Origin: Novibacillus thermophilus
GTDB lineage: Bacteria > Bacillota > Bacilli > Thermoactinomycetales > Novibacillaceae
Assembly (NCBI RefSeq): GCF_002005165.1
Contig: NZ_CP019699.1
Location: 1,984,001 to 2,048,000, forward strand
Length of the DNA stretch: 64,000 nt
Reading direction: 5' to 3'
Positions 1 to 64,000 of the stretch are shown piece after piece. A program made the translations under genes and the position numbers. Numbering within the stretch: position 1 is the stretch's first letter; each line of letters starts with the position of its first letter. Below the pieces are notes generated by a model. That model did not search any database. It saw only the letters and a list, made by a program, of their open reading frames with translations, and was not told the origin of the DNA.

Positions 1-36
1 TCGAATACTTCTTGACATAAAAATTTGCAAAAAAAA

Positions 37-100
37 ACACCTCAACTTTTGGTATAGTTTAATTGTCCAGAAAAAACATTACCAAAAGCAGGTGAGGTGT
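37..100 (+). promoter_or_regulatory. Hairpin that can hide the IS4 transposase ribosome site
   Basis: The left arm (37-54, ACACCTCA then CTTTTGGTA) is complementary to 80-100 (TACCAAAAG, a 4-base bulge, TGAGGTGT). The right arm contains the ribosome binding site GGTGAGGTG at 91-99. An extended -10 element TGG-TATAGT lies at 50-58, just after the left arm. An mRNA started there would lack the left arm and keep a free ribosome site, while read-through RNA entering from outside would fold and be poorly translated. This is the known logic of RBS occlusion in insertion sequences; here it is inferred from sequence alone. Confidence 0.5.
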
Positions 101-108
101 CTCTTATT

Positions 109-1470
109 ATGATAACGAATAACAGACTGAACAATCAACTACCAAAAGAAGTAAAAGCTATATTTGATGAACTTGAAATCTTAAAATATTTAAGGAAAGT
201 GGGAATTAACAAGGGTTTCGGTTATTCCTGCGCCTATTTATTCCAGCTAGTTTTTAGTTTGGTTTTTGAAGGCAAAAATTTGTTTCGACTTCTTCAAAGT
301 AAAAAAGCTAAAGATTTGCCGGAAAAAAACGCTATTTATCGCTTCTTAAATAACCCTCAATACAATTGGCGCAGGTTTTTACTTGTTTTGAGTACTTTCA
401 CCATTATGAAGGTAAGTAGTTTAACGAGACACGACCGTCCGAAAGTGCTGATCGTGGACGACTCATCTTATGAACGAAATCGCAGTAAAAAGGTTGAACT
501 GCTTGCTCGCTGTTTCGATCATTCTTCTCAAAAAATGCGTTATTACAAAGGATTTCGTATGCTTACACTCGGCTGGTCAGATGGTGCTACATTTTTGCCT
601 ATTGATTTTGCTTTATTAAGCTCTACGAATTCCCAAATCAATGGGATTGATAACCGAATCGATAAGCGTACATCCGGTTATAAGCGGCGTGTCGAAGCTT
701 TACAAAAAGCGCCGGAAGTTATTCCCAATATGATTAAACGGGCACTTTCTCAAGGAATCGATGCCTCATACGTTTTAATGGATACATGGTTTACCCAACA
801 GCCTTTGATCAAGTCCATTGTGGATCAAGGGTTGGATGTTATTGGAATGGTGAAGGATACAAAACAAAGATATCAAGTGAACGGTGAATGGGTGAGCCTA
901 AAAAAACTATACCAAACAGCTAAACCATCACAACATCAAAAGGGTATTTTGCGCTCTATTCACACAACGATGGCAAATGGCGTACCTGTTAAAGTGGTAT
1001 TTATCCGTAATCGTAATAAAAAGAGACAGTGGCTAGCTATTTTGAGTACAGACTGTACTTTATCGGATCAAGAAATCATTCGTATTTATGGGATACGTTG
1101 GGATATTGAAGTATTCTTCAAAACAGTCAAATCCTTATTGAAACTCCAAAAAGAGTTCCAAGGAAGATCTTATGATTCCATGATCAGCCATACCACTATT
1201 GTGTTTACAAGGTACATTGTTTTGTCTTGGCAAAACCGAGTAAGTACAGATTATCGAACATTAGGCGGCATTTTTTATGAACTTTGTGATGAAATCGATG
1301 AACTAGATTGGGCCTTTGCACTTCAACTACTCATTGAAATTCTTGAAGATGCACTTCAAAATGTAAATCAAAAGATTAAAAAATTCATCGAAAGTCAATT
1401 ACGTAAATGGATTGTAGTTTTGCCTAATTATATCAAGGCTTATTTACCAAAATTGAGCTGCGAAAGTTGA
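109..1470 (+). CDS. IS4-family DDE transposase
   Basis: Transposase of about 453 residues, the usual length for the IS4 group. It catalyses cut-and-paste transposition of its insertion sequence. The DDE triad is visible: first Asp in VDDSSYERNRSKK, second in MDTWF, and Glu in YGIRWDIEVFFK, which matches the Y-(2)-R-(3)-E-(6)-K signature of IS4 elements. The ATG at 109 follows GGTGAGGTG at 91-99 by 9 bases; the upstream GTG at 97 lies inside that ribosome site and is less likely. The gene is clearly richer in A+T than the housekeeping genes, which suggests recent arrival. The element's ends were not delimited; its left end may lie outside the window. The gene looks intact. Confidence 0.9.
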   Translation: MITNNRLNNQLPKEVKAIFDELEILKYLRKVGINKGFGYSCAYLFQLVFSLVFEGKNLFRLLQSKKAKDLPEKNAIYRFLNNPQYNWRRFLLVLSTFTIMKVSSLTRHDRPKVLIVDDSSYERNRSKKVELLARCFDHSSQKMRYYKGFRMLTLGWSDGATFLPIDFALLSSTNSQINGIDNRIDKRTSGYKRRVEALQKAPEVIPNMIKRALSQGIDASYVLMDTWFTQQPLIKSIVDQGLDVIGMVKDTKQRYQVNGEWVSLKKLYQTAKPSQHQKGILRSIHTTMANGVPVKVVFIRNRNKKRQWLAILSTDCTLSDQEIIRIYGIRWDIEVFFKTVKSLLKLQKEFQGRSYDSMISHTTIVFTRYIVLSWQNRVSTDYRTLGGIFYELCDEIDELDWAFALQLLIEILEDALQNVNQKIKKFIESQLRKWIVVLPNYIKAYLPKLSCES

Positions 1471-1608
1471 GTTAATATATTTAAAATAAAATATAATAGT
1501 TTAAACTATTTATTTTCTTCTTCTAAAAGAAATATGTCTCTACCAAATACTTGAGGCTATAAAGGAGCATTCCTGTAATGAAGAAAATTGAGGTTTAACA
1601 AAAAAGAG

Positions 1609-1669
1609 CCTCCTTGGTATAGTACGGGATGTCGATGACATCGACTCCTAAATTCAAAACCCAAGGAGG
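1609..1669 (+). promoter_or_regulatory. Hairpin that can hide the IS110 recombinase ribosome site
   Basis: CCTCCTTGG at 1609-1617 is perfectly complementary to CCAAGGAGG at 1661-1669, which contains the ribosome site of the recombinase. An extended -10 (TGG-TATAGT, 1615-1623) starts right at the end of the left arm, and a second small hairpin (GATGTC/GACATC) lies in the loop. As with the neighbouring IS4 element, transcripts begun inside the element would escape the hairpin while read-through transcripts would not. Confidence 0.5.
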
Positions 1670-1676
1670 ATTCGAA

Positions 1677-2959
1677 GTGAATTATAACCGGAATAAGAAA
1701 TTGAAGCAAATCACACCGGAGACATTAGTTGTAGGGATGACATTGCGAAAGAAAAGCACGTCGCCCGAGCAGTCGATGACCGAGGGTATGAGTTTGGTAA
1801 GCGATTGGTTTTTGAAAACAACATAACGGGCTTTGAGCGATTATTAGCTTGGGTGTCCGAGAAGCAACAGGCATATGAAAAAACACATGTGATCCTCGGT
1901 TGTGAACCGACCGGACACTATTGGTTCAATCTCGCCTATTTCGCCAAGGCGAAAGAAATCCCGTTTGTCGTCGTCAATCCGATGCATGTGAAAAAAGCGA
2001 AGGAGCTCGATGACAATTCGCCATCTAAAACAGATACAAAAGACGCCCACGTCATCGCCCAATTGATCACAGACGGCCGATACGCCGTACCGAACCTGCA
2101 AGAGGGTGTATATGCCGAACTGCGGGAAGGCCTTAAAATTCGCGATCAGCTGTCGAAAGATTTGCAGATCATCACCGGTCGGATTGACAACTGGCTCGAT
2201 CGTTATTTTCCGGAATTCCGGAGAGTGTTTAAAGATTGGGATGGCAAAGCCGCTTGGTACACCCTGAGCCATTTCCCATTGCCGGCAGAGGTCACTGCCA
2301 TATCGGCAGAAGACCTGGTGAGGGAGTGGAAACAGGTCGCCCAGCGAGGCATCGGAATCAAACGGGCCCATACACTGCGGCAAGCAGCTGAGCGTTCCAT
2401 CGGATTAACCGTCGGAACGCGGATGGCCAAACGTGCCCTGCAAAGTTTGCTCAAACAATACGAGCATCTTCAAGAAAGCATCGCAAGCATCGATGAAGAG
2501 ATGGAGCAGCTGGTCAAAGTGATTCCAGGAACTGAAGAGATGATCGCCATGAAGGGCGTTAACGTTTTGACCGTGGCCACCTTTTTCGGCGAGGTTGGAG
2601 ACATCGCCCACTATGAACATCCACGCCAGATTCAACGCCTTGCCGGGCTGAGCTTAACCGTACACCAATCGGGGAAATGCAAAGGTCAGACCCACATCAC
2701 CAAGCGTGGACGCAGGCGACTGCGCAAAGCCTTATATCTCGTGGTTCGTCCGCTCGTTGTGCATAATGCGGCCTTTAAAGCCTTGCACGAATACTATACA
2801 ACGCGGCAAGAACACCCGCTTAAGAAACAAGAATCGCTCATTGCCCTGAGTTGTAAACTCATCCGCGTGTTTTTTGCAATGGCCAAGAAACGATACCGGT
2901 TTGACGGCGAGAAAATGCTGCGAGACATGCCTCAGTTTTCCATACAGGAAGCAGCTTAA
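1677..2959 (+). pseudogene. IS110-family recombinase, frameshifted near the N-terminus
   Basis: GTG start at 1677 with AAGGAGG at 1663-1669. The first frame gives a normal IS110 N-terminus (ITPETLVVG) up to about 1738. The protein then continues in the +1 frame as DIAKEKHVARAVDDRGYEF and runs to 2959 with a C-terminal Tnp20 (transposase_20) region ending in the typical GRRRLRKALY segment. One base is missing between 1738 and 1739 (an expected ATCGAC or ATTGAC is read as ATGAC). That removes the first catalytic Asp of the RuvC-like DEDD domain from the reading frame, so as written no full recombinase is made. Restored length is about 427 residues. A sequencing slip or a real inactivating mutation would look the same. 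Confidence 0.85.
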
Positions 2960-3190
2960 AAGAAAAAGTTAGGGAGTAGGCAACCTTTCGTTTGACACTC
3001 AAGGACGGTGGGAACACAATCGAAGCGCAGAGCCGAACCATATTTTCACCATCAGGGCCCAGACCCCGTAAAGGAGCAAAGTCGGCCTCCACCTCATGGA
3101 TATGCCGGACGAAGGAATGTGAGGAGAAAATCCCGTGAGCCATGGGAGGGTAAGCGACCATGAGCTGAGTGGAGAAGAGATGCGCGATCA
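2960..3190 (+). ncRNA. Candidate IS110/IS1111 bridge-RNA region
   Basis: This 3' non-coding stretch follows the recombinase stop and contains no credible ORF on either strand. It has several GC-rich, partly complementary segments. Elements of the IS110/IS1111 family carry a structured bridge RNA in one of their non-coding ends; in the IS1111 group it is on the 3' side. I did not fold the RNA or identify target- or donor-binding loops, so this is an inference from position and family only. Confidence 0.3.
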
Positions 3191-3512
3191 TAAATAATTT
3201 TGAAAATTCCATTACAGGAGTTTTAGGGCATTACTCTTCACTCTATCGGAATATTCCGAAAAGAGGACTTTCTGGTAAAAGCCATGAAAAAGCTTCGAAA
3301 TAAGTTCCTATGAAAATTTGAGAATGAACGAGCATGTTAAAGAAAATTATTTATTTCAAGAGGGAGGTGGTACTAAATTTATTTCAAGAGGGAGGTGGTA
3401 CTAAAAGATAACGGCACTAAATCTTTACGCAGTTGAAAGGGGGCGGTTATGGTTCTAAATTGTCCGCAATATCGTCGTCATGAAAAAATAATATTCGAAA
3501 GGAGACGCTTGC
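3191..3512. other. Gene-free stretch upstream of the ThuA-type gene
   Basis: No credible ORF is visible. It contains the tandem 28-base repeat described separately and an AT-rich end leading to the ribosome site AAAGGAGAC before the gene at 3513. The junction between the IS110 element and host DNA should lie in its first part, but no target duplication was recognised. Confidence 0.5.
3350..3405. repeat. Two perfect tandem copies of a 28-base unit
   Basis: Units at 3350-3377 and 3378-3405 are identical. Each begins TTTATTTCAAG and ends GGTGGTACTAAA, and each contains the Shine-Dalgarno-like GGGAGGTGG, though no ORF starts behind either copy. The repeat lies between the IS110 element and the secreted-protein gene, so it may be a duplication scar or a regulatory duplication. 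No function is assigned. Confidence 0.9.
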
Positions 3513-6500
3513 ATGTTGAGGCGATCTATGACATACCTACTGATGGTTTCAGTTGTTCTGTACACGGTGATGGTGCCGCTCACCATGATCGTAAATCCTC
3601 TAGCGGCATCAGCAGCCTCAGCGGATGATTTGCCTCAAGTGACGTCAGATGAGGACGAAAAAAGGGTCTTCATGTTCACACACACCGCCGGGTATCGCCA
3701 TGAATCGATTGATGCCGCCAAGGAGGTCATGCCCCAATTAGCGGAAGAATACGGGTTTCACGTTGACATTTCAGAAGATGTAAGCGATTTAAATTCTGAC
3801 AACTTGATGCAATACGACGTTTTAATGTTCGTCAATACGACAGGAAATTTCGGCAATGATGAACAGCGGCAGGCAGTGATCGACTTTGTCACATCTGGAA
3901 AAGGATTCGTGGGCGTTCACAGTGCGACGGATACCGGGTACGACTGGCCGGAGTACGGCGAAATGACAGGGGCGTACTTCAAGGAACACCCGTGGACCGA
4001 AGAGGTGACGTTCACGATAGAAGACGATGAATTTCCGGCGACCGCTCACCTGGCCCCCAGCTATACCCAATTGGAAGAGGTATACGTCTTTCAGGAAAAT
4101 CCAAGGCATAAAGGCAAACATATTTTGATGAGTCTCGATATGGAGAGTGTCGACGGAAGTAGATTTGAAGATCATCCGACTGCGTGGTGTAGCCCGCATG
4201 GGGAGGGGAGAATGTTTTACACCGCCTTGGGTCATTATTCCGAAACGTGGTATTTGGAAGCGTTTCAACAGCACCTCTTAGGAGGATTGCAATACGCTTG
4301 GGGTGGCGTGCCCGACCATAAGTGTGGCGAGCCTTCCAAGAAACCGGGCTTGATTAAAGAGAAGATTACCGACTCCATTCCCCGCCCAATGGCTCTGGAC
4401 ATTGCTAACGATGGAACACTCTTCGTCATCAGTATCGAAGGCTATCTTTACGAGGTATCACAAGACGGCGACACCCAGCAGCTCCTGTCTCTCGAAACAA
4501 CCACTGAAGGAGAACACGGCTTAATGGGTATCGCCTTAGACCCAGATTTTGAAGAAAATGGGCACATATATTTATATTACACCGAACCTGAGACTTTCGT
4601 CAACAAACTGTCGCGGTTTACGTATGAAGACGGCTCTGTCGACAGGTCGTCTGAAAAGGTCCTGTACACACTGCAGTCAGATGCGACTTGTTGTCACCAG
4701 GCAGGACACCTTTTGTTCGGACCGGATGGGAAACTGTATTTGACGTCAGGAGACAATCATCAGCCGACAAATGGACCGCAACCGTTGTCAATGGAAACGT
4801 CACAAAATCTGATGGATCCACGGGGCAGTATTCTTCGCTTCAATAAGGACGGAACCATCCCCGACGACAATCCGTTCGTGGGAAGGGACGACGCTCTGCC
4901 TGAAATTTACGCGTACGGTTTCCGCAACCCGTTCCGCATTTCTATCGACGAGAAGACTGGTGTCATTTACGAAGGTGACGTCGGTCCCGATCACCCGACA
5001 GACGATTACGACGAATTTAATGCGGTGACGGAACCGGGACAAAATTTTGGTTGGCCCCTCGGTATCGGGGATAAACCGTACAGCAATTATGCTGATCGGT
5101 TCCCGGATATGAGTGCTGAGGACATCGAAGAAGCGTTCGCTAAAACGAAAAAGCCGTCTGCTTTCTATCCTTACACACACAAAGAACCTTGGGGATCTGG
5201 CGGTCGATCTGCTTTTGCTGGTCCTGTCTACTATCATGAAGGGGAAGGTGGATTCCCAGATTTCATGGACGGCAAATTGTTGGCGTACGATTTTGTCCGC
5301 GGTTGGGTGAAGTTAGTCACAGTTGATGAAGAGGGCAACTTCCTGGAAGTGGAGGACTTTATCGAAGGTCTGGAACTGCCGATGGACATTAAAGTCGGTC
5401 CGGACGGTAATTTGTACGTGGCCCAGTTCGGGAACAGCTGGTGGGAAGAAAACGAGTACGCCGGAATTTTTAGATTCTCGTGGGACGTTTTGGAGCGAAG
5501 CCCGGTCATTCAAGCGAAAGCTAGTGTCACTTCCGGTTACGCCCCCTTGGAAGTATCATTCACGACTGAGGGAACGTACGATCCAGATGGCGACGACATC
5601 TCGTTCTCTTGGGATTTTGGTGACGGGAACACCAGTACAGAAGCCAATCCGACCCATACGTACACGGAAAACGGAGAATACAGAGTGACTCTCGTGGTCA
5701 CGGACTCCACTGGCAGGAGTGCTACTTGGAACAGGACGATCGTCGTCGGAAACACGCCTCCTGAGGTCGAAATTACATCTCCGCCAGACGCCACATTCTT
5801 TGATATGGGCGATACGTTTACATTTACGGGATATGCCACTGATGCAGAAGACGGTGAAATCGCTTGTGAAGATTTGGAGTGGCAGCTCGACCTGTTGCAC
5901 GACGACCACGGACACCCGCAAAATTACCAGCGGGGTTGTGAGGCCACTTTTACACTCTACGAGCCGGGACACGACCCTTACCGTGACAACATTTGGTGGC
6001 AAATGAAACTGGTGGTAAAAGACAGCGGGGGAGACGGAGCTCCGTCACTGACCGGGGAAGATGTCATTGTCTTCAATCAGAAACGGATGCAGGCTGAAAA
6101 CTACGATGACATGTTCGGCATTCAGACAGAAGAGACTTCCGATTACGGCGGAGGCCAGAACGTCGGGTATGTGGAAGCAGGAGACTGGCTCAAGTATGAG
6201 CACATCCGTTTGGAAGATGTTGAACAGATGTACTTCCGGGTGGCGAGCGAGTCGGCAGGTGTTCATTTCGATGTGCGTTTAGATTCACCTGACGGTGAAA
6301 CGATTGCCACAGTGACGCACCCTGCAACCGGCGGATGGCAGAATTGGACGACCGTCGGTACAGAACTAGAATATGTCCCGGAAGGGATACACGATCTTTA
6401 CATTGTGTTTAACTCAGATGGGCAAAACATGAACTGGTTTCAGTTCCAACTCCCAGGAGACGATCCACCTCCAGAAGGAGACTACCCGGAAGTCCCGTCC

Positions 6501-7892
6501 CCTGAGCCGTCGCCTGTAAGTTTGATCGGGGCGTTGGACAGAAGCTCTTGGGATGTGTCTGCCAGCCACTCCGACTCATCGGACGTACCCGAGAACGCGG
6601 TTGACGGTAATCTCGACACGCGCTGGACGACAGGGACGCCGATGAAAGAGGGGATGTGGTATCAAATCGACTTTGGCAGTCCGCGTCTCATCAACCGGGT
6701 GCACATAGACTTTGGATCGAATCAAAACGCAGAAGACCATCAAGACTGGTTCCGCGGCTACGACATTCAAGTGTCGACAGACGGGGAGAACTGGACGACT
6801 GTCGTCGCTCAAGAGTCGAACGAGGATGTGGTCGTCGATGAGACGTTCGACCCGGTTAAAGCCCGTTACGTGAAGATTGTCAACACGAAAGACGACCCAG
6901 ACAATCACTGGTGGGCTTCGATTCACGAAGCACACATCTTCACCCCACCGGTTAACGCGGAGAAGTGGACGTTTTCCTCAAACCGCGGCGATGAGAACGA
7001 CGAGGACAATCCCTCCGATGAACAGCACGTTGTAGACCGTGACCCTAACACTCGTTGGGACTCCGGCGGGCATCAGACGCCCGGACAGTGGTTCATGGTC
7101 GACATGGGTGAGGAAAAAACGATTGACACAGTGACGTTTGATTCACTGGCACACAAAGATAACTACCCCCGCGGCTATGAGATCCAGATCTCGACGGACG
7201 GGGAAGCATGGATGACGGTAGCTGAAAAAGAACAAAACGAGGACGTCGTCATTGAGGAAACATTTGATGAAGTGGTCGCTCGTTACGTGAAAATTGTCCA
7301 AACAGGATCGTCCGATGAGCATTGGTGGGCCATCGACGAACTGGACATTCAAGATACGGCAGCGCCGGTGACGGTCGCTTCCCTCGACGGTGAAAAAGGG
7401 GAAGAAGGCTGGTATACGTCAGATGTGACGCTGACCCTTGACGCGGGGGACGAAGATTCAGACGTCGCAAGAACTGAGTTCAGCTTTGATGGAGAGACGT
7501 GGGAAACGTACAGTGAACCCCTGCTGATTAGCGACGAAGGCGAGACGGATATATGGTTCCGCTCTACTGATGCAGCAGGAAATGTCGAAGCAAGTGATTC
7601 CATCCGCGTTGTGATCTTCAAGTTGCCCCCGACTGCGGAAAATATGAAGAAGGTTGTGGAACAGTTTGAGGAAGACGGAGCCTTCACTGACGAAGGAGCG
7701 TCTCGCAAGCTGAACGTTCACTTGACGTTAGTGGCCCGCTATGAAGACAGAGGCGATGCCGAAAAAGTCGTCAAACACATGCAAAACTTTAAGCTTTTAC
7801 TCGACTACCAACGAGAGAATGAGCTCATATCGGAAAAGGCGTCCCGCACATTAAACGCCTATGCCGATTACGTCGTCAATAAGTGGCTGTAG
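3513..7892 (+). CDS. Secreted multidomain ThuA / sugar dehydrogenase / carbohydrate-binding protein
   Basis: A 1,459-residue exported protein. Residues 1-36 form a signal peptide with an Ala-rich cleavage region (AASAASA). The order after that is: ThuA-type domain about 50-265; glucose/sorbosone-dehydrogenase-like beta-propeller about 285-660 (PRGSILRFNKDG, YGFRNPFRIS); PKD about 665-745 (SWDFGDG); an Ig-like spacer 750-855; CBM6-like 857-980 (QAENYD, EAGDWLKY); two F5/8 type C discoidin domains about 1000-1145 and 1148-1282; an Ig/OmpL47-like module about 1285-1370 (STDAAGN); and a C-terminal FIMAH-like helical domain about 1372-1459. It probably binds and oxidises or processes a polysaccharide or keto-sugar outside the cell. 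The downstream isomerase and transporter genes suggest shared use in uptake and breakdown of an oxidised sugar, but the substrate is unknown. Confidence 0.85.
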   Translation: MLRRSMTYLLMVSVVLYTVMVPLTMIVNPLAASAASADDLPQVTSDEDEKRVFMFTHTAGYRHESIDAAKEVMPQLAEEYGFHVDISEDVSDLNSDNLMQYDVLMFVNTTGNFGNDEQRQAVIDFVTSGKGFVGVHSATDTGYDWPEYGEMTGAYFKEHPWTEEVTFTIEDDEFPATAHLAPSYTQLEEVYVFQENPRHKGKHILMSLDMESVDGSRFEDHPTAWCSPHGEGRMFYTALGHYSETWYLEAFQQHLLGGLQYAWGGVPDHKCGEPSKKPGLIKEKITDSIPRPMALDIANDGTLFVISIEGYLYEVSQDGDTQQLLSLETTTEGEHGLMGIALDPDFEENGHIYLYYTEPETFVNKLSRFTYEDGSVDRSSEKVLYTLQSDATCCHQAGHLLFGPDGKLYLTSGDNHQPTNGPQPLSMETSQNLMDPRGSILRFNKDGTIPDDNPFVGRDDALPEIYAYGFRNPFRISIDEKTGVIYEGDVGPDHPTDDYDEFNAVTEPGQNFGWPLGIGDKPYSNYADRFPDMSAEDIEEAFAKTKKPSAFYPYTHKEPWGSGGRSAFAGPVYYHEGEGGFPDFMDGKLLAYDFVRGWVKLVTVDEEGNFLEVEDFIEGLELPMDIKVGPDGNLYVAQFGNSWWEENEYAGIFRFSWDVLERSPVIQAKASVTSGYAPLEVSFTTEGTYDPDGDDISFSWDFGDGNTSTEANPTHTYTENGEYRVTLVVTDSTGRSATWNRTIVVGNTPPEVEITSPPDATFFDMGDTFTFTGYATDAEDGEIACEDLEWQLDLLHDDHGHPQNYQRGCEATFTLYEPGHDPYRDNIWWQMKLVVKDSGGDGAPSLTGEDVIVFNQKRMQAENYDDMFGIQTEETSDYGGGQNVGYVEAGDWLKYEHIRLEDVEQMYFRVASESAGVHFDVRLDSPDGETIATVTHPATGGWQNWTTVGTELEYVPEGIHDLYIVFNSDGQNMNWFQFQLPGDDPPPEGDYPEVPSPEPSPVSLIGALDRSSWDVSASHSDSSDVPENAVDGNLDTRWTTGTPMKEGMWYQIDFGSPRLINRVHIDFGSNQNAEDHQDWFRGYDIQVSTDGENWTTVVAQESNEDVVVDETFDPVKARYVKIVNTKDDPDNHWWASIHEAHIFTPPVNAEKWTFSSNRGDENDEDNPSDEQHVVDRDPNTRWDSGGHQTPGQWFMVDMGEEKTIDTVTFDSLAHKDNYPRGYEIQISTDGEAWMTVAEKEQNEDVVIEETFDEVVARYVKIVQTGSSDEHWWAIDELDIQDTAAPVTVASLDGEKGEEGWYTSDVTLTLDAGDEDSDVARTEFSFDGETWETYSEPLLISDEGETDIWFRSTDAAGNVEASDSIRVVIFKLPPTAENMKKVVEQFEEDGAFTDEGASRKLNVHLTLVARYEDRGDAEKVVKHMQNFKLLLDYQRENELISEKASRTLNAYADYVVNKWL

Positions 7893-7903
7893 TCGCTTCA
7901 GGG

Positions 7904-7945
7904 CCCCTGTGGCCGGTGACAACTCGCCGCCACAGGGGGATTTTC
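7904..7945 (+). terminator. Intrinsic terminator after the ThuA-type gene
   Basis: CCCCTGTGGC (7904-7913) pairs perfectly with GCCACAGGGG (7929-7938), followed by GATTTTC. It lies 11 bases after the stop codon and separates the secreted protein from the next operon. Confidence 0.75.
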
Positions 7946-8078
7946 ACATCCAGGCGCCAGCCGTACTCGGTTTGGCTTTAATAAGAACGTCAAGACAAAA
8001 TAAAAACAGCAAGAAGAAGTACAGAGTGGTATAAGAGCTGTAGACCCCGATATTTCATTTCAGAGAAGGGGGAGACAG

Positions 8079-8951
8079 ATGAAACTCGCTTTTAGCACGA
8101 ATGCATTTACGAACATGACATTGCCTGAAGCGGTAGCGGCAGTAGGCCGGCTCGGCTACGAAGGGGTTGAAATATTGGCCGATGTCCCACACGCGTTTCC
8201 ACCGAGGGACGATGCGCCGTGGGTACTTGATGTGAAATGGCAGCTAGAGCGATACGACATAAAGGTGTCCAATATTAACGGCAACACGGCAGCCGGATTC
8301 TTTCGCGACCGGACAGGGGAACCGACATTTGAACCGTCCCTTTGCAATGCCGCGCAGGACGTGAGGCGTCAACGAATTAACTACACGAAAGGCTGTATCG
8401 ATCTGGCCAACGTTCTAGGAGCGTCGAACATCAGCATTACGAGCGGAATGTGTCTTCCCGGGAACCCGCCGCGGCAAGCATTGAAGTTTTTGCGCGAATC
8501 ATTAGAAGAACTGGTAGACTATGCAGAACAGCGCGAGGTGAATATCGGGATTGAGTATGAACCGGGGCTTTTGATCGAGAACGGCCAAGAACTGTTTGAA
8601 TTGATGCAAGTCGTAGCGTCTCCAAGACTCGGAGTCAATTTAGATGTGGGACATGTCCAGGTCATCGGCGAAGATTTAGACATTCTATTGAAAAAATTGG
8701 GCCCCCGCATTTGGAATGTGCATTTGGAAGACATTGACAGACAGAAACACTATCACCTCATTCCGGGGGAAGGCACGATGGATTTTCACAGTATTATAGG
8801 GAAATTGAGACATATCGGCTACGATCGCTATATCACGGTCGAGTTGTACACCTATGTAAACGAACCTGTGAATGCTGCAGAAAGATCAATCAGTTTTTTA
8901 CGACCGCTGGTTAAATCTACAGAAGGAGAGATTGTGAATGAAGTATTTTGA
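8079..8951 (+). CDS. Sugar phosphate isomerase/epimerase-like TIM barrel (first EboE-type copy)
   Basis: A 290-residue protein of the xylose-isomerase-like TIM-barrel (AP endonuclease 2) superfamily. Metal-ligand positions are visible as E in IEYEPG, D/H in NLDVGHV, H in WNVHLED and E in ITVELY. Its N-terminus (MKLAFSTNAF, then EILADVPHAFPP) closely matches the gene at 9749, so the two are paralogues flanking the TatD-like gene. AAGGGGGAG gives a good ribosome site before the ATG. Its 3' end overlaps the next gene by 14 bases. Such proteins isomerise or epimerise small sugars or inositols; in ebo clusters this family is EboE, of unknown substrate. Confidence 0.8.
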   Translation: MKLAFSTNAFTNMTLPEAVAAVGRLGYEGVEILADVPHAFPPRDDAPWVLDVKWQLERYDIKVSNINGNTAAGFFRDRTGEPTFEPSLCNAAQDVRRQRINYTKGCIDLANVLGASNISITSGMCLPGNPPRQALKFLRESLEELVDYAEQREVNIGIEYEPGLLIENGQELFELMQVVASPRLGVNLDVGHVQVIGEDLDILLKKLGPRIWNVHLEDIDRQKHYHLIPGEGTMDFHSIIGKLRHIGYDRYITVELYTYVNEPVNAAERSISFLRPLVKSTEGEIVNEVF

Positions 8952-9752
8952 CCCCCATATTCACGTCTATTCCAGGACAGTAGACGACTATGAAGCTATG
9001 AGCGCAGCAGGGCTGCGCGTCATAGTAGAGCCGGCATTTTGGCTAGGGAGCGAACGGCGTTATCCAGAAACCCATTTTGATTACTTTCACCACGTATTGA
9101 CGTTTGAGCCAGAACGGGCCAAAAAGTACGGCATCGATCATTACTGTTGTCTGGCCATGAATCCGAAAGAAGCCAACAATTTGGAAATCGCCCACCAAGT
9201 GATCGACGGATTGCCCGAGTATTTGAAACACGACCACTGCGTCGCCATCGGAGAAGTCGGATTTGACAAGATTACGGATGCAGAAGAGGAAGTCATGCGA
9301 AGACAGCTTCAGCTGGCAAAAAACCTGAGCATGCCAGTGATGATACACACCCCTCACGTGAATAAACGGGAGGGCACCATCCGGACCATCGAAATTTTAA
9401 AGGAGATGGATTTAGATCCGCAACAAGTTTTGCTCGACCATAACAACGACGACACGATTGACGTAGCGGTAGAGTACGGTGGTTGGATCGGCATGACGCT
9501 GTACCCAGGCAAAATATCTGTCGGAGGAGCATTAGAAATTTTAGAGAGGTATGGCACTGACCGCATGTTAATCAATTCGGCGGCGGACTGGGGCCCGGCA
9601 GATCCCTTAAGTGTAGCGAAAGCGCGCCGTGACATGAGGTTAAGGGGTATTCCGATGAGGAGATTCAAAAATTGGTGTGGGACAACCCAATTCAATTTTA
9701 CAAGCAGTCTGGCAAACTGAAGTTGGAAGACTTGGAGGCGGTTTCTTTATGA
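8938..9752 (+). CDS. TatD-family metal-dependent hydrolase (EboB-type), C-terminus frameshifted
   Basis: TIM-barrel metallohydrolase. The metal-binding start DPHIHVYSR, the GEVGFD segment, HTPH and DHNN are all in place. As written the frame stops at 9720 after an atypical tail. The +1 frame over 9655-9752 reads EEIQKLVWDNPIQFYKQSGK and ends LEDLEAVSL, a convincing native C-terminus. One base is therefore missing near 9654 (TTCCGATGAG, expected one more base). The restored protein has about 271 residues. Its stop codon would be TGA 9750-9752, overlapping the next ATG at 9749 in an ATGA junction, which also supports the corrected frame. In ebo clusters the equivalent gene is eboB. Substrate unknown. 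Confidence 0.8.
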
Positions 9753-10579
9753 AACTCGCCTTCAGCAGCAACGGGTTTAAGAAGTACGACCTCTTGGAGG
9801 CGATTGACCGCTTGGCGGATATCGGGTATGAGGGTATAGAAATACTGGCTGACATCCCCCACGCTTTTCCTCCGGACGTAACAGAAGAGAGAATTAACGC
9901 TATACGCGAGCGGCTGAAAAAACACGGTATGTCGATTTCTAACTTAAACGCGTTCATGTTGTACGGCATAAGGGACAACTGGCGGCCGTCTTTTATCGAG
10001 GCGGACGAGAAGGAGCGACGCCTGCGCATCGACCACACCCATCAGTGCATTGATTTGGCCGTCCAACTGGGAATTCAGACTCTCTCGACAGAACCAGGCG
10101 GTCCGATCGACGGCGTGGATGTGGACTGGGCCAACCACCTGTTTATATCGGCGATGGAGGAATTGGCGGACCACGCTGAAAAAGTGGGTGTGACAATTCT
10201 AGTCGAACCGGAACCGCATTTGCTCATCGAAAATTCCGATCAATTTATTGCTTTTAAAAAAGCCGTTCCATCCGAGGCAGTTGCACTGAATTTTGACGTT
10301 GGCCATTTTTTCTGTGTAGGTGAAGACCCGGTCGAGCTAGTGGAGAAGCTGCTTCCTTACACGAAACACTACCATTTAGAGGATATTGCTGCTGACAGAG
10401 TGCATCAACATTTAATTCCAGGAACGGGAGCTATTAATATTCCGCGTGTTTTGCAAACGATTCAACGGACAGGGTACGATGGTTTCATTACTGTTGAGTT
10501 GTACCCTTACGAGAACCGGGCGATGAAGGCTGCCAGCGAAGCGTATCAGTACGTCAAGAAGATCATGGATGCGCTATGA
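9749..10579 (+). CDS. Sugar phosphate isomerase/epimerase-like TIM barrel (second EboE-type copy)
   Basis: A 276-residue paralogue of the protein at 8079, sharing the opening MKLAFSxNxF and the segment GYEGxEILADxPHAFPP. Probable metal ligands lie in VEPEPH, NFDVGHF, YHLED and TVELYPY. The ATG at 9749 follows GGAGGCGG and overlaps the corrected stop of the TatD-like gene (ATGA); its own stop overlaps the next start at 10576 in the same way. These overlaps imply translational coupling in one operon. The family catalyses isomerisation or epimerisation of small polyols and sugars; the exact reaction cannot be read from sequence. Confidence 0.8.
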   Translation: MKLAFSSNGFKKYDLLEAIDRLADIGYEGIEILADIPHAFPPDVTEERINAIRERLKKHGMSISNLNAFMLYGIRDNWRPSFIEADEKERRLRIDHTHQCIDLAVQLGIQTLSTEPGGPIDGVDVDWANHLFISAMEELADHAEKVGVTILVEPEPHLLIENSDQFIAFKKAVPSEAVALNFDVGHFFCVGEDPVELVEKLLPYTKHYHLEDIAADRVHQHLIPGTGAINIPRVLQTIQRTGYDGFITVELYPYENRAMKAASEAYQYVKKIMDAL

Positions 10580-11460
10580 CCCGTATCCGTTCCTATCTGG
10601 AGTTGATCCGGTTTCCGAATCTGTTTTCGGCGATGGCAGATATTGTAGCCGGTGCGTGGGTGGCTGTGGGACTGTCGTCGAGTTCCCCATTTTCGTTAGA
10701 GCTTGCAGCCCTTCTTTTATCCAGTGCTGCTCTGTATGCGATGGGCATTGTGATGAACGATTATTTTGACTTTGAACTTGATTGTAAGGAGCGCCCAGAG
10801 CGACCTTTGCCTTCCGGAAGGATCAGCCGCTCCTCTGCCCTTTCGTTAGGAGCGGCACTCGGGCTAACGGGGGTGGGACTGGCTGCTTTAGTGAACGACG
10901 TCAGTCTGATCATTGCCGTGATGATTGTCGGGTGTGCGTTACTTTATGACCGTTATACGAAGCACTCGATCATAGCCGGTCCGCTCACAATGGGAATTTG
11001 CCGCGGTCTTAATCTGCTGTTAGGTGTCAGTCTAGTGGCGGAACAAGTCGCCCCATACTGGTGGTTGTCTGGCTTTGGCTTTTTGTACATTTTTTCAGTC
11101 ACGGCCATGTCACAGGGAGAAACAGGAGCAGGGACTCACCTTAGCCGCGTGCGATTGATGGCATTTACGCTCTGTGTATGTGCTTTGGGAAGCGCCTCCT
11201 TGTTTCATCTTTCCTCACACGCGGTGTCCAGTCTGTTAGCGGTCGTTCTATTTTTAGCTTGGACCTTTTCGGCAGTCGGACCTGCACTGCGTATGCCAAC
11301 TGCCGAATGGATTCGGAAAGCGGTCGAGCGGTGTGTTATCGGACTGCCTCTTTTGGATGCGGCGGTCGCCACGCCGTTTGGCGGGTGGGCTGCTTTCGGG
11401 TCGACTATGGTGTTGTTGTTGCTCGGCATTTTTTTCGCTCGCGTGTTTGCCGTGACATGA
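10576..11460 (+). CDS. UbiA-family prenyltransferase (EboC-type)
   Basis: A 294-residue integral membrane protein with about eight or nine hydrophobic segments. The UbiA prenyl-diphosphate-binding motif is present as NDYFDFELD followed by RPERPLPSG; the second Asp-rich motif is weaker, around YDRYTKH. It should transfer an isoprenoid chain to a small acceptor at the membrane. A UbiA member between an isomerase-like and an alkaline-phosphatase-like gene matches the ebo (EDB) arrangement, where it is EboC. The start ATG overlaps the previous stop by four bases. The acceptor is unknown. Confidence 0.8.
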   Translation: MTRIRSYLELIRFPNLFSAMADIVAGAWVAVGLSSSSPFSLELAALLLSSAALYAMGIVMNDYFDFELDCKERPERPLPSGRISRSSALSLGAALGLTGVGLAALVNDVSLIIAVMIVGCALLYDRYTKHSIIAGPLTMGICRGLNLLLGVSLVAEQVAPYWWLSGFGFLYIFSVTAMSQGETGAGTHLSRVRLMAFTLCVCALGSASLFHLSSHAVSSLLAVVLFLAWTFSAVGPALRMPTAEWIRKAVERCVIGLPLLDAAVATPFGGWAAFGSTMVLLLLGIFFARVFAVT

Positions 11461-11482
11461 GATCTGTAAAGGAGTTGAGAGC

Positions 11483-12829
11483 ATGAGTAAAAAACATGTT
11501 GTCGTATTGGACATCATCAGTTTAACTCCGGCAATGTTACACGATACTGAGCTCACCCCCAATATACAAAACATCTTGAAAGACGGAAGTCACGCAAAGG
11601 TAAAACCTGTGTTTCCTGCCGTCACCGGATCGATGCAGGCGACCTACATTACCGGAAAACCGCCGGGCGAGCACGGCATTGTGTGTAATGGGATACCGGA
11701 TCAAGCGTACAAGGACATCACAATGTGGAACCAGACGATGGTCCCGATTCAAGGGGAGAAACTGTGGGAAAAACTGAAAAAAGAGGATCCCGAGGCGACA
11801 ACGGCGATTTTGTTTTGGCAATTCAGCAAGCTGTCCACTGCTGATTACGTCGTGACCCCTGCCCCGATACATCTGGAAAATCACATGATTTTGTGGTGTG
11901 ATTCCAAACCCCGTGATCTGTACGGACGATTGCGAGAAAAGTATGGCGAATTTGACCTTGGTGCGTTTTGGGGTCCCCTTGCTTCCCTTAAGTCGAGCGA
12001 GTGGATTGCTCAGGCGGCCCTGGATGTACTGGATGAATACCGGCCGCGCTTATCCCTCGTCTACTTGCCGAACATGGATTACGATGCACAGCGGTTCGGG
12101 CCGGACAGCACGAGGGCACGACAGTCCGTAAAAGACATTGACACGTTAATCGGACGATTCGTACAGGAATTGGAACGGCGCGGGCTCAAGGACGATACGA
12201 GACTTGTCCTTTTGTCGGAGTACGCATTTAAAAATGTCCAAAGGCCCGTGTACATTAACCGGTTGCTGAATGAGAAAGGTTATATAGCCGTTAAGAGAGT
12301 AAAAGGGATGGATTTCTTGGATTTGGAGATGTGCCGGGCCTTTGCCATGGCTGATCATCAACTGGCGCACATCTATGTGAACGACACCGCTGACGTCGCA
12401 GCTGTTCAACAGCTGCTAAGGGACACACCTGGTATAGCAGAAGTTTGGGGGGAAGCGGAAAAACGGGCACACCAGATTGACCATGAACGGGCAGGAGATT
12501 TAATTGCCATTGCTGAACCGGACAGCTGGTTTGTGTATTACTGGTGGTGGGATGACAAATATGCGCCGGAGTTTGCTTACACCGTGGATATTCACCGCAA
12601 ACCGGGTTATGATCCCGTTGAACTTTTCGTTGATCCGAAAACGCGGAACATACCGCTCGAACCTGAGCGGATTGGGGGTTCCCACGGTCTACCGCCGCGC
12701 GGAGAAGAGGATATGGTGTCTCTAGTGGTATCGGGCAAAGATCTCGACCTTCCAGAAGAGCTCAAAGCCACGGAAGTCCACGATCTGTTGTTGGAACTGG
12801 CAAAACAACCGAAAGGAGCCTACAAGTGA
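11483..12829 (+). CDS. Alkaline phosphatase superfamily / nucleotide pyrophosphatase-like protein (EboF-type)
   Basis: A 448-residue member of the type I phosphodiesterase/nucleotide pyrophosphatase family. Visible features are the metal-binding start VVLDIIS, the Thr nucleophile region PAVTGSMQATYITGKPPGEHG, the YLPNMDYDAQRFGPDS segment and a C-terminal GGSHGLP metal-site motif. No signal peptide is seen, so it is probably cytoplasmic. It follows the prenyltransferase gene by 22 bases with a good AAGGAG site. In ebo clusters an equivalent gene (eboF) is found with eboB, eboC and eboE. It probably cleaves a phosphoester or pyrophosphate in the same pathway; the substrate is unknown. Confidence 0.8.
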   Translation: MSKKHVVVLDIISLTPAMLHDTELTPNIQNILKDGSHAKVKPVFPAVTGSMQATYITGKPPGEHGIVCNGIPDQAYKDITMWNQTMVPIQGEKLWEKLKKEDPEATTAILFWQFSKLSTADYVVTPAPIHLENHMILWCDSKPRDLYGRLREKYGEFDLGAFWGPLASLKSSEWIAQAALDVLDEYRPRLSLVYLPNMDYDAQRFGPDSTRARQSVKDIDTLIGRFVQELERRGLKDDTRLVLLSEYAFKNVQRPVYINRLLNEKGYIAVKRVKGMDFLDLEMCRAFAMADHQLAHIYVNDTADVAAVQQLLRDTPGIAEVWGEAEKRAHQIDHERAGDLIAIAEPDSWFVYYWWWDDKYAPEFAYTVDIHRKPGYDPVELFVDPKTRNIPLEPERIGGSHGLPPRGEEDMVSLVVSGKDLDLPEELKATEVHDLLLELAKQPKGAYK

Positions 12830-13012
12830 GTGGAATATGCCTGTCATTGCCTTTCCATCCCTAGCGTGTCAGAAAAATAAACGCTCATGATTTCATTAAA
12901 AGGGCATAAAATAAACAAAAAGTATATCAATGCATCATTGTGAATGTAGAAATAGAGTCTTTGTTTAAATACCAAATTAACAGAAATAAATGTGGTAGCG
13001 GGAGGAAGGAAT

Positions 13013-14488
13013 GTGCTTTTGGAGATGAAAGCGATCTCAAAGTCATTTCACGGGATCACGGTCTTACATAATGTCCATTTTCGTTTGCGCGAAGGGGAAG
13101 TACATGCGCTCGTTGGAGAGAACGGCGCGGGAAAGTCAACGTTGATGAAAATACTGGCAGGAATCTACGAGCCGGAAGAGGGAGAAGTGCTTCTTCGCGG
13201 TCAAAAAGTGTACATTGATTCACCGACTGTTTCACAACGGCTCGGTATTTCCGTCATTCACCAAGAGTTGAACTTAGTCCCCTATATGACTGTTGCAGAA
13301 AATATATTTTTAGGCAGAGAACCGAACAAAAAGGGGTGGCTGAGTTACGACCACATGGTCAAAGGGACAGTCCAATTACTAGGCCAACTTGGCTTAGATT
13401 TAAATCCTAAGGCTTATGTCCACAGCTTGAGCATCGGAGAACAGCAAATCGTTGAAATCGCCAAAGCGCTCTCAATTCACGCTGACATCCTTATTATGGA
13501 CGAACCGACGGCCGTCCTGACGGAATACGAGGCGTCCAAGTTGTTTCAACTTATAGAAAAATTAAAAAAACAAGGCGTCGGGATCGTCTACATTTCGCAC
13601 CGTTTGTCTGAAATCAAACGGGTTTGCGACCGCATGACCGTGTTGCGTGACGGTCAGCTTGTGACTACCTGTGACACTGATGAAGTAACGGAGCGTGACA
13701 TCGCCAATCTAATGGTTGGACGGGAGCTTCAGAATCTGTACCCGGAAAAACCGGATCGTATTGGGAATGAAGTTCTCCGTGTCGAAAAATTAAGCAAAGC
13801 GCCCTATTTTCACAATGTGAGCTTTCGTTTAAGGAGAGGAGAAATTGTCGGCTTTGCCGGGCTGATCGGAGCAGGGAGGACAGAGTTAGTCCGGGCGATT
13901 TTCGGGGATATTCGTCCAGACGCAGGCAAGGTGTATGTGCAAGGAGAGGAGGTTCACATCCGCAGTCCCGCCAACGCCATCCAACACGGCATTGGCTTTT
14001 CGACCGAGGACCGGAAAAAAACGGGTTTGTTCATGGACTTGAGTGTCGGGCAAAATGTGATCCTTCCGAGTTTAAACAACGTCAGCCGGATGTCTTTCGT
14101 CAATCGGAGAAGAGAACGCGCACTTGTGAAAAAGAAAGTGGAAGAACTCAAGATCAAACTAAACCACCTGAATCAACCGGTCAAAAACTTGAGCGGTGGA
14201 AATCAGCAAAAAGTCGTATTAGCCAAGTGGCTGTTGGCGGAAACCGAACTGTTTTTTTTGGACGAACCGACCAGGGGGATTGATGTCGGGGCGAAAGGAG
14301 AGATCTACCAATTGATTGCCCGCCTTGCAGCGGATGGGAAGGGAGTCGTCATCATTTCTTCTGAATTGCCCGAATTGCTGGGGTTGTGCAACCGCATTGT
14401 CGTGATGCACAAAGGTCAGGTACAAGGAGAACTGGACGCTCGAGAAGCGACGGAGCAGGCGATTATGGCCATGGCTACCGGTCTTTAG
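13013..14488 (+). CDS. rbsA: Ribose-type ABC transporter, fused ATP-binding protein
   Basis: About 491 residues with two tandem ABC domains, as in RbsA/MglA/XylG carbohydrate importers. Domain 1 has Walker A GENGAGKST, signature LSIGEQQ and Walker B LIMDEPT. Domain 2 has the degenerate Walker A GLIGAGRTE, signature LSGGNQQK and FLDEPTRG. It powers sugar import through the permease at 14503. GTG at 13013, seven bases after GGAGG (13001-13005), is the best start; an upstream GTG at 12992 lacks a ribosome site. The sugar could be ribose or another hexose or pentose. A near-consensus cre operator lies in the first codons. Confidence 0.85.
   Translation: MLLEMKAISKSFHGITVLHNVHFRLREGEVHALVGENGAGKSTLMKILAGIYEPEEGEVLLRGQKVYIDSPTVSQRLGISVIHQELNLVPYMTVAENIFLGREPNKKGWLSYDHMVKGTVQLLGQLGLDLNPKAYVHSLSIGEQQIVEIAKALSIHADILIMDEPTAVLTEYEASKLFQLIEKLKKQGVGIVYISHRLSEIKRVCDRMTVLRDGQLVTTCDTDEVTERDIANLMVGRELQNLYPEKPDRIGNEVLRVEKLSKAPYFHNVSFRLRRGEIVGFAGLIGAGRTELVRAIFGDIRPDAGKVYVQGEEVHIRSPANAIQHGIGFSTEDRKKTGLFMDLSVGQNVILPSLNNVSRMSFVNRRRERALVKKKVEELKIKLNHLNQPVKNLSGGNQQKVVLAKWLLAETELFFLDEPTRGIDVGAKGEIYQLIARLAADGKGVVIISSELPELLGLCNRIVVMHKGQVQGELDAREATEQAIMAMATGL
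13025..13039 (+). promoter_or_regulatory. Near-consensus CcpA (cre) operator inside rbsA
   Basis: ATGAAAGCGATCTCA differs at one position from the Bacillus cre consensus WTGNAARCGNWWWCA. It lies within the first codons of rbsA. Bound CcpA (encoded at 40351) would block elongation, giving catabolite repression of the importer and downstream genes. This is a match by eye and is not proof of binding. Confidence 0.5.
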
Positions 14489-14502
14489 AAAGGGGTGGAA
14501 CC

Positions 14503-15504
14503 ATGTCGAGCATACCAACAGAGACTGATACTCAAACAAAGGTACAGCCTGAGCCGTACAAGCCGCCGCGAAGTCGCGTTTGGTTTAAATATTTGTGGGA
14601 TCAGTATAGCGTCGTGTTTGCCTTTATCGTTCTTGTCGTGTTTGCCTCGATTTTAAGTGACAGCTTTCTATCTATTGCAAACGTGACGAATGTTCTACGC
14701 CAAATATCGATTATCGGAGTGTTGGCCGTCGGCATGACGTTTGTCATTCTGCTCGGCGGAATTGATTTGTCTGTCGGCTCAGTATTGGCTTTGACAGGTA
14801 CTGTCATCATGGCTTCGCAGGCGGATTACGGTATGCCCGTATTTACGGCGATCGGACTTGGTTTGTTAGCCGGCGCGCTCATCGGAATGGTCAACGGATT
14901 GATGATCACTTACGGCAAAATTGCAGCCTTTATTGTCACGCTGGCGATGATGACGATTTCACGCTCCTTGGCTCTATACTATGCCGATGCCGGGTCCATC
15001 TCTGGTACGAACATGCAGTACGCAGCAATCGGCAATGGGTATCTATGGCAAATTCCTGTTCCCGTTATTATTTTCGTGATCATTGTGCTCATTGCTTACA
15101 TGCTTTTAGAGAGAACGACTTTCGGACGACACGTATACGCCGTTGGCGGGAATGTACAAGCCGCAAGATTGTCTGCCGTCCCGGTGTACCGGGTGACGAT
15201 ACTGGCGTACATGATTTGTGGTTTAACAGCTGCTGTTGGTGCCGTTATAGAGACATCGCGGCTCAATTCCGTTTCCACGTCCAGTTCTGGAATGATGTAT
15301 GAGTTGGATGCCATTGCCGCAGTCATTATCGGGGGTGCCAGCTTAGCTGGTGGACGTGGGCGTGTGATCGGAACATTGTTCGGAGTTCTCATACTAGGTG
15401 TATTAAGCAATGTGATGAACTTGCTCAACATTTCACCTTACATACAGGGGGTGGTCAAGGGAGCGATCATTTTAGCTGCGGTGTTGCTGCAGAAGAGGGG
15501 TTAG
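14503..15504 (+). CDS. rbsC: Ribose-type ABC transporter permease
   Basis: A 333-residue multispanning protein of the BPD_transp_2 (RbsC/XylH) family, with about eight to ten hydrophobic segments and the characteristic VILLGGIDLSVGSV and GGASLAGGRG stretches. It forms the membrane channel of the sugar importer. ATG 14503 follows AAGGGGTGG; longer readings back to 14386 overlap rbsA and are unlikely. It lies 14 bases after rbsA and 33 before rbsB, in the same operon. Confidence 0.85.
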   Translation: MSSIPTETDTQTKVQPEPYKPPRSRVWFKYLWDQYSVVFAFIVLVVFASILSDSFLSIANVTNVLRQISIIGVLAVGMTFVILLGGIDLSVGSVLALTGTVIMASQADYGMPVFTAIGLGLLAGALIGMVNGLMITYGKIAAFIVTLAMMTISRSLALYYADAGSISGTNMQYAAIGNGYLWQIPVPVIIFVIIVLIAYMLLERTTFGRHVYAVGGNVQAARLSAVPVYRVTILAYMICGLTAAVGAVIETSRLNSVSTSSSGMMYELDAIAAVIIGGASLAGGRGRVIGTLFGVLILGVLSNVMNLLNISPYIQGVVKGAIILAAVLLQKRG

Positions 15505-15537
15505 ACGACAAAACGGCAGAATGCAGGGGGAGAAAAA

Positions 15538-16607
15538 ATGGTGAACCGGGGTTTTTGGGTAACGGTCGTCATGGCACTAGCACTAATTTTGGGGATGGCG
15601 GCTTGCAGTGTCGACGAGCCTCCAGGTGCGGAAAGCGGGGAGATGAACAGTGAAAACAGTGATGGAGAAAGTGAAGGGGATACAGACGGGTCATCCGCCG
15701 GTGACGGCCCCTTTACGATAGGGATTTCGCTACCTGCGGCTGATCACGGTTGGATGGGGGCGCTGATCGCGAACGCTGAAGAGGAAGCCAAAAAACATGA
15801 CAACGTTGAATACATTTTGCATACGGCTAACGATCCGAACAAACAGACGTCTGATATCGAAGATTTAATGACAAAAGGTGTCGATGCTATTGTCATGCTC
15901 CCGATTGAAACGGCTGCACTGACACCTGTAGCCGACACTGTCGCTGAACAGGGCATCCCGTTGGTTGTCGTGGATCGTGAGGTGAATACGGAAAGCTACC
16001 GCACATACGTGGGAGGAGATAATTACGGGATCGGGTTTGGAAATGGGAAATACTTAGTCGAAGGGCTGACAGAGAAAAACGGAGAACCGAGGGGAAGAGT
16101 CGTCGAAATTACAGGAGTTCCTTCCAGTGTGACTGATTTGCGGAGTCAAGGATTCCGCGATTATCTAGAAAACTATCCAGATATCGAAATTGTAGCCAGC
16201 CAACCAGGAGACTTTACCCGGGAAGCGGCCCTCAAAGCGACGGAAAACATTTTGCAGGCCAATCCAGAAATTGACGCTATTTACTCACAGGACGATGACA
16301 TGACCATCGGCATCGTGCAAGCGATTCGAGACGCGCAGAGGCAAGATGAGATGTTCATCGTCAGTTCAGGGGAATGAAGGAAATTTACCAGATGATGAAG
16401 GAGAACCAAAACCCTGAGATCGTCGTTTCGTTAAGATATCCACCAACGATGGGGGCTCTCGGTGTCAATCTAGCAGTTAAACTGCTTAACGGCGATAGCC
16501 TAGACGGTTTTTGGGGAGAGAGCATTCCCCATCGAGTGATGTTGGAGGCGACACCTGTGACGCCTGAAAATGTAGAAGACTATTACGATCCTGATGCAAT
16601 TTACTAG
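15538..16607 (+). pseudogene. rbsB: Ribose-type ABC transporter substrate-binding lipoprotein, frameshifted
   Basis: The N-terminus is a lipoprotein signal with lipobox LGMAAC, then an acidic Ser/Gly/Glu linker and a periplasmic-binding-protein type 1 domain (ISLPAADHGWMGALIANAEEEA, QDDDMTIG). The first frame stops at 16377. The protein continues in another frame to 16607 with MKEIYQMMK, VSLRYPP and the expected C-terminal lobe. One G is missing from the run at 16369-16372; five Gs would restore a continuous protein of about 356 residues. The substrate-binding subunit is essential, so if the frameshift is real the importer would be crippled. A sequencing slip is equally possible. Confidence 0.85.
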
Positions 16608-16653
16608 GTGAGAGAGTTCAATTGCTATAGACAAATGAAAGGAGAGATTCAAG

Positions 16654-17616
16654 ATGAAGCTCGGAGTATTTGCTGTTCTGTTTGGGGAACTTTCACTGGA
16701 AGGTGCGCTAGACAAGGTAAAGGAAGCCGGTCTCGAAGCCGTGGAGATCGGGGCTGGCGGATACCCTGGCAACGCTCACTGCAACCCCCGACAATTGTTA
16801 AGTGATGAAGCGTCTATTTCCCGTTTAAAATCGGCTGTAGAGGAACGCGGATTAGAAATTAGTGCGTTAAGTTGTCACGGAAACCCGTTACATCCTGATG
16901 AAGAGATTGCAACTCTGCATCACCGGCAGTTTGAAGAAACGGTCAAGTTAGCGAGTGCCCTAGGTGTTGATACCGTTGTGACCTTTTCCGGCTGTCCAGG
17001 AGAATCGGAACACTCGAAGTACCCCGCATGGGTCACGTGTCCGTGGCCTCCTGATTTTCTGAAGGTGTTGGAATGGCAGTGGTCGGAAAAGGTGATCCCC
17101 TATTGGCAAAAGCAATCTGAGTTTTTGCGGGAACACGGGGTTCGCGTCGCCATCGAAGCCCACCCGGGATTTGTCGTGTACAACACTGAAACAGCACTTC
17201 GTTTAAGGAGGGAAGCCGGGGACAACATCGGGGTGAACTTTGATCCGTCCCACTTGTTCTGGCAAAATATGGATCCCGAAGAGTGTATTAAGGCACTTGG
17301 AGATTCTATCTACCACGTCCACGCGAAAGATACGTCGATAGATAAAAGAAACACCGCGTTAAACGGTGTTCTTGATGTCAAGCCGTACGCGCAGGAGCTG
17401 GAGCGCTCGTGGATTTTCCGTACCATCGGGTATGGGCACGGCGTGGAAGTGTGGAAAAATATTGTAAGTGCACTGAAGAAGGTTGGATACGACGGTGTCA
17501 TCAGTATCGAACATGAAGATAGCCTCATGTCGGTCAATGAAGGATTTACCAAGGCGGTGGAATTGTTAAAGGATGCCTTAATCTATGAGAAAGCAGGTGA
17601 GATGTGGTGGGCGTAA
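16654..17616 (+). CDS. Sugar phosphate isomerase/epimerase-like TIM barrel
   Basis: A 320-residue xylose-isomerase-like protein, longer than and distinct from the two at 8079 and 9749. Probable metal ligands are E in AIEAHPG, D in NFDPSHL, H in YHVHAKD and E in SIEHED. It follows rbsB by 46 bases with AAAGGAGAG and overlaps the oxidoreductase gene by 13 bases. The pairing of such a protein with a Gfo/Idh enzyme is common in inositol, rare-sugar and 3-keto-glycoside catabolism, so it probably acts on the sugar imported by the adjacent transporter. Confidence 0.8.
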   Translation: MKLGVFAVLFGELSLEGALDKVKEAGLEAVEIGAGGYPGNAHCNPRQLLSDEASISRLKSAVEERGLEISALSCHGNPLHPDEEIATLHHRQFEETVKLASALGVDTVVTFSGCPGESEHSKYPAWVTCPWPPDFLKVLEWQWSEKVIPYWQKQSEFLREHGVRVAIEAHPGFVVYNTETALRLRREAGDNIGVNFDPSHLFWQNMDPEECIKALGDSIYHVHAKDTSIDKRNTALNGVLDVKPYAQELERSWIFRTIGYGHGVEVWKNIVSALKKVGYDGVISIEHEDSLMSVNEGFTKAVELLKDALIYEKAGEMWWA

Positions 17617-18770
17617 CCCGGTCTGTCCGTGTCGGGATGGTCGGCTACAAGTTTATGGGAAAGGCACACAGCCACGCTTACAAGGATGTCGGCCTGTTCT
17701 TTGACTTGGGAGCACAGGTGCGCATGCAGGCCATCTGTGGACGGAATGAAGCGGCCGTCAGAGAGGCGGCCGAGCAGTACGGCTGGGCGAGCTATGAAAC
17801 GGACTACCGGCGTTTGGTCGAACGCGACGACCTTGACTTGATTGACGTCAATGCTCCCAGCAATGTGCACAAAGATATCGTGATCGCCGCTGCGCGCGCT
17901 GGGAAGCATGTCCTGTGTGAAAAGCCGTTAGCCCTTTCGCTGGCGGACGCGAGGGAGATGTTGGCGACGGCTGAAGCAGCGGGTGTCAAACACGGAATAT
18001 GCTTTAACTACCGTTTTCTACCGGCGGTACAGTTGGCAAAGCAACTGATTGACGAAGGGAAGATCGGGGAAATCTATCACTACCGCGCTCTCTACTTGCA
18101 GGATTGGCTCGTTGATCCTAAAGCGCCTTTGGCCTGGCGCCTGCAAAGAGAAATAGCGGGTTCAGGCGCACACGGTGATCTGAATGCGCACTGCATCGAT
18201 CTAGCTCGCTTTCTTATCGGGGATTTTGACTGTGTCGTGGGACAGAGCAAGACGTTTGTCAAACAGCGACCGAAACCTGTAGAGATGAGTGGATTAACTG
18301 CGAAAGGTTCCGGTGAAATGGGGGATGTGACGGTAGACGATACGACCTCGTTCCTCGCCCAGTTTAAAAACGGGGCTCTGGGAACGTTCGAAGCCACCAG
18401 GTATGCGACGGGATGGAAGAACGGGAACTTGTTTGAAATTAACGGGAGTAAAGGTTCGATCCGCTTTAACTTGGAGCGTCTCAATGAGTTGCAAGTGTAT
18501 TTCGCTGATGAAGAACCCCGTACGCAAGGATTCAAAACGATTATGGTGACAGAAGATGTTCATCCGTATGCAGGTCACTGGTGGCCGCCAGGACACATTA
18601 TTGGCTACGAACACGGGTTTGTCCATGTGGTGTACGAGTTGATTCAAAGTATTGTGGAAGACAAACCGTTTGTTCCCGACTTTTCGGACGGGGTCGAGTG
18701 CCAGCGTGTTTTGGAAGCGGTGGACCAATCCATTGAAACCGGTTCATGGGTGGCGATTGAAGACCTATAA
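17604..18770 (+). CDS. Gfo/Idh/MocA-family NAD(P)-dependent oxidoreductase
   Basis: A 388-residue oxidoreductase with an N-terminal Rossmann fold (VGMVGYKFMGKAHSHAY, where the usual GxG is changed) and the family signature CEKPLALS with the catalytic Lys. The C-terminal dimerisation domain contains GSGAHGDLNAHCIDLARF, with the conserved Asp/His pair. It probably oxidises or reduces a hydroxyl of a sugar or polyol. The GTG start overlaps the isomerase gene, implying coupled translation. It closes the carbohydrate operon and converges on the gene at 18780. Confidence 0.85.
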   Translation: MVGVTRSVRVGMVGYKFMGKAHSHAYKDVGLFFDLGAQVRMQAICGRNEAAVREAAEQYGWASYETDYRRLVERDDLDLIDVNAPSNVHKDIVIAAARAGKHVLCEKPLALSLADAREMLATAEAAGVKHGICFNYRFLPAVQLAKQLIDEGKIGEIYHYRALYLQDWLVDPKAPLAWRLQREIAGSGAHGDLNAHCIDLARFLIGDFDCVVGQSKTFVKQRPKPVEMSGLTAKGSGEMGDVTVDDTTSFLAQFKNGALGTFEATRYATGWKNGNLFEINGSKGSIRFNLERLNELQVYFADEEPRTQGFKTIMVTEDVHPYAGHWWPPGHIIGYEHGFVHVVYELIQSIVEDKPFVPDFSDGVECQRVLEAVDQSIETGSWVAIEDL

Positions 18771-18779
18771 CGTGACCAT

Positions 18780-19586
18780 TCAAGGCAACGCCAGTTTTTC
18801 GTAATGTTTATACAGGGAGTGGAACCTCCCTGTATAATGTTTGTGCCACGGCTTTCGCTTGCCGCAAAAGTGGATGATGGACGTGTGGCGAATGACGTAG
18901 TCCATGTCAATGTTGCCGTTACTCATCATCTTGTAGTAGCGGTAAAATCTGGCGTCGTAGTTGAACCGAATTTCGTCTATTTCCTTGATCGATTTGGAGT
19001 AAAGGGCGTTAATGATGTCTTGATCGGGCAAAATCAGCCTTTTTTTGTTTTCTTCGACAAAGTTGTAGATGTCTTGTTCGTTTATTTTCTCTCGCTGCAG
19101 CGGAAGGTTCATGAGCAACACGCCCGAATTGTAGTAAGCCTCGATTTCGTAAGGCCGTAACCTCAGTTTGTTAATTTCCGTTATGGAGACTCGGTCGTGA
19201 TAGGCAGCGGCGTAAAGAAAGCCGGAAAGGTCCGTATCGTACAGGGATTGAATTTCGTTGATGACGAGAATGTCAGGGTCTAGGTACAAGATCTTGTCCA
19301 GATTCTCAGGTAAAAATTTGAAGGCCAAGAGCCGGTAGTACATTTCCTTTGTGTAATGCTTTAAGACGGGAGCCCTGTCAAAGTAGTCATCCTGTACTTC
19401 GACTTCGATAAGCGTTTGGCCGTGTTCAGCGACAAAATGGTCAATGTCGGAGACGTCCTCCCCTTTTAAGCGAGAGTGCATGAGGTAGATGTGAAAGGGT
19501 ACACCTGGGTTGTTGATAAACATGGACTTCAGCATCACTTTGAGGGCCTTGAGGTAGTTCGCATTGATTGTCACCAGAATATTCAT
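18780..19586 (-). CDS. GT8-family glycosyltransferase (general stress protein A type)
   Basis: A 268-residue nucleotide-sugar-dependent glycosyltransferase of family 8. It has the opening MNILVTINANYL, the metal-binding DxD motif LYLDPDILV, and a C-terminal HFCGKRKPWH that matches the HFxGxxKPW motif of GT8 enzymes. It probably adds hexose to a surface or intracellular acceptor. It follows the TraB-like gene by 26 bases on the same strand. The ribosome site GAGGATG is weak, and the ten-base gap to the convergent oxidoreductase gene leaves no room for a clear terminator. Confidence 0.85.
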   Translation of the reverse strand: MNILVTINANYLKALKVMLKSMFINNPGVPFHIYLMHSRLKGEDVSDIDHFVAEHGQTLIEVEVQDDYFDRAPVLKHYTKEMYYRLLAFKFLPENLDKILYLDPDILVINEIQSLYDTDLSGFLYAAAYHDRVSITEINKLRLRPYEIEAYYNSGVLLMNLPLQREKINEQDIYNFVEENKKRLILPDQDIINALYSKSIKEIDEIRFNYDARFYRYYKMMSNGNIDMDYVIRHTSIIHFCGKRKPWHKHYTGRFHSLYKHYEKLALP

Positions 19587-19612
19587 ACATCCTCAACTCT
19601 CCAGTACAGTAC

Positions 19613-20788
19613 TCATGATAAGTTGTCGATGAATAAACGGACGACGTCCGCTCCGCCGACAAACGTCCCCAGTGAACTTCCCAAATTGGCCAGTACGACC
19701 ACTAACAGAATACGCGTCACCTTATTGTGCCAAAAACCTTTCACACTAAACACATCTTCGGAAAGTTTCTCGAAGTCGGCTACACTCGGTCGCTGCACGA
19801 AAGCTTGCGCAATGCCGGCAAACCACCCCGCTGCCAACAGGGGGTTTAACGACGTGATGGGAGCAGCGACAAACGCCGTCAAAATGGCAAGGGGGTGTCC
19901 TAACGCCAGGGCCGATCCAATGGCCGAGAGAGATCCGTTCCACAACACCCAACTCACCGTTTGCTGATATCCCGCCTCCGGATTCGTGAAAAACGTGTAG
20001 GCGATTGCAGCAAGAATGAGAAGGGGAATGGACCAGGCGACGATTTTGGGCCATGTTGGTTTAGGCGGGATTTGGCTCAGGTGGGCTAAATCGTGTTCCT
20101 TGTGGATCTCCCGCTTAATGCCGGGAACGTGGGCGGCTCCCACGACCGCGACGACTTTTTCCCCAGGGGCCTCTTTTATTTTTTGAGCCAAGTACTGGTC
20201 TCTTTCATCAATGAGCGGCACTTTCAACTTGGGGAACGTGGCGGTGAATTCGTGGAGAATGGCGTTAATCGCATCTTGCGACTTCATCTTTTCTAGTTCT
20301 TCTTCCGAGATGCTCTCCGTATTAAAAATGCTGGCGATCATTTGCGAAAGAAGTTTTACCTTTCCCCAAAATCCGATGCTGTGCCAAATGCGGGCAAACG
20401 TAATTTGTATGTTTCGGTCCGCGAGGACGAGGTTGGCCCCGGTCGTTTTTGCCGATTCGATCCCCTGTACCATCTCCTGGCCGGCCTGAATGCCGAACTG
20501 CTTGGCGATTCGTTTTTGAAAAGAAGAAATGGCCAAATTGACGAGCATCAGCGATGCTTTCTTTTCCTTAATCACCTTGAAAATGTCCGTTTCTTTCCAC
20601 TTATTCCCTTTCACTAACGACTCATACCGCTGTTTGTCCAATTCAATGCAGACCGAATCGGGCCTTTCGGCCTCAATGACGTCTTTCACTTGTTCGGCAC
20701 TGTGTTTCGACACGTGGGCCGTTCCGATCAGGATGTATTCCTTGCCCTGTAACTGTATTCGCGTGATGGTTTCGTTTGTTTCAGCCAT
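19613..20788 (-). CDS. TraB/PrgY-family membrane protein
   Basis: 391 residues. The N-terminal TraB/GumN-like domain has the two diagnostic motifs LIGTAHVSKHS and VVGAAHVPGI plus CIELDKQRY. The C-terminal part has about four hydrophobic helices, so it is membrane-anchored. The Enterococcus relatives PrgY/TraB limit peptide-pheromone signalling, and the fold is related to erythromycin-esterase/TIKI-type hydrolases; the function here is unknown. It is first in a two-gene operon with the GT8 gene. A clear -10 (TATAAT on the minus strand) lies at 20823-20828. Confidence 0.85.
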   Translation of the reverse strand: MAETNETITRIQLQGKEYILIGTAHVSKHSAEQVKDVIEAERPDSVCIELDKQRYESLVKGNKWKETDIFKVIKEKKASLMLVNLAISSFQKRIAKQFGIQAGQEMVQGIESAKTTGANLVLADRNIQITFARIWHSIGFWGKVKLLSQMIASIFNTESISEEELEKMKSQDAINAILHEFTATFPKLKVPLIDERDQYLAQKIKEAPGEKVVAVVGAAHVPGIKREIHKEHDLAHLSQIPPKPTWPKIVAWSIPLLILAAIAYTFFTNPEAGYQQTVSWVLWNGSLSAIGSALALGHPLAILTAFVAAPITSLNPLLAAGWFAGIAQAFVQRPSVADFEKLSEDVFSVKGFWHNKVTRILLVVVLANLGSSLGTFVGGADVVRLFIDNLS

Positions 20789-20822
20789 AGTGTCCTTCCT
20801 TTTTTCTCGTCAGTCTTCCTTC

Positions 20823-20828
20823 ATTATA
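20823..20828 (-). promoter_or_regulatory. -10 element of the TraB-like gene
   Basis: On the minus strand TATAAT is preceded by TG (TGTATAAT), 35 bases upstream of the TraB-like start codon. No strong -35 is seen. Confidence 0.5.
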
Positions 20829-20894
20829 CAACAATTCATAAGATTGACATCCTCAAGGAACGTGATATGATGAAATCGTCATACAACATTCATT

Positions 20895-20988
20895 TCCGCT
20901 AGGGGCGCCTTGTATGAGGCTGAGATTAAAGCACAAGCTTTAAGACCCTTGGAACCTGATCTGGCTCGTACCAGCGGAGGGAAGTGGA
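20895..20988 (+). ncRNA. TPP (THI-element) riboswitch
   Basis: The conserved THI elements are present in order: GGGGCGCC, GGCTGAGATTA, ACCCTTGGAACCTGATCTGG, CCAGCGGAGGGAAGTGG. The P1 helix pairs TCCGCT (20895-20900) with AGTGGA (20983-20988). It binds thiamine pyrophosphate and controls the downstream tenA gene. Its expression platform is the hairpin at 21031-21072. Confidence 0.95.
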
Positions 20989-21030
20989 GACGTTGTTTCA
21001 TTTGGGACAAACGTGCGTCTTTCAAAACTT

Positions 21031-21072
21031 TCCTCCTCACAAGCCGGACACGAGAGCGAGGAGGATTTTTTT
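21031..21072 (+). terminator. Riboswitch hairpin that overlaps the tenA ribosome site
   Basis: TCCTCCTC (21031-21038) is perfectly complementary to GAGGAGGA (21058-21065), followed by seven Ts that run straight into the ATG at 21073. The same helix can therefore act as an intrinsic terminator and also bury the only Shine-Dalgarno sequence of tenA. TPP binding should favour this fold. Confidence 0.75.
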
Positions 21073-21753
21073 ATGCGGTTTTCTGAGACGCTGCGCGACG
21101 CAGCCAAGACAAGTTGGGAGAAAAGTTTGAACCACCCGTTTGTGTTAGGGATTGTGCGCGGAGACTTGCCGTTGGAGACGTTCAGGTTTTACGTTTTGCA
21201 GGATATTTACTACTTGAAACACTTCGGGAAAGTTCACGCGATGGGGGCTGCGCAAGCGGACGACTTCCGGGTGACGTCACTGTTGGCGGGAAAAGCGAAA
21301 CTGACGGCAGAGGCGGAGTTGACCGTGCATCGGGAACACGCCGAAGTACTGAACATTACGGATGACGACCTCGCCCAGTTTCGGCCGGCACCGACGGCTT
21401 ACGCTTACACATCCCATTTGTACCGGGCCGCACTGTCTGGCCGGCTGGGGGATACGGTTGCCGCTCTGCTGCCGTGTTATTGGTTGTACGGAGAGATTGG
21501 ACGCAAGTACCGCGATGCAACACCGAAGGAGCCCGTCTATCAAAATTGGATCAAAACGTATGCCAGCGACTGGTTCCAAACGTCGGTCCAGGAACAAATC
21601 GACCTTTTGGACCGCATTGCCAAAGACGCGAGTGAGAAGGAACGGCGCAGTATGAAAGAGCAATTTGTCATGGCCAGCGAATACGAACTTGCATTCTGGG
21701 AGATGGCCTATACGCAGGAAGCGTGGCCGTCCAATGAAACCATTTCTCAATGA
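21073..21753 (+). CDS. tenA: Aminopyrimidine aminohydrolase / thiaminase II
   Basis: A 226-residue all-helical TenA protein that salvages thiamine breakdown products by hydrolysing aminomethyl-pyrimidine to the hydroxymethyl form. The catalytic Cys lies in LLPCYWLYGEIG and the conserved C-terminal Glu in EYELAFWEMAY. ATG 21073 is set by GAGGAGG at 21058-21064; a longer reading from 21013 runs through the regulatory hairpin and is wrong. No other thi gene follows, so here the TPP riboswitch controls tenA alone. Confidence 0.92.
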   Translation: MRFSETLRDAAKTSWEKSLNHPFVLGIVRGDLPLETFRFYVLQDIYYLKHFGKVHAMGAAQADDFRVTSLLAGKAKLTAEAELTVHREHAEVLNITDDDLAQFRPAPTAYAYTSHLYRAALSGRLGDTVAALLPCYWLYGEIGRKYRDATPKEPVYQNWIKTYASDWFQTSVQEQIDLLDRIAKDASEKERRSMKEQFVMASEYELAFWEMAYTQEAWPSNETISQ

Positions 21754-21771
21754 ATTTGGCTACCAATGAGT

Positions 21772-21797
21772 AGAGCGTCCTCTGAGGAGGACGCTCT
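21772..21797. terminator. Hairpin between convergent genes
   Basis: AGAGCGTCCTC (21772-21782) pairs perfectly with GAGGACGCTCT (21787-21797) with a 4-base loop, between the ends of tenA and the convergent gene at 21824. No T-run follows on the plus strand, so termination strength is uncertain. Confidence 0.55.
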
Positions 21798-21823
21798 GAT
21801 TCGTTCAGGGGAGATGTATAAGG

Positions 21824-22114
21824 TTAGAAAGGTCCCCTGAACGGTCCGCCAAAGGGTCCGCCGAACGGACCGAAAAAGGGTCCGACAAACGGTCCGAAGA
21901 ACGGCGGGTACGGTGGAAACAGTGGAATCCCTAATCCAAATCCGAACGGGAACAGATTCGTTTCGGCATACGGCTGCTGCTGAGTGTTGTACCACGGTTG
22001 TTCATAGCCTTGAACAGCGCCATGACCTGGATACTGCTGAACGTGAATTCCTTCATCGCGGTACGGTTCACTGGAATATTCCGGCTGCTGGTTGTCGGAT
22101 ACCGATGAGCTCAC
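21824..22114 (-). CDS. Small Gly-Pro-Phe repeat protein, spore-coat-like
   Basis: A 96-residue protein with a polar Gln/Tyr-rich N-terminal half and a C-terminal half made almost only of Pro, Phe and Gly, with six or more GPF units (FGPF, VGPF, GGPF). There is no signal peptide and no known domain. Low-complexity Gly/Pro/aromatic proteins of this size are typical of spore coats in Bacillales, which is an inference from composition. The ribosome site AGGGAGG precedes the start on the minus strand. I do not recognise a specific family. Confidence 0.65.
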   Translation of the reverse strand: MSSSVSDNQQPEYSSEPYRDEGIHVQQYPGHGAVQGYEQPWYNTQQQPYAETNLFPFGFGLGIPLFPPYPPFFGPFVGPFFGPFGGPFGGPFRGPF

Positions 22115-22219
22115 GTGTCAACCCTCCCTCGGTGTTCTTTTGCCCATGATAGCCTATGCAAAAGAACAACAAGGGAAACTTGTCATAAACGAAAAGTCAA
22201 AACGTAAAGATGGAAGTGG

Positions 22220-22264
22220 GACGAATGATTTCGACGACATAGGACATTCGTCGCATTTTTTTTA
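22220..22264 (+). terminator. Orphan intrinsic terminator
   Basis: GACGAATG (22220-22227) pairs with CATTCGTC (22245-22252) and is followed by GCA and nine Ts. No plus-strand gene ends just upstream; it lies between the divergent start at 22114 and the small gene at 22334. It could end a short leader or small RNA, or act as an attenuator for the downstream genes. Confidence 0.5.
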
Positions 22265-22333
22265 GGAAAATTAGAGGATTATTGACAAAGGTGTAGAAGA
22301 CATAACAGGTAAGGGAGAAAGAGGGGGGAGTTC

Positions 22334-22501
22334 GTGTTAAAAATTGCGTTGTTGTGCCTTTTGTTTTTATCTCTGTTATTCTTCTTAATCGACCAGAGAA
22401 AGGGGTATCCGTGCGTCGATCCGGAAGAGGAACGGCGTTTTGACACGTGCGATGACGAATGGGGACATTTCGCAGTCTCTGCCGTCGTTCCCGACGAGTA
22501 G
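22334..22501 (+). CDS. Small single-pass membrane protein
   Basis: A 55-residue ORF starting at GTG 22334 behind GGGGGGAG. Residues 2-19 are a strongly hydrophobic helix (LKIALLCLLFLSLLFFLI), followed by a short polar, acidic tail with two Cys (PCVDPEEE, DTCDDEWG). The topology with the tail outside is a guess. The Shine-Dalgarno and clean TM-plus-tail composition support a real gene; no family is recognised. It lies about 100 bases before the 2-hydroxyacid dehydrogenase gene on the same strand. Confidence 0.6.
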   Translation: MLKIALLCLLFLSLLFFLIDQRKGYPCVDPEEERRFDTCDDEWGHFAVSAVVPDE

Positions 22502-22605
22502 AAGCGGCATGCCTTCGGGTATTCCTCTTTTTTTGCAGGATTTTGGCCGTGTAAGGCGAATAGTGACCGTACGCCTTCCTATTACCACCGCTGGAGGTGA
22601 TCTTG

Positions 22606-23586
22606 ATGGGAAAACCGAAGGTGTTTCTAACCCGGGAACTTCCGTCACCCGTGATGGCATTTTTAAAAGAGCATACAGAGCTCTCGTACAATGCAGAAGA
22701 CCGGGTGTTAAAAAAACAGGAAATCATCGAAGGTGTGCAGGGAAAGGCAGGACTGATTTCACTCGTCACGGACACGATTGACAGGGAGGTCATCGAAGCG
22801 GCGCCGGACTTGAAGGTGATCAGCAACTACGCAGTCGGATTCAACAATATCGATGTGGAAGCGGCGACAGAACACAACATTGCCGTGACGAACACCCCGG
22901 GGGTGTTGACAGAGACGACGGCTGACCTGGCGTGGGCGCTCTTGATGACCGTTGCCCGCCGCGTTGTGGAAGGCGACGTGTACACGCGGTCCGGGCAATG
23001 GGAGAATTGGGCACCGCAGCTCTTTCTCGGCAGCGATGTACACGGGGCCACGTTGGGCATTGTCGGCATGGGACGCATCGGACAAGCGGTAGCGCGGCGG
23101 GCGAGGGGGTTTGAGATGGACGTCCTCTACTACAGCCGGACGCGGTTACCTCTGGAGCAAGAACGGAGCCTGAACGCCGAATACGTCACCAAAGAAGAGT
23201 TGTTACAGCGAGCCGATTACATCTCCATCCATGTGCCGTACACGGAAGGGACGCACCACTTCATCGGCGAAAGGGAGTTGAAGCTGATGAAGGAAACGGC
23301 CTACTTGATTAACACCGCCCGCGGACCGATCGTGGACGAAAAAGCCCTGGTCCACGCCTTGGAACACGGCGTCATTGCCGGTGCCGGGCTGGACGTGTAC
23401 GAACGCGAACCCCAGCTGGAACCTGGGTTGAAAGATCTGTCCAACGTCGTTCTGTTGCCGCACATCGGAAGTGCTTCAGTGAAAACCCGGACGAACATGG
23501 GGATGATGGCGGCCCAAAATGTATTGGCTGTGTTAACGGGCAGACCGTGCGAGAACGTCGTCAATCAAGCGGGGCTGCACCAATAG
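22606..23586 (+). CDS. D-isomer-specific 2-hydroxyacid dehydrogenase (glyoxylate/hydroxypyruvate reductase type)
   Basis: A 326-residue NAD(P)-dependent dehydrogenase that reduces 2-keto acids such as glyoxylate or hydroxypyruvate. Residue landmarks are the Rossmann motif GIVGMGRIGQAVARRA, the catalytic Arg in NTARGPIVDE, Glu in DVYEREP and His in LPHIGSA. ATG 22606 is five bases after GGAGGTGA; the GTG at 22597 lies inside that site. The gene is 27 bases before the DppA-like gene and probably co-transcribed. Substrate preference cannot be fixed from sequence. Confidence 0.88.
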   Translation: MGKPKVFLTRELPSPVMAFLKEHTELSYNAEDRVLKKQEIIEGVQGKAGLISLVTDTIDREVIEAAPDLKVISNYAVGFNNIDVEAATEHNIAVTNTPGVLTETTADLAWALLMTVARRVVEGDVYTRSGQWENWAPQLFLGSDVHGATLGIVGMGRIGQAVARRARGFEMDVLYYSRTRLPLEQERSLNAEYVTKEELLQRADYISIHVPYTEGTHHFIGERELKLMKETAYLINTARGPIVDEKALVHALEHGVIAGAGLDVYEREPQLEPGLKDLSNVVLLPHIGSASVKTRTNMGMMAAQNVLAVLTGRPCENVVNQAGLHQ

Positions 23587-23613
23587 CTGTTTTAAATAGG
23601 AGGTTGACAGACG

Positions 23614-24435
23614 ATGAAACTATTTGTGTCGGTGGACATGGAAGGGATCACGGGCCTTGTCGATCAGACCTTTGTCGATTCAAGCCAACGCCACTACACC
23701 CGCGGCCAGCAGTTGATGACCGATGAGGCGAATCACATCGTCGAGGCGGCGTTCAACGTAGGGTGCGGCGAAGTGATCGTCAACGACAGCCATTCTAAAA
23801 TGAACAACGTGTTGATTGAGAAACTTCATCCGGAAGCGAAACTCATTTCCGGCGATGTGAAGCCGTTTTCGATGATGCAGGGGCTTGACGACAGCTTTGA
23901 CGCCGCCATATTCGCCGGTTACCACGCCAGGGCGGCGATGAGGGGCATCTTGAGCCACACGATGATTTTCGGCGTTCGCCACGTGTTCGTCGACGGTGTC
24001 GCCGTCGGAGAATTCGGCTTAAACGCTTATTTGGCAGGCTATTACGGCGTTCCAGTCATTATGGTGGCGGGTGACGACGAGATCGCCAAAGAAGCGGAAA
24101 CGCTCATTCCCGGGATTACGACCGCTGTTGTGAAGGAGTGCATTTCCCGGACGGCGGCATGCTGCCTGACCCCGCAAAAAAGCGGAAAGCTGCTGCGGGA
24201 AAAAACGGCCCAGGCTTTGGCAAACAGGGATCGGGTCAAACCACTCGTACCGCCGGACAACCCGGTCCTCAAGATCGAGTTTGCCAATTACGGACAGGCG
24301 GAATGGGCCAATCTTCTGCCGGGAACGCACATCGAGGCAGGCAGCACCGTTACATACCAGGCGAACGACATGTTGGAAGCTTACCAGGCGATGATCGTGA
24401 TGACGGAGTTAGCGATGAAAGCCGCGTTCAGTTAG
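23614..24435 (+). CDS. M55-family D-aminopeptidase (DppA-like)
   Basis: A 273-residue zinc peptidase of family M55. The metal ligands appear as SVDMEGITG near the N-terminus, then NDSHSKMNN and later GYHARA and SHTMIF. Bacillus DppA cleaves D-Ala-containing dipeptides for peptidoglycan-fragment recycling; this is the likely role. GGAGG stands 9 bases before the ATG. No dpp transporter genes follow, unlike the Bacillus operon. Confidence 0.88.
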   Translation: MKLFVSVDMEGITGLVDQTFVDSSQRHYTRGQQLMTDEANHIVEAAFNVGCGEVIVNDSHSKMNNVLIEKLHPEAKLISGDVKPFSMMQGLDDSFDAAIFAGYHARAAMRGILSHTMIFGVRHVFVDGVAVGEFGLNAYLAGYYGVPVIMVAGDDEIAKEAETLIPGITTAVVKECISRTAACCLTPQKSGKLLREKTAQALANRDRVKPLVPPDNPVLKIEFANYGQAEWANLLPGTHIEAGSTVTYQANDMLEAYQAMIVMTELAMKAAFS

Positions 24436-24447
24436 TGGAACGAAAAG

Positions 24448-24480
24448 ACCTCCAACGGCCTTTGGGGCGTCGTGGGAGGT
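24448..24480. terminator. Hairpin between convergent dppA-like and nhaC-like genes
   Basis: ACCTCC (24448-24453) pairs with GGAGGT (24475-24480), with an inner GGCC/GGC stem. On the minus strand it is followed by TCTTTTCG, so it probably terminates the antiporter gene. Confidence 0.45.
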
Positions 24481-24499
24481 GAAAAATTAGCCTTCGTGG

Positions 24500-26050
24500 T
24501 TATGCCGGGACGTCTAGGCCTTTGCTGTTGACTCCCCAAATTTTGCTGAAGGTGAAGACGAGAGCGAACATGGCGAGAATGCCGCTTGCGACAGACGCGA
24601 GGGCAGATCCCGTCAACCCGACGGTGAGAAACGCCACGATGCCGCTTAATCCGCCGGTGATGGCGTAGGGGAGCTGGGTATTTACGTGATCGATGTGGTC
24701 ACAAGAAGAGCCGGCGGACGACAAGATCGTCGTGTCCGAAATCGGGGAGCAGTGGTCGCCGAAAATGCCTCCGCTGAGGACGGCGGCGATGGCCGGGAAG
24801 ACGGAGACATCCATCGATACGGCCAACGGAATGGCGATAGGGATCATGATGGCAAACGTTCCGTAAGACGTCCCGGTTGTAAACGAAATCAACATGCCGA
24901 CGGCGAACAGCAAGACGGGGATCAACTGCGGCGACGTCGTCTGCTCTGCGAGGCTGATGACGTATTCGGCTGTCCCCACTGCCTCCGTCACACTCCCGAT
25001 GGACCACGCCAATGTCAAGATGATGTAGACGAGTGTCATGCCTTTAATGCCGCTGAAGTAGATGTCGATGGCTTTGCCGACGCTGAACATGTTTTGTCCA
25101 ACCCCGAGGGCCAGCCCGACCATTCCCGCAACAAACGCTGCGAGCATGATCGAGACGGAGCCGTCCGCTTCACCGATGGCATTCACGAAGTCGTTCTCCG
25201 GAAAACCGCCTGTCCACAGGAACAGAGGGGGAATCAACCCTAGAAGCACGACAAGGGGGATCACCATGTTGCGCAACTTGGGCACAACGTTTTCCGGCGG
25301 CGTGGAATCGGTAATGTCTTGTGCCGACGGAAGTTTTGCCCCCTCGCGGAAAAGGGCGCCGGTCGTCCGCGCCCGTTTCTCGGCTGCGGCCATCGGGCCA
25401 AATTCTAGCTTCGTCAAGACCGTGAGGGCGACGAGCAGCAGAGCGAGGATCGCGTAAAAATTAAAAGGAATCGTTTTGAGATAGGCCAGGTACGCAGATT
25501 CGGAAATGCCGAGATCTGCAAACTGCGCTCCAATTAACCCCATCACGAAAACGACCCACGTAGACACAGGTGCCAGCAAACACATGGGGGCAGAAGTGGA
25601 ATCGACGATGTACGCCAGTTTTTCCCGCGACACTTTCATTTTGTCCGTGACCGGGCGCATGACACTGCCGACGGTTAACGCGTTAAAGTAGTCCTCAAAG
25701 AAAATCGCGATCCCGAACAGCCAGGTCGATATCTGGGCGCCCCGGGGGGTTTTGACCCTTTTTGCAATCGCTTCGGCGATGGCGTGCGCTCCGCCCGTTT
25801 TTTGCAGCACGGCGATGAGGCCGCCGAAAAAAGCACCGTACAGAATGATCGTGGCACTCCACTCATCGCCAATACTCGGAATGATAAAATCTTTGAAACT
25901 GGCGAACACGCCCATGAGTGGGTTCCAATCGTTCACCATCGTCGCTCCGATCCACACGCCAACGAAGAGAGCCGGAATGACATTGCGCGTCATAAGAGCT
26001 AAAATAATAGCTAGAACCGGAGGCAGTAGGGAGAGAATGCCGAACTCCAT
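24500..26050 (-). CDS. NhaC-family Na+/H+ (or amino-acid/H+) antiporter
   Basis: A 516-residue membrane protein with about eleven to twelve hydrophobic segments and the Na_H_antiporter landmark near the C-terminus (GGIFGDHCSPISDTTILSSAG). It exchanges Na+ or an organic ion for protons across the cytoplasmic membrane. The ATG at 26050 follows AAAGGAG on the minus strand; a longer reading to 26101 has no ribosome site. It is transcribed divergently from the M20 amidohydrolase, from a shared promoter region. Confidence 0.88.
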   Translation of the reverse strand: MEFGILSLLPPVLAIILALMTRNVIPALFVGVWIGATMVNDWNPLMGVFASFKDFIIPSIGDEWSATIILYGAFFGGLIAVLQKTGGAHAIAEAIAKRVKTPRGAQISTWLFGIAIFFEDYFNALTVGSVMRPVTDKMKVSREKLAYIVDSTSAPMCLLAPVSTWVVFVMGLIGAQFADLGISESAYLAYLKTIPFNFYAILALLLVALTVLTKLEFGPMAAAEKRARTTGALFREGAKLPSAQDITDSTPPENVVPKLRNMVIPLVVLLGLIPPLFLWTGGFPENDFVNAIGEADGSVSIMLAAFVAGMVGLALGVGQNMFSVGKAIDIYFSGIKGMTLVYIILTLAWSIGSVTEAVGTAEYVISLAEQTTSPQLIPVLLFAVGMLISFTTGTSYGTFAIMIPIAIPLAVSMDVSVFPAIAAVLSGGIFGDHCSPISDTTILSSAGSSCDHIDHVNTQLPYAITGGLSGIVAFLTVGLTGSALASVASGILAMFALVFTFSKIWGVNSKGLDVPA

Positions 26051-26121
26051 AAAGCGCTTTCTCCTTTCTAGAAAAAATGAAAAAATTAAGCGATGATTCA
26101 AACTTTACTTCCTTTAAAGAT

Positions 26122-26143
26122 ATTATACATGAAGCGATATAAT
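26122..26143. promoter_or_regulatory. Divergent -10 elements for nhaC-like and M20 genes
   Basis: TATAAT is found on the minus strand at 26122-26127 and on the plus strand at 26138-26143, back to back in an AT-rich 150-base gap. -35 elements are weak. Confidence 0.5.
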
Positions 26144-26207
26144 AAAACATTACGGAACCGTCATGCAGTGTTATGATAAAAGTGTGCCAGGAAAGGAGCG
26201 TTGGGAC

Positions 26208-27416
26208 GTGAAAGATCGACTGTATGCCAGATTAGATGAACTCTACACGGAAATGGTGGACATCCGACGTTATTTGCATCAGTATCCCGAACTTTCATTC
26301 CAGGAAGTGAAGACGCCGGCATACGTTGCCGATTACCACCGCCGCCTCGGGCACGACGTGCGTACCGGAGTCGGCGAACGGGGTGTCGTCGCCGTTCTGC
26401 GCGGTGCCAAGCCGGGGAAGACTGTCGCGTTGCGCGCCGACTTTGACGCGCTGCCCATTCAAGAAGAAAACGACATCCCGTATCAATCGAAAGTAGACGG
26501 GGTGATGCACGCCTGCGGGCACGACGGACATACGGCGACGCTGCTCGTGTTGGCCAAAGTACTTAACTGCTTAAAAGAGGACCTTAAGGGCAATGTCGTC
26601 TTCATTCACCAGCATGCGGAGGAGCTTGCTCCTGGTGGCGCGATGGCGATGATCAAAGACGGCTGTCTCGAAGGTGTCGACGTCATCTTCGGCACTCACT
26701 TGTGGGCCACCACGCCTTACGGGACCATCCAGTACCGCATAGGTCCGTTTATGGCCGCTGCCGACCGATTTGAGATTGAGATTCGCGGACAGGGCGGGCA
26801 CGGGGCCCAACCGCATCTGACGAAAGACGCTGTCGTCGTCGGATCGCAGCTCGTCATGAATCTGCAGCAACTCGTCAGCCGCCGCGTCGATCCGGTGGAG
26901 TCGGCTGTCGTGTCGGTCGGAAGTTTTGTCGCGGAGAACGCCTTTAACGTCATCTCCGGGTCGGCCCGGCTGGAAGGGACGGTTCGGACGTTTAACAGCG
27001 GCGTGCGGGACTTCATCGAACGCGAAATAGAGCGGATCGTCAACGGTACGTGCATGAGTGCGGACGCAGACTACCGCTACCAGTACGACAGGGGCTACCC
27101 CCCGGTCGTCAACCACCGGGAGGAGACCGAGCGGTTGGTCAAATCGGCATCTCGTGTCCCCGGAGTGGAAAACGTCGAAGAAGCGCCGCTGCAAATGGGG
27201 GCTGAAGATTTCGCCCACTACCTCCGTCACGTGAAAGGGACCTTTTTCTTTACGGGGGCGAGACATCCCGATTGGGAGGTTGCTTACCCGCATCACCATC
27301 CGAAGTTTAACATCGACGAGCGGGCGATGCTCGTGGCAGCGAAAACCCTCGGTGCCGTGACGCTCGACTACTTGCACAAGACGGCAGAAGGAGCCGAACT
27401 GACTGCCGAAACGTAA
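26208..27416 (+). CDS. M20-family amidohydrolase (N-acyl-amino-acid hydrolase type)
   Basis: A 402-residue zinc amidohydrolase of the M20D group. Metal-site motifs are HACGHDGHTAT, HQHAEE, GTHLW and C-terminal MGAEDFAHYL. It removes acyl groups from N-acyl amino acids or cleaves related amides. GTG 26208 is nine bases after AAAGGAG (26192-26198) and begins VKDRLYARLDELY, typical for the family; the ATG at 26163 has no ribosome site. It is divergent from the NhaC-like transporter. Confidence 0.88.
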   Translation: MKDRLYARLDELYTEMVDIRRYLHQYPELSFQEVKTPAYVADYHRRLGHDVRTGVGERGVVAVLRGAKPGKTVALRADFDALPIQEENDIPYQSKVDGVMHACGHDGHTATLLVLAKVLNCLKEDLKGNVVFIHQHAEELAPGGAMAMIKDGCLEGVDVIFGTHLWATTPYGTIQYRIGPFMAAADRFEIEIRGQGGHGAQPHLTKDAVVVGSQLVMNLQQLVSRRVDPVESAVVSVGSFVAENAFNVISGSARLEGTVRTFNSGVRDFIEREIERIVNGTCMSADADYRYQYDRGYPPVVNHREETERLVKSASRVPGVENVEEAPLQMGAEDFAHYLRHVKGTFFFTGARHPDWEVAYPHHHPKFNIDERAMLVAAKTLGAVTLDYLHKTAEGAELTAET

Positions 27417-27577
27417 CGGTTCAGTGGAATCTAGAGTGCGGCGTGAGCTGGCCTGTCATAACAGGTGCCGGTAACATGGGGATGGAAAAGCGCATCCCCG
27501 GGTCGTCCCGGTTCTGTCCAATTGCAGCCTCGGTGACAGACGAAGTCGGAGTGATTTTACAGAGGAGGTTGGTGAAG

Positions 27578-28006
27578 ATGTACACGTTGCCGGATAAAGA
27601 GGTGCGGAAGCGGATATTGGAAGAGGCGAAGACGATTGCCGTCGTCGGGTTGTCGGCCAATCCGGAGCGTACGAGTCACATGATTGCCAAAGCTTTACAA
27701 CAAAACGGGTACCGCATCATCCCGGTTAACCCGATGTTGACGGAACCGGTGTTGGGAGAACAACCGTACGCCAGTCTGGAGGACATTCCAGAAGCGGTGG
27801 ACATCGTCGACGTGTTTCGCCGCAGTGAGTACACCCCGGAGATTGCAAAACAGGCGGTGAAGATCAAGGCAAAAGTTCTCTGGCTGCAAGAAGGCGTCTA
27901 CAATGAAGAAGCGTACGAGTACGCCAGTAAACACGGGTTAACCGTCATCATGGACCACTGCATTAAAGTAGACCACGCGCTTCTCGTCAAAAAGGGCGCG
28001 CAATGA
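27578..28006 (+). CDS. CoA-binding-domain protein (YccU-like)
   Basis: A 142-residue single-domain protein with a CoA_binding Rossmann-like fold: TIAVVGLSANPERTSH near the N-terminus, RIIPVNP in the middle and VDIVDVFRRSE further on, then LWLQEGV and a terminal MDHCIKVDH. It resembles the N-terminal domain of succinyl-CoA synthetase alpha. The role of stand-alone members is not established. ATG 27578 follows GAGGAGG with good spacing; the longer frame from 27443 runs through a hairpin (GGGGATG/CATCCCC) and is unlikely. Confidence 0.85.
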   Translation: MYTLPDKEVRKRILEEAKTIAVVGLSANPERTSHMIAKALQQNGYRIIPVNPMLTEPVLGEQPYASLEDIPEAVDIVDVFRRSEYTPEIAKQAVKIKAKVLWLQEGVYNEEAYEYASKHGLTVIMDHCIKVDHALLVKKGAQ

Positions 28007-28065
28007 ATCCCTGTTCCGTTATCACATTAGATCGGTGTCCAGGTTCCTTCTTCGTCTCTGTATGC

Positions 28066-28071
28066 TATAAT
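28066..28071 (+). promoter_or_regulatory. Extended -10 promoter element before the small gene and ytpQ
   Basis: TGC-TATAAT at 28063-28071 forms an extended -10, 20 bases before the first possible start. No good -35 hexamer is seen. Confidence 0.55.
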
Positions 28072-28091
28072 GAAAGCACGAGGTGATGCAG

Positions 28092-28277
28092 GTGGAAACA
28101 CTGAAGCTGTCGACTCTCGTCATGACGATCACCCCGGAATTATACAGTTTGTTGACGAAAGAAGAACTCGAAGCCGATGTGATGATTCAAGGTGACATTG
28201 ACAAACTAAAACGAGAGGATGTCAACCGCATCATCGCCTCTGCCATTGAACAAAACGTATCCACTCCTTACCATTGA
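28092..28277 (+). CDS. Small hypothetical protein upstream of ytpQ
   Basis: A 61-residue protein starting at GTG 28092 (GTG 28083 and ATG 28086 are also possible; AGGTGA at 28081-28086 fits 28092 best). It is helical and acidic, without Cys or membrane segments (VMTITPELYSLLTKEELEAD, VNRIIASAIEQN). A clear promoter precedes it. I do not recognise a family. It stands 66 bases before ytpQ and is probably co-transcribed. Confidence 0.6.
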   Translation: METLKLSTLVMTITPELYSLLTKEELEADVMIQGDIDKLKREDVNRIIASAIEQNVSTPYH

Positions 28278-28343
28278 CGGTGAGGAGTTTTGTATGTGCG
28301 GATTTCTCGAGGTGGGTGTGTTACAATAAACCGAGAAAGGGCG

Positions 28344-29177
28344 ATGATGATGAAAAAGGATGAGGCAGACCTTCTAATGAAGGCCTTGCAGTCGGCTTTA
28401 GATCCCGAGGAGTGGGCGGTTCGACGTGACGGAAAACGGTGGTACATCGTATGTCAATCTGACAGCCGAAAGATGGAGCTGCCCGCACACGAGTTGAAAG
28501 ACGAGTTGGACCGACTGGAAAAACAGGAAGAGAAAGACAAGGCCGTGCAGGCGTTCGTCTCCCGCGTCACCCGGGCTTTACCTGCCACAGAGCAATCGAT
28601 CCGTTTGCGCGAACAACAACATATGATTTATCCGGTCATGCGCACTGCCGCTTTCCCGACAGGGGAGACGGCTGGAAAGCGTCTGTTAAAGCGGGAACAT
28701 ACAGCTGAATCGATCGTCCTGTACGCCCTGGATTTCGGAGAGAGTTATGTCCTCGTCAACGAAGAGATGGCCCGTGACGCCGAGGTGACAACAGACGAGG
28801 TTCACCACTGGGCCCTGCACAATGTGAAACAGCTGCCGAATGAACCGAAGTTGGATTTTGTCGCTGACAACCGGTTCTACTTTTTCAGTCACGATCACTA
28901 TGCGGCCAGCCGCATTTTAAACGACAAGCTGCTCTACGACTTACAGAAAAAAATAACGGGCGAGATGATCGCCGCCATTCCGCATCAAGATGTGTTGATT
29001 GTCGCGGATGTACGCAATTCGGCCGGGTACGACGTGATCAGCCGACTGGCGATGAAGTTTTACGGCGAGGGGCACATTCCGATTACGCCGATGCCGTTGA
29101 TGGTGGAAGAAAACCGGGAGCTGACCCCGATTTTTGTCATGCCGGAGACCATCAAGCAGAAAAAAACGTTTAAGTAA
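28344..29177 (+). CDS. ytpQ: DUF1444 family protein, YtpQ-like
   Basis: About 277 residues, close to the length of Bacillus YtpQ. It begins at one of three in-frame ATG codons (28344, 28347, 28350) behind GAGAAAGGG. Diagnostic stretches are LNDKLLYDLQKKI, VLIVADVRN and a C-terminal TPMPLMVEENRELTPIFVM. The function is unknown. No ytpP or ytpR neighbours are present, unlike in B. subtilis. Confidence 0.8.
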   Translation: MMMKKDEADLLMKALQSALDPEEWAVRRDGKRWYIVCQSDSRKMELPAHELKDELDRLEKQEEKDKAVQAFVSRVTRALPATEQSIRLREQQHMIYPVMRTAAFPTGETAGKRLLKREHTAESIVLYALDFGESYVLVNEEMARDAEVTTDEVHHWALHNVKQLPNEPKLDFVADNRFYFFSHDHYAASRILNDKLLYDLQKKITGEMIAAIPHQDVLIVADVRNSAGYDVISRLAMKFYGEGHIPITPMPLMVEENRELTPIFVMPETIKQKKTFK

Positions 29178-29214
29178 ACGTAACGGTACCGCTAGATAGA
29201 GAGGAGCCTGATGT

Positions 29215-30197
29215 TTGAGTAGAAAAACGTGGATATGGTTGACAGTTGCCAGCGCTGTCGTGCTGGTGCTGTTAATCGGCGGCGCGATCGTCGCTGTCAT
29301 GAATGTCAGCAGCACGTCAGGAGGCGGTGTTGCGACCCGTTGGGAAGAACACGTCGTGAAAGAAGGGGGACGGATCGCATACTGCTCCTGAACGTAGACG
29401 GGATGATCATGTCGAGCATAACCGGAACGACGCTGGGAGCCGCTGGCACCAGTTCTGACGAAATGCGCGCGAAACTGGATCAGGCGATGAAAGATAAGAC
29501 GCTGAAGGGTATCGTCGTCCATGTCAATTCACCGGGCGGTGACGTCGTGGCCAGCGATGAAATTTACCGGAAACTGGTGCAAGTAAAGGAAGAAACGGGA
29601 CTTCCCCTCGTGTTCTCCTTCGGGTCTACGGCTGCATCGGGCGGCTATTACATTGCCGCGGCAGCTGACCAGATCGTGAGCAACCCGATGACGATCACCG
29701 GCAGCATCGGCGTCATCATGTCCAGTTACAACTACAGCGAATTGGCGGACAAAGCCGGCGTCAGGGAAGTGATCATCAAAAGCGGCGAGATGAAAGACAT
29801 GGGGTCCGGCATGCGCGACATGACAGACGAAGAGCGCGACGTCCTTCAAACGGTGGTCGACGAATCGTACGGCCGGTTTGTCGAAGTCGTCTCCACCGGC
29901 CGCGGCATGTCCGAAGACCGCGTGCGCGACTTGGCAGACGGCCGCATTTACACGGGACAGCAGGCGAAAGAGTTAGGGTTAGTCGACCAGTTGGGGACGC
30001 TGGAGGATGCGATTCAGACCGCGGAAGAATTGGCTGGCGTAACAGACGCGACAGTCGTCAGTTACAGCGAGCCGTTCAACTTGTCCTCCCTTTTCCGCAT
30101 GACGGCTGAACAGCTAGCGGGAAGGAAACCGTTGTCTGTCGCCGAACTTTTGGAGGTCAATCCCCCGGGGCTCATGTATTTGTACACAACGGACTGA
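29215..30197 (+). pseudogene. sppA: Signal peptide peptidase SppA, frameshifted after the membrane anchor
   Basis: A TTG start at 29215, eight bases after GAGGAG, opens a typical SppA N-terminus: SRKTWIWLTVASAVVLVLL is the membrane anchor, followed by a short linker. That frame stops after about 56 codons. The catalytic S49 domain continues in the next frame as DRILLLNVDGMIMSS. The nucleophile Ser is in TAASGGYYIA and the Lys in IIKSGEMKDMGS. One G is missing from the run at 29365-29369; six Gs would join both parts into about 327 residues. Without correction the protease would lack its anchor. Confidence 0.88.
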
Positions 30198-30300
30198 ACG
30201 TCGTAGGCAAGAGCTCATCCCTGCTACCAGTTCCCTAGCTCTGGGCGATGAGGATCACGGTGAAGCGATAGTACGACTATCGCACCTGTCCGACTCCCCA
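30198..30300. other. Structured gene-free stretch after sppA
   Basis: There is no ORF here. It has a perfect 7-bp hairpin GCGATAG/CTATCGC (30265-30271 / 30277-30283) and CTCATC/GATGAG pairing further upstream, ending in CGACTCCCC. It has no T-run, so it is not an ordinary terminator, and I cannot match it to a known riboswitch class on either strand. Confidence 0.4.
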
Positions 30301-30364
30301 TTTTGTTCAAAAAGATGTCAAAAATAATGTCGACTATTGTCGACTGTTTGTGGTATAGTATAAG

Positions 30365-30483
30365 TGTAAACAAGATTGACCCTCTTGTTTACAAGGTAGA
30401 TGCTACCACGCTTCTTAACTCCTTTAATCTTGACCCTCTTTACATGCTAATGGGCTGGACATGTCGTCCAGCCGCTTTTTTTT
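30365..30483 (+). ncRNA. Candidate small regulatory RNA with two C-rich motifs
   Basis: An extended -10 promoter (TGG-TATAGT, 30351-30359) is followed at once by a perfect 10-bp hairpin, TGTAAACAAG/CTTGTTTACA (30365-30374 / 30384-30393), whose loop is ATTGACCCT. A second small hairpin, GGTAG/CTACC (30395-30407), then an unstructured stretch and a strong terminator follow. The 11-mer TTGACCCTCTT occurs twice (30376-30386 and 30430-30440); its CCCTC core is complementary to Shine-Dalgarno sequences, as in the C-rich loops of Gram-positive sRNAs such as FsrA and RoxS. The promoter, hairpins and terminator form a complete stand-alone unit of about 120 nt. Homology to a known sRNA was not established. 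Confidence 0.55.
30453..30483 (+). terminator. Strong intrinsic terminator of the candidate sRNA
   Basis: GGCTGGAC (30453-30460) pairs with GTCCAGCC (30465-30472), followed by GC and eight to nine Ts. Confidence 0.85.
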
Positions 30484-30553
30484 GCCATTGCAGTTCTAAA
30501 TTAGTGTACACTGTGAGGGAGTCACTTCATCATGATCGGACGGAGGTTAGAGG

Positions 30554-31024
30554 ATGATCTCGGTACTGTTTGTATGCTTAGGGAACATTTGCCGCTCTCC
30601 GATGGCGGAGGCTGTCTTTCGCCACAAAGTGAAGGAACAGGGCCTGGACCGGCATTTTACCATCGACTCAGCCGGGACGGGGAGCTGGCACATAGGTGAA
30701 AAGCCCCATCGGGGGACGCGTGAACTGCTCCGCCGCCATAAGATTGACTTCAGCGGCATCGTCGCCAGAAAGGTGAGTCAAGACGATCTCGCAACCTTTG
30801 ACTACCTCATTGCGATGGACGACGACAACTTGGACGTTCTGAAAAAGATGGCGGGCAACCGGAAGACGGGAAAGGTCGCCAGGCTCCTCGACTTTGTTCC
30901 GGAGGTCAGCCGCTCGTCAGTCCCCGACCCGTACTACACCGGCAATTTCGACGAAGTGTACGATTTAATCGATAGAGGATGCGAACGGCTCCTCGCCTAC
31001 ATCAGGGAGAAGGAAGGAGTATGA
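30554..31024 (+). CDS. Low-molecular-weight protein-tyrosine phosphatase
   Basis: 156 residues. The P-loop CLGNICRS (C-x5-R) lies at residues 8-15, and the general-acid loop DPYY near the C-terminus. It dephosphorylates protein phosphotyrosine or phosphoarginine and is related to Bacillus YfkJ/YwlE. Its stop overlaps the start of the fructosamine kinase gene (ATGA), so the two are translated together. The pairing with a deglycating kinase suggests protein-repair or stress duties, which is inference. Confidence 0.92.
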   Translation: MISVLFVCLGNICRSPMAEAVFRHKVKEQGLDRHFTIDSAGTGSWHIGEKPHRGTRELLRRHKIDFSGIVARKVSQDDLATFDYLIAMDDDNLDVLKKMAGNRKTGKVARLLDFVPEVSRSSVPDPYYTGNFDEVYDLIDRGCERLLAYIREKEGV

Positions 31025-31890
31025 AGCAAAAACTGGCCCGCATTTTGTGTGAGACGGGGGATTCGTCTCCGGTTACAGATGTGCGTCGAGTGTCGGGCGG
31101 GGACATCAGTGAGGCGTATCGCGTAGAGACGTTTGAAGGGACGTACTTCGTAAAGTACAACGAGAACGTGCCGGGCGATTTCTTCCAAAAAGAGGCAGAA
31201 GGGTTGCGTTTGTTAAAAGAGACCGGGGCGTTGCGCGTTCCTGACGTGTACGGTTACAGCCGCGGCCGTTCACCCGCACAAGGGTTCATCGTGTTGGAGT
31301 GGATCGAAGGACGGACAAGCCGTCACACAGAGGAACAATTGGGCAGGGGGTTGGCGTCGCTGCACAGCTCCCATCACGACTGTTACGGACTGGAGGCGGA
31401 CAATTACATTGGCAGACTGCCCCAGCCGAACGGGTGGTTTAACGACTGGGTGGATTTTTTCAGGGAGAAGCGCCTCGGGGCGCAAGTGCAACTGGCGGAG
31501 GAGCGGGGCGCGCTCCCGCCGTCCAGGCGAGACAAACTGGACCGTTTGCTCGCTTCCTTGGAGCGGTGGCTGCCGCGGTACGGACAGCCATCGCTTCTCC
31601 ACGGCGACTTGTGGAGCGGGAACTGGATCGCGGGCCCCGAAGGGGAACCGTACCTCATCGACCCCGCTGTCTTCTACGGGGAGCGGGAGTTTGAACTGGC
31701 CTTCACCGAGTTGTTCGGCGGCTTTTCACCGCGATTTTACGAAGCGTACAACGAGGTTTCCCCCCTTTCCGGCAGTTACGAAGAGCGAAAACCCTTGTAT
31801 CAACTGTACTACTTGCTCGTGCACCTGACTTTGTTCGGTGAAACGTACGGCCCTTCCGTCGACCGGGTGTTGGCGTATTACGTCGGATAA
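31021..31890 (+). CDS. Fructosamine kinase family protein
   Basis: A 289-residue protein of the fructosamine/ketosamine-3-kinase family (APH fold). It has the nucleotide-binding Lys in TYFVKYN, the catalytic-loop LLHGDLWSGNW and the metal-binding IDPAVFYGEREFELA. It phosphorylates ketosamines on glycated proteins or small molecules, leading to deglycation. ATG 31021 overlaps the preceding stop by four bases. Confidence 0.9.
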   Translation: MKQKLARILCETGDSSPVTDVRRVSGGDISEAYRVETFEGTYFVKYNENVPGDFFQKEAEGLRLLKETGALRVPDVYGYSRGRSPAQGFIVLEWIEGRTSRHTEEQLGRGLASLHSSHHDCYGLEADNYIGRLPQPNGWFNDWVDFFREKRLGAQVQLAEERGALPPSRRDKLDRLLASLERWLPRYGQPSLLHGDLWSGNWIAGPEGEPYLIDPAVFYGEREFELAFTELFGGFSPRFYEAYNEVSPLSGSYEERKPLYQLYYLLVHLTLFGETYGPSVDRVLAYYVG

Positions 31891-31909
31891 AGTTCACTGT
31901 TTGAAGGTA

Positions 31910-31921
31910 TGGTATAGACCA
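31910..31921. promoter_or_regulatory. NagR/DasR-type (dre) operator before nagA
   Basis: TGGTATAGACCA matches the palindromic site bound by GntR-family NagR (YvoA) and DasR regulators (TGGTCTAGACCA-like). It covers the expected -35 position of a promoter whose -10, TACAAT, is at 31937-31942. Release by glucosamine-6-phosphate or GlcNAc-6-phosphate would induce nagA. The regulator gene is not in the window. Confidence 0.6.
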
Positions 31922-32146
31922 CATCAGAATATTTGATACAATAGGCATGAGGCTTTCTATCACTGAATGCCAATGGAGGCCCTTTACCGCCAGCAGGCAT
32001 TTATGCCCCACACCAATACTGTACCAGCAGGCCTTCAGACATCCCCCTTACCCAATACACTCTATATGTGCCGATGCCATCAGAGCGGCAGCACGTACTG
32101 AGGGTTAGGATTCTGGCGGAAGCTCGACGGAAGGAGAATCGAAGGA

Positions 32147-33325
32147 ATGGTAGCGGACGCACAAACAGTTTTGCGAGGACGCATCGTATTGGAGGACGGA
32201 ATTCTGGAAGACGGCATCGTCGCCTTTCGAGGGGAGACGATCCAATATGTCGGACCGCCTTTGACAGAGTACACCCAGTCGGATGATCTGGTTCAGACGG
32301 ACGGATACATATGGCCCGGGCTGATCGACCTTCACGTTCACGGAGCGGGAGGCTGTGATGTGATGGACGCCACCCCGGACGCCATCGAGACGATTTCCCG
32401 CACCTTGGGGCGTTACGGAGTGACTGGATTTTTGGCCACGACGGTAACAGGTGAGAAGCGACAGTTGGAGCGGGCGATGGAGAATGTGGTCCAGCAGGCC
32501 CCGTATGTGCAAAACGGGGCAGAAGTGCTGGGCATTCACTTGGAAGGACCGTGGATTTGCCCGGAGCGGTGCGGCGCGCAAAACCCGGAGTTCATCGTCG
32601 ATCCGGAGCCGGAAGATGCTGAATGGGCCATGCAGCACTCTGAAGGGACGTTGCGCATCGTGACCATTGCCCCTGAGCGGCCGGGAGCGATGGAGACGAT
32701 ACGGGCGCTGGTAGATAAAGGTGTTATCGTCTCCGTCGGTCATTCGGACGCCACATACGAAGAAACCGTCGCGGCTGCGGAGGCAGGGGCGACCCATTTG
32801 ACTCACTGTTTCAACGGAATGCGCGGCCTGCACCACCGTGAACCAGGTGTCGTCGGCGCCGGGCTGGAGGACGACAGATTCTGCCTCGAACTGATTGCCG
32901 ACGGCTACCACGTACATCCTGGCGCCATCCGATTGTTGCTGAAGGCGAAGGGGCCGGACGGCGTGATGCTCATCTCTGACGGCATGCGGGCCGTCGGCAT
33001 GCCGGAAGGAGAGTACGAACTAGGTGGCCTGCCGGTCATCAGTGACGGTGAAACGGTTCGGCTGGAAAACGGGGCCCTCGCCGGCAGCTTGCTGACGTTA
33101 GACGCGGCAGTGCGGAACGTCGTGGAGTACGGCAAGGCGCCGTTGTACCAAGCGGTCAAAATGGCGTCGTTGACGCCGGCGAAACGCATCGGTGTCGACG
33201 GGGAGATGGGGAGCATCCGCGAAGGGAAGCTGGCCGACCTCGTCGTCGTCGACGAGCAGTGCCGCGTCCAGCGCGTCTGGAGCAAAGGAAAGGAAATTTA
33301 TACAGGAAACGATCAGACAAAATAA
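32147..33325 (+). CDS. nagA: N-acetylglucosamine-6-phosphate deacetylase
   Basis: A 392-residue amidohydrolase-superfamily enzyme that converts GlcNAc-6-P to GlcN-6-P and acetate. Metal and substrate motifs are GLIDLHVHG, LGIHLEGPW, VGHSDA, THCFNGM and the catalytic Asp in LISDGM. It has the usual length and an intact frame. It stands alone here, without nagB or nagR, behind a long leader and a dre-like operator, so the GlcNAc regulon must be split across the genome. Confidence 0.93.
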   Translation: MVADAQTVLRGRIVLEDGILEDGIVAFRGETIQYVGPPLTEYTQSDDLVQTDGYIWPGLIDLHVHGAGGCDVMDATPDAIETISRTLGRYGVTGFLATTVTGEKRQLERAMENVVQQAPYVQNGAEVLGIHLEGPWICPERCGAQNPEFIVDPEPEDAEWAMQHSEGTLRIVTIAPERPGAMETIRALVDKGVIVSVGHSDATYEETVAAAEAGATHLTHCFNGMRGLHHREPGVVGAGLEDDRFCLELIADGYHVHPGAIRLLLKAKGPDGVMLISDGMRAVGMPEGEYELGGLPVISDGETVRLENGALAGSLLTLDAAVRNVVEYGKAPLYQAVKMASLTPAKRIGVDGEMGSIREGKLADLVVVDEQCRVQRVWSKGKEIYTGNDQTK

Positions 33326-33354
33326 GACCGGAGGAACTCCTGCCTCCTCCGGTC
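33326..33354. terminator. Hairpin between nagA and the convergent dehydrogenase
   Basis: GACCGGAGGA (33326-33335) pairs perfectly with TCCTCCGGTC (33345-33354). The flank is T-rich on the minus strand (TTATTTTG), so it best terminates the dehydrogenase gene and may serve both. Confidence 0.65.
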
Positions 33355-33398
33355 AAAAAGACGATACTGTATGTCAAGTTCGTCGTCCGCTACTCGTC

Positions 33399-34492
33399 TT
33401 AAAACCCTTCAATCGTACTCCAAACGTCCAGTTTCGTCTGCACTTTGGAAATGATCTCGTCGGTGAACTCGGTCGTCGTCGCACTGCCGCCCAAGTCTGC
33501 CGTGCGCGTCCCTTCCTTGACGGATTCAATCGTCGCTTCGTAAATGGCGCGGGATGCAGTAATAGCCTTTTTGTCGTTAAAGTAGGTCAACAGAGAAGCG
33601 GCGGCTAAAATCATCGCCATCGGGTTGGCGATGTTTTTGCCGAAGAGACTCGGGGCCGTCCCGTGGGGGCTTCAGCCATGACGACGTGGGGGTTCAGTTC
33701 GTCGTCGAAACTGATGAGCATCGATTCCGCTCCGGCTATGGAACCGAACAACTGCAGCACCATGTCACTGAGGCAGTCTCCGTCGCGGTTTAACGCCGGG
33801 ATGACCAGCGGATCGCCGTGGTTGTTGAGGAGCAGGGCGTACGTGGCGTCGATGAGCTGGGGATCGTAAGGAACATCAGGGTAACGCTCGCTCGCCCGGT
33901 CCATCTCCTCTTTTAACATCCCCTCGTAAACGGGACTGACCGTGTACTTGGGACCGCCGAACACTTTGGCATTCATTTTTTTCGCGTGGCGAAACGCGTA
34001 CTCCGCCACAGCGCGACACGTTTTGCGGTCGATCACTTCTGTTCGGCAGGCGATTTCGTCATCCCCTTCCCCGTCGCGCCACTCTTTTGCGCCGTAGGCA
34101 TCGCCGACCGCCATGCGGATGACGGAGATGGGGGCGTACGTCCCGCCGACAGGGCGAATACCCGGAATGCGCCGTCCGGTGCGGACGATTACTTTTCCGT
34201 CGATTTCCCGGCGCAGTATGGCGTTGGGGCTGCCCACGTCATCGCCTGCTTCCGGTGTAATCGTCGCCGCCTTAATGCCGAAACCGTACGTTTTCATCGC
34301 CTGGGCTGCTTCGTGTACGACCTCGTTGTCAGTGCGCCGCCTGTTCTCGAGACTGAGGTCGTACTCTTCAAACGTTATGTCGAACCCGATCACGTCAGGC
34401 TGCAAGATGCGCATCGCTTCTTCCAAAAGTTCTTGTCCCGTTTGGTCACCCTTCATCACGACCACGGTTTTCGTATCTCTCATCTGATTCAT
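33399..34492 (-). pseudogene. Isocitrate/isopropylmalate dehydrogenase family protein, frameshifted
   Basis: NAD(P)-dependent beta-decarboxylating dehydrogenase of about 365 residues. The N-terminal part (34492 down to about 33670) contains KGDQTGQELL, TGRRIPGIRPVGG and NRDGDCLSDM. The conserved MAEAPHGTAP segment is reached only by adding one base to the C-run of the minus strand (plus-strand G-run 33665-33669), after which KNIANPMAMILAA and the rest continue in another frame to 33399. It could be an isocitrate or a 3-isopropylmalate dehydrogenase; no leu or TCA neighbours help decide. The single missing base may be a sequencing slip. Confidence 0.85.
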
Positions 34493-34673
34493 CTCCTCGG
34501 GAAGTTCGTTCCGCCCCTTATTATAACGGGAAATGTTGGGTTTGAGTACAGTTTACCACGTTTCGTCCCCTTTCAGTTGTGTGAGGCGAAATTTCTGCCC
34601 GAAGCGCTCCTCATGACGATGATCAATTCCATCACGAACGCACATCGAATCGACACCCCCGTTCAGTCCCACC

Positions 34674-34883
34674 CTATGGGAGCAGCAGCTCGTAAATCAC
34701 GCGGTCGTCAGCATCTTTTGCATAAATTTTACGGTTCATTTGCTGGTGGTCGATGCACCAGCCGTAGATGCGCAAAGCGGTACGGAGCACCTGAGCGTAA
34801 GACGTGGCGTCTGTCTGTTCCTTTAACCGCTCGAGCTCTTTCATCGCATTTGGCGAAAATTCGATTTGTATCTTTTTTCCCAC
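34674..34883 (-). CDS. Small ribbon-helix-helix-like protein
   Basis: 69 residues, starting at GTG (34883) behind AAAGGAGG on the minus strand. The N-terminal KKIQIEFSPNAMKELERLKEQ and the following helix SYAQVLRTALRIYGWCID match the beta-helix-helix pattern of RHH (MetJ/Arc-like) DNA-binding or antitoxin proteins. The C-terminal tail (IYAKDADDRVIYELLLP) is not familiar. No partner toxin gene is adjacent. The fold is an inference from pattern. Confidence 0.65.
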   Translation of the reverse strand: MGKKIQIEFSPNAMKELERLKEQTDATSYAQVLRTALRIYGWCIDHQQMNRKIYAKDADDRVIYELLLP

Positions 34884-34988
34884 GGGAAATCCTCCTTTAC
34901 CAACTCAGTTTTGATATCATATTATGGAGGATAGGTGAAAGTGTGTGTCACTTGCGGAAGTGGATCGTAAGGCGAAGGAGGTGCTTGA

Positions 34989-35405
34989 TTGGTCGTAGAG
35001 ATCAGCGTGGCGGTGATCGCGGTCGCCTTTGTCGTACTCGTCGCATACATCGTAAGAGTCCTTAAAACATTCCAGGAAACACTGCAATCCGTCAACAAAA
35101 CAGTAGAGCGCATCGACGGAGACTGGGAGATGATTCGCGAGCAGTCTGTCGATTTGCTGCAGGAGACGAAGGCGCTCGCAGCAGACTTGAATCAGAAGAG
35201 CCGACAGCTGGACAGTTTGTTCGTGTCCGTGAAAGATGTGGGGAACAGTGTCAACCAAGTGTCGTCGGCTGTGGCGAGACAGGCGGAACGCCATCGGGAA
35301 CAGTTGGGAAATTTGTTGGCGATTACCAGTTTCGGGCTGGAGACGTGGCAGAAGTGGAAAGAAATGAAAAGACGCGAACCATCACCTCAAAAGGAGGATG
35401 CGTAA
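34989..35405 (+). CDS. ytxG: DUF948 family membrane protein, YtxG-like
   Basis: 138 residues. An N-terminal membrane helix (VVEISVAVIAVAFVVLVAYI) is followed by a long coiled-coil-like region with heptad hydrophobics (QSVNKTVERIDGDWEMIREQ). TTG 34989 follows AAGGAGGTG. The stop overlaps the ytxH start by one base. In Bacillus, ytxG-ytxH form a general-stress operon near aroA-ccpA, as here. Confidence 0.85.
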   Translation: MVVEISVAVIAVAFVVLVAYIVRVLKTFQETLQSVNKTVERIDGDWEMIREQSVDLLQETKALAADLNQKSRQLDSLFVSVKDVGNSVNQVSSAVARQAERHREQLGNLLAITSFGLETWQKWKEMKRREPSPQKEDA

Positions 35406-35773
35406 TGGCGAACAACGGAAAAGATTTTTGGTGTGGGACGATCGTCGGCGGCCTGATTGGGGCGGCTGCCGCCTTGCTGCTGGCACCGAAGGCAGGGCGC
35501 GACGCCCGTTCCGACCTCAACCGCCAGTGGGTGACCGTGAAAGACAAGACCCAGGAAGTCGGACGCACTGTGAAGCACAAGGCAAAAGAAGTCGGGCAAA
35601 CCGTGAGAGAACAGTCTGGTGACATCGTGGAAAAAATAGTGTACCCGAAGGGCGATTCTGGAGAAGAGATGCAAGAGGCCGTGTCCGACATGGCGGAAGT
35701 GGTGGAAGGGGCGGTCAAGGACACTGTGGCCCAAATCGAAAAAGAGAGCGAAGAAGAACGCGAACGCAAGTAG
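35405..35773 (+). CDS. ytxH: YtxH-domain general stress protein
   Basis: 122 residues. The diagnostic N-terminal YtxH segment is present: IVGGLIGAAAALLLAPKAGRDAR, a Gly/Ala-rich membrane helix with the APKAG motif. It is followed by an amphipathic, charged, repetitive region (DKTQEVGRTVKHKAKEVGQT). It is probably anchored in the membrane with a helical cytoplasmic tail. ATG 35405 is six bases after AAGGAGG. It is co-translated with ytxG. Confidence 0.88.
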   Translation: MANNGKDFWCGTIVGGLIGAAAALLLAPKAGRDARSDLNRQWVTVKDKTQEVGRTVKHKAKEVGQTVREQSGDIVEKIVYPKGDSGEEMQEAVSDMAEVVEGAVKDTVAQIEKESEEERERK

Positions 35774-35785
35774 ACGCTTCTTCAA

Positions 35786-35821
35786 TCCCATGGAACGCCA
35801 CGCTTTCGTCCATGGGACCTT
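35786..35821 (+). terminator. Terminator after ytxH
   Basis: TCCCATGGA (35786-35794) pairs perfectly with TCCATGGGA (35809-35817), followed by CCTTTTA. Confidence 0.65.
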
Positions 35822-35854
35822 TTATTCTCACACCATACGAAAGAGGAGGATCCT

Positions 35855-37393
35855 TTGTTGAGCAAAAGACAAGATACGATCAACGGGTTTCAGGCCCTTT
35901 TGGAAAAAATGTCGCACTACCAGGAGGCGCTGGCACTCATCGCCTGGGATCTGCGCACGGGCGCCCCGAAGAAAGGGGTAGAACGGCGGGCTAAAGTCAT
36001 CGGGACGCTGTCTGGAGAGCTGTTTTCCATGCAGACGTCTGACGAGATGGCGGGGTATTTAGATGCCCTGCAAGAGGCTGACAGCCAAACGCCTTTGGAT
36101 AAAGTGTTAAGGCGTTCCGTGGAAAAGGCGCGAAAAGAATTCGACAAATACCGCAAAATTCCGAAAGATATGTACCGGGAATACGTAGAGCTCCAATCCA
36201 TCGCGGAGTCGGTGTGGGAAGAAGCGAAGCCGGCCGCCGACTTCAAAAAGTTCGAACCGTATTTGGAAAAAATCGTCCGCTTCAACATCGAATTCGCCGA
36301 GTTGTGGGGTTACGAGGAAAACCGTTACGACGCTTTGCTCGATCAGTACGAGCCTGGTGTTCCCGTTTCTAAGATCGACGGCGTCTTTGCCCAGTTGAGG
36401 GAAAACATCGTCCGTCTGTTAGAAGCCGTTCAAGCTTCTCCCCACCAACCGGACACCTCGTTTATTGGACAGACGTTTCCGGTCGAAGGGCAGCGCGCCA
36501 TCGGCCGCTACATACTGGAAGAGATGGGGTACGACTTTGACGCCGGGCGCCTGGACGTGACGGTACACCCGTTTGCCATTTCTTTGAACCCGGGAGACGT
36601 GCGGGTGACGACGAAATACGACACCCGCGACTTCCGCACGGCGCTGTTCGGCACGATCCACGAAGGAGGGCACGCCCTGTACGAGCAAAACATTTCCAAA
36701 GACCTCCTCGGCACGCCACTGTGTACTGGGACATCCATGGGCATTCACGAATCCCAGTCCCTATTCTGGGAGAACTTCATCGGCAGGAGTTACGCCTTTT
36801 GGTCCCACTATTACGACAAATTGGTGGAACAGTTTCCCGAGCAGCTGAAGTCGGTGGACTTGGACGCGTTTTACAGGGGGATCAACGTGGTGAAGCCGTC
36901 CCTCATCCGCATTGAGGCCGATGAACTGACGTATGCTCTGCACATCATGGTCCGCTACGAAATTGAGAAGGGCCTGATAAACGAGGAGATTCGCGTATCC
37001 GACTTGCCTGAGATATGGAACGACAAGATGCAGGAGTACTTAGGCGTCGTGCCGTCCCACGACGGGGAAGGGGTTTTACAGGACGTGCACTGGTCTGGCG
37101 GTTCGTTCGGCTATTTCCCGTCGTACGCCCTCGGCTACATTTACGCCGCCCAGTTTCTGCACAAACTGGGGAAGGACCTCCCCGATTACGAACGATCGGT
37201 GGCAGAAGGGGACTTGTCCCCCGTGAAGGCGTGGCTTGCAGAGCATATTCACCGTCACGGTGCGATGTACGACCCGCGGGACCTGCTGCGGCGTGTAACA
37301 GGAGAAGATCTGGACGCACGCCACCTGGTCGCTTATTTGGAACAGAAGTACCGGGACGTGTACCGCATTCCAAATGAAGATAGCGAAGGTTAA
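35855..37393 (+). CDS. M32-family metallocarboxypeptidase
   Basis: 512 residues, full length for the thermostable carboxypeptidase 1 (Taq) family. The zinc motif HEGGH occurs in TIHEGGHALYEQN, with the downstream Glu in GIHESQSLFWEN; GYIYAAQ near the C-terminus is also conserved. It removes C-terminal amino acids in the cytoplasm. The start is TTG, either 35855 or 35858, behind GAGGAGGA. M32 enzymes are frequent in thermophiles and in Bacillales. Confidence 0.92.
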   Translation: MLSKRQDTINGFQALLEKMSHYQEALALIAWDLRTGAPKKGVERRAKVIGTLSGELFSMQTSDEMAGYLDALQEADSQTPLDKVLRRSVEKARKEFDKYRKIPKDMYREYVELQSIAESVWEEAKPAADFKKFEPYLEKIVRFNIEFAELWGYEENRYDALLDQYEPGVPVSKIDGVFAQLRENIVRLLEAVQASPHQPDTSFIGQTFPVEGQRAIGRYILEEMGYDFDAGRLDVTVHPFAISLNPGDVRVTTKYDTRDFRTALFGTIHEGGHALYEQNISKDLLGTPLCTGTSMGIHESQSLFWENFIGRSYAFWSHYYDKLVEQFPEQLKSVDLDAFYRGINVVKPSLIRIEADELTYALHIMVRYEIEKGLINEEIRVSDLPEIWNDKMQEYLGVVPSHDGEGVLQDVHWSGGSFGYFPSYALGYIYAAQFLHKLGKDLPDYERSVAEGDLSPVKAWLAEHIHRHGAMYDPRDLLRRVTGEDLDARHLVAYLEQKYRDVYRIPNEDSEG

Positions 37394-37416
37394 GGAATTG
37401 TCCCAATAGCCTCACG

Positions 37417-37442
37417 CCCCCACCCGGCCGGGTGGGGGTTTT
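37417..37442 (+). terminator. Strong intrinsic terminator after the M32 peptidase
   Basis: CCCCCACCCGG (37417-37427) pairs directly with CCGGGTGGGGG (37428-37438), followed by four Ts. Confidence 0.85.
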
Positions 37443-37497
37443 AACATGTCGAAAAACGTCACTTGTCAAAGGAATGACAGTCTGTTAATAATGGAAC

Positions 37498-37524
37498 TGA
37501 AACAACACGTCAATATTCAGCGTT
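37498..37524 (+). promoter_or_regulatory. Possible ECF-sigma autoregulatory promoter
   Basis: TGAAAC (37498-37503), a 17-base spacer and CGTT (37521-37524) resemble Bacillus ECF promoters (TGAAAC, 16-17 bases, CGTA/CGTC). It lies about 110 bases upstream of the ECF sigma gene, where autoregulation would be expected. It is a match by eye only. Confidence 0.4.
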
Positions 37525-37632
37525 AAGTAGGACGAGTGGGATTGATCATTCCGCAAGTTCATACATAATAGATTGTTTAGTTGATGGAATACGTTGGGTC
37601 ATCATCTTTTTTCATTCATTTAGGAGGTTCTT

Positions 37633-38172
37633 ATGAAATCCGAAAAGTCGGCACTTTTATATCCGAAAGCTGTGACGGATGAATTTATGGAGCGGATACA
37701 ACAACACAGTCGCTATCTGTACAATATCGCTTACCGCTTGACAGGAAATACAGAGGACGCGAAAGATTTAACCCAGGAAACGATGTGGCAGGCACACTGC
37801 AAATCACACAAGTACGTGTATGAAAAGTCCTTGAAAGCCTGGTTGAGAACGATGATGACGAACCGCTTCCGCGATCAGAAGCGGAAGAAAAGTTTAAAAC
37901 TGGTGGCACTGGAAGACGCGTTCATCGTCTCCAACCCGACGTCTTCTCACATGCAATCAGTGGAAGAACAAGTGGAACAACGCATCATGTTGGACAAAGT
38001 GAAGGAAGAGATCGCGAAACTCCCGGACATATACAAACGGGTCATCGTGCTGCGCCATTTTGAAGGATTGACGTACGCCGAAATTAGCGAGCAATTGGAC
38101 ATTCCCGAAGGGACGGTGAAAACACAGCTATTCCGCGCCCGCCGGATGTTGAGAGACCGTATGGCTGAATAA
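37633..38172 (+). CDS. ECF-type RNA polymerase sigma factor
   Basis: 179 residues with sigma region 2 (YNIAYRLTGNTEDAKDLTQE, then AWLRTMMTNRFRDQKR) and region 4 (LTYAEISEQLDIPEGTVKTQ, LFRARRMLRD). There is no region 1 or 3, as in the ECF group. It directs polymerase to stress promoters and is presumably held inactive by the anti-sigma factor encoded 22 bases downstream. A good AGGAGG site precedes the ATG. Confidence 0.92.
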   Translation: MKSEKSALLYPKAVTDEFMERIQQHSRYLYNIAYRLTGNTEDAKDLTQETMWQAHCKSHKYVYEKSLKAWLRTMMTNRFRDQKRKKSLKLVALEDAFIVSNPTSSHMQSVEEQVEQRIMLDKVKEEIAKLPDIYKRVIVLRHFEGLTYAEISEQLDIPEGTVKTQLFRARRMLRDRMAE

Positions 38173-38194
38173 CGTCGTGCTCCAGTAGAAAAGG

Positions 38195-38947
38195 ATGAAC
38201 CGCATGTCTTGCCGAGAATACGACCATTACATACAACTGTACGTCGATCAGGAAATTAGCGAAGCAGATCGGCGTAAGCTGTTGGAACACACAAGGACTT
38301 GCCCTGCGTGTCGACGTGAATTGAAAGAGATGGTCGCCCTCGTCTCGTCTATGGAAGACGTTCAGCAGGAAATTCGAAAAGAAGCGCCCTTCCAGTTTAA
38401 CGGGCTATTTAAATGGGTGGCGGTCTGCACCGTGGCGGTCTCGTTCGCTTACCTGGTCATCCCCTTTACAAAGCAGTCCCTTTTTGTAAAGGACGATCCC
38501 ATTCCAGTTCAGCCGATGCAACATTCTGTTTTAGTGCTGGCTGGTCAGGAAGAGACGCTGCACATTCCACAGGACGACTCTATCCGCATTGTGCACCCTG
38601 AACAGTGGAGTGAAGAACTGTACAAGTCCGAGGCGGCTCTCGTCTATCCCAGTGCGTACTCGTTCCTTTTGGAAAAGAGCCGGCCGTGGAGCGACTACAC
38701 GAAGCGTTTCGTATTCGTTCGCGTCCCCGACGAACAAACGTTGGCATCACTGCTCACTTACATCGGGACGAAGGTGGAAAGTTTGAAAGGGTTAAGCGAT
38801 ATCCAGTACCCCACCTCGATCATGATTAACCTTGACGAAACAATCGAGTACGAGACATTCGCCTTTCCAGAGAAAGAACGGGACATCTCCAACCTGTTTG
38901 AGCGCATATCCAGCGAACCGTCTGTTTCCGAGCCGCGGTTGCACTAA
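38195..38947 (+). CDS. Zinc-finger anti-sigma factor, membrane-bound
   Basis: 250 residues. The N-terminal ZAS/zf-HC2 domain has SCREYDHYIQLYVDQE and the H-x3-C-x2-C motif in LEHTRTCPAC. One transmembrane helix (KWVAVCTVAVSFAYLVI) leads to an extracytoplasmic domain of about 160 residues with no recognised family. It should sequester the upstream ECF sigma factor at the membrane and release it on an envelope signal. Confidence 0.88.
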   Translation: MNRMSCREYDHYIQLYVDQEISEADRRKLLEHTRTCPACRRELKEMVALVSSMEDVQQEIRKEAPFQFNGLFKWVAVCTVAVSFAYLVIPFTKQSLFVKDDPIPVQPMQHSVLVLAGQEETLHIPQDDSIRIVHPEQWSEELYKSEAALVYPSAYSFLLEKSRPWSDYTKRFVFVRVPDEQTLASLLTYIGTKVESLKGLSDIQYPTSIMINLDETIEYETFAFPEKERDISNLFERISSEPSVSEPRLH

Positions 38948-38989
38948 TTTTGTCTCATTTTGGGGTAGCCAACCAGGGGAAACGTAAGC

Positions 38990-38995
38990 TATAAT
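38990..38995 (+). promoter_or_regulatory. -10 element of aroA
   Basis: A perfect TATAAT 31 bases upstream of the aroA start. The -35 is poor. Confidence 0.55.
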
Positions 38996-39026
38996 GACAG
39001 AAAGCTTACGGGAGGGTTTGCACCAT

Positions 39027-40118
39027 ATGGCGCACGACAGGTTGGAAGAACTGAGGAAAGAATTAGATAAGCTCAACTTGGACATATTGGACGCGATCAC
39101 GAAACGCGCCACCATCGTACAGGAAATCGGGAAGGTTAAGGCGAAGCAGGGGATAGACAAGTTCGACCCCATCCGCGAGAAAAAAATGCTGGACGAATTA
39201 GTGGCCAAAAACAACGGACCGTTTGACGACAACACGGTACGTTATTTATTTAAACAGATTTTTAAAGCGTCACTGGAGTTGCAGCAAAACGATCAGAAAA
39301 AAGTGTTGCTAGTGAGCCGCAAAGAGCATACTGAGGACACCGTGGTCAAGGTCGGAGGCGAAGAAGTCGGAAATGGCCACAACATGATGATTGCCGGTCC
39401 CTGTTCCGTCGAAAGTGAGGAGCAAGTGCGCGAAGTGGCGAAGTCGCTCAAGCGCATGGGGGTCCCGTTTTTGCGGGGCGGAGCATTTAAACCGCGTACG
39501 TCCCCGTACGATTTCCAGGGTCTCGGTGAGAAAGGCTTAAAGATATTGCGCAAAGTGGCGGACGAATTCGGATTGAAGATCGTCAGCGAGATCGTCTCCC
39601 CGGAACACGTCTCGTTTGCGACGGACTACGTGGACGTCATCCAGATCGGCGCCCGCAACATGCAAAACTTCGAACTGTTGAAACGGGTCGGAACAGTGTC
39701 GACACCCGTGCTGTTGAAGCGGGGGATGTCGGCGACGATTGAAGAGTTCATGTTCGCTGCCGAGTACATCGTGTCACAAGGCAACAGGCAAGTGATGCTG
39801 TGTGAGCGGGGCATTCGCACTTACGAAAAAGCGACGCGCAATACGCTGGACATCTCGGCCGTGCCAATCTTAAAACAGGAAACACACTTGCCGGTCATCG
39901 TGGACATCACCCACTCCACAGGGCGGCGGGACATCTTGCTCCCTATCGCCAAGTCAGCCCTCGCAGCAGGGGCGGACGGCATCATGGTGGAAGTGCACCC
40001 CGAGCCGGCTGTCGCCCTTTCCGATGCGAAGCAGCAAATCAACATTCCCCAGTTCGAACAGTTGACGCAGGCACTGTACGACTCCGGTCTCTTGCACATG
40101 CCGACGAAAGTGTCTTAA
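39027..40118 (+). CDS. aroA: Bifunctional chorismate mutase / DAHP synthase
   Basis: 363 residues. Residues 1-90 are an AroQ-type chorismate mutase ([33 protein letters not shown]). Residues about 105-360 are a type I-beta DAHP synthase ([38 protein letters not shown]). It makes DAHP at the head of the shikimate pathway, with the mutase domain acting as a feedback sensor, as in B. subtilis AroA(G). ATG 39027 follows GGGAGG. It is next to ccpA, as in Bacillus. Confidence 0.94.
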
Positions 40119-40163
40119 AATGGGAAAACTCCCCATGTCCTTTCAATGTTGCAGCAGAGAGGC

Positions 40164-40199
40164 GCGAAAGGGGATTGAATCGAACAGTCCCCTTTTCGC
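40164..40199 (+). terminator. Terminator between aroA and ccpA
   Basis: GCGAAAGGGGA (40164-40174) pairs with TCCCCTTTTCGC (40188-40199), leaving one bulged base. The T-run is within the right arm. Confidence 0.6.
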
Positions 40200-40318
40200 C
40201 GCCAGTAGATTTTCATATTTTTTTCACAAAGTATTGAAAGGAAATGAATAGGAAATGATAGAATTAAGTCAGTGTAACTGAAATAGCTTACAAACAACAT
40301 GTGTTGTGTTGTATATGA

Positions 40319-40333
40319 ATGAAAACGAATGAA
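40319..40333 (+). promoter_or_regulatory. Weak cre-like site before ccpA
   Basis: ATGAAAACGAATGAA matches the cre consensus in its left half and departs from it at two positions in the right half. Autoregulation by CcpA would be plausible. Low confidence. Confidence 0.25.
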
Positions 40334-40350
40334 AATGGAGAGAGCGCATT

Positions 40351-41364
40351 ATGCCAGTCACCATTTACGATGTGGCCCGTGAAGCCGGCGTCTCCATGGC
40401 CACCGTCTCACGGGTTGTCAACCAAAATCCAAACGTCAAACCGACAACGCGAAAAAAAGTGCTGGACGCCATCGAACGGTTAGGGTACCGGCCGAACGCC
40501 GTGGCCCGCGGATTGGCCAGCAAAAAGACGACGACCGTCGGAGTCGTCATTCCCGACATATCCGGTTCGTTCTTTGCCGAAGTCGCTCGGGGGATTGAAG
40601 ACATTGCCAACATGTACAATTACAACATCATCCTGTGCAATTCCGACGAACAAAAAGAGAAAGAGCTGCGCCTTATCAATACATTGCTCGAAAAGCAAGT
40701 GGACGGGCTGTTATTTATGGGAAACGAGGTGACCGAAGACCATAAAGAAGCGTTCGGTACCGCTTCGGTTCCAATCGTCCTGACGGCGACGTACGACGAC
40801 GAGAACCGCTGGCCCTCCGTCAACATCGACAACAAACAGGCCGCAGTGGATGCGACGACATTGCTCCTCGACGAAGGACACCGACACGTCGCCCTCATTA
40901 CCGGCCCGCTCACCCACCCGGTCAACGGCTTTCCCCGTTACCAAGGTTACCGGGAGGCCTTGGAAGCAAAAGGAGTACCTTTTGACGAGAAATACGTTCG
41001 TGTTGGGGATTACCGCTATCAGTCAGGGATGGAGGCGATGCGGGAGCTGTTGGCACTGGACGAGCCGCCCACTGCCGTATTTGCCGCCAGTGACGAGATG
41101 GCCGTCGGCGTCATCCACGCCGTACAAGATGCGGGAAAACGTGTACCTGAAGACATATCTGTCATCGGCTTCGACAACATTAACATTTCGTCGATGGTGC
41201 GTCCGCTGCTGAGCACGATTGCCCAACCGATGTACGACATTGGCGCCGTCTCGATGCGGTTGCTCACCAAACTGATGAATAAAGAAGAAGTGGAAGACCC
41301 CCACGTCATTTTGCAACACGAGCTCGTCTTGCGTCAGTCGACCAAAACCCAAGCGGGCGAGTAA
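40351..41364 (+). CDS. ccpA: Catabolite control protein A (LacI family)
   Basis: 337 residues. The N-terminal helix-turn-helix is [20 protein letters not shown] with hinge [18 protein letters not shown]. The periplasmic-binding-like core includes [28 protein letters not shown], where CcpA proteins contact HPr-Ser-P, and [20 protein letters not shown]. It is the global regulator of carbon catabolite repression and is the likely ligand of the cre site in rbsA. Its position after aroA is conserved in Bacillus. Confidence 0.92.
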
Positions 41365-41451
41365 ACCGTTACGGGTGAAGGTGAGACGAGACGGAGTTTG
41401 GTGCGGGACTGATCGGAAGATCAAGGGGAAGAGTGGAGAGAGTGAAGAGGC

Positions 41452-41485
41452 AAAGGAGCCCCTGCTTAAGAGGAGGCTCCTTTTT
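41452..41485. terminator. Bidirectional terminator between ccpA and the LLM oxidoreductase
   Basis: AAAGGAGCC (41452-41460) pairs perfectly with GGCTCCTTT (41475-41483), followed by TT on the plus strand. It overlaps the last codons of the minus-strand gene. Confidence 0.75.
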
Positions 41486-42506
41486 GCGTGAGTTCCCGCT
41501 TAACCACCGGTGCCACTTCAGTACCTAACAGTTCGATGGCCCGCAACACCTTTTTGTGCGGCAGCGTCCCGACGGTCAGCTGTAAAAGAAAACGGTCGTG
41601 ACCGAAAATCTCATGTTGGAAAAGGATTTTTTCAATCACGTCCTGGGGACTGCCGACGAAGTCAGCCCCCCGCAGCGAGCGGGAAAACTCGAACTGTTCA
41701 CGCGTCATGGGGGCCCAGCCCCGCTCTCGCCCGATGCGGTCCATCATCATTTTAAACGCGGGAAACGCGGTGTCCGCTGCCTTTTGCGACGTCTCGGCAA
41801 TAAAGCCGTGGGAGTTGATGCTGAGACGCGGCGTTTTATGTCCTGCTTCCCGGGCGGCCTCCCGATGAAACTGGACGAACGGGGCGAACCGTTCCGGCAT
41901 CCCGCCGATAATCCCCAACGCCATCGGTAGGCCGAACTTGCCGGCGCGTATGGCGGACTCGGGTGTGCCGCCGACAGCGACCCAGACAGGCAGCGGGCGT
42001 TCAGGCCGGGGGTAAACGCCGCGGTCGTCCAGCGGCGGACGGTGTTTTCCTTTCCACGTGATACGCTCAGATTCGCGCAACTTTAGGAGCAGCTGAAGTT
42101 TCTCCTCGAACAGGTCGTTGTAGTCGTTCAGATCGTAGCCAAACAGGGGAAAAGACTCGATGAACGAGCCGCGCCCGACCATAATCTCGGCCCGCCCCTG
42201 GGAGATAAGGTCCAAAGTGGCAAACTGCTGAAAGACTCGGACCGGATCGTCAGAGCTGAGGACCGTCACCGCACTCGTCAACCGGATCTGCTTCGTCCGT
42301 TCGGCTGCAGCGGCCAACACAATGGCCGGAGCAGAAACGGTATAATCGGGCCGGTGATGCTCCCCGACGCCGAACACGTCCAGACCGACTTGGTCGGCGA
42401 GTTCGATTTCTTCCAGCAAGCGCCGCAGCCGCTCGCCTGGACTGATGAGTTGCCCCGTTTCCGGATCAGTGGTGCGCTCTCCAAAAGTGTAAATACCGAT
42501 TTCCAA
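41466..42506 (-). CDS. LLM-class (luciferase-like) flavin-dependent oxidoreductase
   Basis: 346 residues of the bacterial luciferase TIM-barrel family. Visible features are [49 protein letters not shown] and [10 protein letters not shown]. It uses F420 or reduced FMN to oxidise a small substrate that cannot be predicted. The start on the minus strand follows AAGGAGG. It is a single gene with a strong terminator and borders the CRISPR region. Confidence 0.88.
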
Positions 42507-42632
42507 CGGGTGATGCCTCCTTGTCTATCGCAACCGCTATACCTCGATAATGCGCGGATACCGCGAGTTACGCGTTGGCACTAAATGTATCCGTCTTGTC
42601 GCGGTTTGTCAAGGGCGGGGTGTGGGACAAAT

Positions 42633-42821
42633 ATGTCGTCGATCAGGAGTCGCGCCAAAACCCTGGGGGATCGACGACATCGTTTTCGGCATCAACAACC
42701 CGTACGATTACGCTTTGTACCAAGGCTTTACTAGTATTAAGTACAGAAAATACTTCCAATGATGCTTTAAAACCGCTACAATGAATATAGGGAATTAATG
42801 TTTTTTAAAGGGAAAAAATGG
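42633..42821 (+). promoter_or_regulatory. Leader of CRISPR array 1 with conserved palindromic element
   Basis: This stretch immediately precedes the first repeat. At 42633-42680 is a 48-base element with complementary ends, ATGTCGTCGATC and GATCGACGACAT; 41 of its 48 bases recur at the same distance before array 2. A promoter-like pair follows: TTCCAA (42754-42759), 17 bases, TACAAT (42777-42782), also shared. The AT-rich end runs to the first repeat. It probably drives pre-crRNA transcription and marks the site of spacer insertion. The gap 42507-42632 holds nothing recognisable besides the LLM gene's upstream region. Confidence 0.7.
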
Positions 42822-44987
42822 GTTTGTAGCTTACCTATAAGGAATGGAAACCTTTCCCAAGTCAATAGACGCCGGGTGGTTAGACGGCAGTTTGTAGCTT
42901 ACCTATAAGGAATGGAAACATTCAATTCTGGAATGATACCCAAGTAAGTATTATACCAGTTTGTAGCTTACCTATAAGGAATGGAAACAGGCCACGGTTT
43001 TTTTTCCTTATGTGCTTTCCTTGCGTTTGTAGCTTACCTATAAGGAATGGAAACACGTGTAATTACATGTAATGTATAATAAAGATAACGTTTGTAGCTT
43101 ACCTATAAGGAATGGAAACAAAACTGCGTCAAATTTCCTTGCGAATCAAAATCAACAGTTTGTAGCTTACCTATAAGGAATGGAAACAAATAAAATTCAA
43201 GTTTAAACATCTTCATCATCCTTTCGTTTGTAGCTTACCTATAAGGAATGGAAACACACAAAAAAAGGGAGGGGCGAACCCTCCCTACCTTTGTTTGTAG
43301 CTTACCTATAAGGAATGGAAACAGTTCTCCCGCATGATGTTTGAACGGCTCAAACATAGTTTGTAGCTTACCTATAAGGAATGGAAACTGGTATAGTCGA
43401 AATATGGATGGCCGGGGAACAATCGTTTGTAGCTTACCTATAAGGAATGGAAACTGCGAAAGTTGATGAGCGAACACAACATCCCGATCAGGTTTGTAGC
43501 TTACCTATAAGGAATGGAAACGGAACACCTGTAGATGGCGTGATCAGCCGTCCGTCGTTTGTAGCTTACCTATAAGGAATGGAAACCACCAAAAGCGCAA
43601 GAAGCATAATCGTTTCGGCCATGTTTGTAGCTTACCTATAAGGAATGGAAACTCCGTGGCCGGAAGCCGCAAGCCTTGCAGCCCCAGCGTTTGTAGCTTA
43701 CCTATAAGGAATGGAAACAAGAAGTGGAGCGGGAAGCGACCCCGACGCTGACGGGAGGTTTGTAGCTTACCTATAAGGAATGGAAACATGATTGGCATAA
43801 AGCACAAAAAGATAAAGGCGTAACGTTTGTAGCTTACCTATAAGGAATGGAAACTGGTTTCTCCCCATATCCGCTTACGTTCGGCGTATGCTCGTTTGTA
43901 GCTTACCTATAAGGAATGGAAACCACAAAAAGAAAAAGAAGTCAGTTAGGAGGGGAGGACAGTTTGTAGCTTACCTATAAGGAATGGAAACACCCGTAAA
44001 TCCCGTCATGAAAACATCCAACACAATGTGTTTGTAGCTTACCTATAAGGAATGGAAACGGCGTATATGGATAAAAATAAAGTGAATCACGAACGTTTGT
44101 AGCTTACCTATAAGGAATGGAAACCCTCATCGCGGCAACAGCGGTCATGGTTCCGATTGTCGTGTTTGTAGCTTACCTATAAGGAATGGAAACTCCGTCC
44201 CGTCCCGCTTGGATATGCAGGACAGCGGACGTTTGTAGCTTGCCTATAAGGAATGGAAACGGAACACCTGTAGATGGCGTGATCAGCCGTCCGTCGTTTG
44301 TAGCTTACCTATAAGGAATGGAAACACTCATTTGCTGGGTGATGGCCAACCGGGTAGGGCATGAGTTTGTAGCTTACCTATAAGGAATGGAAACCCGCCC
44401 CCGCCTCGACTACACGGTCGAAGCGGTTGCGGAGTTTGTAGCTTACCTATAAGGAATGGAAACTAACGGTATTCCCCTCGCATCACTGCGATAAAGGATG
44501 GTTTGTAGCTTACCTATAAGGAATGGAAACACTTCCAAAAACCCTACCCACGCTATTTCCTCGCGCGGGTTTGTAGCTTACCTATAAGGAATGGAAACTT
44601 TGGTCTCGCCATTTCCTCTCACCCCTCGTATTCGTTTGTAGCTTACCTATAAGGAATGGAAACCTAAATACCGAGAAAACACGTTATACGGAAGCTTGGG
44701 TTTGTAGCTTACCTATAAGGAATGGAAACCACCCTGCTTGACTTCAAATACCGTTGCGACAAACGTTTGTAGCTTACCTATAAGGAATGGAAACGTAACG
44801 TTTCTTCGCCGATAACGATAAGGTCGTCGAGTTTGTAGTTTACCTATAAGGAATGGAAACCGTGACGAGGACAATGTCCGTCTGCAAGGAACGTCCGTTT
44901 GTAGAATACCTATAAGGAATGGAAACGTCATAAAAGACATCTTTATATCCCATGCCGTTCAGATAGTTTGTAGCTTACCTATAAGGA
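42822..44987 (+). CRISPR. CRISPR array 1: 33 repeats, 32 spacers
   Basis: The repeats are 30 bases, beginning GTTTGTAGCTTACC and ending GGAATGGAAAC, with TATAAGG in between. Spacers are about 34-39 bases. The leader is on the left: repeats degrade at the right end (44831 has GTAGTTT, 44897 has GTAGAATACC, and the last, 44966-44987, is truncated). Repeat 22 (44231) carries TTGCC. The spacer after it (44261-44295) is identical to that at 43522-43556. The expected 5' handle of crRNAs is AUGGAAAC. A weak stem CCT/AGG surrounds the central ATA. Long minus-strand frames through the array are repeat artefacts. Confidence 0.98.
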
Positions 44988-44992
44988 TTAAG

Positions 44993-45032
44993 CGCCCTCT
45001 TGACGCACTCGCGGCGTGAGGGTGTATTTTTT
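44993..45032 (+). terminator. Terminator after CRISPR array 1
   Basis: CGCCCTC (44993-44999) pairs with GAGGGTG (45018-45024, one G-U), with an inner ACGC/GCGT stem, followed by TA and six Ts. It should end the pre-crRNA and separate it from the cas operon. Confidence 0.7.
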
Positions 45033-45104
45033 ACAGAGCGGGTGCGTTCAATGTATTTCAAAAAATGCTCGCCGAACTGATGTTTGATGACCGAATTTGA
45101 CAGG

Positions 45105-45134
45105 TTGTATCTAGTAAAATGAAAAAAGTATAAA
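45105..45134 (+). promoter_or_regulatory. Possible promoter of the type I-B cas operon
   Basis: TTGTAT (45105-45110), 18 bases, TATAAA (45129-45134), in an AT-rich gap 77 bases before the cas6 start. Only a moderate match. Confidence 0.35.
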
Positions 45135-45210
45135 AAAGGACTTTGGACCTAAGTGGCGAATAATAAATATATCTTCTAAGTTATTCCAATTGATAAAAGG
45201 AGTAGATTGT

Positions 45211-45984
45211 GTGCTTCTTAAAATGACGCTCCAATCTGAGAAACCTTCCTTCCGACTGCCGATTCATTACAATTATTTAATTCAGGCGGCACTGTATGAT
45301 TTATTAGATCCGGATTTCGCCCAATTTTTGCATGACCGTGGATATAGACACGGCAAGCGCAGCTTTCGACTGTTTACGTTTTCCCAGTTACAGGGCAAGT
45401 ACCGAATCCTGAAGGATACGAAACAGATCCGTTTTTTCGGACAGGTCTCGCTTTCCGTTCATTCCCCCCTTGCCCCGTTTTGTCAGTCGGTCATGAATGC
45501 CATTGTGCGAGAAGATGGTATCCGCATTGGACAAGCCCATTTGAACGTCGTTCACATCGAATGCGAAGAACCGCAGGTTACGGATAAGACCATTTATGTC
45601 AAAACCCTTTCACCTGTTACTGTTTACAGTACGATGTACCGTCCGGACGGGCGAAAGTTTACCCATTACTTTCAGCCGCGTGACCCGGATTTTGCCGAGC
45701 TGATCCAGAAAAATCTGCTGAAAAAGTTCGACCTGGTCTATCAAACGGTCCCGACATCGGTCCGTTTCGACATAGAACCTATCGGCAAAAGCAGGGAACG
45801 GGTGATGATGTATAAAGGCATTGTCATCAAGGGACATACCGGCACGTTCAAACTGTCGGCCGATGACAAAAGGCTTTTGTCCCTCGCCTTGGATGCGGGA
45901 ATTGGGATTAAGGGAAGTCAAGGGTTTGGGTGTATAGAGTGCCTTCGACCTTTGAAAGGAGGTGAGATGAGTCATGCTCGTTGA
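45211..45984 (+). CDS. cas6: Cas6 pre-crRNA endoribonuclease
   Basis: 257 residues. It has the RAMP-fold opening with HYNYLIQAALYDLL and the C-terminal glycine-rich loop AGIGIKGSQGFGCIE typical of Cas6. It cuts within each repeat to release crRNAs. GTG 45211 follows AAAAGGAG by eight bases; a longer TTG start at 45190 overlaps that site. It is the only cas6 in the window and both arrays have nearly the same repeat, so it probably supplies crRNAs to both the I-B and III-B complexes. Confidence 0.9.
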   Translation: MLLKMTLQSEKPSFRLPIHYNYLIQAALYDLLDPDFAQFLHDRGYRHGKRSFRLFTFSQLQGKYRILKDTKQIRFFGQVSLSVHSPLAPFCQSVMNAIVREDGIRIGQAHLNVVHIECEEPQVTDKTIYVKTLSPVTVYSTMYRPDGRKFTHYFQPRDPDFAELIQKNLLKKFDLVYQTVPTSVRFDIEPIGKSRERVMMYKGIVIKGHTGTFKLSADDKRLLSLALDAGIGIKGSQGFGCIECLRPLKGGEMSHAR

Positions 45985-48073
45985 AAGTTTGGTCCGCTTG
46001 GGAAAACCGTTTATAACAGGTGGTTTGGCGCCTGCCAAAATTCTCGAACTCGTATCGGATATTCGCGATCCGGCGGCCCGTAACTTTTTGTCAAAGGTCA
46101 TTATGGTGGAGATCGACGGTGACACTGGGGAGATGGCTGTGAACTGGAGACGGTGCGGCATTTTCGTCCCCGACAGTAAAGGGAAAAACGACATCTTTCA
46201 GCCTGACGTACAACAAGCTGCCGCGACCCCGTTTGTTTTACCCAGTGGAGGAAACCCGCTGAAGCCGCAAGGAAAGTACGGGGTTCCGGTTTATCCCGTT
46301 TACGAAAAGCACGTCCTCCATTTTCAGGAAGACGCTGCCCACGTGTTTACCTTTTTGACGGCGAGAATGGAACGCACATTTTCCTTTGAGATGGAGGCAG
46401 AAGACGTAGAACGGATCGTGCCGAAGCTGCAGTCAGTCATCGGTACAATCGAAGTGGCACCTCGTGAGAAGTGGTACGGTCTTCTTGTCTTTCTGCCGGT
46501 GACGGAAGCGGGCATTTTCCGCTATGAACCGGAAACATACCGTCCAAAAGAAGGTTACGAAGTGGACGTAGGCGGAAGTCAACTGCGTCCGTCTCGGAAA
46601 ATCGTTGCCGACTTGAGCCAGATTGTGGAGCGCTTCTGGGAGTCGAAAATCGCAGAGGGAGAGGAAAAGGGGCGTCTCCAGGGAGATGGAGCGGTGTGCT
46701 CCTGCTGTAGCGCCACGGGTGACGTACTGTCCGTCTATTCTAAAGCGTGGAGTTGGTATACGACGACGTGGCCGGGGCCTCTCTCCATTTTCCTGAAAGA
46801 GAATGAACTGGTCAACGGGGTCGCCCTCTGTCCCGACTGTTATAAGGCGCTCACGTTCGGCAGCAATTTATTCAACCGTTTGACGACGACGTTGCCGATG
46901 TGGCTGACGAAAGAAATGTTCGCACCCGTAGATAATGCCAGTTCACGGGAGCACCGCAGCGAAGCCGAAGACATTTTCGGCGGCGTTATGGCTCTACCTG
47001 TACTGGACCCGTCAGAACAGAGGGAGGAGGACCGGGCCGAGTATGTTGAGAGCCTCATGCACATGGCCGAAGGTGTTACGGAGAAAAAAGGGGCCGGGGC
47101 GTTGCATCTGGACACGATTACGGGGATTGAGCAGGAACTCCCGATGCACATTGCCGGAGAAGACATGTACCGATTGACGATGCTTTACTTTTCGGGTGAT
47201 CCGAGCCGGGGAGATATCCACTTAAGGGCGTCCATCGAGGATGTTTTGCCGTCGGCGGCCCAGGAGCTGACCGACATGATTCACGATCTGTTCGACGATT
47301 CGTACGCTTTGCAAGGACAGTTATTCAAAGAGCCGTTACACGAGCGGGCGTCGCGCCCTTACCGTTCCCTGCCGGCGATGCTGTCAAAGGCGTACGGCAT
47401 GACGCGGATGTGGAGCTCTCTCGCTCAAACGCTGCACCGGAAATCCCTTCCCCGTGACTTGTTCGTCAGACATGCCGCCCTTAGGATGCAAGATTTGTCA
47501 CGGAAAGTGGAAGACAAGTATTATTTGTTACAACACGAAGTGTTCTTCTACCTGTACTATGACCAATTTTTACATCACTACCGCCAGTGGATTGGCGAGG
47601 AAGGAGGAGATTGCGTGACACCTTGGCAAGATCTGTTGCGTTTGCTCGATGCGCGAGCGTACCGGGATATTGACATCGACGGTGTAGCGGACCTCGGATT
47701 TGCTGCCGGGTATTTGGTGCGCCGATTTTCCCGCTTGTACTACCACCATACAGATCAGAAACAGTTCTTACGGGACCGCGTCATTACGTTCGGCAGCAAG
47801 CTCGGGCCTGACACCATCGTCGAATACGCATTAAAGCGGATGATTGAATACGCGTTCAAGCTGAAGTTTGACGGGGCTTTCGCGAAAGATGAAGAACTGC
47901 TGGGCTTGATCCTGGCCGAATACCAGAGGCAAACAGACGATGTCCGCCGGCAGAAGGACGAGTTTATGACGAGTTTTTGGGCTGGATACTGTTTAAACCG
48001 AGGAAAAGGAAAGTCAGAAGAAGACGACTCGTCAACTCGCGAAAATGAAGAAGCGCAACTGATGAGCGAATAG
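45974..48073 (+). CDS. cas8b: Type I-B Cascade large subunit Cas8b (Csh1)
   Basis: A 699-residue Csh1-type protein. A zinc-binding pair is visible: CSCCSATGDVLSVYSKAW and ALCPDCYKAL. The rest is helix-rich, with little sequence conservation, as is usual for Cas8. It recognises the PAM and anchors the crRNA 5' end in Cascade. The start overlaps cas6 by 11 bases, and it lies upstream of cas7 in the standard I-B order. Confidence 0.88.
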   Translation: MLVESLVRLGKPFITGGLAPAKILELVSDIRDPAARNFLSKVIMVEIDGDTGEMAVNWRRCGIFVPDSKGKNDIFQPDVQQAAATPFVLPSGGNPLKPQGKYGVPVYPVYEKHVLHFQEDAAHVFTFLTARMERTFSFEMEAEDVERIVPKLQSVIGTIEVAPREKWYGLLVFLPVTEAGIFRYEPETYRPKEGYEVDVGGSQLRPSRKIVADLSQIVERFWESKIAEGEEKGRLQGDGAVCSCCSATGDVLSVYSKAWSWYTTTWPGPLSIFLKENELVNGVALCPDCYKALTFGSNLFNRLTTTLPMWLTKEMFAPVDNASSREHRSEAEDIFGGVMALPVLDPSEQREEDRAEYVESLMHMAEGVTEKKGAGALHLDTITGIEQELPMHIAGEDMYRLTMLYFSGDPSRGDIHLRASIEDVLPSAAQELTDMIHDLFDDSYALQGQLFKEPLHERASRPYRSLPAMLSKAYGMTRMWSSLAQTLHRKSLPRDLFVRHAALRMQDLSRKVEDKYYLLQHEVFFYLYYDQFLHHYRQWIGEEGGDCVTPWQDLLRLLDARAYRDIDIDGVADLGFAAGYLVRRFSRLYYHHTDQKQFLRDRVITFGSKLGPDTIVEYALKRMIEYAFKLKFDGAFAKDEELLGLILAEYQRQTDDVRRQKDEFMTSFWAGYCLNRGKGKSEEDDSSTRENEEAQLMSE

Positions 48074-48092
48074 ATAAGGAGGAGTCCGTATC

Positions 48093-49055
48093 ATGTCGAA
48101 CGGGGTGTACAGTGGCGAAATTTTGTTCGTGAAAAGTGTCAAAGACGGCATTCCGAACCGCGATCCTTTAAATGAAAGTGACGCACGACGCATCTTTGGT
48201 GAAGAGGACGGGAGAATTTCACTGTCCGATGTGAGTGTCAAACGGGATGTGCGGGACTACGTCCTCGCCCGTTACCCAGACGGTGGGGAGAACCGCGACC
48301 GGTTCATTTTCGTGCGGGAAGAAAAAAACGAAAAGGGCAAGTTACTGGGCCGGGGCAGTCTGGCGAAACAGATCGCTGAACAAGTGGGATACAAAGAGAA
48401 AAACATGGAGGCCCTTTTGAAACAGGCTGCCTTCGATGTCAGGGCGTTCGGAGCTGTGTACAGTGTCTCAAAGGAATCCTTCAAATTGACCGGTCCCGTC
48501 CAATTCGGCTGGGCCCATTCTCTCCATCCAGTTGAAACGAAGTACGTGCAGGGCACGGTTGTCATGCCGAGCAAAGATATTAAAGTAGAGGATGGGGTGG
48601 AGCAGGGGAAAGGGCAGGGGACGATTTGGACGACGTACACACTGCCCTTTGCGGTGTTCGCCATGCCAGGGGTCATCAATGCGTCCATTGCCGAAGAGAG
48701 CGGGATGACCGCAGAAGATGTCGACTTGCTGTTGGAGAGTTTGTGGCGGGGCACTCAGCACCGGCAGGCCCGAGGGCGGGGAACGCAACAACCGCTGTTC
48801 CTGTTGCACGTAGAGTATCGCGATCCGTTTTTCCGCATCGGGTATTTGGAAGACCGCATCACGCTTTATCCGGAACGCGAAGCATGGATCACCGGCGAGA
48901 AGCCGACTTCCCTCTCGGACGTCACGCTGGATGTGGCGGCCCTCGGAGAACTGATAGCAGAGTACAGCGACCGCATTCACCGGGCCCGGCTGTGGGTTCA
49001 TCATTCGTTGAACGTGCAAGGTGACGTGAAGGCAGAGGTTCAACCGCTGTGGTAA
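48093..49055 (+). CDS. cas7: Type I-B Cascade backbone protein Cas7 (Csh2)
   Basis: 320 residues of the Csh2/Cas7 family: GEILFVKSVKDGIPNRDPL at the N-terminus, SVKRDVRDYVLARY, FGAVYSVSKESFKLTGPVQF, and a C-terminal AEYSDRIHRARLWVHHSLNV. Multiple copies coat the crRNA. AAGGAGGAG precedes the ATG; 19 bases separate it from cas8b. Confidence 0.92.
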   Translation: MSNGVYSGEILFVKSVKDGIPNRDPLNESDARRIFGEEDGRISLSDVSVKRDVRDYVLARYPDGGENRDRFIFVREEKNEKGKLLGRGSLAKQIAEQVGYKEKNMEALLKQAAFDVRAFGAVYSVSKESFKLTGPVQFGWAHSLHPVETKYVQGTVVMPSKDIKVEDGVEQGKGQGTIWTTYTLPFAVFAMPGVINASIAEESGMTAEDVDLLLESLWRGTQHRQARGRGTQQPLFLLHVEYRDPFFRIGYLEDRITLYPEREAWITGEKPTSLSDVTLDVAALGELIAEYSDRIHRARLWVHHSLNVQGDVKAEVQPLW

Positions 49056-49070
49056 ACAGGACAAGCGGGG

Positions 49071-49784
49071 GTGATCGACGTGCAGGTACTCGTGTTTGAC
49101 CTGAAGGCGCCTCTCGCCCATTTCCGCCGTCCCGACACGACGGCGACCCATGTGACGTACCCGTTCATTACAAGGACCGCGCTGCGTGGATTGATCGGCT
49201 CCATCCTCGGCATGGACGAATTCCACGGTGAGGCATGGACAGGGGTGCAGCTCTGTTCGCCGGTGAGGACTGTTTCACAGGAGCTGTCTCTGTTAGGAAA
49301 AAAGTTTCTCGGCGGGAGCGGAGATACATTCAACCGCCCGACTGCCATCGAGCTTGTCGTGAAACCGCATTATCGCATTTACTATGCGGGCGAACATATG
49401 AGTGCATTGTCGGAGCGGATCAAAAACAGGAGAAGCCACTACCACACGTACTTGGGCAGTGCGTTTGCGTTGACGGTTCCCGAATACGTCGGGTTGAAGA
49501 ATGTGGAGCCGCTCCCACTCTCCGATGAGCTGGGGGAACTGCGTGCGATCACGGTTGTTCCGGCGCATATCATTGAACAGCTGGGAGTGGTAGCTGGTGT
49601 CCAATACGGCCGGGCCGGAGGGATTCATTACGAACATCTCGGAAACAGGCGTTTTCGCGGCGGAATGCACTTCATATACGAAGTGAGCGGTCAAGCCATT
49701 CATTTCACACCTAAGGCGTCCCCTGTTCAACCTCCTGTGCAATTGGCGCGTTTGGACAATGACGAGGTGGTCTGTTTATGGTAA
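49071..49784 (+). CDS. cas5: Type I-B Cascade subunit Cas5
   Basis: 237 residues of the Cas5h/Cas5b RAMP family. The typical start is VLVFDLKAPLAHFRRPDTTA, followed by TYPFITRTALRGLIGSILGM. It caps the crRNA 5' handle. The start is GTG 49071 (another GTG at 49080). The stop overlaps the cas3 start by seven bases. Confidence 0.9.
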   Translation: MIDVQVLVFDLKAPLAHFRRPDTTATHVTYPFITRTALRGLIGSILGMDEFHGEAWTGVQLCSPVRTVSQELSLLGKKFLGGSGDTFNRPTAIELVVKPHYRIYYAGEHMSALSERIKNRRSHYHTYLGSAFALTVPEYVGLKNVEPLPLSDELGELRAITVVPAHIIEQLGVVAGVQYGRAGGIHYEHLGNRRFRGGMHFIYEVSGQAIHFTPKASPVQPPVQLARLDNDEVVCLW

Positions 49785-52198
49785 TAAGACTTGAGGATTG
49801 TATCGCCCGCCCCCCGGAAGGCGGCAGAACCTTCCCCCTGTCCGACCATTTGTTCACGGTCGGGCAGAGGATAGGGGCTCCAGAAGGCGAATGGGCGGAG
49901 CGCCTCGCTTTTCTCGCCGGATTGTTGCACGATGCTGGGAAAGCGCGTCTCTCATGGCAGCAGTACATTCGTTCCCGCGACCCTGACAAAGGGAGCGTTC
50001 CGCACGCAGTGTACGGCGCGGTGTTGTTCGCCTACTGTGCCGACTATCTGTCTCGTCGCCTGCCGTTATCGGCTGATGCCGCATCTCATTATCAGTGGAG
50101 TGTTATGCGATGGGTGCGGGACATTATGGACCATCACGGGCCGTTGAAAGATATCGACGAGACGTCCCTGCCGTGGGAAGGGCACTTTTTTGCAGAAGAC
50201 TTGGGCGAGATGGATTTGGCCGGATTACAACGTTTTCTCCAAACACATTTTACAGAGTTGGACGATCTCGAATTTTCCGTTCAACACGTTAAAACGTGGC
50301 AAAAAGGGTTTAGACGCACGTGGCGGACGTGGTACCGGACCCACGTGCGCCGACATGCCAAAAGGGAGACAGCAGCCGATCGGTGCGTTCGCACATCCAC
50401 TGCCCGACTGATTGAAGCCGACCGTTTTGATGCGGCACTGCTGGAAAAACGGGAAATGTCCCGGTCTGAAGCGCTCAAAGCCCTCGACCAATTGAACGAG
50501 TACGTCACACACAGGGCGGTCTCGGCATCTCCTGCGCAAACAGACGTGTCGACATTGCGGCAAACGTATCAAGATGTAGCTGTCAACCAGTTCAAAAAAC
50601 ACGCAAGCGAACGGTTTTTCACGCTGAGTCTCCCAACGGGCATGGGAAAAACGATGACCGCGTTAAAAGTGGCGCTGACCGCTTGTGTGGAGTTGGACAA
50701 ACAGAGAATCGTGTACGTAGCGCCGTACCTTTCCATCTTGTCCCAAGCCACTGCAGAACTGCGCCGTGCGACAGGATTGGAAGTCCATCAACACCACTCG
50801 CTGACGTGGTCCGAACACCGCGAGTGGGATGAAAAGGACATTCTCCTGCTCGAATCGTGGCAAGCGCCCATCGTCACGACGACGTTCAATCAACTTTTTC
50901 GCGGCTTATTTCCCTCGCGCGCTCAGGAGACATTGCGTTTGGCAGGGTTGCGGCGGGCTGTTCTGCTATTGGACGAGCCGCAGATCATAAGGGAGGCGGC
51001 GTGGTTTCCCTTTCTCAAAATGCTGGAAGCCGCGGCTTGCCAACTTGACATGCAGGTCCTGTTTATATCTGCGACGATGCCGCCCCTCAACGCCATCTCT
51101 TGCCGACCGACACCGCTCGTGGAGGAACATGTGGTGTACGCGCCGCGTTACGACGTGCTCCATCACGGGACACCGTGTGCCGAGGCTGACGTGGCCGATA
51201 GGGTGGTCAACCGTGTAACGAAAGACCGACAAGTGGCGGTGGTCCTGAACACGGTAGAAGATTCCTCCCGCGTCTATCGTGAAGTGAAAAATCGGTTGGC
51301 ACTAGATGAATGTGAGGCTGAAGTCATCCATCTCAATGGGGCGATGACCCCTTTGCACAAACACGTACAGATTCAAAGGGTGAAAAAACGTTTGGCAGAT
51401 GACAGTGACAATCGTTTGTTGGTCGTATCTACACAAATGATAGAGGCCGGTGTCGACATCAGTTTTCGCGCCGTTTACCGCGCCCTTTCCATCTTTCCTT
51501 CCCTCGTTCAGGCCGCCGGGCGCATTAACCGGCACGGGCAAGGGGACAGAGGGGAACTCATCGTGTTTCCCTTTTTGCGAAACGGCGAGAAAGACACGCG
51601 AAGATCGGTTTACAGGGAACGGCTTTTTCGTGAAGAAACGGATAAGTCGCTGGACCTTCAAAAACGTTGGGCAGAGCACGAATTCATTCGGGAAGTGGAC
51701 CGCTATTACGCGCGAGTTTTTCAACGTATGCAAGCAGAAGCCAGTCTCAAGAGAGTGTCGGACGCAGCGAGGGGAAACTGGACAGAATTGGCGCAGCTCA
51801 CCCCGTTTGAAGAGGACGGGCAGCGCGTGTCTGTCTTTGTGCCGTGGGGCGAGTCGTTTCTGCACACAGATGAAGCCTTGCTATCTGAGGAAGAAAAGGC
51901 TGTTCAAAAAGGAATACAGCGTTTAATGGAGCAGTTTGCGATTCAATCAGTCGAGGCCATTTATGAGCGGTACCTCGACAGCGCGTGGATGACCCAACTG
52001 ACATTTGTCGAGCGCAAACAGTTTATGGGTCTGATGCAACAGTTTATCGTGCCGATCCACTATAAGACGGCCGCGGGAGTCGTGGCCAACCTGCGGGACG
52101 ATCCGACCATTAAGCGGATCACGTCGCTTGAGGAGTATTCCGATGAGAGTGGATTGGCTCACCATATTGGGAACGAGGAGGACGGTATCCTTTGGTGA
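49778..52198 (+). CDS. cas3: Cas3 helicase-nuclease
   Basis: 806 residues. The N-terminal HD nuclease has H51-D52 in LAGLLHDAGK, then VPHAVYGAVL and DIMDHHG. The SF2 helicase follows with Walker A PTGMGKT (286-292), motif II DEPQ (399-402, in place of DEAD/DEVH), SATMPP, STQMIEAGVDIS and motif VI QAAGRINRHGQG. It is recruited by Cascade and degrades target DNA. The start overlaps cas5. All key residues are present. Confidence 0.95.
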   Translation: MVIRLEDCIARPPEGGRTFPLSDHLFTVGQRIGAPEGEWAERLAFLAGLLHDAGKARLSWQQYIRSRDPDKGSVPHAVYGAVLFAYCADYLSRRLPLSADAASHYQWSVMRWVRDIMDHHGPLKDIDETSLPWEGHFFAEDLGEMDLAGLQRFLQTHFTELDDLEFSVQHVKTWQKGFRRTWRTWYRTHVRRHAKRETAADRCVRTSTARLIEADRFDAALLEKREMSRSEALKALDQLNEYVTHRAVSASPAQTDVSTLRQTYQDVAVNQFKKHASERFFTLSLPTGMGKTMTALKVALTACVELDKQRIVYVAPYLSILSQATAELRRATGLEVHQHHSLTWSEHREWDEKDILLLESWQAPIVTTTFNQLFRGLFPSRAQETLRLAGLRRAVLLLDEPQIIREAAWFPFLKMLEAAACQLDMQVLFISATMPPLNAISCRPTPLVEEHVVYAPRYDVLHHGTPCAEADVADRVVNRVTKDRQVAVVLNTVEDSSRVYREVKNRLALDECEAEVIHLNGAMTPLHKHVQIQRVKKRLADDSDNRLLVVSTQMIEAGVDISFRAVYRALSIFPSLVQAAGRINRHGQGDRGELIVFPFLRNGEKDTRRSVYRERLFREETDKSLDLQKRWAEHEFIREVDRYYARVFQRMQAEASLKRVSDAARGNWTELAQLTPFEEDGQRVSVFVPWGESFLHTDEALLSEEEKAVQKGIQRLMEQFAIQSVEAIYERYLDSAWMTQLTFVERKQFMGLMQQFIVPIHYKTAAGVVANLRDDPTIKRITSLEEYSDESGLAHHIGNEEDGILW

Positions 52199-52238
52199 CA
52201 GGATGCCAAGCGACTGACGCGACGGGAGGCTGGGGAAA

Positions 52239-52742
52239 TTGGAGCAACTCGAATCTGTCAGCGGAACGCTTATCTGGTACTACTACATTTGCCCACGAGA
52301 AGTGTGGCTGATGGCCCGCCAGGTGACACCGGATGAAGATGATCCGAATATCGAGATTGGACGTTTTATTCAAGAGCAGCGTTACCCTAGGGAGAAAAAG
52401 GAGATGGCCGTCGGCAACAGTAAAATAGACGTGGTCAAACGGAAAAACGGCACGGTGATCGTCAGCGAAGTGAAAAAAAGTTCACGTTATATGGAAAGCT
52501 CCCGGATGCAGCTGTTATTATACTTGAAACAGCTGCGCGAACACGGTATTGACGCCCGTGGCGAGCTTTTGTTTCCAGAAGAGCGGAAGAAGGTCGAGGT
52601 CAACTTAACAGATGATGCCTTGCAAGAAGTGCAGGAAGTCGAAACAACGATCCTCGCCTTGGCGAATGCCGCGACGCCTCCACCGCCGAAGAAAATTCCT
52701 TTTTGTCGTCAGTGTGGATACCGTGAATACTGCTGGTCGTGA
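52239..52742 (+). CDS. cas4: Cas4 spacer-acquisition exonuclease
   Basis: 167 residues of the Cas4 (RecB-like) family. The first cluster Cys is in YYYICPREVWL; three more are in the C-terminal FCRQCGYREYCWS, together ligating an Fe-S cluster. The nuclease motif is VIVSEVKKSS with the upstream Asp in KIDVVKR. It trims prespacers and helps select the PAM with Cas1-Cas2. The start is TTG 52239. Confidence 0.92.
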   Translation: MEQLESVSGTLIWYYYICPREVWLMARQVTPDEDDPNIEIGRFIQEQRYPREKKEMAVGNSKIDVVKRKNGTVIVSEVKKSSRYMESSRMQLLLYLKQLREHGIDARGELLFPEERKKVEVNLTDDALQEVQEVETTILALANAATPPPPKKIPFCRQCGYREYCWS

Positions 52743-52773
52743 TGCGGGAACAGTCTGCTGGGAGGAAAACAGA

Positions 52774-53766
52774 GTGAAAAAGAGCCTATACGTTTTCAAC
52801 AACGGCGAGTTCAGAAGAAAAGACAACACCCTTTACTTTGAAAGTGAAAAGGGGCGAAAGTACGTACCGGTCGAAGATACGAAGGAAATTTACATTTTCG
52901 GTGAAGTGGAGCTAAACAAAAAGTTTTTGGATTTCTGTTCCCAGAAGGAAATTTTGTTGCATTTTTTTAATTACCACGGTTACTACACCGGCTCGTTTTA
53001 TCCGAGAGAGCATCTCAATGCGGGCTTTGTCACCGTGCAGCAGGTCAAATATTATATTGATGAACGAAAAAGACTGTCATTGGCAGGGCACTTCGTCACA
53101 GGAGCGGCGAAAAACATGCTGCAAGTCCTCCGCTATTACCTTAACCGGGGGAAAGATGTGGCGGCTATCAAAGAACGGGTGGCATCATTGTTAAACAAAG
53201 TCGGTTCTTTAGGCGACATCACCCAATTGATGGCGTTGGAAGGAAATATGCGGGAACAGTACTATCAAGCGTTCGATTCCATCCTGCAAAATGAGCAGTT
53301 CCGGTTTGAGTCCAGGACGAAGCGGCCGCCGAAAAATCACCTCAACACCCTCATCAGTTTCGGGAATTCAGTCTTGTATACGATGATATTAAGTGAGATT
53401 TATAAAACACACCTCGACCCCCGCATCGGGTACTTACATACGACGAACTTTCGCCGTTTTACGTTAAATCTCGATGTGGCCGAAATATTTAAACCGATCA
53501 TCATGGACCGTCTCATTTTTACTCTCATCGGCAAAAAAATGATCACCCCCAAACACTTTGAGCGCGGTTTAAACGGCGTCATGTTAAAGGAGAACGGGAA
53601 GAAAGTATTTATCGCAGAACTGGACAAGCGCCTGCAAAACACGATCAAACACCGCAGCATCGGCCGCAGCGTGTCGTATCGGAGATTAATGCGCCTCGAA
53701 CTGTACAAGCTGGAAAAGTTGTTCGTTGAAGGGATAGCCTATCAGCCGTTTGTCGCGCAATGGTAA
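52774..53766 (+). CDS. cas1: Cas1 integrase
   Basis: 330 residues. The metal ligands are Glu in ALEGNMREQYYQ, His in GYLHTTNFRRF and Asp in LDVAEIFKPIIMDR, as in I-B Cas1. It inserts new spacers at the leader side of arrays. GTG 52774 is eight bases after GGAGG (52761-52765); the frame open upstream overlaps cas4 and is not coding. It is not fused to a reverse transcriptase. Confidence 0.95.
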   Translation: MKKSLYVFNNGEFRRKDNTLYFESEKGRKYVPVEDTKEIYIFGEVELNKKFLDFCSQKEILLHFFNYHGYYTGSFYPREHLNAGFVTVQQVKYYIDERKRLSLAGHFVTGAAKNMLQVLRYYLNRGKDVAAIKERVASLLNKVGSLGDITQLMALEGNMREQYYQAFDSILQNEQFRFESRTKRPPKNHLNTLISFGNSVLYTMILSEIYKTHLDPRIGYLHTTNFRRFTLNLDVAEIFKPIIMDRLIFTLIGKKMITPKHFERGLNGVMLKENGKKVFIAELDKRLQNTIKHRSIGRSVSYRRLMRLELYKLEKLFVEGIAYQPFVAQW

Positions 53767-53821
53767 TAGCTACACCAGGTAGAATAGGATTCATGAACAG
53801 TGATGGAAGGTTTGGAGCGAC

Positions 53822-54085
53822 ATGTTTGTAATACTCGTATACGATGTCAATCAAAAGCGAGTTGCCAAAGTGTTGAAAAAGTGCCGCGCATATTTAACGT
53901 GGGTTCAAAATTCAGTTTTTGAAGGCGAAATTTCCAAAGCGAACTTTCATAAACTGAAGACGGAATTAAGTCGCTTGATCGACCCTGACGAAGATTCGGT
54001 CATTATTTATATTTTGAGGACGACCCGCTACTCCGAGCGCCAGATCATCGGTGTGGAAAAAGGCGGATTTGACAATTTTTTATAA
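53822..54085 (+). CDS. cas2: Cas2
   Basis: 87 residues with the ferredoxin-like Cas2 start MFVILVYDVNQKRVAKVLKKC, carrying the conserved Asp, and the LRTTRYSERQIIG segment. It bridges two Cas1 dimers in the integration complex. It is the last gene of the I-B operon and stands just before the leader of array 2. Confidence 0.95.
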   Translation: MFVILVYDVNQKRVAKVLKKCRAYLTWVQNSVFEGEISKANFHKLKTELSRLIDPDEDSVIIYILRTTRYSERQIIGVEKGGFDNFL

Positions 54086-54101
54086 AACAAAGCGCGAATG
54101 A

Positions 54102-54293
54102 GTGTCGTCGATCGGGAGTCGCGTCAAAAACCCCGGCGATCGACGACATACTTTTTGGAAATCAATCGCAATGCGATCATGCGTCATATCAAGGATCGAA
54201 TTAATTTCTTTAAGGTCAGCACTTCCAATTACTATGCAGAAACGCTACAATAATAGCAAGGACAAAATGCTGATATTATCAGCGTTCAATGGG
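54102..54293 (+). promoter_or_regulatory. Leader of CRISPR array 2 with conserved palindromic element
   Basis: At 54102-54149 lies a copy of the 48-base element of leader 1 (TGTCGTCGATC ... GATCGACGACAT), 144 bases before the first repeat (141 in array 1). The promoter-like TTCCAA, 17 bases, TACAAT (54246-54251) is also conserved with identical spacing. The sequence in between has diverged, so these two blocks look specifically preserved. Confidence 0.7.
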
Positions 54294-56863
54294 GTTTGTA
54301 GCTTACCTATGAGGAATGGAAACTGCCGAATAAAGGCGTAAGAAACGCGACGTTCATAGTTTGTAGCTTACCTATGAGGAATGGAAACGGGTTCTCAACT
54401 TCGCTCTGAAATTTTGACAAAGCTAAGGGTTTGTAGCTTACCTATGAGGAATGGAAACTGGACAGCACGGAAGTTTACAGCGGATGCTACGGAGTTTGTA
54501 GCTTACCTATGAGGAATGGAAACAGCTATGACAAGCTTGCGAGCGCTATGGGACTTGTCGTTTGTAGCTTACCTATGAGGAATGGAAACACGGCCGCTAT
54601 AAAGCTGTCCCATCGATCAAGTAATTTCGTTTGTAGCTTACCTATGAGGAATGGAAACCTATATCTTCCCCGTCGGGACCCTCCCCGACTTTCGTTTGTA
54701 GCTTACCTATGAGGAATGGAAACTCGGCGGAATATGATATCGTGTTCCCGGTAACTGCCGGTTTGTAGCTTACCTATGAGGAATGGAAACGAGCTGTTAT
54801 GTCAGACGTGTCACAATCAAGAACACGTTTGTAGCTTACCTATGAGGAATGGAAACGCCTACACTGGTATGCGAAAAGGCGAACTGTTGGCTCTGGTTTG
54901 TAGCTTACCTATGAGGAATGGAAACAACGAAAAGTGGTGATGCGAAATGACTAAACGCAAAGTTTGTAGCTTACCTATGAGGAATGGAAACATTCACCGC
55001 CTGCAGGTGCTTTTCTTACGGTTTCAGTTTGTAGCTTACCTATGAGGAATGGAAACTCATAAGCCGGGGTATCCACCCCGGAGACATCCCAGAGTTTGTA
55101 GCTTACCTATGAGGAATGGAAACATTCCGTTTCGGTGGTGAACATGCTCGCCTTTTTTAAGTTTGTAGCTTACCTATGAGGAATGGAAACTGATTTCAAG
55201 GGTGGCACATGCGATAGAGAATTGCCGGTTTGTAGCTTACCTATGAGGAATGGAAACATTGGTCAGCAACCATCGGATAAGGTGCGATTCACTTGTTTGT
55301 AGCTTACCTATGAGGAATGGAAACTCGCTATCCTCGACCCTGTTCAGTTTATCAGGGTCGGTTTGTAGCTTACCTATGAGGAATGGAAACACACCTTCCG
55401 CTGCGTGAATAGCGGAAGGCGGTAAGTTTGTAGTTTACCTATGAGGAATGGAAACACACCTTCCGCTGCGTGAATAGCGGAAGGCGGTAAGTTTGTAGCT
55501 TACCTATGAGGAATGGAAACTGAAGGATGACGACGTCGTCGTCTAGGACGACATGCGGGTTTGTAGCTTACCTATGAGGAATGGAAACCATCTTCTACTG
55601 AAACCCCGGCACTGTTCGCTATTGCGTTTGTAGCTTACCTATGAGGAATGGAAACGAAGTCATATAAGATTGATTTTTTCAAGATGTTGCTTGTTTGTAG
55701 CTTACCTATGAGGAATGGAAACCTCGATATGCGGCAGCCCTGAGTTCTAAAGAATCAGTTTGTAGCTTACCTATGAGGAATGGAAACTACGGTAAGACTC
55801 CGCTATAAAAAAGAAACCCCTCTGTTTGTAGCTTACCTATGAGGAATGGAAACCAGTTATCGCGGCGTTGTGGGCGTGGTGGAAAAACAAGTTTGTAGCT
55901 TACCTATGAGGAATGGAAACCGGATGTGACGGTTCGGCCTGCTTGACATCAGATTTGTTTGTAGCTTACCTATGAGGAATGGAAACCATTGTGACCTCGT
56001 TCCATCTTCGTTCCCCTCTTAAGTTTGTAGCTTACCTATGAGGAATGGAAACCAGCAATTCCTCACTAAACTACGGGTTAATTGCGACACGTTTGTAGCT
56101 TACCTATGAGGAATGGAAACGCGAATTTCATTTCAATTCCTCCTCCCTAGGTCTCCGTTTGTAGCTTACCTATGAGGAATGGAAACCTCGGGACAAAAGA
56201 ATATTTGCTGCAGTGCAATACAGGAGTTTGTAGCTTACCTATGAGGAATGGAAACAGACGACGGGGGCCTTTCCAAAGCCAATACAAAGGTTTGTAGCTT
56301 ACCTATGAGGAATGGAAACTAATGCCCATCTGTCATGTGCAGGTTCTGCAATTGCAGGTTTGTAGCTTACCTATGAGGAATGGAAACGGAGAAACAAAAG
56401 TTCAATCGTTAAATTATGTGTTGACGTTTGTAGCTTACCTATAAGGAATGGAAACTTCGGGACAAAAGAATATTTGCTGCAGTGCAATACAGGAGTTTGT
56501 AGCTTACCTATGAGGAATGGAAACCCTGCATACTTCTTTTGTAACTCTTTGCGATACTTAGTTTGTAGCTTACCTATGAGGAATGGAAACAAAGAAAAGA
56601 ACACTAGAGATCATGAAACAAGCTGGAGTTTGTAGCTTACCTATGAGGAATGGAAACGGGCAACATCTAGGCATAGATTGGACTGTTTTTTTTAACGTTT
56701 GTAGCTTACCTATGAGGAATGGAAACGACGGCACAAGGCCTGTTTGCGTCGCCCAAGCCGGGTATAGTTTGTAGCTTACCTATGAGGAATGGAAACTCTG
56801 TGCCAGGCAGACGCAAGTCTTGTAGCCTTAACGCTTGTAGCCTACCAAGTGAAGGATGGAAAG
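54294..56863 (+). CRISPR. CRISPR array 2: 39 repeats, 38 spacers
   Basis: The 30-base repeat is the same as in array 1 except for position 18, giving TATGAGG in place of TATAAGG; the change lies in the 3-base loop between CCT and AGG. One internal repeat (56426) has the array-1 form. Repeat 18 (55426) carries GTAGTTT. The last repeat (56833-56863) is badly degenerate, so the leader end is on the left. Two spacers are duplicated: 55391-55425 equals 55456-55490 in tandem, and 56187-56225 equals 56456-56494 except for the first base. It lies between cas2 and the III-B operon. Confidence 0.98.
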
Positions 56864-57226
56864 TTCCTTGTGACGGAAAATACAAATAATTAACAAATTG
56901 TAGTTTTGGAAGGAAAATCATTCCTTTTTGGAGAACTTTCTTTATAAGTCTAATACCCTATAAAGGGACCTATTACCCATATTCAAAAACAATTTACACA
57001 TGCTAGTTGTGAAAGGCGTGAATAAGAATGAGCGGAAATCTTTTGCTGCGGTTGTTGTAACAAAGACTATGTTTAGACAAATTAATTTGTCTACTACATG
57101 AACTTCAGGAATTAAAAATGTGCTTGAGACAAAACTGCCGCTTAATCGTAATGTAGGTTATTTGATTTGTGCCAGTAGTTAAATAGTAGATGATTTGCGG
57201 CGTCAATAAAGGATGGAGGTGTTGAG
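56864..57226. other. AT-rich gap before the type III-B operon, with a 20-base palindrome
   Basis: No credible ORF is present. A perfect 20-base palindrome made of TAGACAAATT and its complement lies at 57074-57093, about 130 bases before the CARF effector gene; its size and symmetry suit an operator for a dimeric regulator. The ribosome site GGAGGTG (57213-57219) of the effector ends the region. No clear promoter hexamers were assigned. Confidence 0.55.
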
Positions 57227-58450
57227 ATGTATTCCCACATTGTCATGACGACTGGAGTGTCGTTGTTCGCATTTCAAAATGTGTTTGGAAAATGGACGCG
57301 GGAAAAGAATTATTTTCTGTTTAACAATGGACGCCCCAATCCACATCTGCACGAAGGGGAAACGGAAGAACAAGCAACGAGACGTTGGCTACATGACGCT
57401 CAGCTCTTACTTGCTGAAACGAGTTTAGATCCACAACGGGTAAGTGCAGAATATACGATGCTTCATGCTTTGCGTAGGCAAAATAAACTCGATAAGCAGC
57501 CGAGTGTCGACTTATTTCACAGTGCGACACTTGGGGGGAAGTTAGCAGCACAATTGCTTGCAAAGGTGTTAGAATACGAATTTCAAGCGAATGTTAAATT
57601 ACACGAAATTGTGATCGATATCAATGTAGATCGCGTACAACTCAACCGACAGATTGGCGACTATATGAAGAAGCTTGGGGATGCGCTAATGTATGGCTAT
57701 CCTCTCTCAACGTGTTTTGCACCAATTGGCGGGTACAAAGTGATGACCTCATTTGGATATATTGTCGGAGCATTCCACGGTTATCCGACGGCGTATGTGC
57801 ATGAGGAATCTCAACAGCGGCTGCACATTATTCCTCCGATACCACTGGATATCCCCACTGCTTTTTTTGAGAAATATGCTGATTTTATCCGTCGTTTGCG
57901 TCAAGAAGACCTGATAGACTACGAAAGTTTAAACTATCATGAACGGGAAGTTGTCGATTCGTACCCTGCTTTATTCGATGTAGATGAAGGGTGTGTCTGT
58001 TTTAATCCGTTTGGAGAATTTCTGTTTAAGCGGGAGCAATACCGTGCGTCTTTAGAGACGAAGGTAATGGTATCGGACAGTGTACTCCGCTTCATGAAAT
58101 CCCAACAAGCGAATAAAAAATTTATTCCCAAACAAATTGCTCTCCTAATGGAAAAGGCAAAAAAAGATTGCGACAGTGACCGGGGCGAGTTATACCACGA
58201 ACGGTCTGTCGATAGTTTAAAAGGGAAAAAACTTCAGTACCATTTGTACAAAGGTGCAAGCAATGGACGTCATGGTGATGTGTTTCGAGCGGCGTGGGAC
58301 TATGATAAATCCAAAGATGTATTACGTGTGAACTACGTTTGGACAGATCATGAACTTTACGAATATGAAGCATTTTCAAAAGGACGTGGTTTAATAAAGG
58401 ATGAAGGGGAATTTACAGACATAACAAGTGACGTTTACAGAGAAATTTAG
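57227..58450 (+). CDS. CARF-domain effector with a RelE-like C-terminal domain
   Basis: 407 residues. Residues 1-205 match the APE2256-type CARF domain: MTTGVSLFAFQN at the start, the DLFHSATLGGKLAA loop, and PIGGYKVMTSFGYIVGAFHG (166-185) followed by YVHEE and IIPPIPLD. A linker (210-268) could be a winged helix. Residues about 276-382 resemble a RelE/ParE toxin: beta strand KVMVSDSVLRFMKS, helices, SLKGKKLQYHLYKG, VFRAAWDYDKSKDVLRVNYV and the closing H-x2-x-Y pattern in TDHELYEYE, with candidate catalytic R354, H375 and Y378/Y380. Known CARF-RelE proteins (Cami1) cut ribosome-bound mRNA when bound by cyclic oligoadenylate. It directly precedes cmr1 by 25 bases, so it is probably the signalling effector of the III-B system. 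The RelE assignment is pattern-based. Confidence 0.75.
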   Translation: MYSHIVMTTGVSLFAFQNVFGKWTREKNYFLFNNGRPNPHLHEGETEEQATRRWLHDAQLLLAETSLDPQRVSAEYTMLHALRRQNKLDKQPSVDLFHSATLGGKLAAQLLAKVLEYEFQANVKLHEIVIDINVDRVQLNRQIGDYMKKLGDALMYGYPLSTCFAPIGGYKVMTSFGYIVGAFHGYPTAYVHEESQQRLHIIPPIPLDIPTAFFEKYADFIRRLRQEDLIDYESLNYHEREVVDSYPALFDVDEGCVCFNPFGEFLFKREQYRASLETKVMVSDSVLRFMKSQQANKKFIPKQIALLMEKAKKDCDSDRGELYHERSVDSLKGKKLQYHLYKGASNGRHGDVFRAAWDYDKSKDVLRVNYVWTDHELYEYEAFSKGRGLIKDEGEFTDITSDVYREI

Positions 58451-58475
58451 CTGGTCCATGTATGGAGGAGGTAAA

Positions 58476-59432
58476 ATGGACATAAGTCAGTTAAAAAGTG
58501 CCTCAGCAGTTAAAATGGATGTGTTTTCCCTTTCCTTACTCACCCCACTCATGATGCACGGCTGGCAGAAAAAGGTTCAAGTACCCGGTAAAAGAGACCG
58601 CAGTGAAGCATTAGAAGCTGAAGTGCGCACAATGTCGGTTAAAGGGATTTTGCGTTATTGGTGGCGCACGTTGCAGAATGAAGCAGATCCTGAGCGGTTA
58701 TTGTCTGACGAGATGAGGCTTTTTGGAGGCACGAGAGGAGAAGAGGCAAAACGATCTCCGCTGACGCTGCGACTGGAAAAGATGTTGACCAGTCAACATT
58801 GTGCGAGAGTACTACCGCATTCTTCGGGAAAGAAGTTCCGTTCTTTCTCGGTAAAAGAGGGGGAAACATTTAACTTAATCGTCTCAAATCTGAAAAAAGA
58901 TGAAGCATATGAACAAAAACACCGTGGATATCTCACCTATATGCTCCATTTGGCCGGGTTCGGCCAACGTGCCCGACGTGGAGCGGGGGCCGTGCAATAC
59001 GACGGATTTCGCTGGCAGTCCCCCGAAGATGTTCAGCAAAGTTTACGCAATGTGTTAACAGACTTAAACCATCAAGACGACTTTTCATTTCCCGACTTAT
59101 CGTCTAACTGTTTGCTAAAACGGAACGGTCCGGTAAAGGCGAGACATCCCGTGCTCGTTACCGTATGGATTGGTCGGGCCCAATCGAATGCGAATGACGT
59201 GAGGACGAAAATTAGTGAAGCCGGACACAGGGCAAATGGCCAACGTGACGGCAGACAGTGGCTGGGATCGGCAAAAGCCGGACGTATGGCCTCGCCGCTG
59301 CATGCAACCGTGCGCAAAATTGGCCATCATTATGTTCCGATGATAAGCGAAGTGTCCTCTAGTCATATGGAAAAGCGCGGTTATCAAGAGGCACGGGATG
59401 CATTTTTGCGGCATTTGGGGGTGAACGTATGA
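58476..59432 (+). CDS. cmr1: Type III-B RAMP protein Cmr1
   Basis: 318 residues of the Cmr1 RAMP family. Diagnostic segments are SLLTPLMMHGW, SVKGILRYWWRTLQ, LFGGTRGEE and the Gly-rich loop LAGFGQRARRGAGAVQ. It caps the 3' end region of the crRNA complex. ATG 58476 follows GGAGGAGG; the frame upstream overlaps the effector gene. The stop overlaps the cmr2 start (ATGA). Confidence 0.9.
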   Translation: MDISQLKSASAVKMDVFSLSLLTPLMMHGWQKKVQVPGKRDRSEALEAEVRTMSVKGILRYWWRTLQNEADPERLLSDEMRLFGGTRGEEAKRSPLTLRLEKMLTSQHCARVLPHSSGKKFRSFSVKEGETFNLIVSNLKKDEAYEQKHRGYLTYMLHLAGFGQRARRGAGAVQYDGFRWQSPEDVQQSLRNVLTDLNHQDDFSFPDLSSNCLLKRNGPVKARHPVLVTVWIGRAQSNANDVRTKISEAGHRANGQRDGRQWLGSAKAGRMASPLHATVRKIGHHYVPMISEVSSSHMEKRGYQEARDAFLRHLGVNV

Positions 59433-61165
59433 CGAAGAAGCAAAGTTTACTTGTCTTTAGTATCGGTCCGGTGCAGTCGTTCATTGCAGCCGCACGGAAA
59501 CTGGAAGACTTGTGGAGTGGAAGTTATGTTTTGTCTTATTTGGCTGAATCAGGGATAAAACGGCTGTTTCATTTGGGGGACGAACAAGGTCTCAGTGTGG
59601 AAATGGTGTACCCGGCAGAAACGAGGGAAACGTTACAGGACAAGTGGCATGAGGATCATGTCGACATCGCCTCTATTCCGAACCGTTTTGTTGCCATTGT
59701 CGGAGGAAATCAGATAAAGACTGCGGAAATGGCACGAAACATCGCTGAAACAGTAAAGGGTGAAATGAAGAGGCTGTGTGTTGAAGCGATTGCACTCGTC
59801 TTTCCAGAGGGTGTAAACCGTGAACGAATGAATCAGGTGGCGGACGAGCAAGTAGAAAAGGCACTGGAACTGTTTTGGGCGACCGAAGAGCTTTCAGATT
59901 TGCAACAGTTTGAGAGCGCTAGAGCACAATTGGAGAAGCGACTGGCGGCCGCAAAAAATAATCGGCAGTATTCAGCCTTTTGCCAGACGGGTCTGATCTG
60001 TACGGTTTGCAGTCAGAGGGACGCACTTTGCGATGAGGAGTTTGCTGAAAATGAAACAATTGGACAAATGACGGCCAAATTGCGAACGACCTGGGAGAAA
60101 CGAAATAAATCATTAAAGCAGTATACACGGGGAGAACCGGGAGAAGGACGGATTAAGGCTGGAGAATATTTATGTGCAATATGTTTAGGAAAAAGAGTTT
60201 CCCGCGAGTTTTTCCGAAAAGAAAAGAACGTGGATGGTAACACTTTCAATCGTTTTGAGTCGACGATAGACCTTGCCGGCAAGAAGTCCTATTATGCCGT
60301 GATGGCTATGGACGGAGATAACATGGGCGCTTGGTTCTCAGGAGAAAAGAAATTTCCAGGGGTGGAACAAAGCGACAGTCAGCTGGATAGCTATCGGGAA
60401 GTGAGTCGGCGGCTGGGCTTTTTCGCCAAGCGAGTTGTCCCGTCTGCAGTAAAAAAATACGACGGCCAACTTATTTATGCGGGTGGTGACGACATTCTCG
60501 CGATGGTGCCTTTATCGGGTGTGTTTGCACTCGCTCAAGAATTGCGACAGGCGTTTAGTGATCCAGAAAAGGGGCTTGGGGAGCAGGCGACGGCTTCTAT
60601 GGGGATCGTCATAGCCCATCAAAAATCCCCTTTGTATAACACTTTGGACTGGGCACGGGCGATGGAAGGTGTCGCGAAACAGTACGTCCATACAGAAAGC
60701 AAAAAAGAGAAAGATGCCTTCTCCCTGGCGTACCTGGCACGCAGTGGGGAAATACGATACGTTACCCTACCATGGGTATTTGTAACCGAAGGTGGGAAGC
60801 GTTCAATGGTGTCATGCGTCCAAGAACTGGTGCAAGAGTTGGGTAGAAACATGTCGTCAACTTTTATATACAGTTTTGGACGAGCCTTTATGCCTTTGCT
60901 GGGAACAAATGATTACAGTCGAAAATTAAATATTTTTGAAAAGGACCAGGAGAAAAATGAAGGCCTCCTTCGTATGGAGTTAGAACGTCTTCTCGCCCGT
61001 GCCGAAAAGCAATCGGATCAAAAAATTGACGTTTCAAGGATGGCGGATTGTCTTACGAGTATTCATCGGGCTGTTGCGTCGACGTTACAGTTCATCCATT
61101 TTATGGAAATTACGCGCAATGTGGGAGGGATTCTGTATGGCAGCCGTGTTAATGCGGCCGGTTGA
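59429..61165 (+). CDS. cmr2: Type III-B large subunit Cmr2/Cas10, HD-less
   Basis: 578 residues. There is no N-terminal HD nuclease; the protein begins with the first cyclase-like part (FSIGPVQSFIAAARKLEDLWSG). Two zinc-finger pairs follow (CTVCSQRDALC and CAICLG). The palm polymerase domain has the metal site in AMDGDNMGAWFSG and the GGDD motif at residues 352-355 (YAGGDDILAM). It should convert ATP to cyclic oligoadenylates when the complex binds target RNA, without cutting DNA itself. This matches the presence of a CARF effector upstream. It is shorter than HD-containing Cas10 proteins. Confidence 0.92.
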   Translation: MTKKQSLLVFSIGPVQSFIAAARKLEDLWSGSYVLSYLAESGIKRLFHLGDEQGLSVEMVYPAETRETLQDKWHEDHVDIASIPNRFVAIVGGNQIKTAEMARNIAETVKGEMKRLCVEAIALVFPEGVNRERMNQVADEQVEKALELFWATEELSDLQQFESARAQLEKRLAAAKNNRQYSAFCQTGLICTVCSQRDALCDEEFAENETIGQMTAKLRTTWEKRNKSLKQYTRGEPGEGRIKAGEYLCAICLGKRVSREFFRKEKNVDGNTFNRFESTIDLAGKKSYYAVMAMDGDNMGAWFSGEKKFPGVEQSDSQLDSYREVSRRLGFFAKRVVPSAVKKYDGQLIYAGGDDILAMVPLSGVFALAQELRQAFSDPEKGLGEQATASMGIVIAHQKSPLYNTLDWARAMEGVAKQYVHTESKKEKDAFSLAYLARSGEIRYVTLPWVFVTEGGKRSMVSCVQELVQELGRNMSSTFIYSFGRAFMPLLGTNDYSRKLNIFEKDQEKNEGLLRMELERLLARAEKQSDQKIDVSRMADCLTSIHRAVASTLQFIHFMEITRNVGGILYGSRVNAAG

Positions 61166-62279
61166 CACATTTTTCTTTCGTGATAATCGTCCGTTCTCTA
61201 TAGGTGAAGACAATGTCACGACAGGTCTCTTCCCACCTCGTCCGGGGACTGTCTACGGTGCATTGCGCAGTGCTTACATACACCGCTATAGTGACTTTGA
61301 CACGTTTAAATCCGGTACGAATGAGATGATAAAACGTTGGATGGGGACTCCGTCCGAATACGGAGATTTTGCTTTGCGCGGTATTTTTCTGCATGATGAG
61401 GACGGAGCGGTTTTTCCCCTTCCCCTCGATTATCAGGTCGTCAAAGAAGGGGGGAGGGAAGTTGCTGTCCCCCTCGTATTAGAAAGGGAGGATGATCACT
61501 TTGCCTCAGATGCTTCTGCGTATCGCTTGTACGGCCCGAGAGACGGAAAATCAGCTTCCAGTGAAGGTGCATACGTTGATGAGCATACTTGGAAAGAAGA
61601 GTTATTCCACCGAAGTGGCATGGTAGTTCGACGAAAAGATTATTGGGTGACGGAAGAAACAAAAGTTGGTCTTGCACGCAGTGAAAGAACAAAGCAAGCG
61701 ATAAACGGGATGTTCTACCAAATGTCAATGTTACGATTTAAACGTGAGAATCTGAAAAACCAAGGCCCCGGATTTCTCGTCGTATGCGAACGAGCGCCGG
61801 ACTTTTCTGGTGTACCGTATGCCCTGCTAGGTGGAGAAGGACGACCTTGGGTCATTTCGAGCATCGATCGCGCTCCTTTGTTCACGGCTGAAGAAGAACG
61901 CCAGATCGCTGAACAAATTCGCGAAACGAAGGTTGCCCGTATTATTTTATTGACACCGGCATTTTGGCAATACGGTATGCGCCCAAGTGGATTTGATCCG
62001 TCATCAGGACATTTGTACATAGGGGAAGGAATTCGGGTCAGGTTGTTAACGGCAGCGATCGGCAGACCGTTGCTTGTCGGCGGGTGGGATATCGTGGCGA
62101 ACCGTCCGAAACCGCGGCGTCCCGCCGTACCAGCAGGGTCAGTGCTGTATGTAGAGGTAAAACCGGAAGAGGCCCACGCATTCGTCAAGGCCGTGCATGG
62201 ACGGAAGTGGAGTGACGAATCGGCACATGAAGGATACGGTTACGCTGTTTGCGGTGCATACCACCATTCCGCATCGTGA
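61137..62279 (+). CDS. cmr3: Type III-B RAMP protein Cmr3
   Basis: 380 residues of the Cmr3 family (Cas5-like). The N-terminus MRPVDTFFFRDNRPFSIGED and the next TTGLFPPRPGTVYGALRSAY are typical; the C-terminal region has RPLLVGGWD and EGYGYAVCG. It holds the crRNA 5' handle next to Cmr2. ATG 61137 follows GGGAGGGA by seven bases and overlaps cmr2 by 29 bases. Confidence 0.92.
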   Translation: MAAVLMRPVDTFFFRDNRPFSIGEDNVTTGLFPPRPGTVYGALRSAYIHRYSDFDTFKSGTNEMIKRWMGTPSEYGDFALRGIFLHDEDGAVFPLPLDYQVVKEGGREVAVPLVLEREDDHFASDASAYRLYGPRDGKSASSEGAYVDEHTWKEELFHRSGMVVRRKDYWVTEETKVGLARSERTKQAINGMFYQMSMLRFKRENLKNQGPGFLVVCERAPDFSGVPYALLGGEGRPWVISSIDRAPLFTAEEERQIAEQIRETKVARIILLTPAFWQYGMRPSGFDPSSGHLYIGEGIRVRLLTAAIGRPLLVGGWDIVANRPKPRRPAVPAGSVLYVEVKPEEAHAFVKAVHGRKWSDESAHEGYGYAVCGAYHHSAS

Positions 62280-62308
62280 AATTGTTAACGAAGAAAGGAG
62301 CTACTCGG

Positions 62309-63214
62309 ATGATAAATCAAGCGAAACCATTTTTCTTACATGCTATTTCTTCTATTCACCCCGGAAGTGGGAGTGAGGTCGGTGTTGTCGATTTACCTGT
62401 TCAGAGGGAACAACATACGAATTATCCTAAAATTGAGAGTTCGTCGTTGAAAGGAGCTATCCGTGCGACAGTGTCGAATGTGACCGGGGCTCTAAATGGT
62501 GACAACGAGATGAAGCGGCGAATATCTTATATATTTGGCATTGACCCCGAGGAGGTCCATCAAGAAAAAGGAAAAACGCAAGCGGGAGCTATTACGTTTG
62601 CAGATGCACGAATATTGCTCTTCCCGGTCAAGTCTTTGCGCGGTGTATTTGCATGGGTGACGTGTCCGTTCGTGTTGCAGCGTCTGAACCGTGAGATGGG
62701 CCTCTACAGTGAAAAAGATTTCCAGCTTCCAGTTCCGGAGACACCGTCAGCGGCGTCGCGTGAATTGTTCGTGATGGAAAATCGCGTGGTCCTGGAAGAA
62801 TATACATTTGATGTAACGCAAAGTGAAGAAACTGCCGAAATTGCTGAAAAGTTACAAGAGATCTTGTTCCCGGGTGAAGAGTTTAAGTTAAGTGAACACC
62901 TCCTCGTACTGGATGATGATGCGTTTCGGGATTTCGTAACGTTGTCTACTGAAGTGAACGCCCGCGTCAGAATTGATAGTAAGACGGGGACCGTTTCTGG
63001 GAACGCCTTGTGGTACGAAGAAAACATCCCTCCGGAGACCGTTTTTTACAGCTTTATGTTTGCTGGCAATGTACGCGGCGAAGGGATGGATGGATTAAAG
63101 ACACATGAAGATGTCATGTCCTTTATGTCGAAAGAACAAAACTTTCCGGCGGTATTTCAGCTTGGAGGGAATGCGACAATCGGCCGTGGTATGTTGCAAA
63201 GAATATGGTTATAA
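62309..63214 (+). CDS. cmr4: Type III-B backbone RNase Cmr4
   Basis: 301 residues of the Cmr4/Cas7 family: FFLHAISSIHPGSGSEVGVVDLPVQRE, SSLKGAIRATVSN, FADARILLFPVKSLRGVFAWVT and the terminal LGGNATIGRGM. Repeated Cmr4 subunits cleave target RNA every six bases; an Asp in the N-terminal loop region (VGVVDLPVQRE) is the likely catalytic one. ATG 62309 follows AAAGGAG. Confidence 0.93.
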   Translation: MINQAKPFFLHAISSIHPGSGSEVGVVDLPVQREQHTNYPKIESSSLKGAIRATVSNVTGALNGDNEMKRRISYIFGIDPEEVHQEKGKTQAGAITFADARILLFPVKSLRGVFAWVTCPFVLQRLNREMGLYSEKDFQLPVPETPSAASRELFVMENRVVLEEYTFDVTQSEETAEIAEKLQEILFPGEEFKLSEHLLVLDDDAFRDFVTLSTEVNARVRIDSKTGTVSGNALWYEENIPPETVFYSFMFAGNVRGEGMDGLKTHEDVMSFMSKEQNFPAVFQLGGNATIGRGMLQRIWL

Positions 63215-63229
63215 GGAGGGGAATAAAAG

Positions 63230-63658
63230 TTGACGGCTAAAGTGAATGAAAAAGGACGAATGACACGCATAGAAAATGGACGTGCAGCTTTCGCATTTGA
63301 GAAGGTCGCCCGTTTCGTAAAACATAACAGGGAAAAAAGTAAAGAATACAAGGCCTACGTGAAAAGACTCCCGTCAATCATTCAAGTAAACGGATTAGGA
63401 CAAGCGTTAGCGTTTTACTATTCCAAAGATTCAACACATAGACAAATTTATCAAGATATAGCTGAGTGGATAGAGGAAGATATGAGCACACTCCTTCAGA
63501 AGTACAAAAAAGATAACGAGACAGACGAATTTATTGAAGTTCTAGTGAAAATGTCGAGTGCAGAATATCGTTTCGTGACGATGGAAGTTCTGGCGCTGCT
63601 CAACTGGATGCGCCGATTTGTAGATGGCATGGTAAAAGAAGAACTAAGGGAGGTGTAA
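63230..63658 (+). CDS. cmr5: Type III-B small subunit Cmr5
   Basis: 142 residues, all-helical: GRAAFAFEKVARFVKHNREK, LPSIIQVNGLGQALAFYYSK and MEVLALLNWMRRFVDGM are typical of Cmr5. It lines the inner filament that binds target RNA. The start is TTG 63230 after AAGGAGGGG. Confidence 0.92.
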   Translation: MTAKVNEKGRMTRIENGRAAFAFEKVARFVKHNREKSKEYKAYVKRLPSIIQVNGLGQALAFYYSKDSTHRQIYQDIAEWIEEDMSTLLQKYKKDNETDEFIEVLVKMSSAEYRFVTMEVLALLNWMRRFVDGMVKEELREV

Positions 63659-63665
63659 ATAGCAG

Positions 63666-64000
63666 ATGGAATTTCATCCACGGGACACTGTGGACATCTA
63701 TGAGCGCGCCAAAAATCAACCTTTTGACCACTTGTGGTATAAAGTACACTACTTCCAACAGAAAAGTTATCGTGAAAGTGAAGCTAATAAACGGTTAAAA
63801 GACTTACAAGAATCCATAACTCCGTCCAAGCGGCAAGGGGATGTTTTCGACAAAATACGGCGTCGACGTTACGAAGCACTTGCGCTCATGGGAGACACCT
63901 CTCGCGTTATGATTTTACACGGGACACCGTCCGGGAGGATGGTACACGGTCTTGGAGCGGGTCACGTCCGGGAAACGTCGATCACGCTACATGCTGTTTA
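63666..64000 (+). CDS. cmr6: Type III-B RAMP protein Cmr6 (cut by the window end)
   Basis: 111 codons are visible and the frame is open at the window edge. The start ATG 63666 follows GGAGGTG. The segment VHGLGAGHVRETSITLHAVY is the highly conserved Cmr6 core. The protein forms one end of the Cmr complex. The rest of the gene, and possibly further effectors, lie beyond the window. Confidence 0.88.
   Translation, partial: MEFHPRDTVDIYERAKNQPFDHLWYKVHYFQQKSYRESEANKRLKDLQESITPSKRQGDVFDKIRRRRYEALALMGDTSRVMILHGTPSGRMVHGLGAGHVRETSITLHAV

Follow-up and report, generated by a model that had tools for sequence, protein, structure and literature searches.

A two-isomerase ebo-type operon beside a sugar importer in Novibacillus thermophilus, with a possible role in prenylating a cyclitol-derived head group

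The ebo cluster occurs in many bacterial phyla and in algal plastids. The operon of the ABCDEF type is found in Bacteroidota, Cyanobacteriota and eustigmatophyte plastids, and the idea that it serves a prenylated cyclitol was previously based on EboD and EboC alone (PMC5133447). An eboABCEF cluster adjoins the scytonemin genes (PMC6282210), and the characterised flavobacterial enzymes of EboC type use aromatic acids (8-hydroxyquinoline-2-carboxylate) and not cyclitols as the acceptor for farnesylation (PMC9235831). Here we analysed a stretch of 64,000 nucleotides of the Novibacillus thermophilus genome (the window), in which the following five genes lie together:

8079..8951, plus strand: TIM1, a metal-dependent isomerase/epimerase/dehydratase-like protein of the AP_endonuc_2 family (PF01261, 136 bits)
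8938..9720, likely true end 9752, plus strand: EboB-type metallo-hydrolase, TatD-like (similarity to EboB, frame analysis)
9749..10579, plus strand: TIM2, a paralogue of TIM1 (38% identical; PF01261, 151 bits)
10576..11460, plus strand: EboC, UbiA-superfamily prenyltransferase (NF035940, EboC clade, motifs)
11483..12829, plus strand: EboF, type I phosphodiesterase/alkaline-phosphatase-like protein (PF01663, EboF similarity, SEY motif)

The genes are adjacent and co-directional (8079-12829), and are present as an earlier sequence-only reading had given them. Its claim of overlaps of 4-14 bases holds for two of the four junctions as read, TIM1/TatD-like (14 bases) and TIM2/UbiA (4 bases), but in the deposited sequence the TatD-like gene and TIM2 are 28 bases apart, and the UbiA and phosphodiesterase genes 22. 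Frame analysis showed that the TatD-like gene is apparently frameshifted towards its C-terminus, at a GGGG run (9644-9647); the C-terminus in the other frame matches the relatives and runs to a stop at 9752, which gives a 4-base overlap with the start of TIM2. For TIM2, an alternative GTG start at 9677 would give a longer protein. A promoter and terminator scan of the operon gave counts not above those of shuffled sequence. The GC content of the block is close to that of the remaining window (50.3% vs. 51.0%), thus recent foreign origin is not indicated.

The assignment of three of the genes to the eboB, eboC and eboF families was borne out. The UbiA protein scored 304 bits with the curated EboC model NF035940 (cut-off 250), carries the motifs NDxxDxxxD and YDxxxK, and was placed by tree analysis in the EboC clade, apart from other UbiA proteins, with 100/100 support. 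The TatD-like protein is 44% identical to canonical EboB over 248 AA, while it reached only 47 bits with the TatD model (cut-off 206); its nearest solved chain is AF_1765 (132 bits), TatD DNases giving 26 bits. Judged by identity and model scores, it is assigned as an EboB distinct from the TatD DNases. The phosphodiesterase (PF01663, 212 bits) is 36% identical to canonical EboF over 456 AA and has the SEY motif common across EboF. As far as sequence can tell, all three features of the broad EboB-EboC-EboF core are present.

The two TIM-barrel proteins had been taken for EboE and an extra copy of it. With the EboE model they scored only 22.5 (TIM1) and 28.5 bits (TIM2) against a cut-off of 250, and tree analysis placed both outside EboE, which forms a separate, fully supported clade; two EboE copies are ruled out on these grounds. 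Instead, TIM1 belongs to an orthologous clade spanning Bacilli and haloarchaea, and TIM2 orthologues are likewise present in haloarchaea and further Bacilli. Fold searches placed TIM1 closest to D-tagatose 3-epimerase, Art22 and IolI, and TIM2 closest to IolI (1i60), with likeness also to the 3-dehydroshikimate dehydratase AsbF; the whole isomerase/epimerase superfamily scored similarly in these searches, which do not fix the reaction. Among 399 Bacilli genomes, TIM1/TIM2 orthologues and EboC are confined to one and the same set of four.

The claimed absence of EboD was upheld, and no EboA was detected. For EboA, a 6-row profile, used without a positive control, gave no match in the genome, and none lies in the opening 20 kb of the window. 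EboD is absent: the sole gene of the DHQ-synthase family (PF01761) in the genome lies outside the cluster, at 2.84 Mb, and is taken to be AroB. The cluster in the window holds no cyclitol synthase, either Ino1 or DOI-synthase-like. A search of the whole genome for Ino1 (PF07994) or a second sugar phosphate cyclase gave no candidate. Gracilibacillus also lacks Ino1 and has just one gene of the DHQ-synthase family.

We compared the ring-forming genes of related clusters. Three Bacilli besides the host, three haloarchaea and two actinobacteria encode Ino1 inside the cluster; for the last two groups the sampling covers just a few plasmid records. Two-isomerase clusters with Ino1 occur in haloarchaea and Bacilli (L029, L032, L145, L035-L037), and the actinobacterial clusters (L033, L034) contain Ino1, EboC, TIM-EboA, EboB, EboE and EboF. 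Two Paenibacillales have in the cluster a DOI-synthase-like cyclase (304 bits to the 2-deoxy-scyllo-inosose synthase 2d2x, 136 to DHQ synthase) and an IolE-like dehydratase (275 bits, cut-off 290). EboD and Ino1 alternate: none of the 68 fetched EboD loci has Ino1, and no fetched Ino1 cluster has EboD. Judged from the sequences, TIM1 and TIM2 orthologues together with EboB, EboC and EboF make up a distinct two-isomerase ebo architecture, shared with haloarchaea, in which Ino1, in place of EboD, usually serves as the cyclitol synthase; it is not the minimal version of the canonical cluster that had been suggested. Relative to its nearest kin, the gene missing from this operon is Ino1.

Other related clusters differ further. 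Four Paenibacillus-type clusters have no TIM proteins and instead an HpaB-like phenol hydroxylase, which points to an aromatic acceptor, against a cyclitol; the farnesylation of aromatic acids by the flavobacterial enzymes of EboC type (PMC9235831) likewise speaks against a cyclitol. In G779, Ino1 and a DOI-synthase are both missing and the importer block described below is not shared, which is also at odds with a cyclitol reading. Close kin within the order of the host were sought in 42 genomes; UbiA proteins matched weakly in 40 of these, and the host alone passed the EboC cut-off.

The operon was correctly described as a Firmicute ebo-related operon adjoining a sugar importer, whose CUT2 genes begin at 12992. 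The flanking genes are:

3513..7892, plus strand: secreted 1459-AA protein, conserved upstream neighbour (Pfam domains)
12992..14488, plus strand: CUT2-type sugar ABC importer, double ATPase (RbsA/XylG/GguA-family models; 60% to Gracilibacillus, same place)
14500..15504, plus strand: CUT2-type permease (RbsC-family models; 73% to Gracilibacillus)
15538..16377, the remainder read in frame +1 until about 16604, plus strand: substrate-binding protein, RbsB-like
16654..17616, plus strand: TIM3, AP_endonuc_2 family (70% to the Gracilibacillus and 45% to the Haladaptatus TIM3, each lying beside the cluster there)
17604..18770, plus strand: Gfo/Idh/MocA oxidoreductase, levoglucosan-dehydrogenase-like (57% to Gracilibacillus, 46% to Haladaptatus)

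The 1459-AA protein combines ThuA, glucose/sorbosone dehydrogenase, PKD, CBM6, F5/8 type C and FIMAH domains; its Gracilibacillus orthologue (56%) is in the same place, and relatives lie beside the G931 (48%) and Embleya (35%) clusters. A one-base break in a G-run near 16370 disrupts the frame of the substrate-binding protein, and tblastn with the Gracilibacillus protein gave two frames joining at 16371. Both frameshifts, in this gene and in that of EboB, are one-base losses in G-runs; that these two proteins are frameshifted as deposited speaks against a cyclitol reading. TIM3 is distant from TIM1 and TIM2 and forms a separate clade in the tree. The oxidoreductase reached 398 bits with NF052479, short of the curated levoglucosan dehydrogenase cut-off of 650, and 127 bits with IolG; it is thus nearer to levoglucosan dehydrogenase than to inositol dehydrogenase, which likewise does not favour a cyclitol. 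Gracilibacillus has the whole block of ebo genes, CUT2 importer, TIM3, Gfo/Idh and ThuA proteins, and since the importer neighbourhood is kept there and partly in Haladaptatus, it is not incidental.

We consider it quite possible, if short of probable, that this is a reduced "ino-type" ebo operon prenylating a head group derived from a cyclitol, and that this lineage gets the cyclitol from another source. The nearness of the TIM2 fold to IolI and the shared block in Gracilibacillus fit this reading. Taking together the gene families, their architecture and co-occurrence, the absence of a known cyclitol synthase and the EboD/Ino1 alternation, we infer a substrate, an order of steps, a reaction for each enzyme, a product and a role for the importer. 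The starting ring would be a six-carbon cyclitol or its ketone, of inositol/inosose type. TIM1 and TIM2, as paired epimerase/dehydratase-like enzymes, and the EboB hydrolase would reshape it, at the membrane EboC would then add an isoprenoid tail, and EboF would take off or transfer a phosphate group, giving a small prenylated, cyclitol-derived and possibly aromatised membrane compound. The nearest relatives would make the ring in-house from glucose-6-phosphate by Ino1, and two relatives by the DOI-synthase-like cyclase and IolE-like dehydratase. Neither the host nor Gracilibacillus has a known ring-forming gene, for which loss is the simplest account, so the precursor of the ring would have to be obtained from outside this pathway, plausibly by way of the neighbouring CUT2 importer together with the Gfo/Idh dehydrogenase and TIM3. 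Somewhat more tentatively, a constant B-C-F core may prenylate and process rings from exchangeable modules (EboD, Ino1, DOI-synthase-like cyclase with IolE, HpaB, and import salvage here), the ebo head group being cyclitol-derived, from glucose-6-phosphate or from uptake.

Dehydration of such a ring to a polyphenol is within reach of AsbF- or IolE-type enzymes. It is conceivable, though rather unlikely, that the ring is dehydrated in this way and that the EboC product is a prenylated phenol or a quinone-like compound, with cyclitol synthases and HpaB as alternative routes to an aromatic acceptor of one kind. The HpaB-like monooxygenase directly after EboC-EboF-EboB in the four Paenibacillus-type clusters (677-681 bits in two tested), the AsbF-like fold of TIM2 and the farnesylation of quinoline acids by EboC homologues (PMC9235831) fit this version; however, HpaB occurs neither in the cluster of the window nor in any TIM-bearing cluster examined, and an aromatising role of TIM1/TIM2 is hypothetical. 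A decaying remnant, non-working and drifting after loss of Ino1, appears improbable. The genome without a known cyclitol synthase, the two frameshifts and the lack of another genome of the order above the EboC cut-off agree with decay, but Gracilibacillus, from another order, has the same Ino1-less block with catalytic and transport proteins at 52-73% identity, TIM1, TIM2, EboC and EboF are unbroken and retain conserved motifs, and one-base losses in G-runs are typical of sequencing error.

We regard it as more improbable still that the TIM enzymes are part of a module for 3-keto-glycoside (levoglucosan-like) catabolism that just happens to lie next to the ebo genes. The adjoining oxidoreductase is levoglucosan-dehydrogenase-like, and levoglucosan conversion in Bacillus smithii uses a pair of isomerase-family enzymes encoded next to an ABC importer (PMC7676230); yet clusters that have no importer and no Gfo/Idh (L035, L036, L131, L132) still have TIM1 and TIM2 in between their ebo genes, and none of the 399 Bacilli has TIM1/TIM2 without EboC. 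Least credible is the original proposal of a reduced canonical cluster with two EboE copies. EboB, EboC and EboF are indeed found and EboE is likewise a xylose-isomerase-like TIM barrel (PMC5133447), but the EboE scores and the separate clade contradict it, and actinobacterial clusters have a TIM1-like protein alongside EboE.

Ino1, which is unrelated to EboD, and the DOI-synthase-like cyclase are enzymes whose chemistry is known; found in EboD's place, they provide independent support for a cyclitol stage, and the replacement names glucose-6-phosphate, inositol phosphate and inosose as candidate substrates. The literature searched contained no mention of an inositol link for ebo, and nothing on prenyltransferase, inositol, UbiA and cyclitol jointly. 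The small ino-type operons of Bacilli and haloarchaea would suit reconstitution.

Compared with the ABCDEF operon (PMC5133447), the locus has orthologues of EboB, EboC and EboF in a single operon but differs in gene order, in having two paralogous TIM-barrel enzymes, and in lacking EboD, EboE and any EboA match. The eboABCEF cluster (PMC6282210) shares EboB, EboC and EboF and the missing EboD, whereas here there is no EboA match, no EboE and no scytonemin genes. The actinobacterial clusters also have EboB, EboC and EboF without EboD, yet keep EboA and EboE, and their TIM protein is distant (28-32%). The lgdA/B1/B2/C levoglucosan cluster of Bacillus smithii (PMC7676230) resembles the downstream module in that enzymes of similar families lie next to an ABC importer, the relation of TIM3 and Gfo/Idh to the Lgd proteins being judged by NCBIfam score alone, but it has no prenyltransferase, EboB or EboF. 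The Ino1 two-isomerase clusters differ from the window in having Ino1 and in the importer block present here, and share with it orthologous EboB, TIM1, TIM2, EboC and EboF.

As proposed in the sequence-only reading, five genes lie on the + strand at 8079-12829 of the window, and the operon they form is genuine and represents a variant kind of ebo cluster. The 4-14-base overlaps described for it were found at two junctions (14 and 4 bases), but not between the UbiA and phosphodiesterase genes, which are separated by a 22-base gap. The deposited end of the TatD-like gene (EboB) is 9720. Comparison with relatives places the expected EboB C-terminus (YSDEEIQKLVWDNPIQFYKQSG...) in the adjacent frame, 3′ of a GGGG run at 9644-9647; use of this frame would move the end to 9752 and give a 4-base overlap with the TIM2 start. 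The substrate-binding protein gene is broken, relative to its relatives, by a similar one-base loss at a GGGG run at about 16370. As two one-base losses at G-runs occur within 7 kb, both frameshifts are probably assembly or sequencing errors rather than decay.

Three of the five families, EboB, EboC and EboF, had been named correctly. The UbiA protein scored 304 bits with the curated EboC model (cut-off 250) and fell, with full support, inside the EboC clade in a tree with other UbiA proteins of the same order. Over 248 residues, the TatD-like protein shares 44% identity with Aureibacter EboB; it scores far under the cut-off of the TatD model, and its closest solved structure is the uncharacterised AF_1765, not the TatD DNases. 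The phosphodiesterase shows 36% identity to EboF over 456 residues and carries the EboF-wide SEY motif. The description of the two isomerases as EboE-like did not hold: they reached 22 and 28 bits with the EboE model (cut-off 250), and in the tree EboE is a single fully supported clade, with TIM1 and TIM2 as two groups apart from it (support 90/92 and 92/92), each containing Bacilli and haloarchaea. TIM1 and TIM2 are 38% identical and have in common the metal-site pattern EPE, DxGH, H-EDI, EL, residues which we take to be metal ligands by assignment from the D-tagatose 3-epimerase family. Their predicted models (mean pLDDT 84) resemble epimerases and IolI, the latter being the top fold match of TIM2.

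Comparison of clusters showed that the EboB-EboC-EboF core is constant and the ring-forming part varies. EboD, usually with EboA and EboE, was present in 67 of 77 loci from genome contigs (three Bacilli left out) and in Aureibacter, which was added; no Ino1 was found in these EboD-bearing loci. The remaining 10 were truncated contigs or had no EboD seen nearby. Ino1 accompanies TIM1 and TIM2 in three Bacilli (G174, G381, G219) and in the haloarchaea Halocatena, Natronococcus and Halobaculum; the G174 Ino1 is a full-length match to archaeal Ino1 structures. In Nonomuraea and Embleya, Ino1 occurs with a TIM protein, EboA and EboE, and in Nonomuraea one open frame holds both TIM and EboA, as already noted in actinobacteria by Yurchenko et al. 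(PMC5133447). Two Paenibacillales genomes, G949 and G931, combine TIM1 and TIM2 with an IolE-like dehydratase and a cyclase, which in G931 scores 304 bits on 2-deoxy-scyllo-inosose synthase vs. 136 on DHQ synthase and has an orthologue at the same place in G949. The two loci with this pair are:

L131, 6000-8002: 2-deoxy-scyllo-inosose-synthase-like cyclase and IolE-like dehydratase in an ebo-type cluster
L132, 6255-8335: 2-deoxy-scyllo-inosose-synthase-like cyclase and IolE-like dehydratase in an ebo-type cluster

Four Paenibacillus-type genomes (L041, L043, L130, L133) carry an HpaB-like monooxygenase in the order EboC-EboF-EboB-HpaB, with no TIM enzymes in the cluster. The last variant, TIM1 and TIM2, comprises the window, Gracilibacillus, G779 (a further Bacilli genome) and Haladaptatus; no known cyclitol synthase was found in the first three, nor within the 19 kb examined in Haladaptatus. 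Since the Ino1-less window, G779 and Gracilibacillus are interspersed with Ino1-bearing Bacilli in the EboC tree, loss of Ino1 is the simpler reading, although the direction of change cannot be proved from this tree. A different, inositol-type ebo branch is defined by the isomerases together with the missing gene, and it was overlooked in the initial reading; a literature search found no description of the variant type of the window operon.

Gracilibacillus lacisalsi has the same block as the window (ThuA protein, TIM1, EboB, TIM2, EboC, EboF, CUT2 importer, TIM3, Gfo/Idh), and orthologues of TIM3 and Gfo/Idh (45-46%) lie no more than a few kb from the Haladaptatus cluster. As two lineages of different orders keep the importer with the TIM operon, both without Ino1, import may have replaced cyclitol synthesis. 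Rather than inositol, a glycoside or anhydrosugar may be what is imported, because the window Gfo/Idh scores 398 bits on levoglucosan dehydrogenase (cut-off of 650 not reached) vs. 127 on IolG. IS4-family and IS110-family transposase genes lie at 97-2959 of the window, directly upstream of the ThuA gene; despite these genes 5′ of it, the block has the base composition of the rest of the window. Between EboF and the importer, Gracilibacillus encodes a 204-AA protein of no recognised family (L042:12357-12971), absent from the window. A glycerol-1-phosphate-dehydrogenase-like gene (L129:1881-3050; 216 bits, cut-off 413) lies ~5 kb from the G779 cluster.

EboC above the cut-off is rare in Bacilli: 4/399 genomes in the class sample, 1/348 in the order of Gracilibacillus and 6/350 in that of Paenibacillus, with one further match under the cut-off. 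TIM1/TIM2 profile matches (E<=1e-45) in the 399-genome sample came from exactly the four EboC genomes, with two copies each and every copy inside the cluster. By a hand calculation that ignores relatedness, such agreement has a chance of ~1 in 10^9 if the genes are independent.

Most likely, a cyclitol or inosose would be processed by TIM1/TIM2 and EboB, the processed ring would then be prenylated by EboC in the membrane, and EboF would act on a phosphate-bearing intermediate. A cyclitol stage is supported by the finding that two enzymes with known, cyclitol-forming chemistry substitute for EboD. An aromatic final acceptor is supported by the HpaB variant, together with the report that EboC homologues farnesylate quinoline acids (PMC9235831); the two can be compatible if ring aromatisation is carried out by the TIM enzymes. 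A prenylated carrier would fit the export role reported for ebo genes in scytonemin (PMC6282210). ScyD/ScyE-like genes adjoin Bacilli ebo-type clusters at L036:4360-6099 and L037:14995-16701 (60 bits, cut-off 80) and L043:8155-9915 (ScyE-like), an arrangement that recalls the scytonemin gene neighbourhood.
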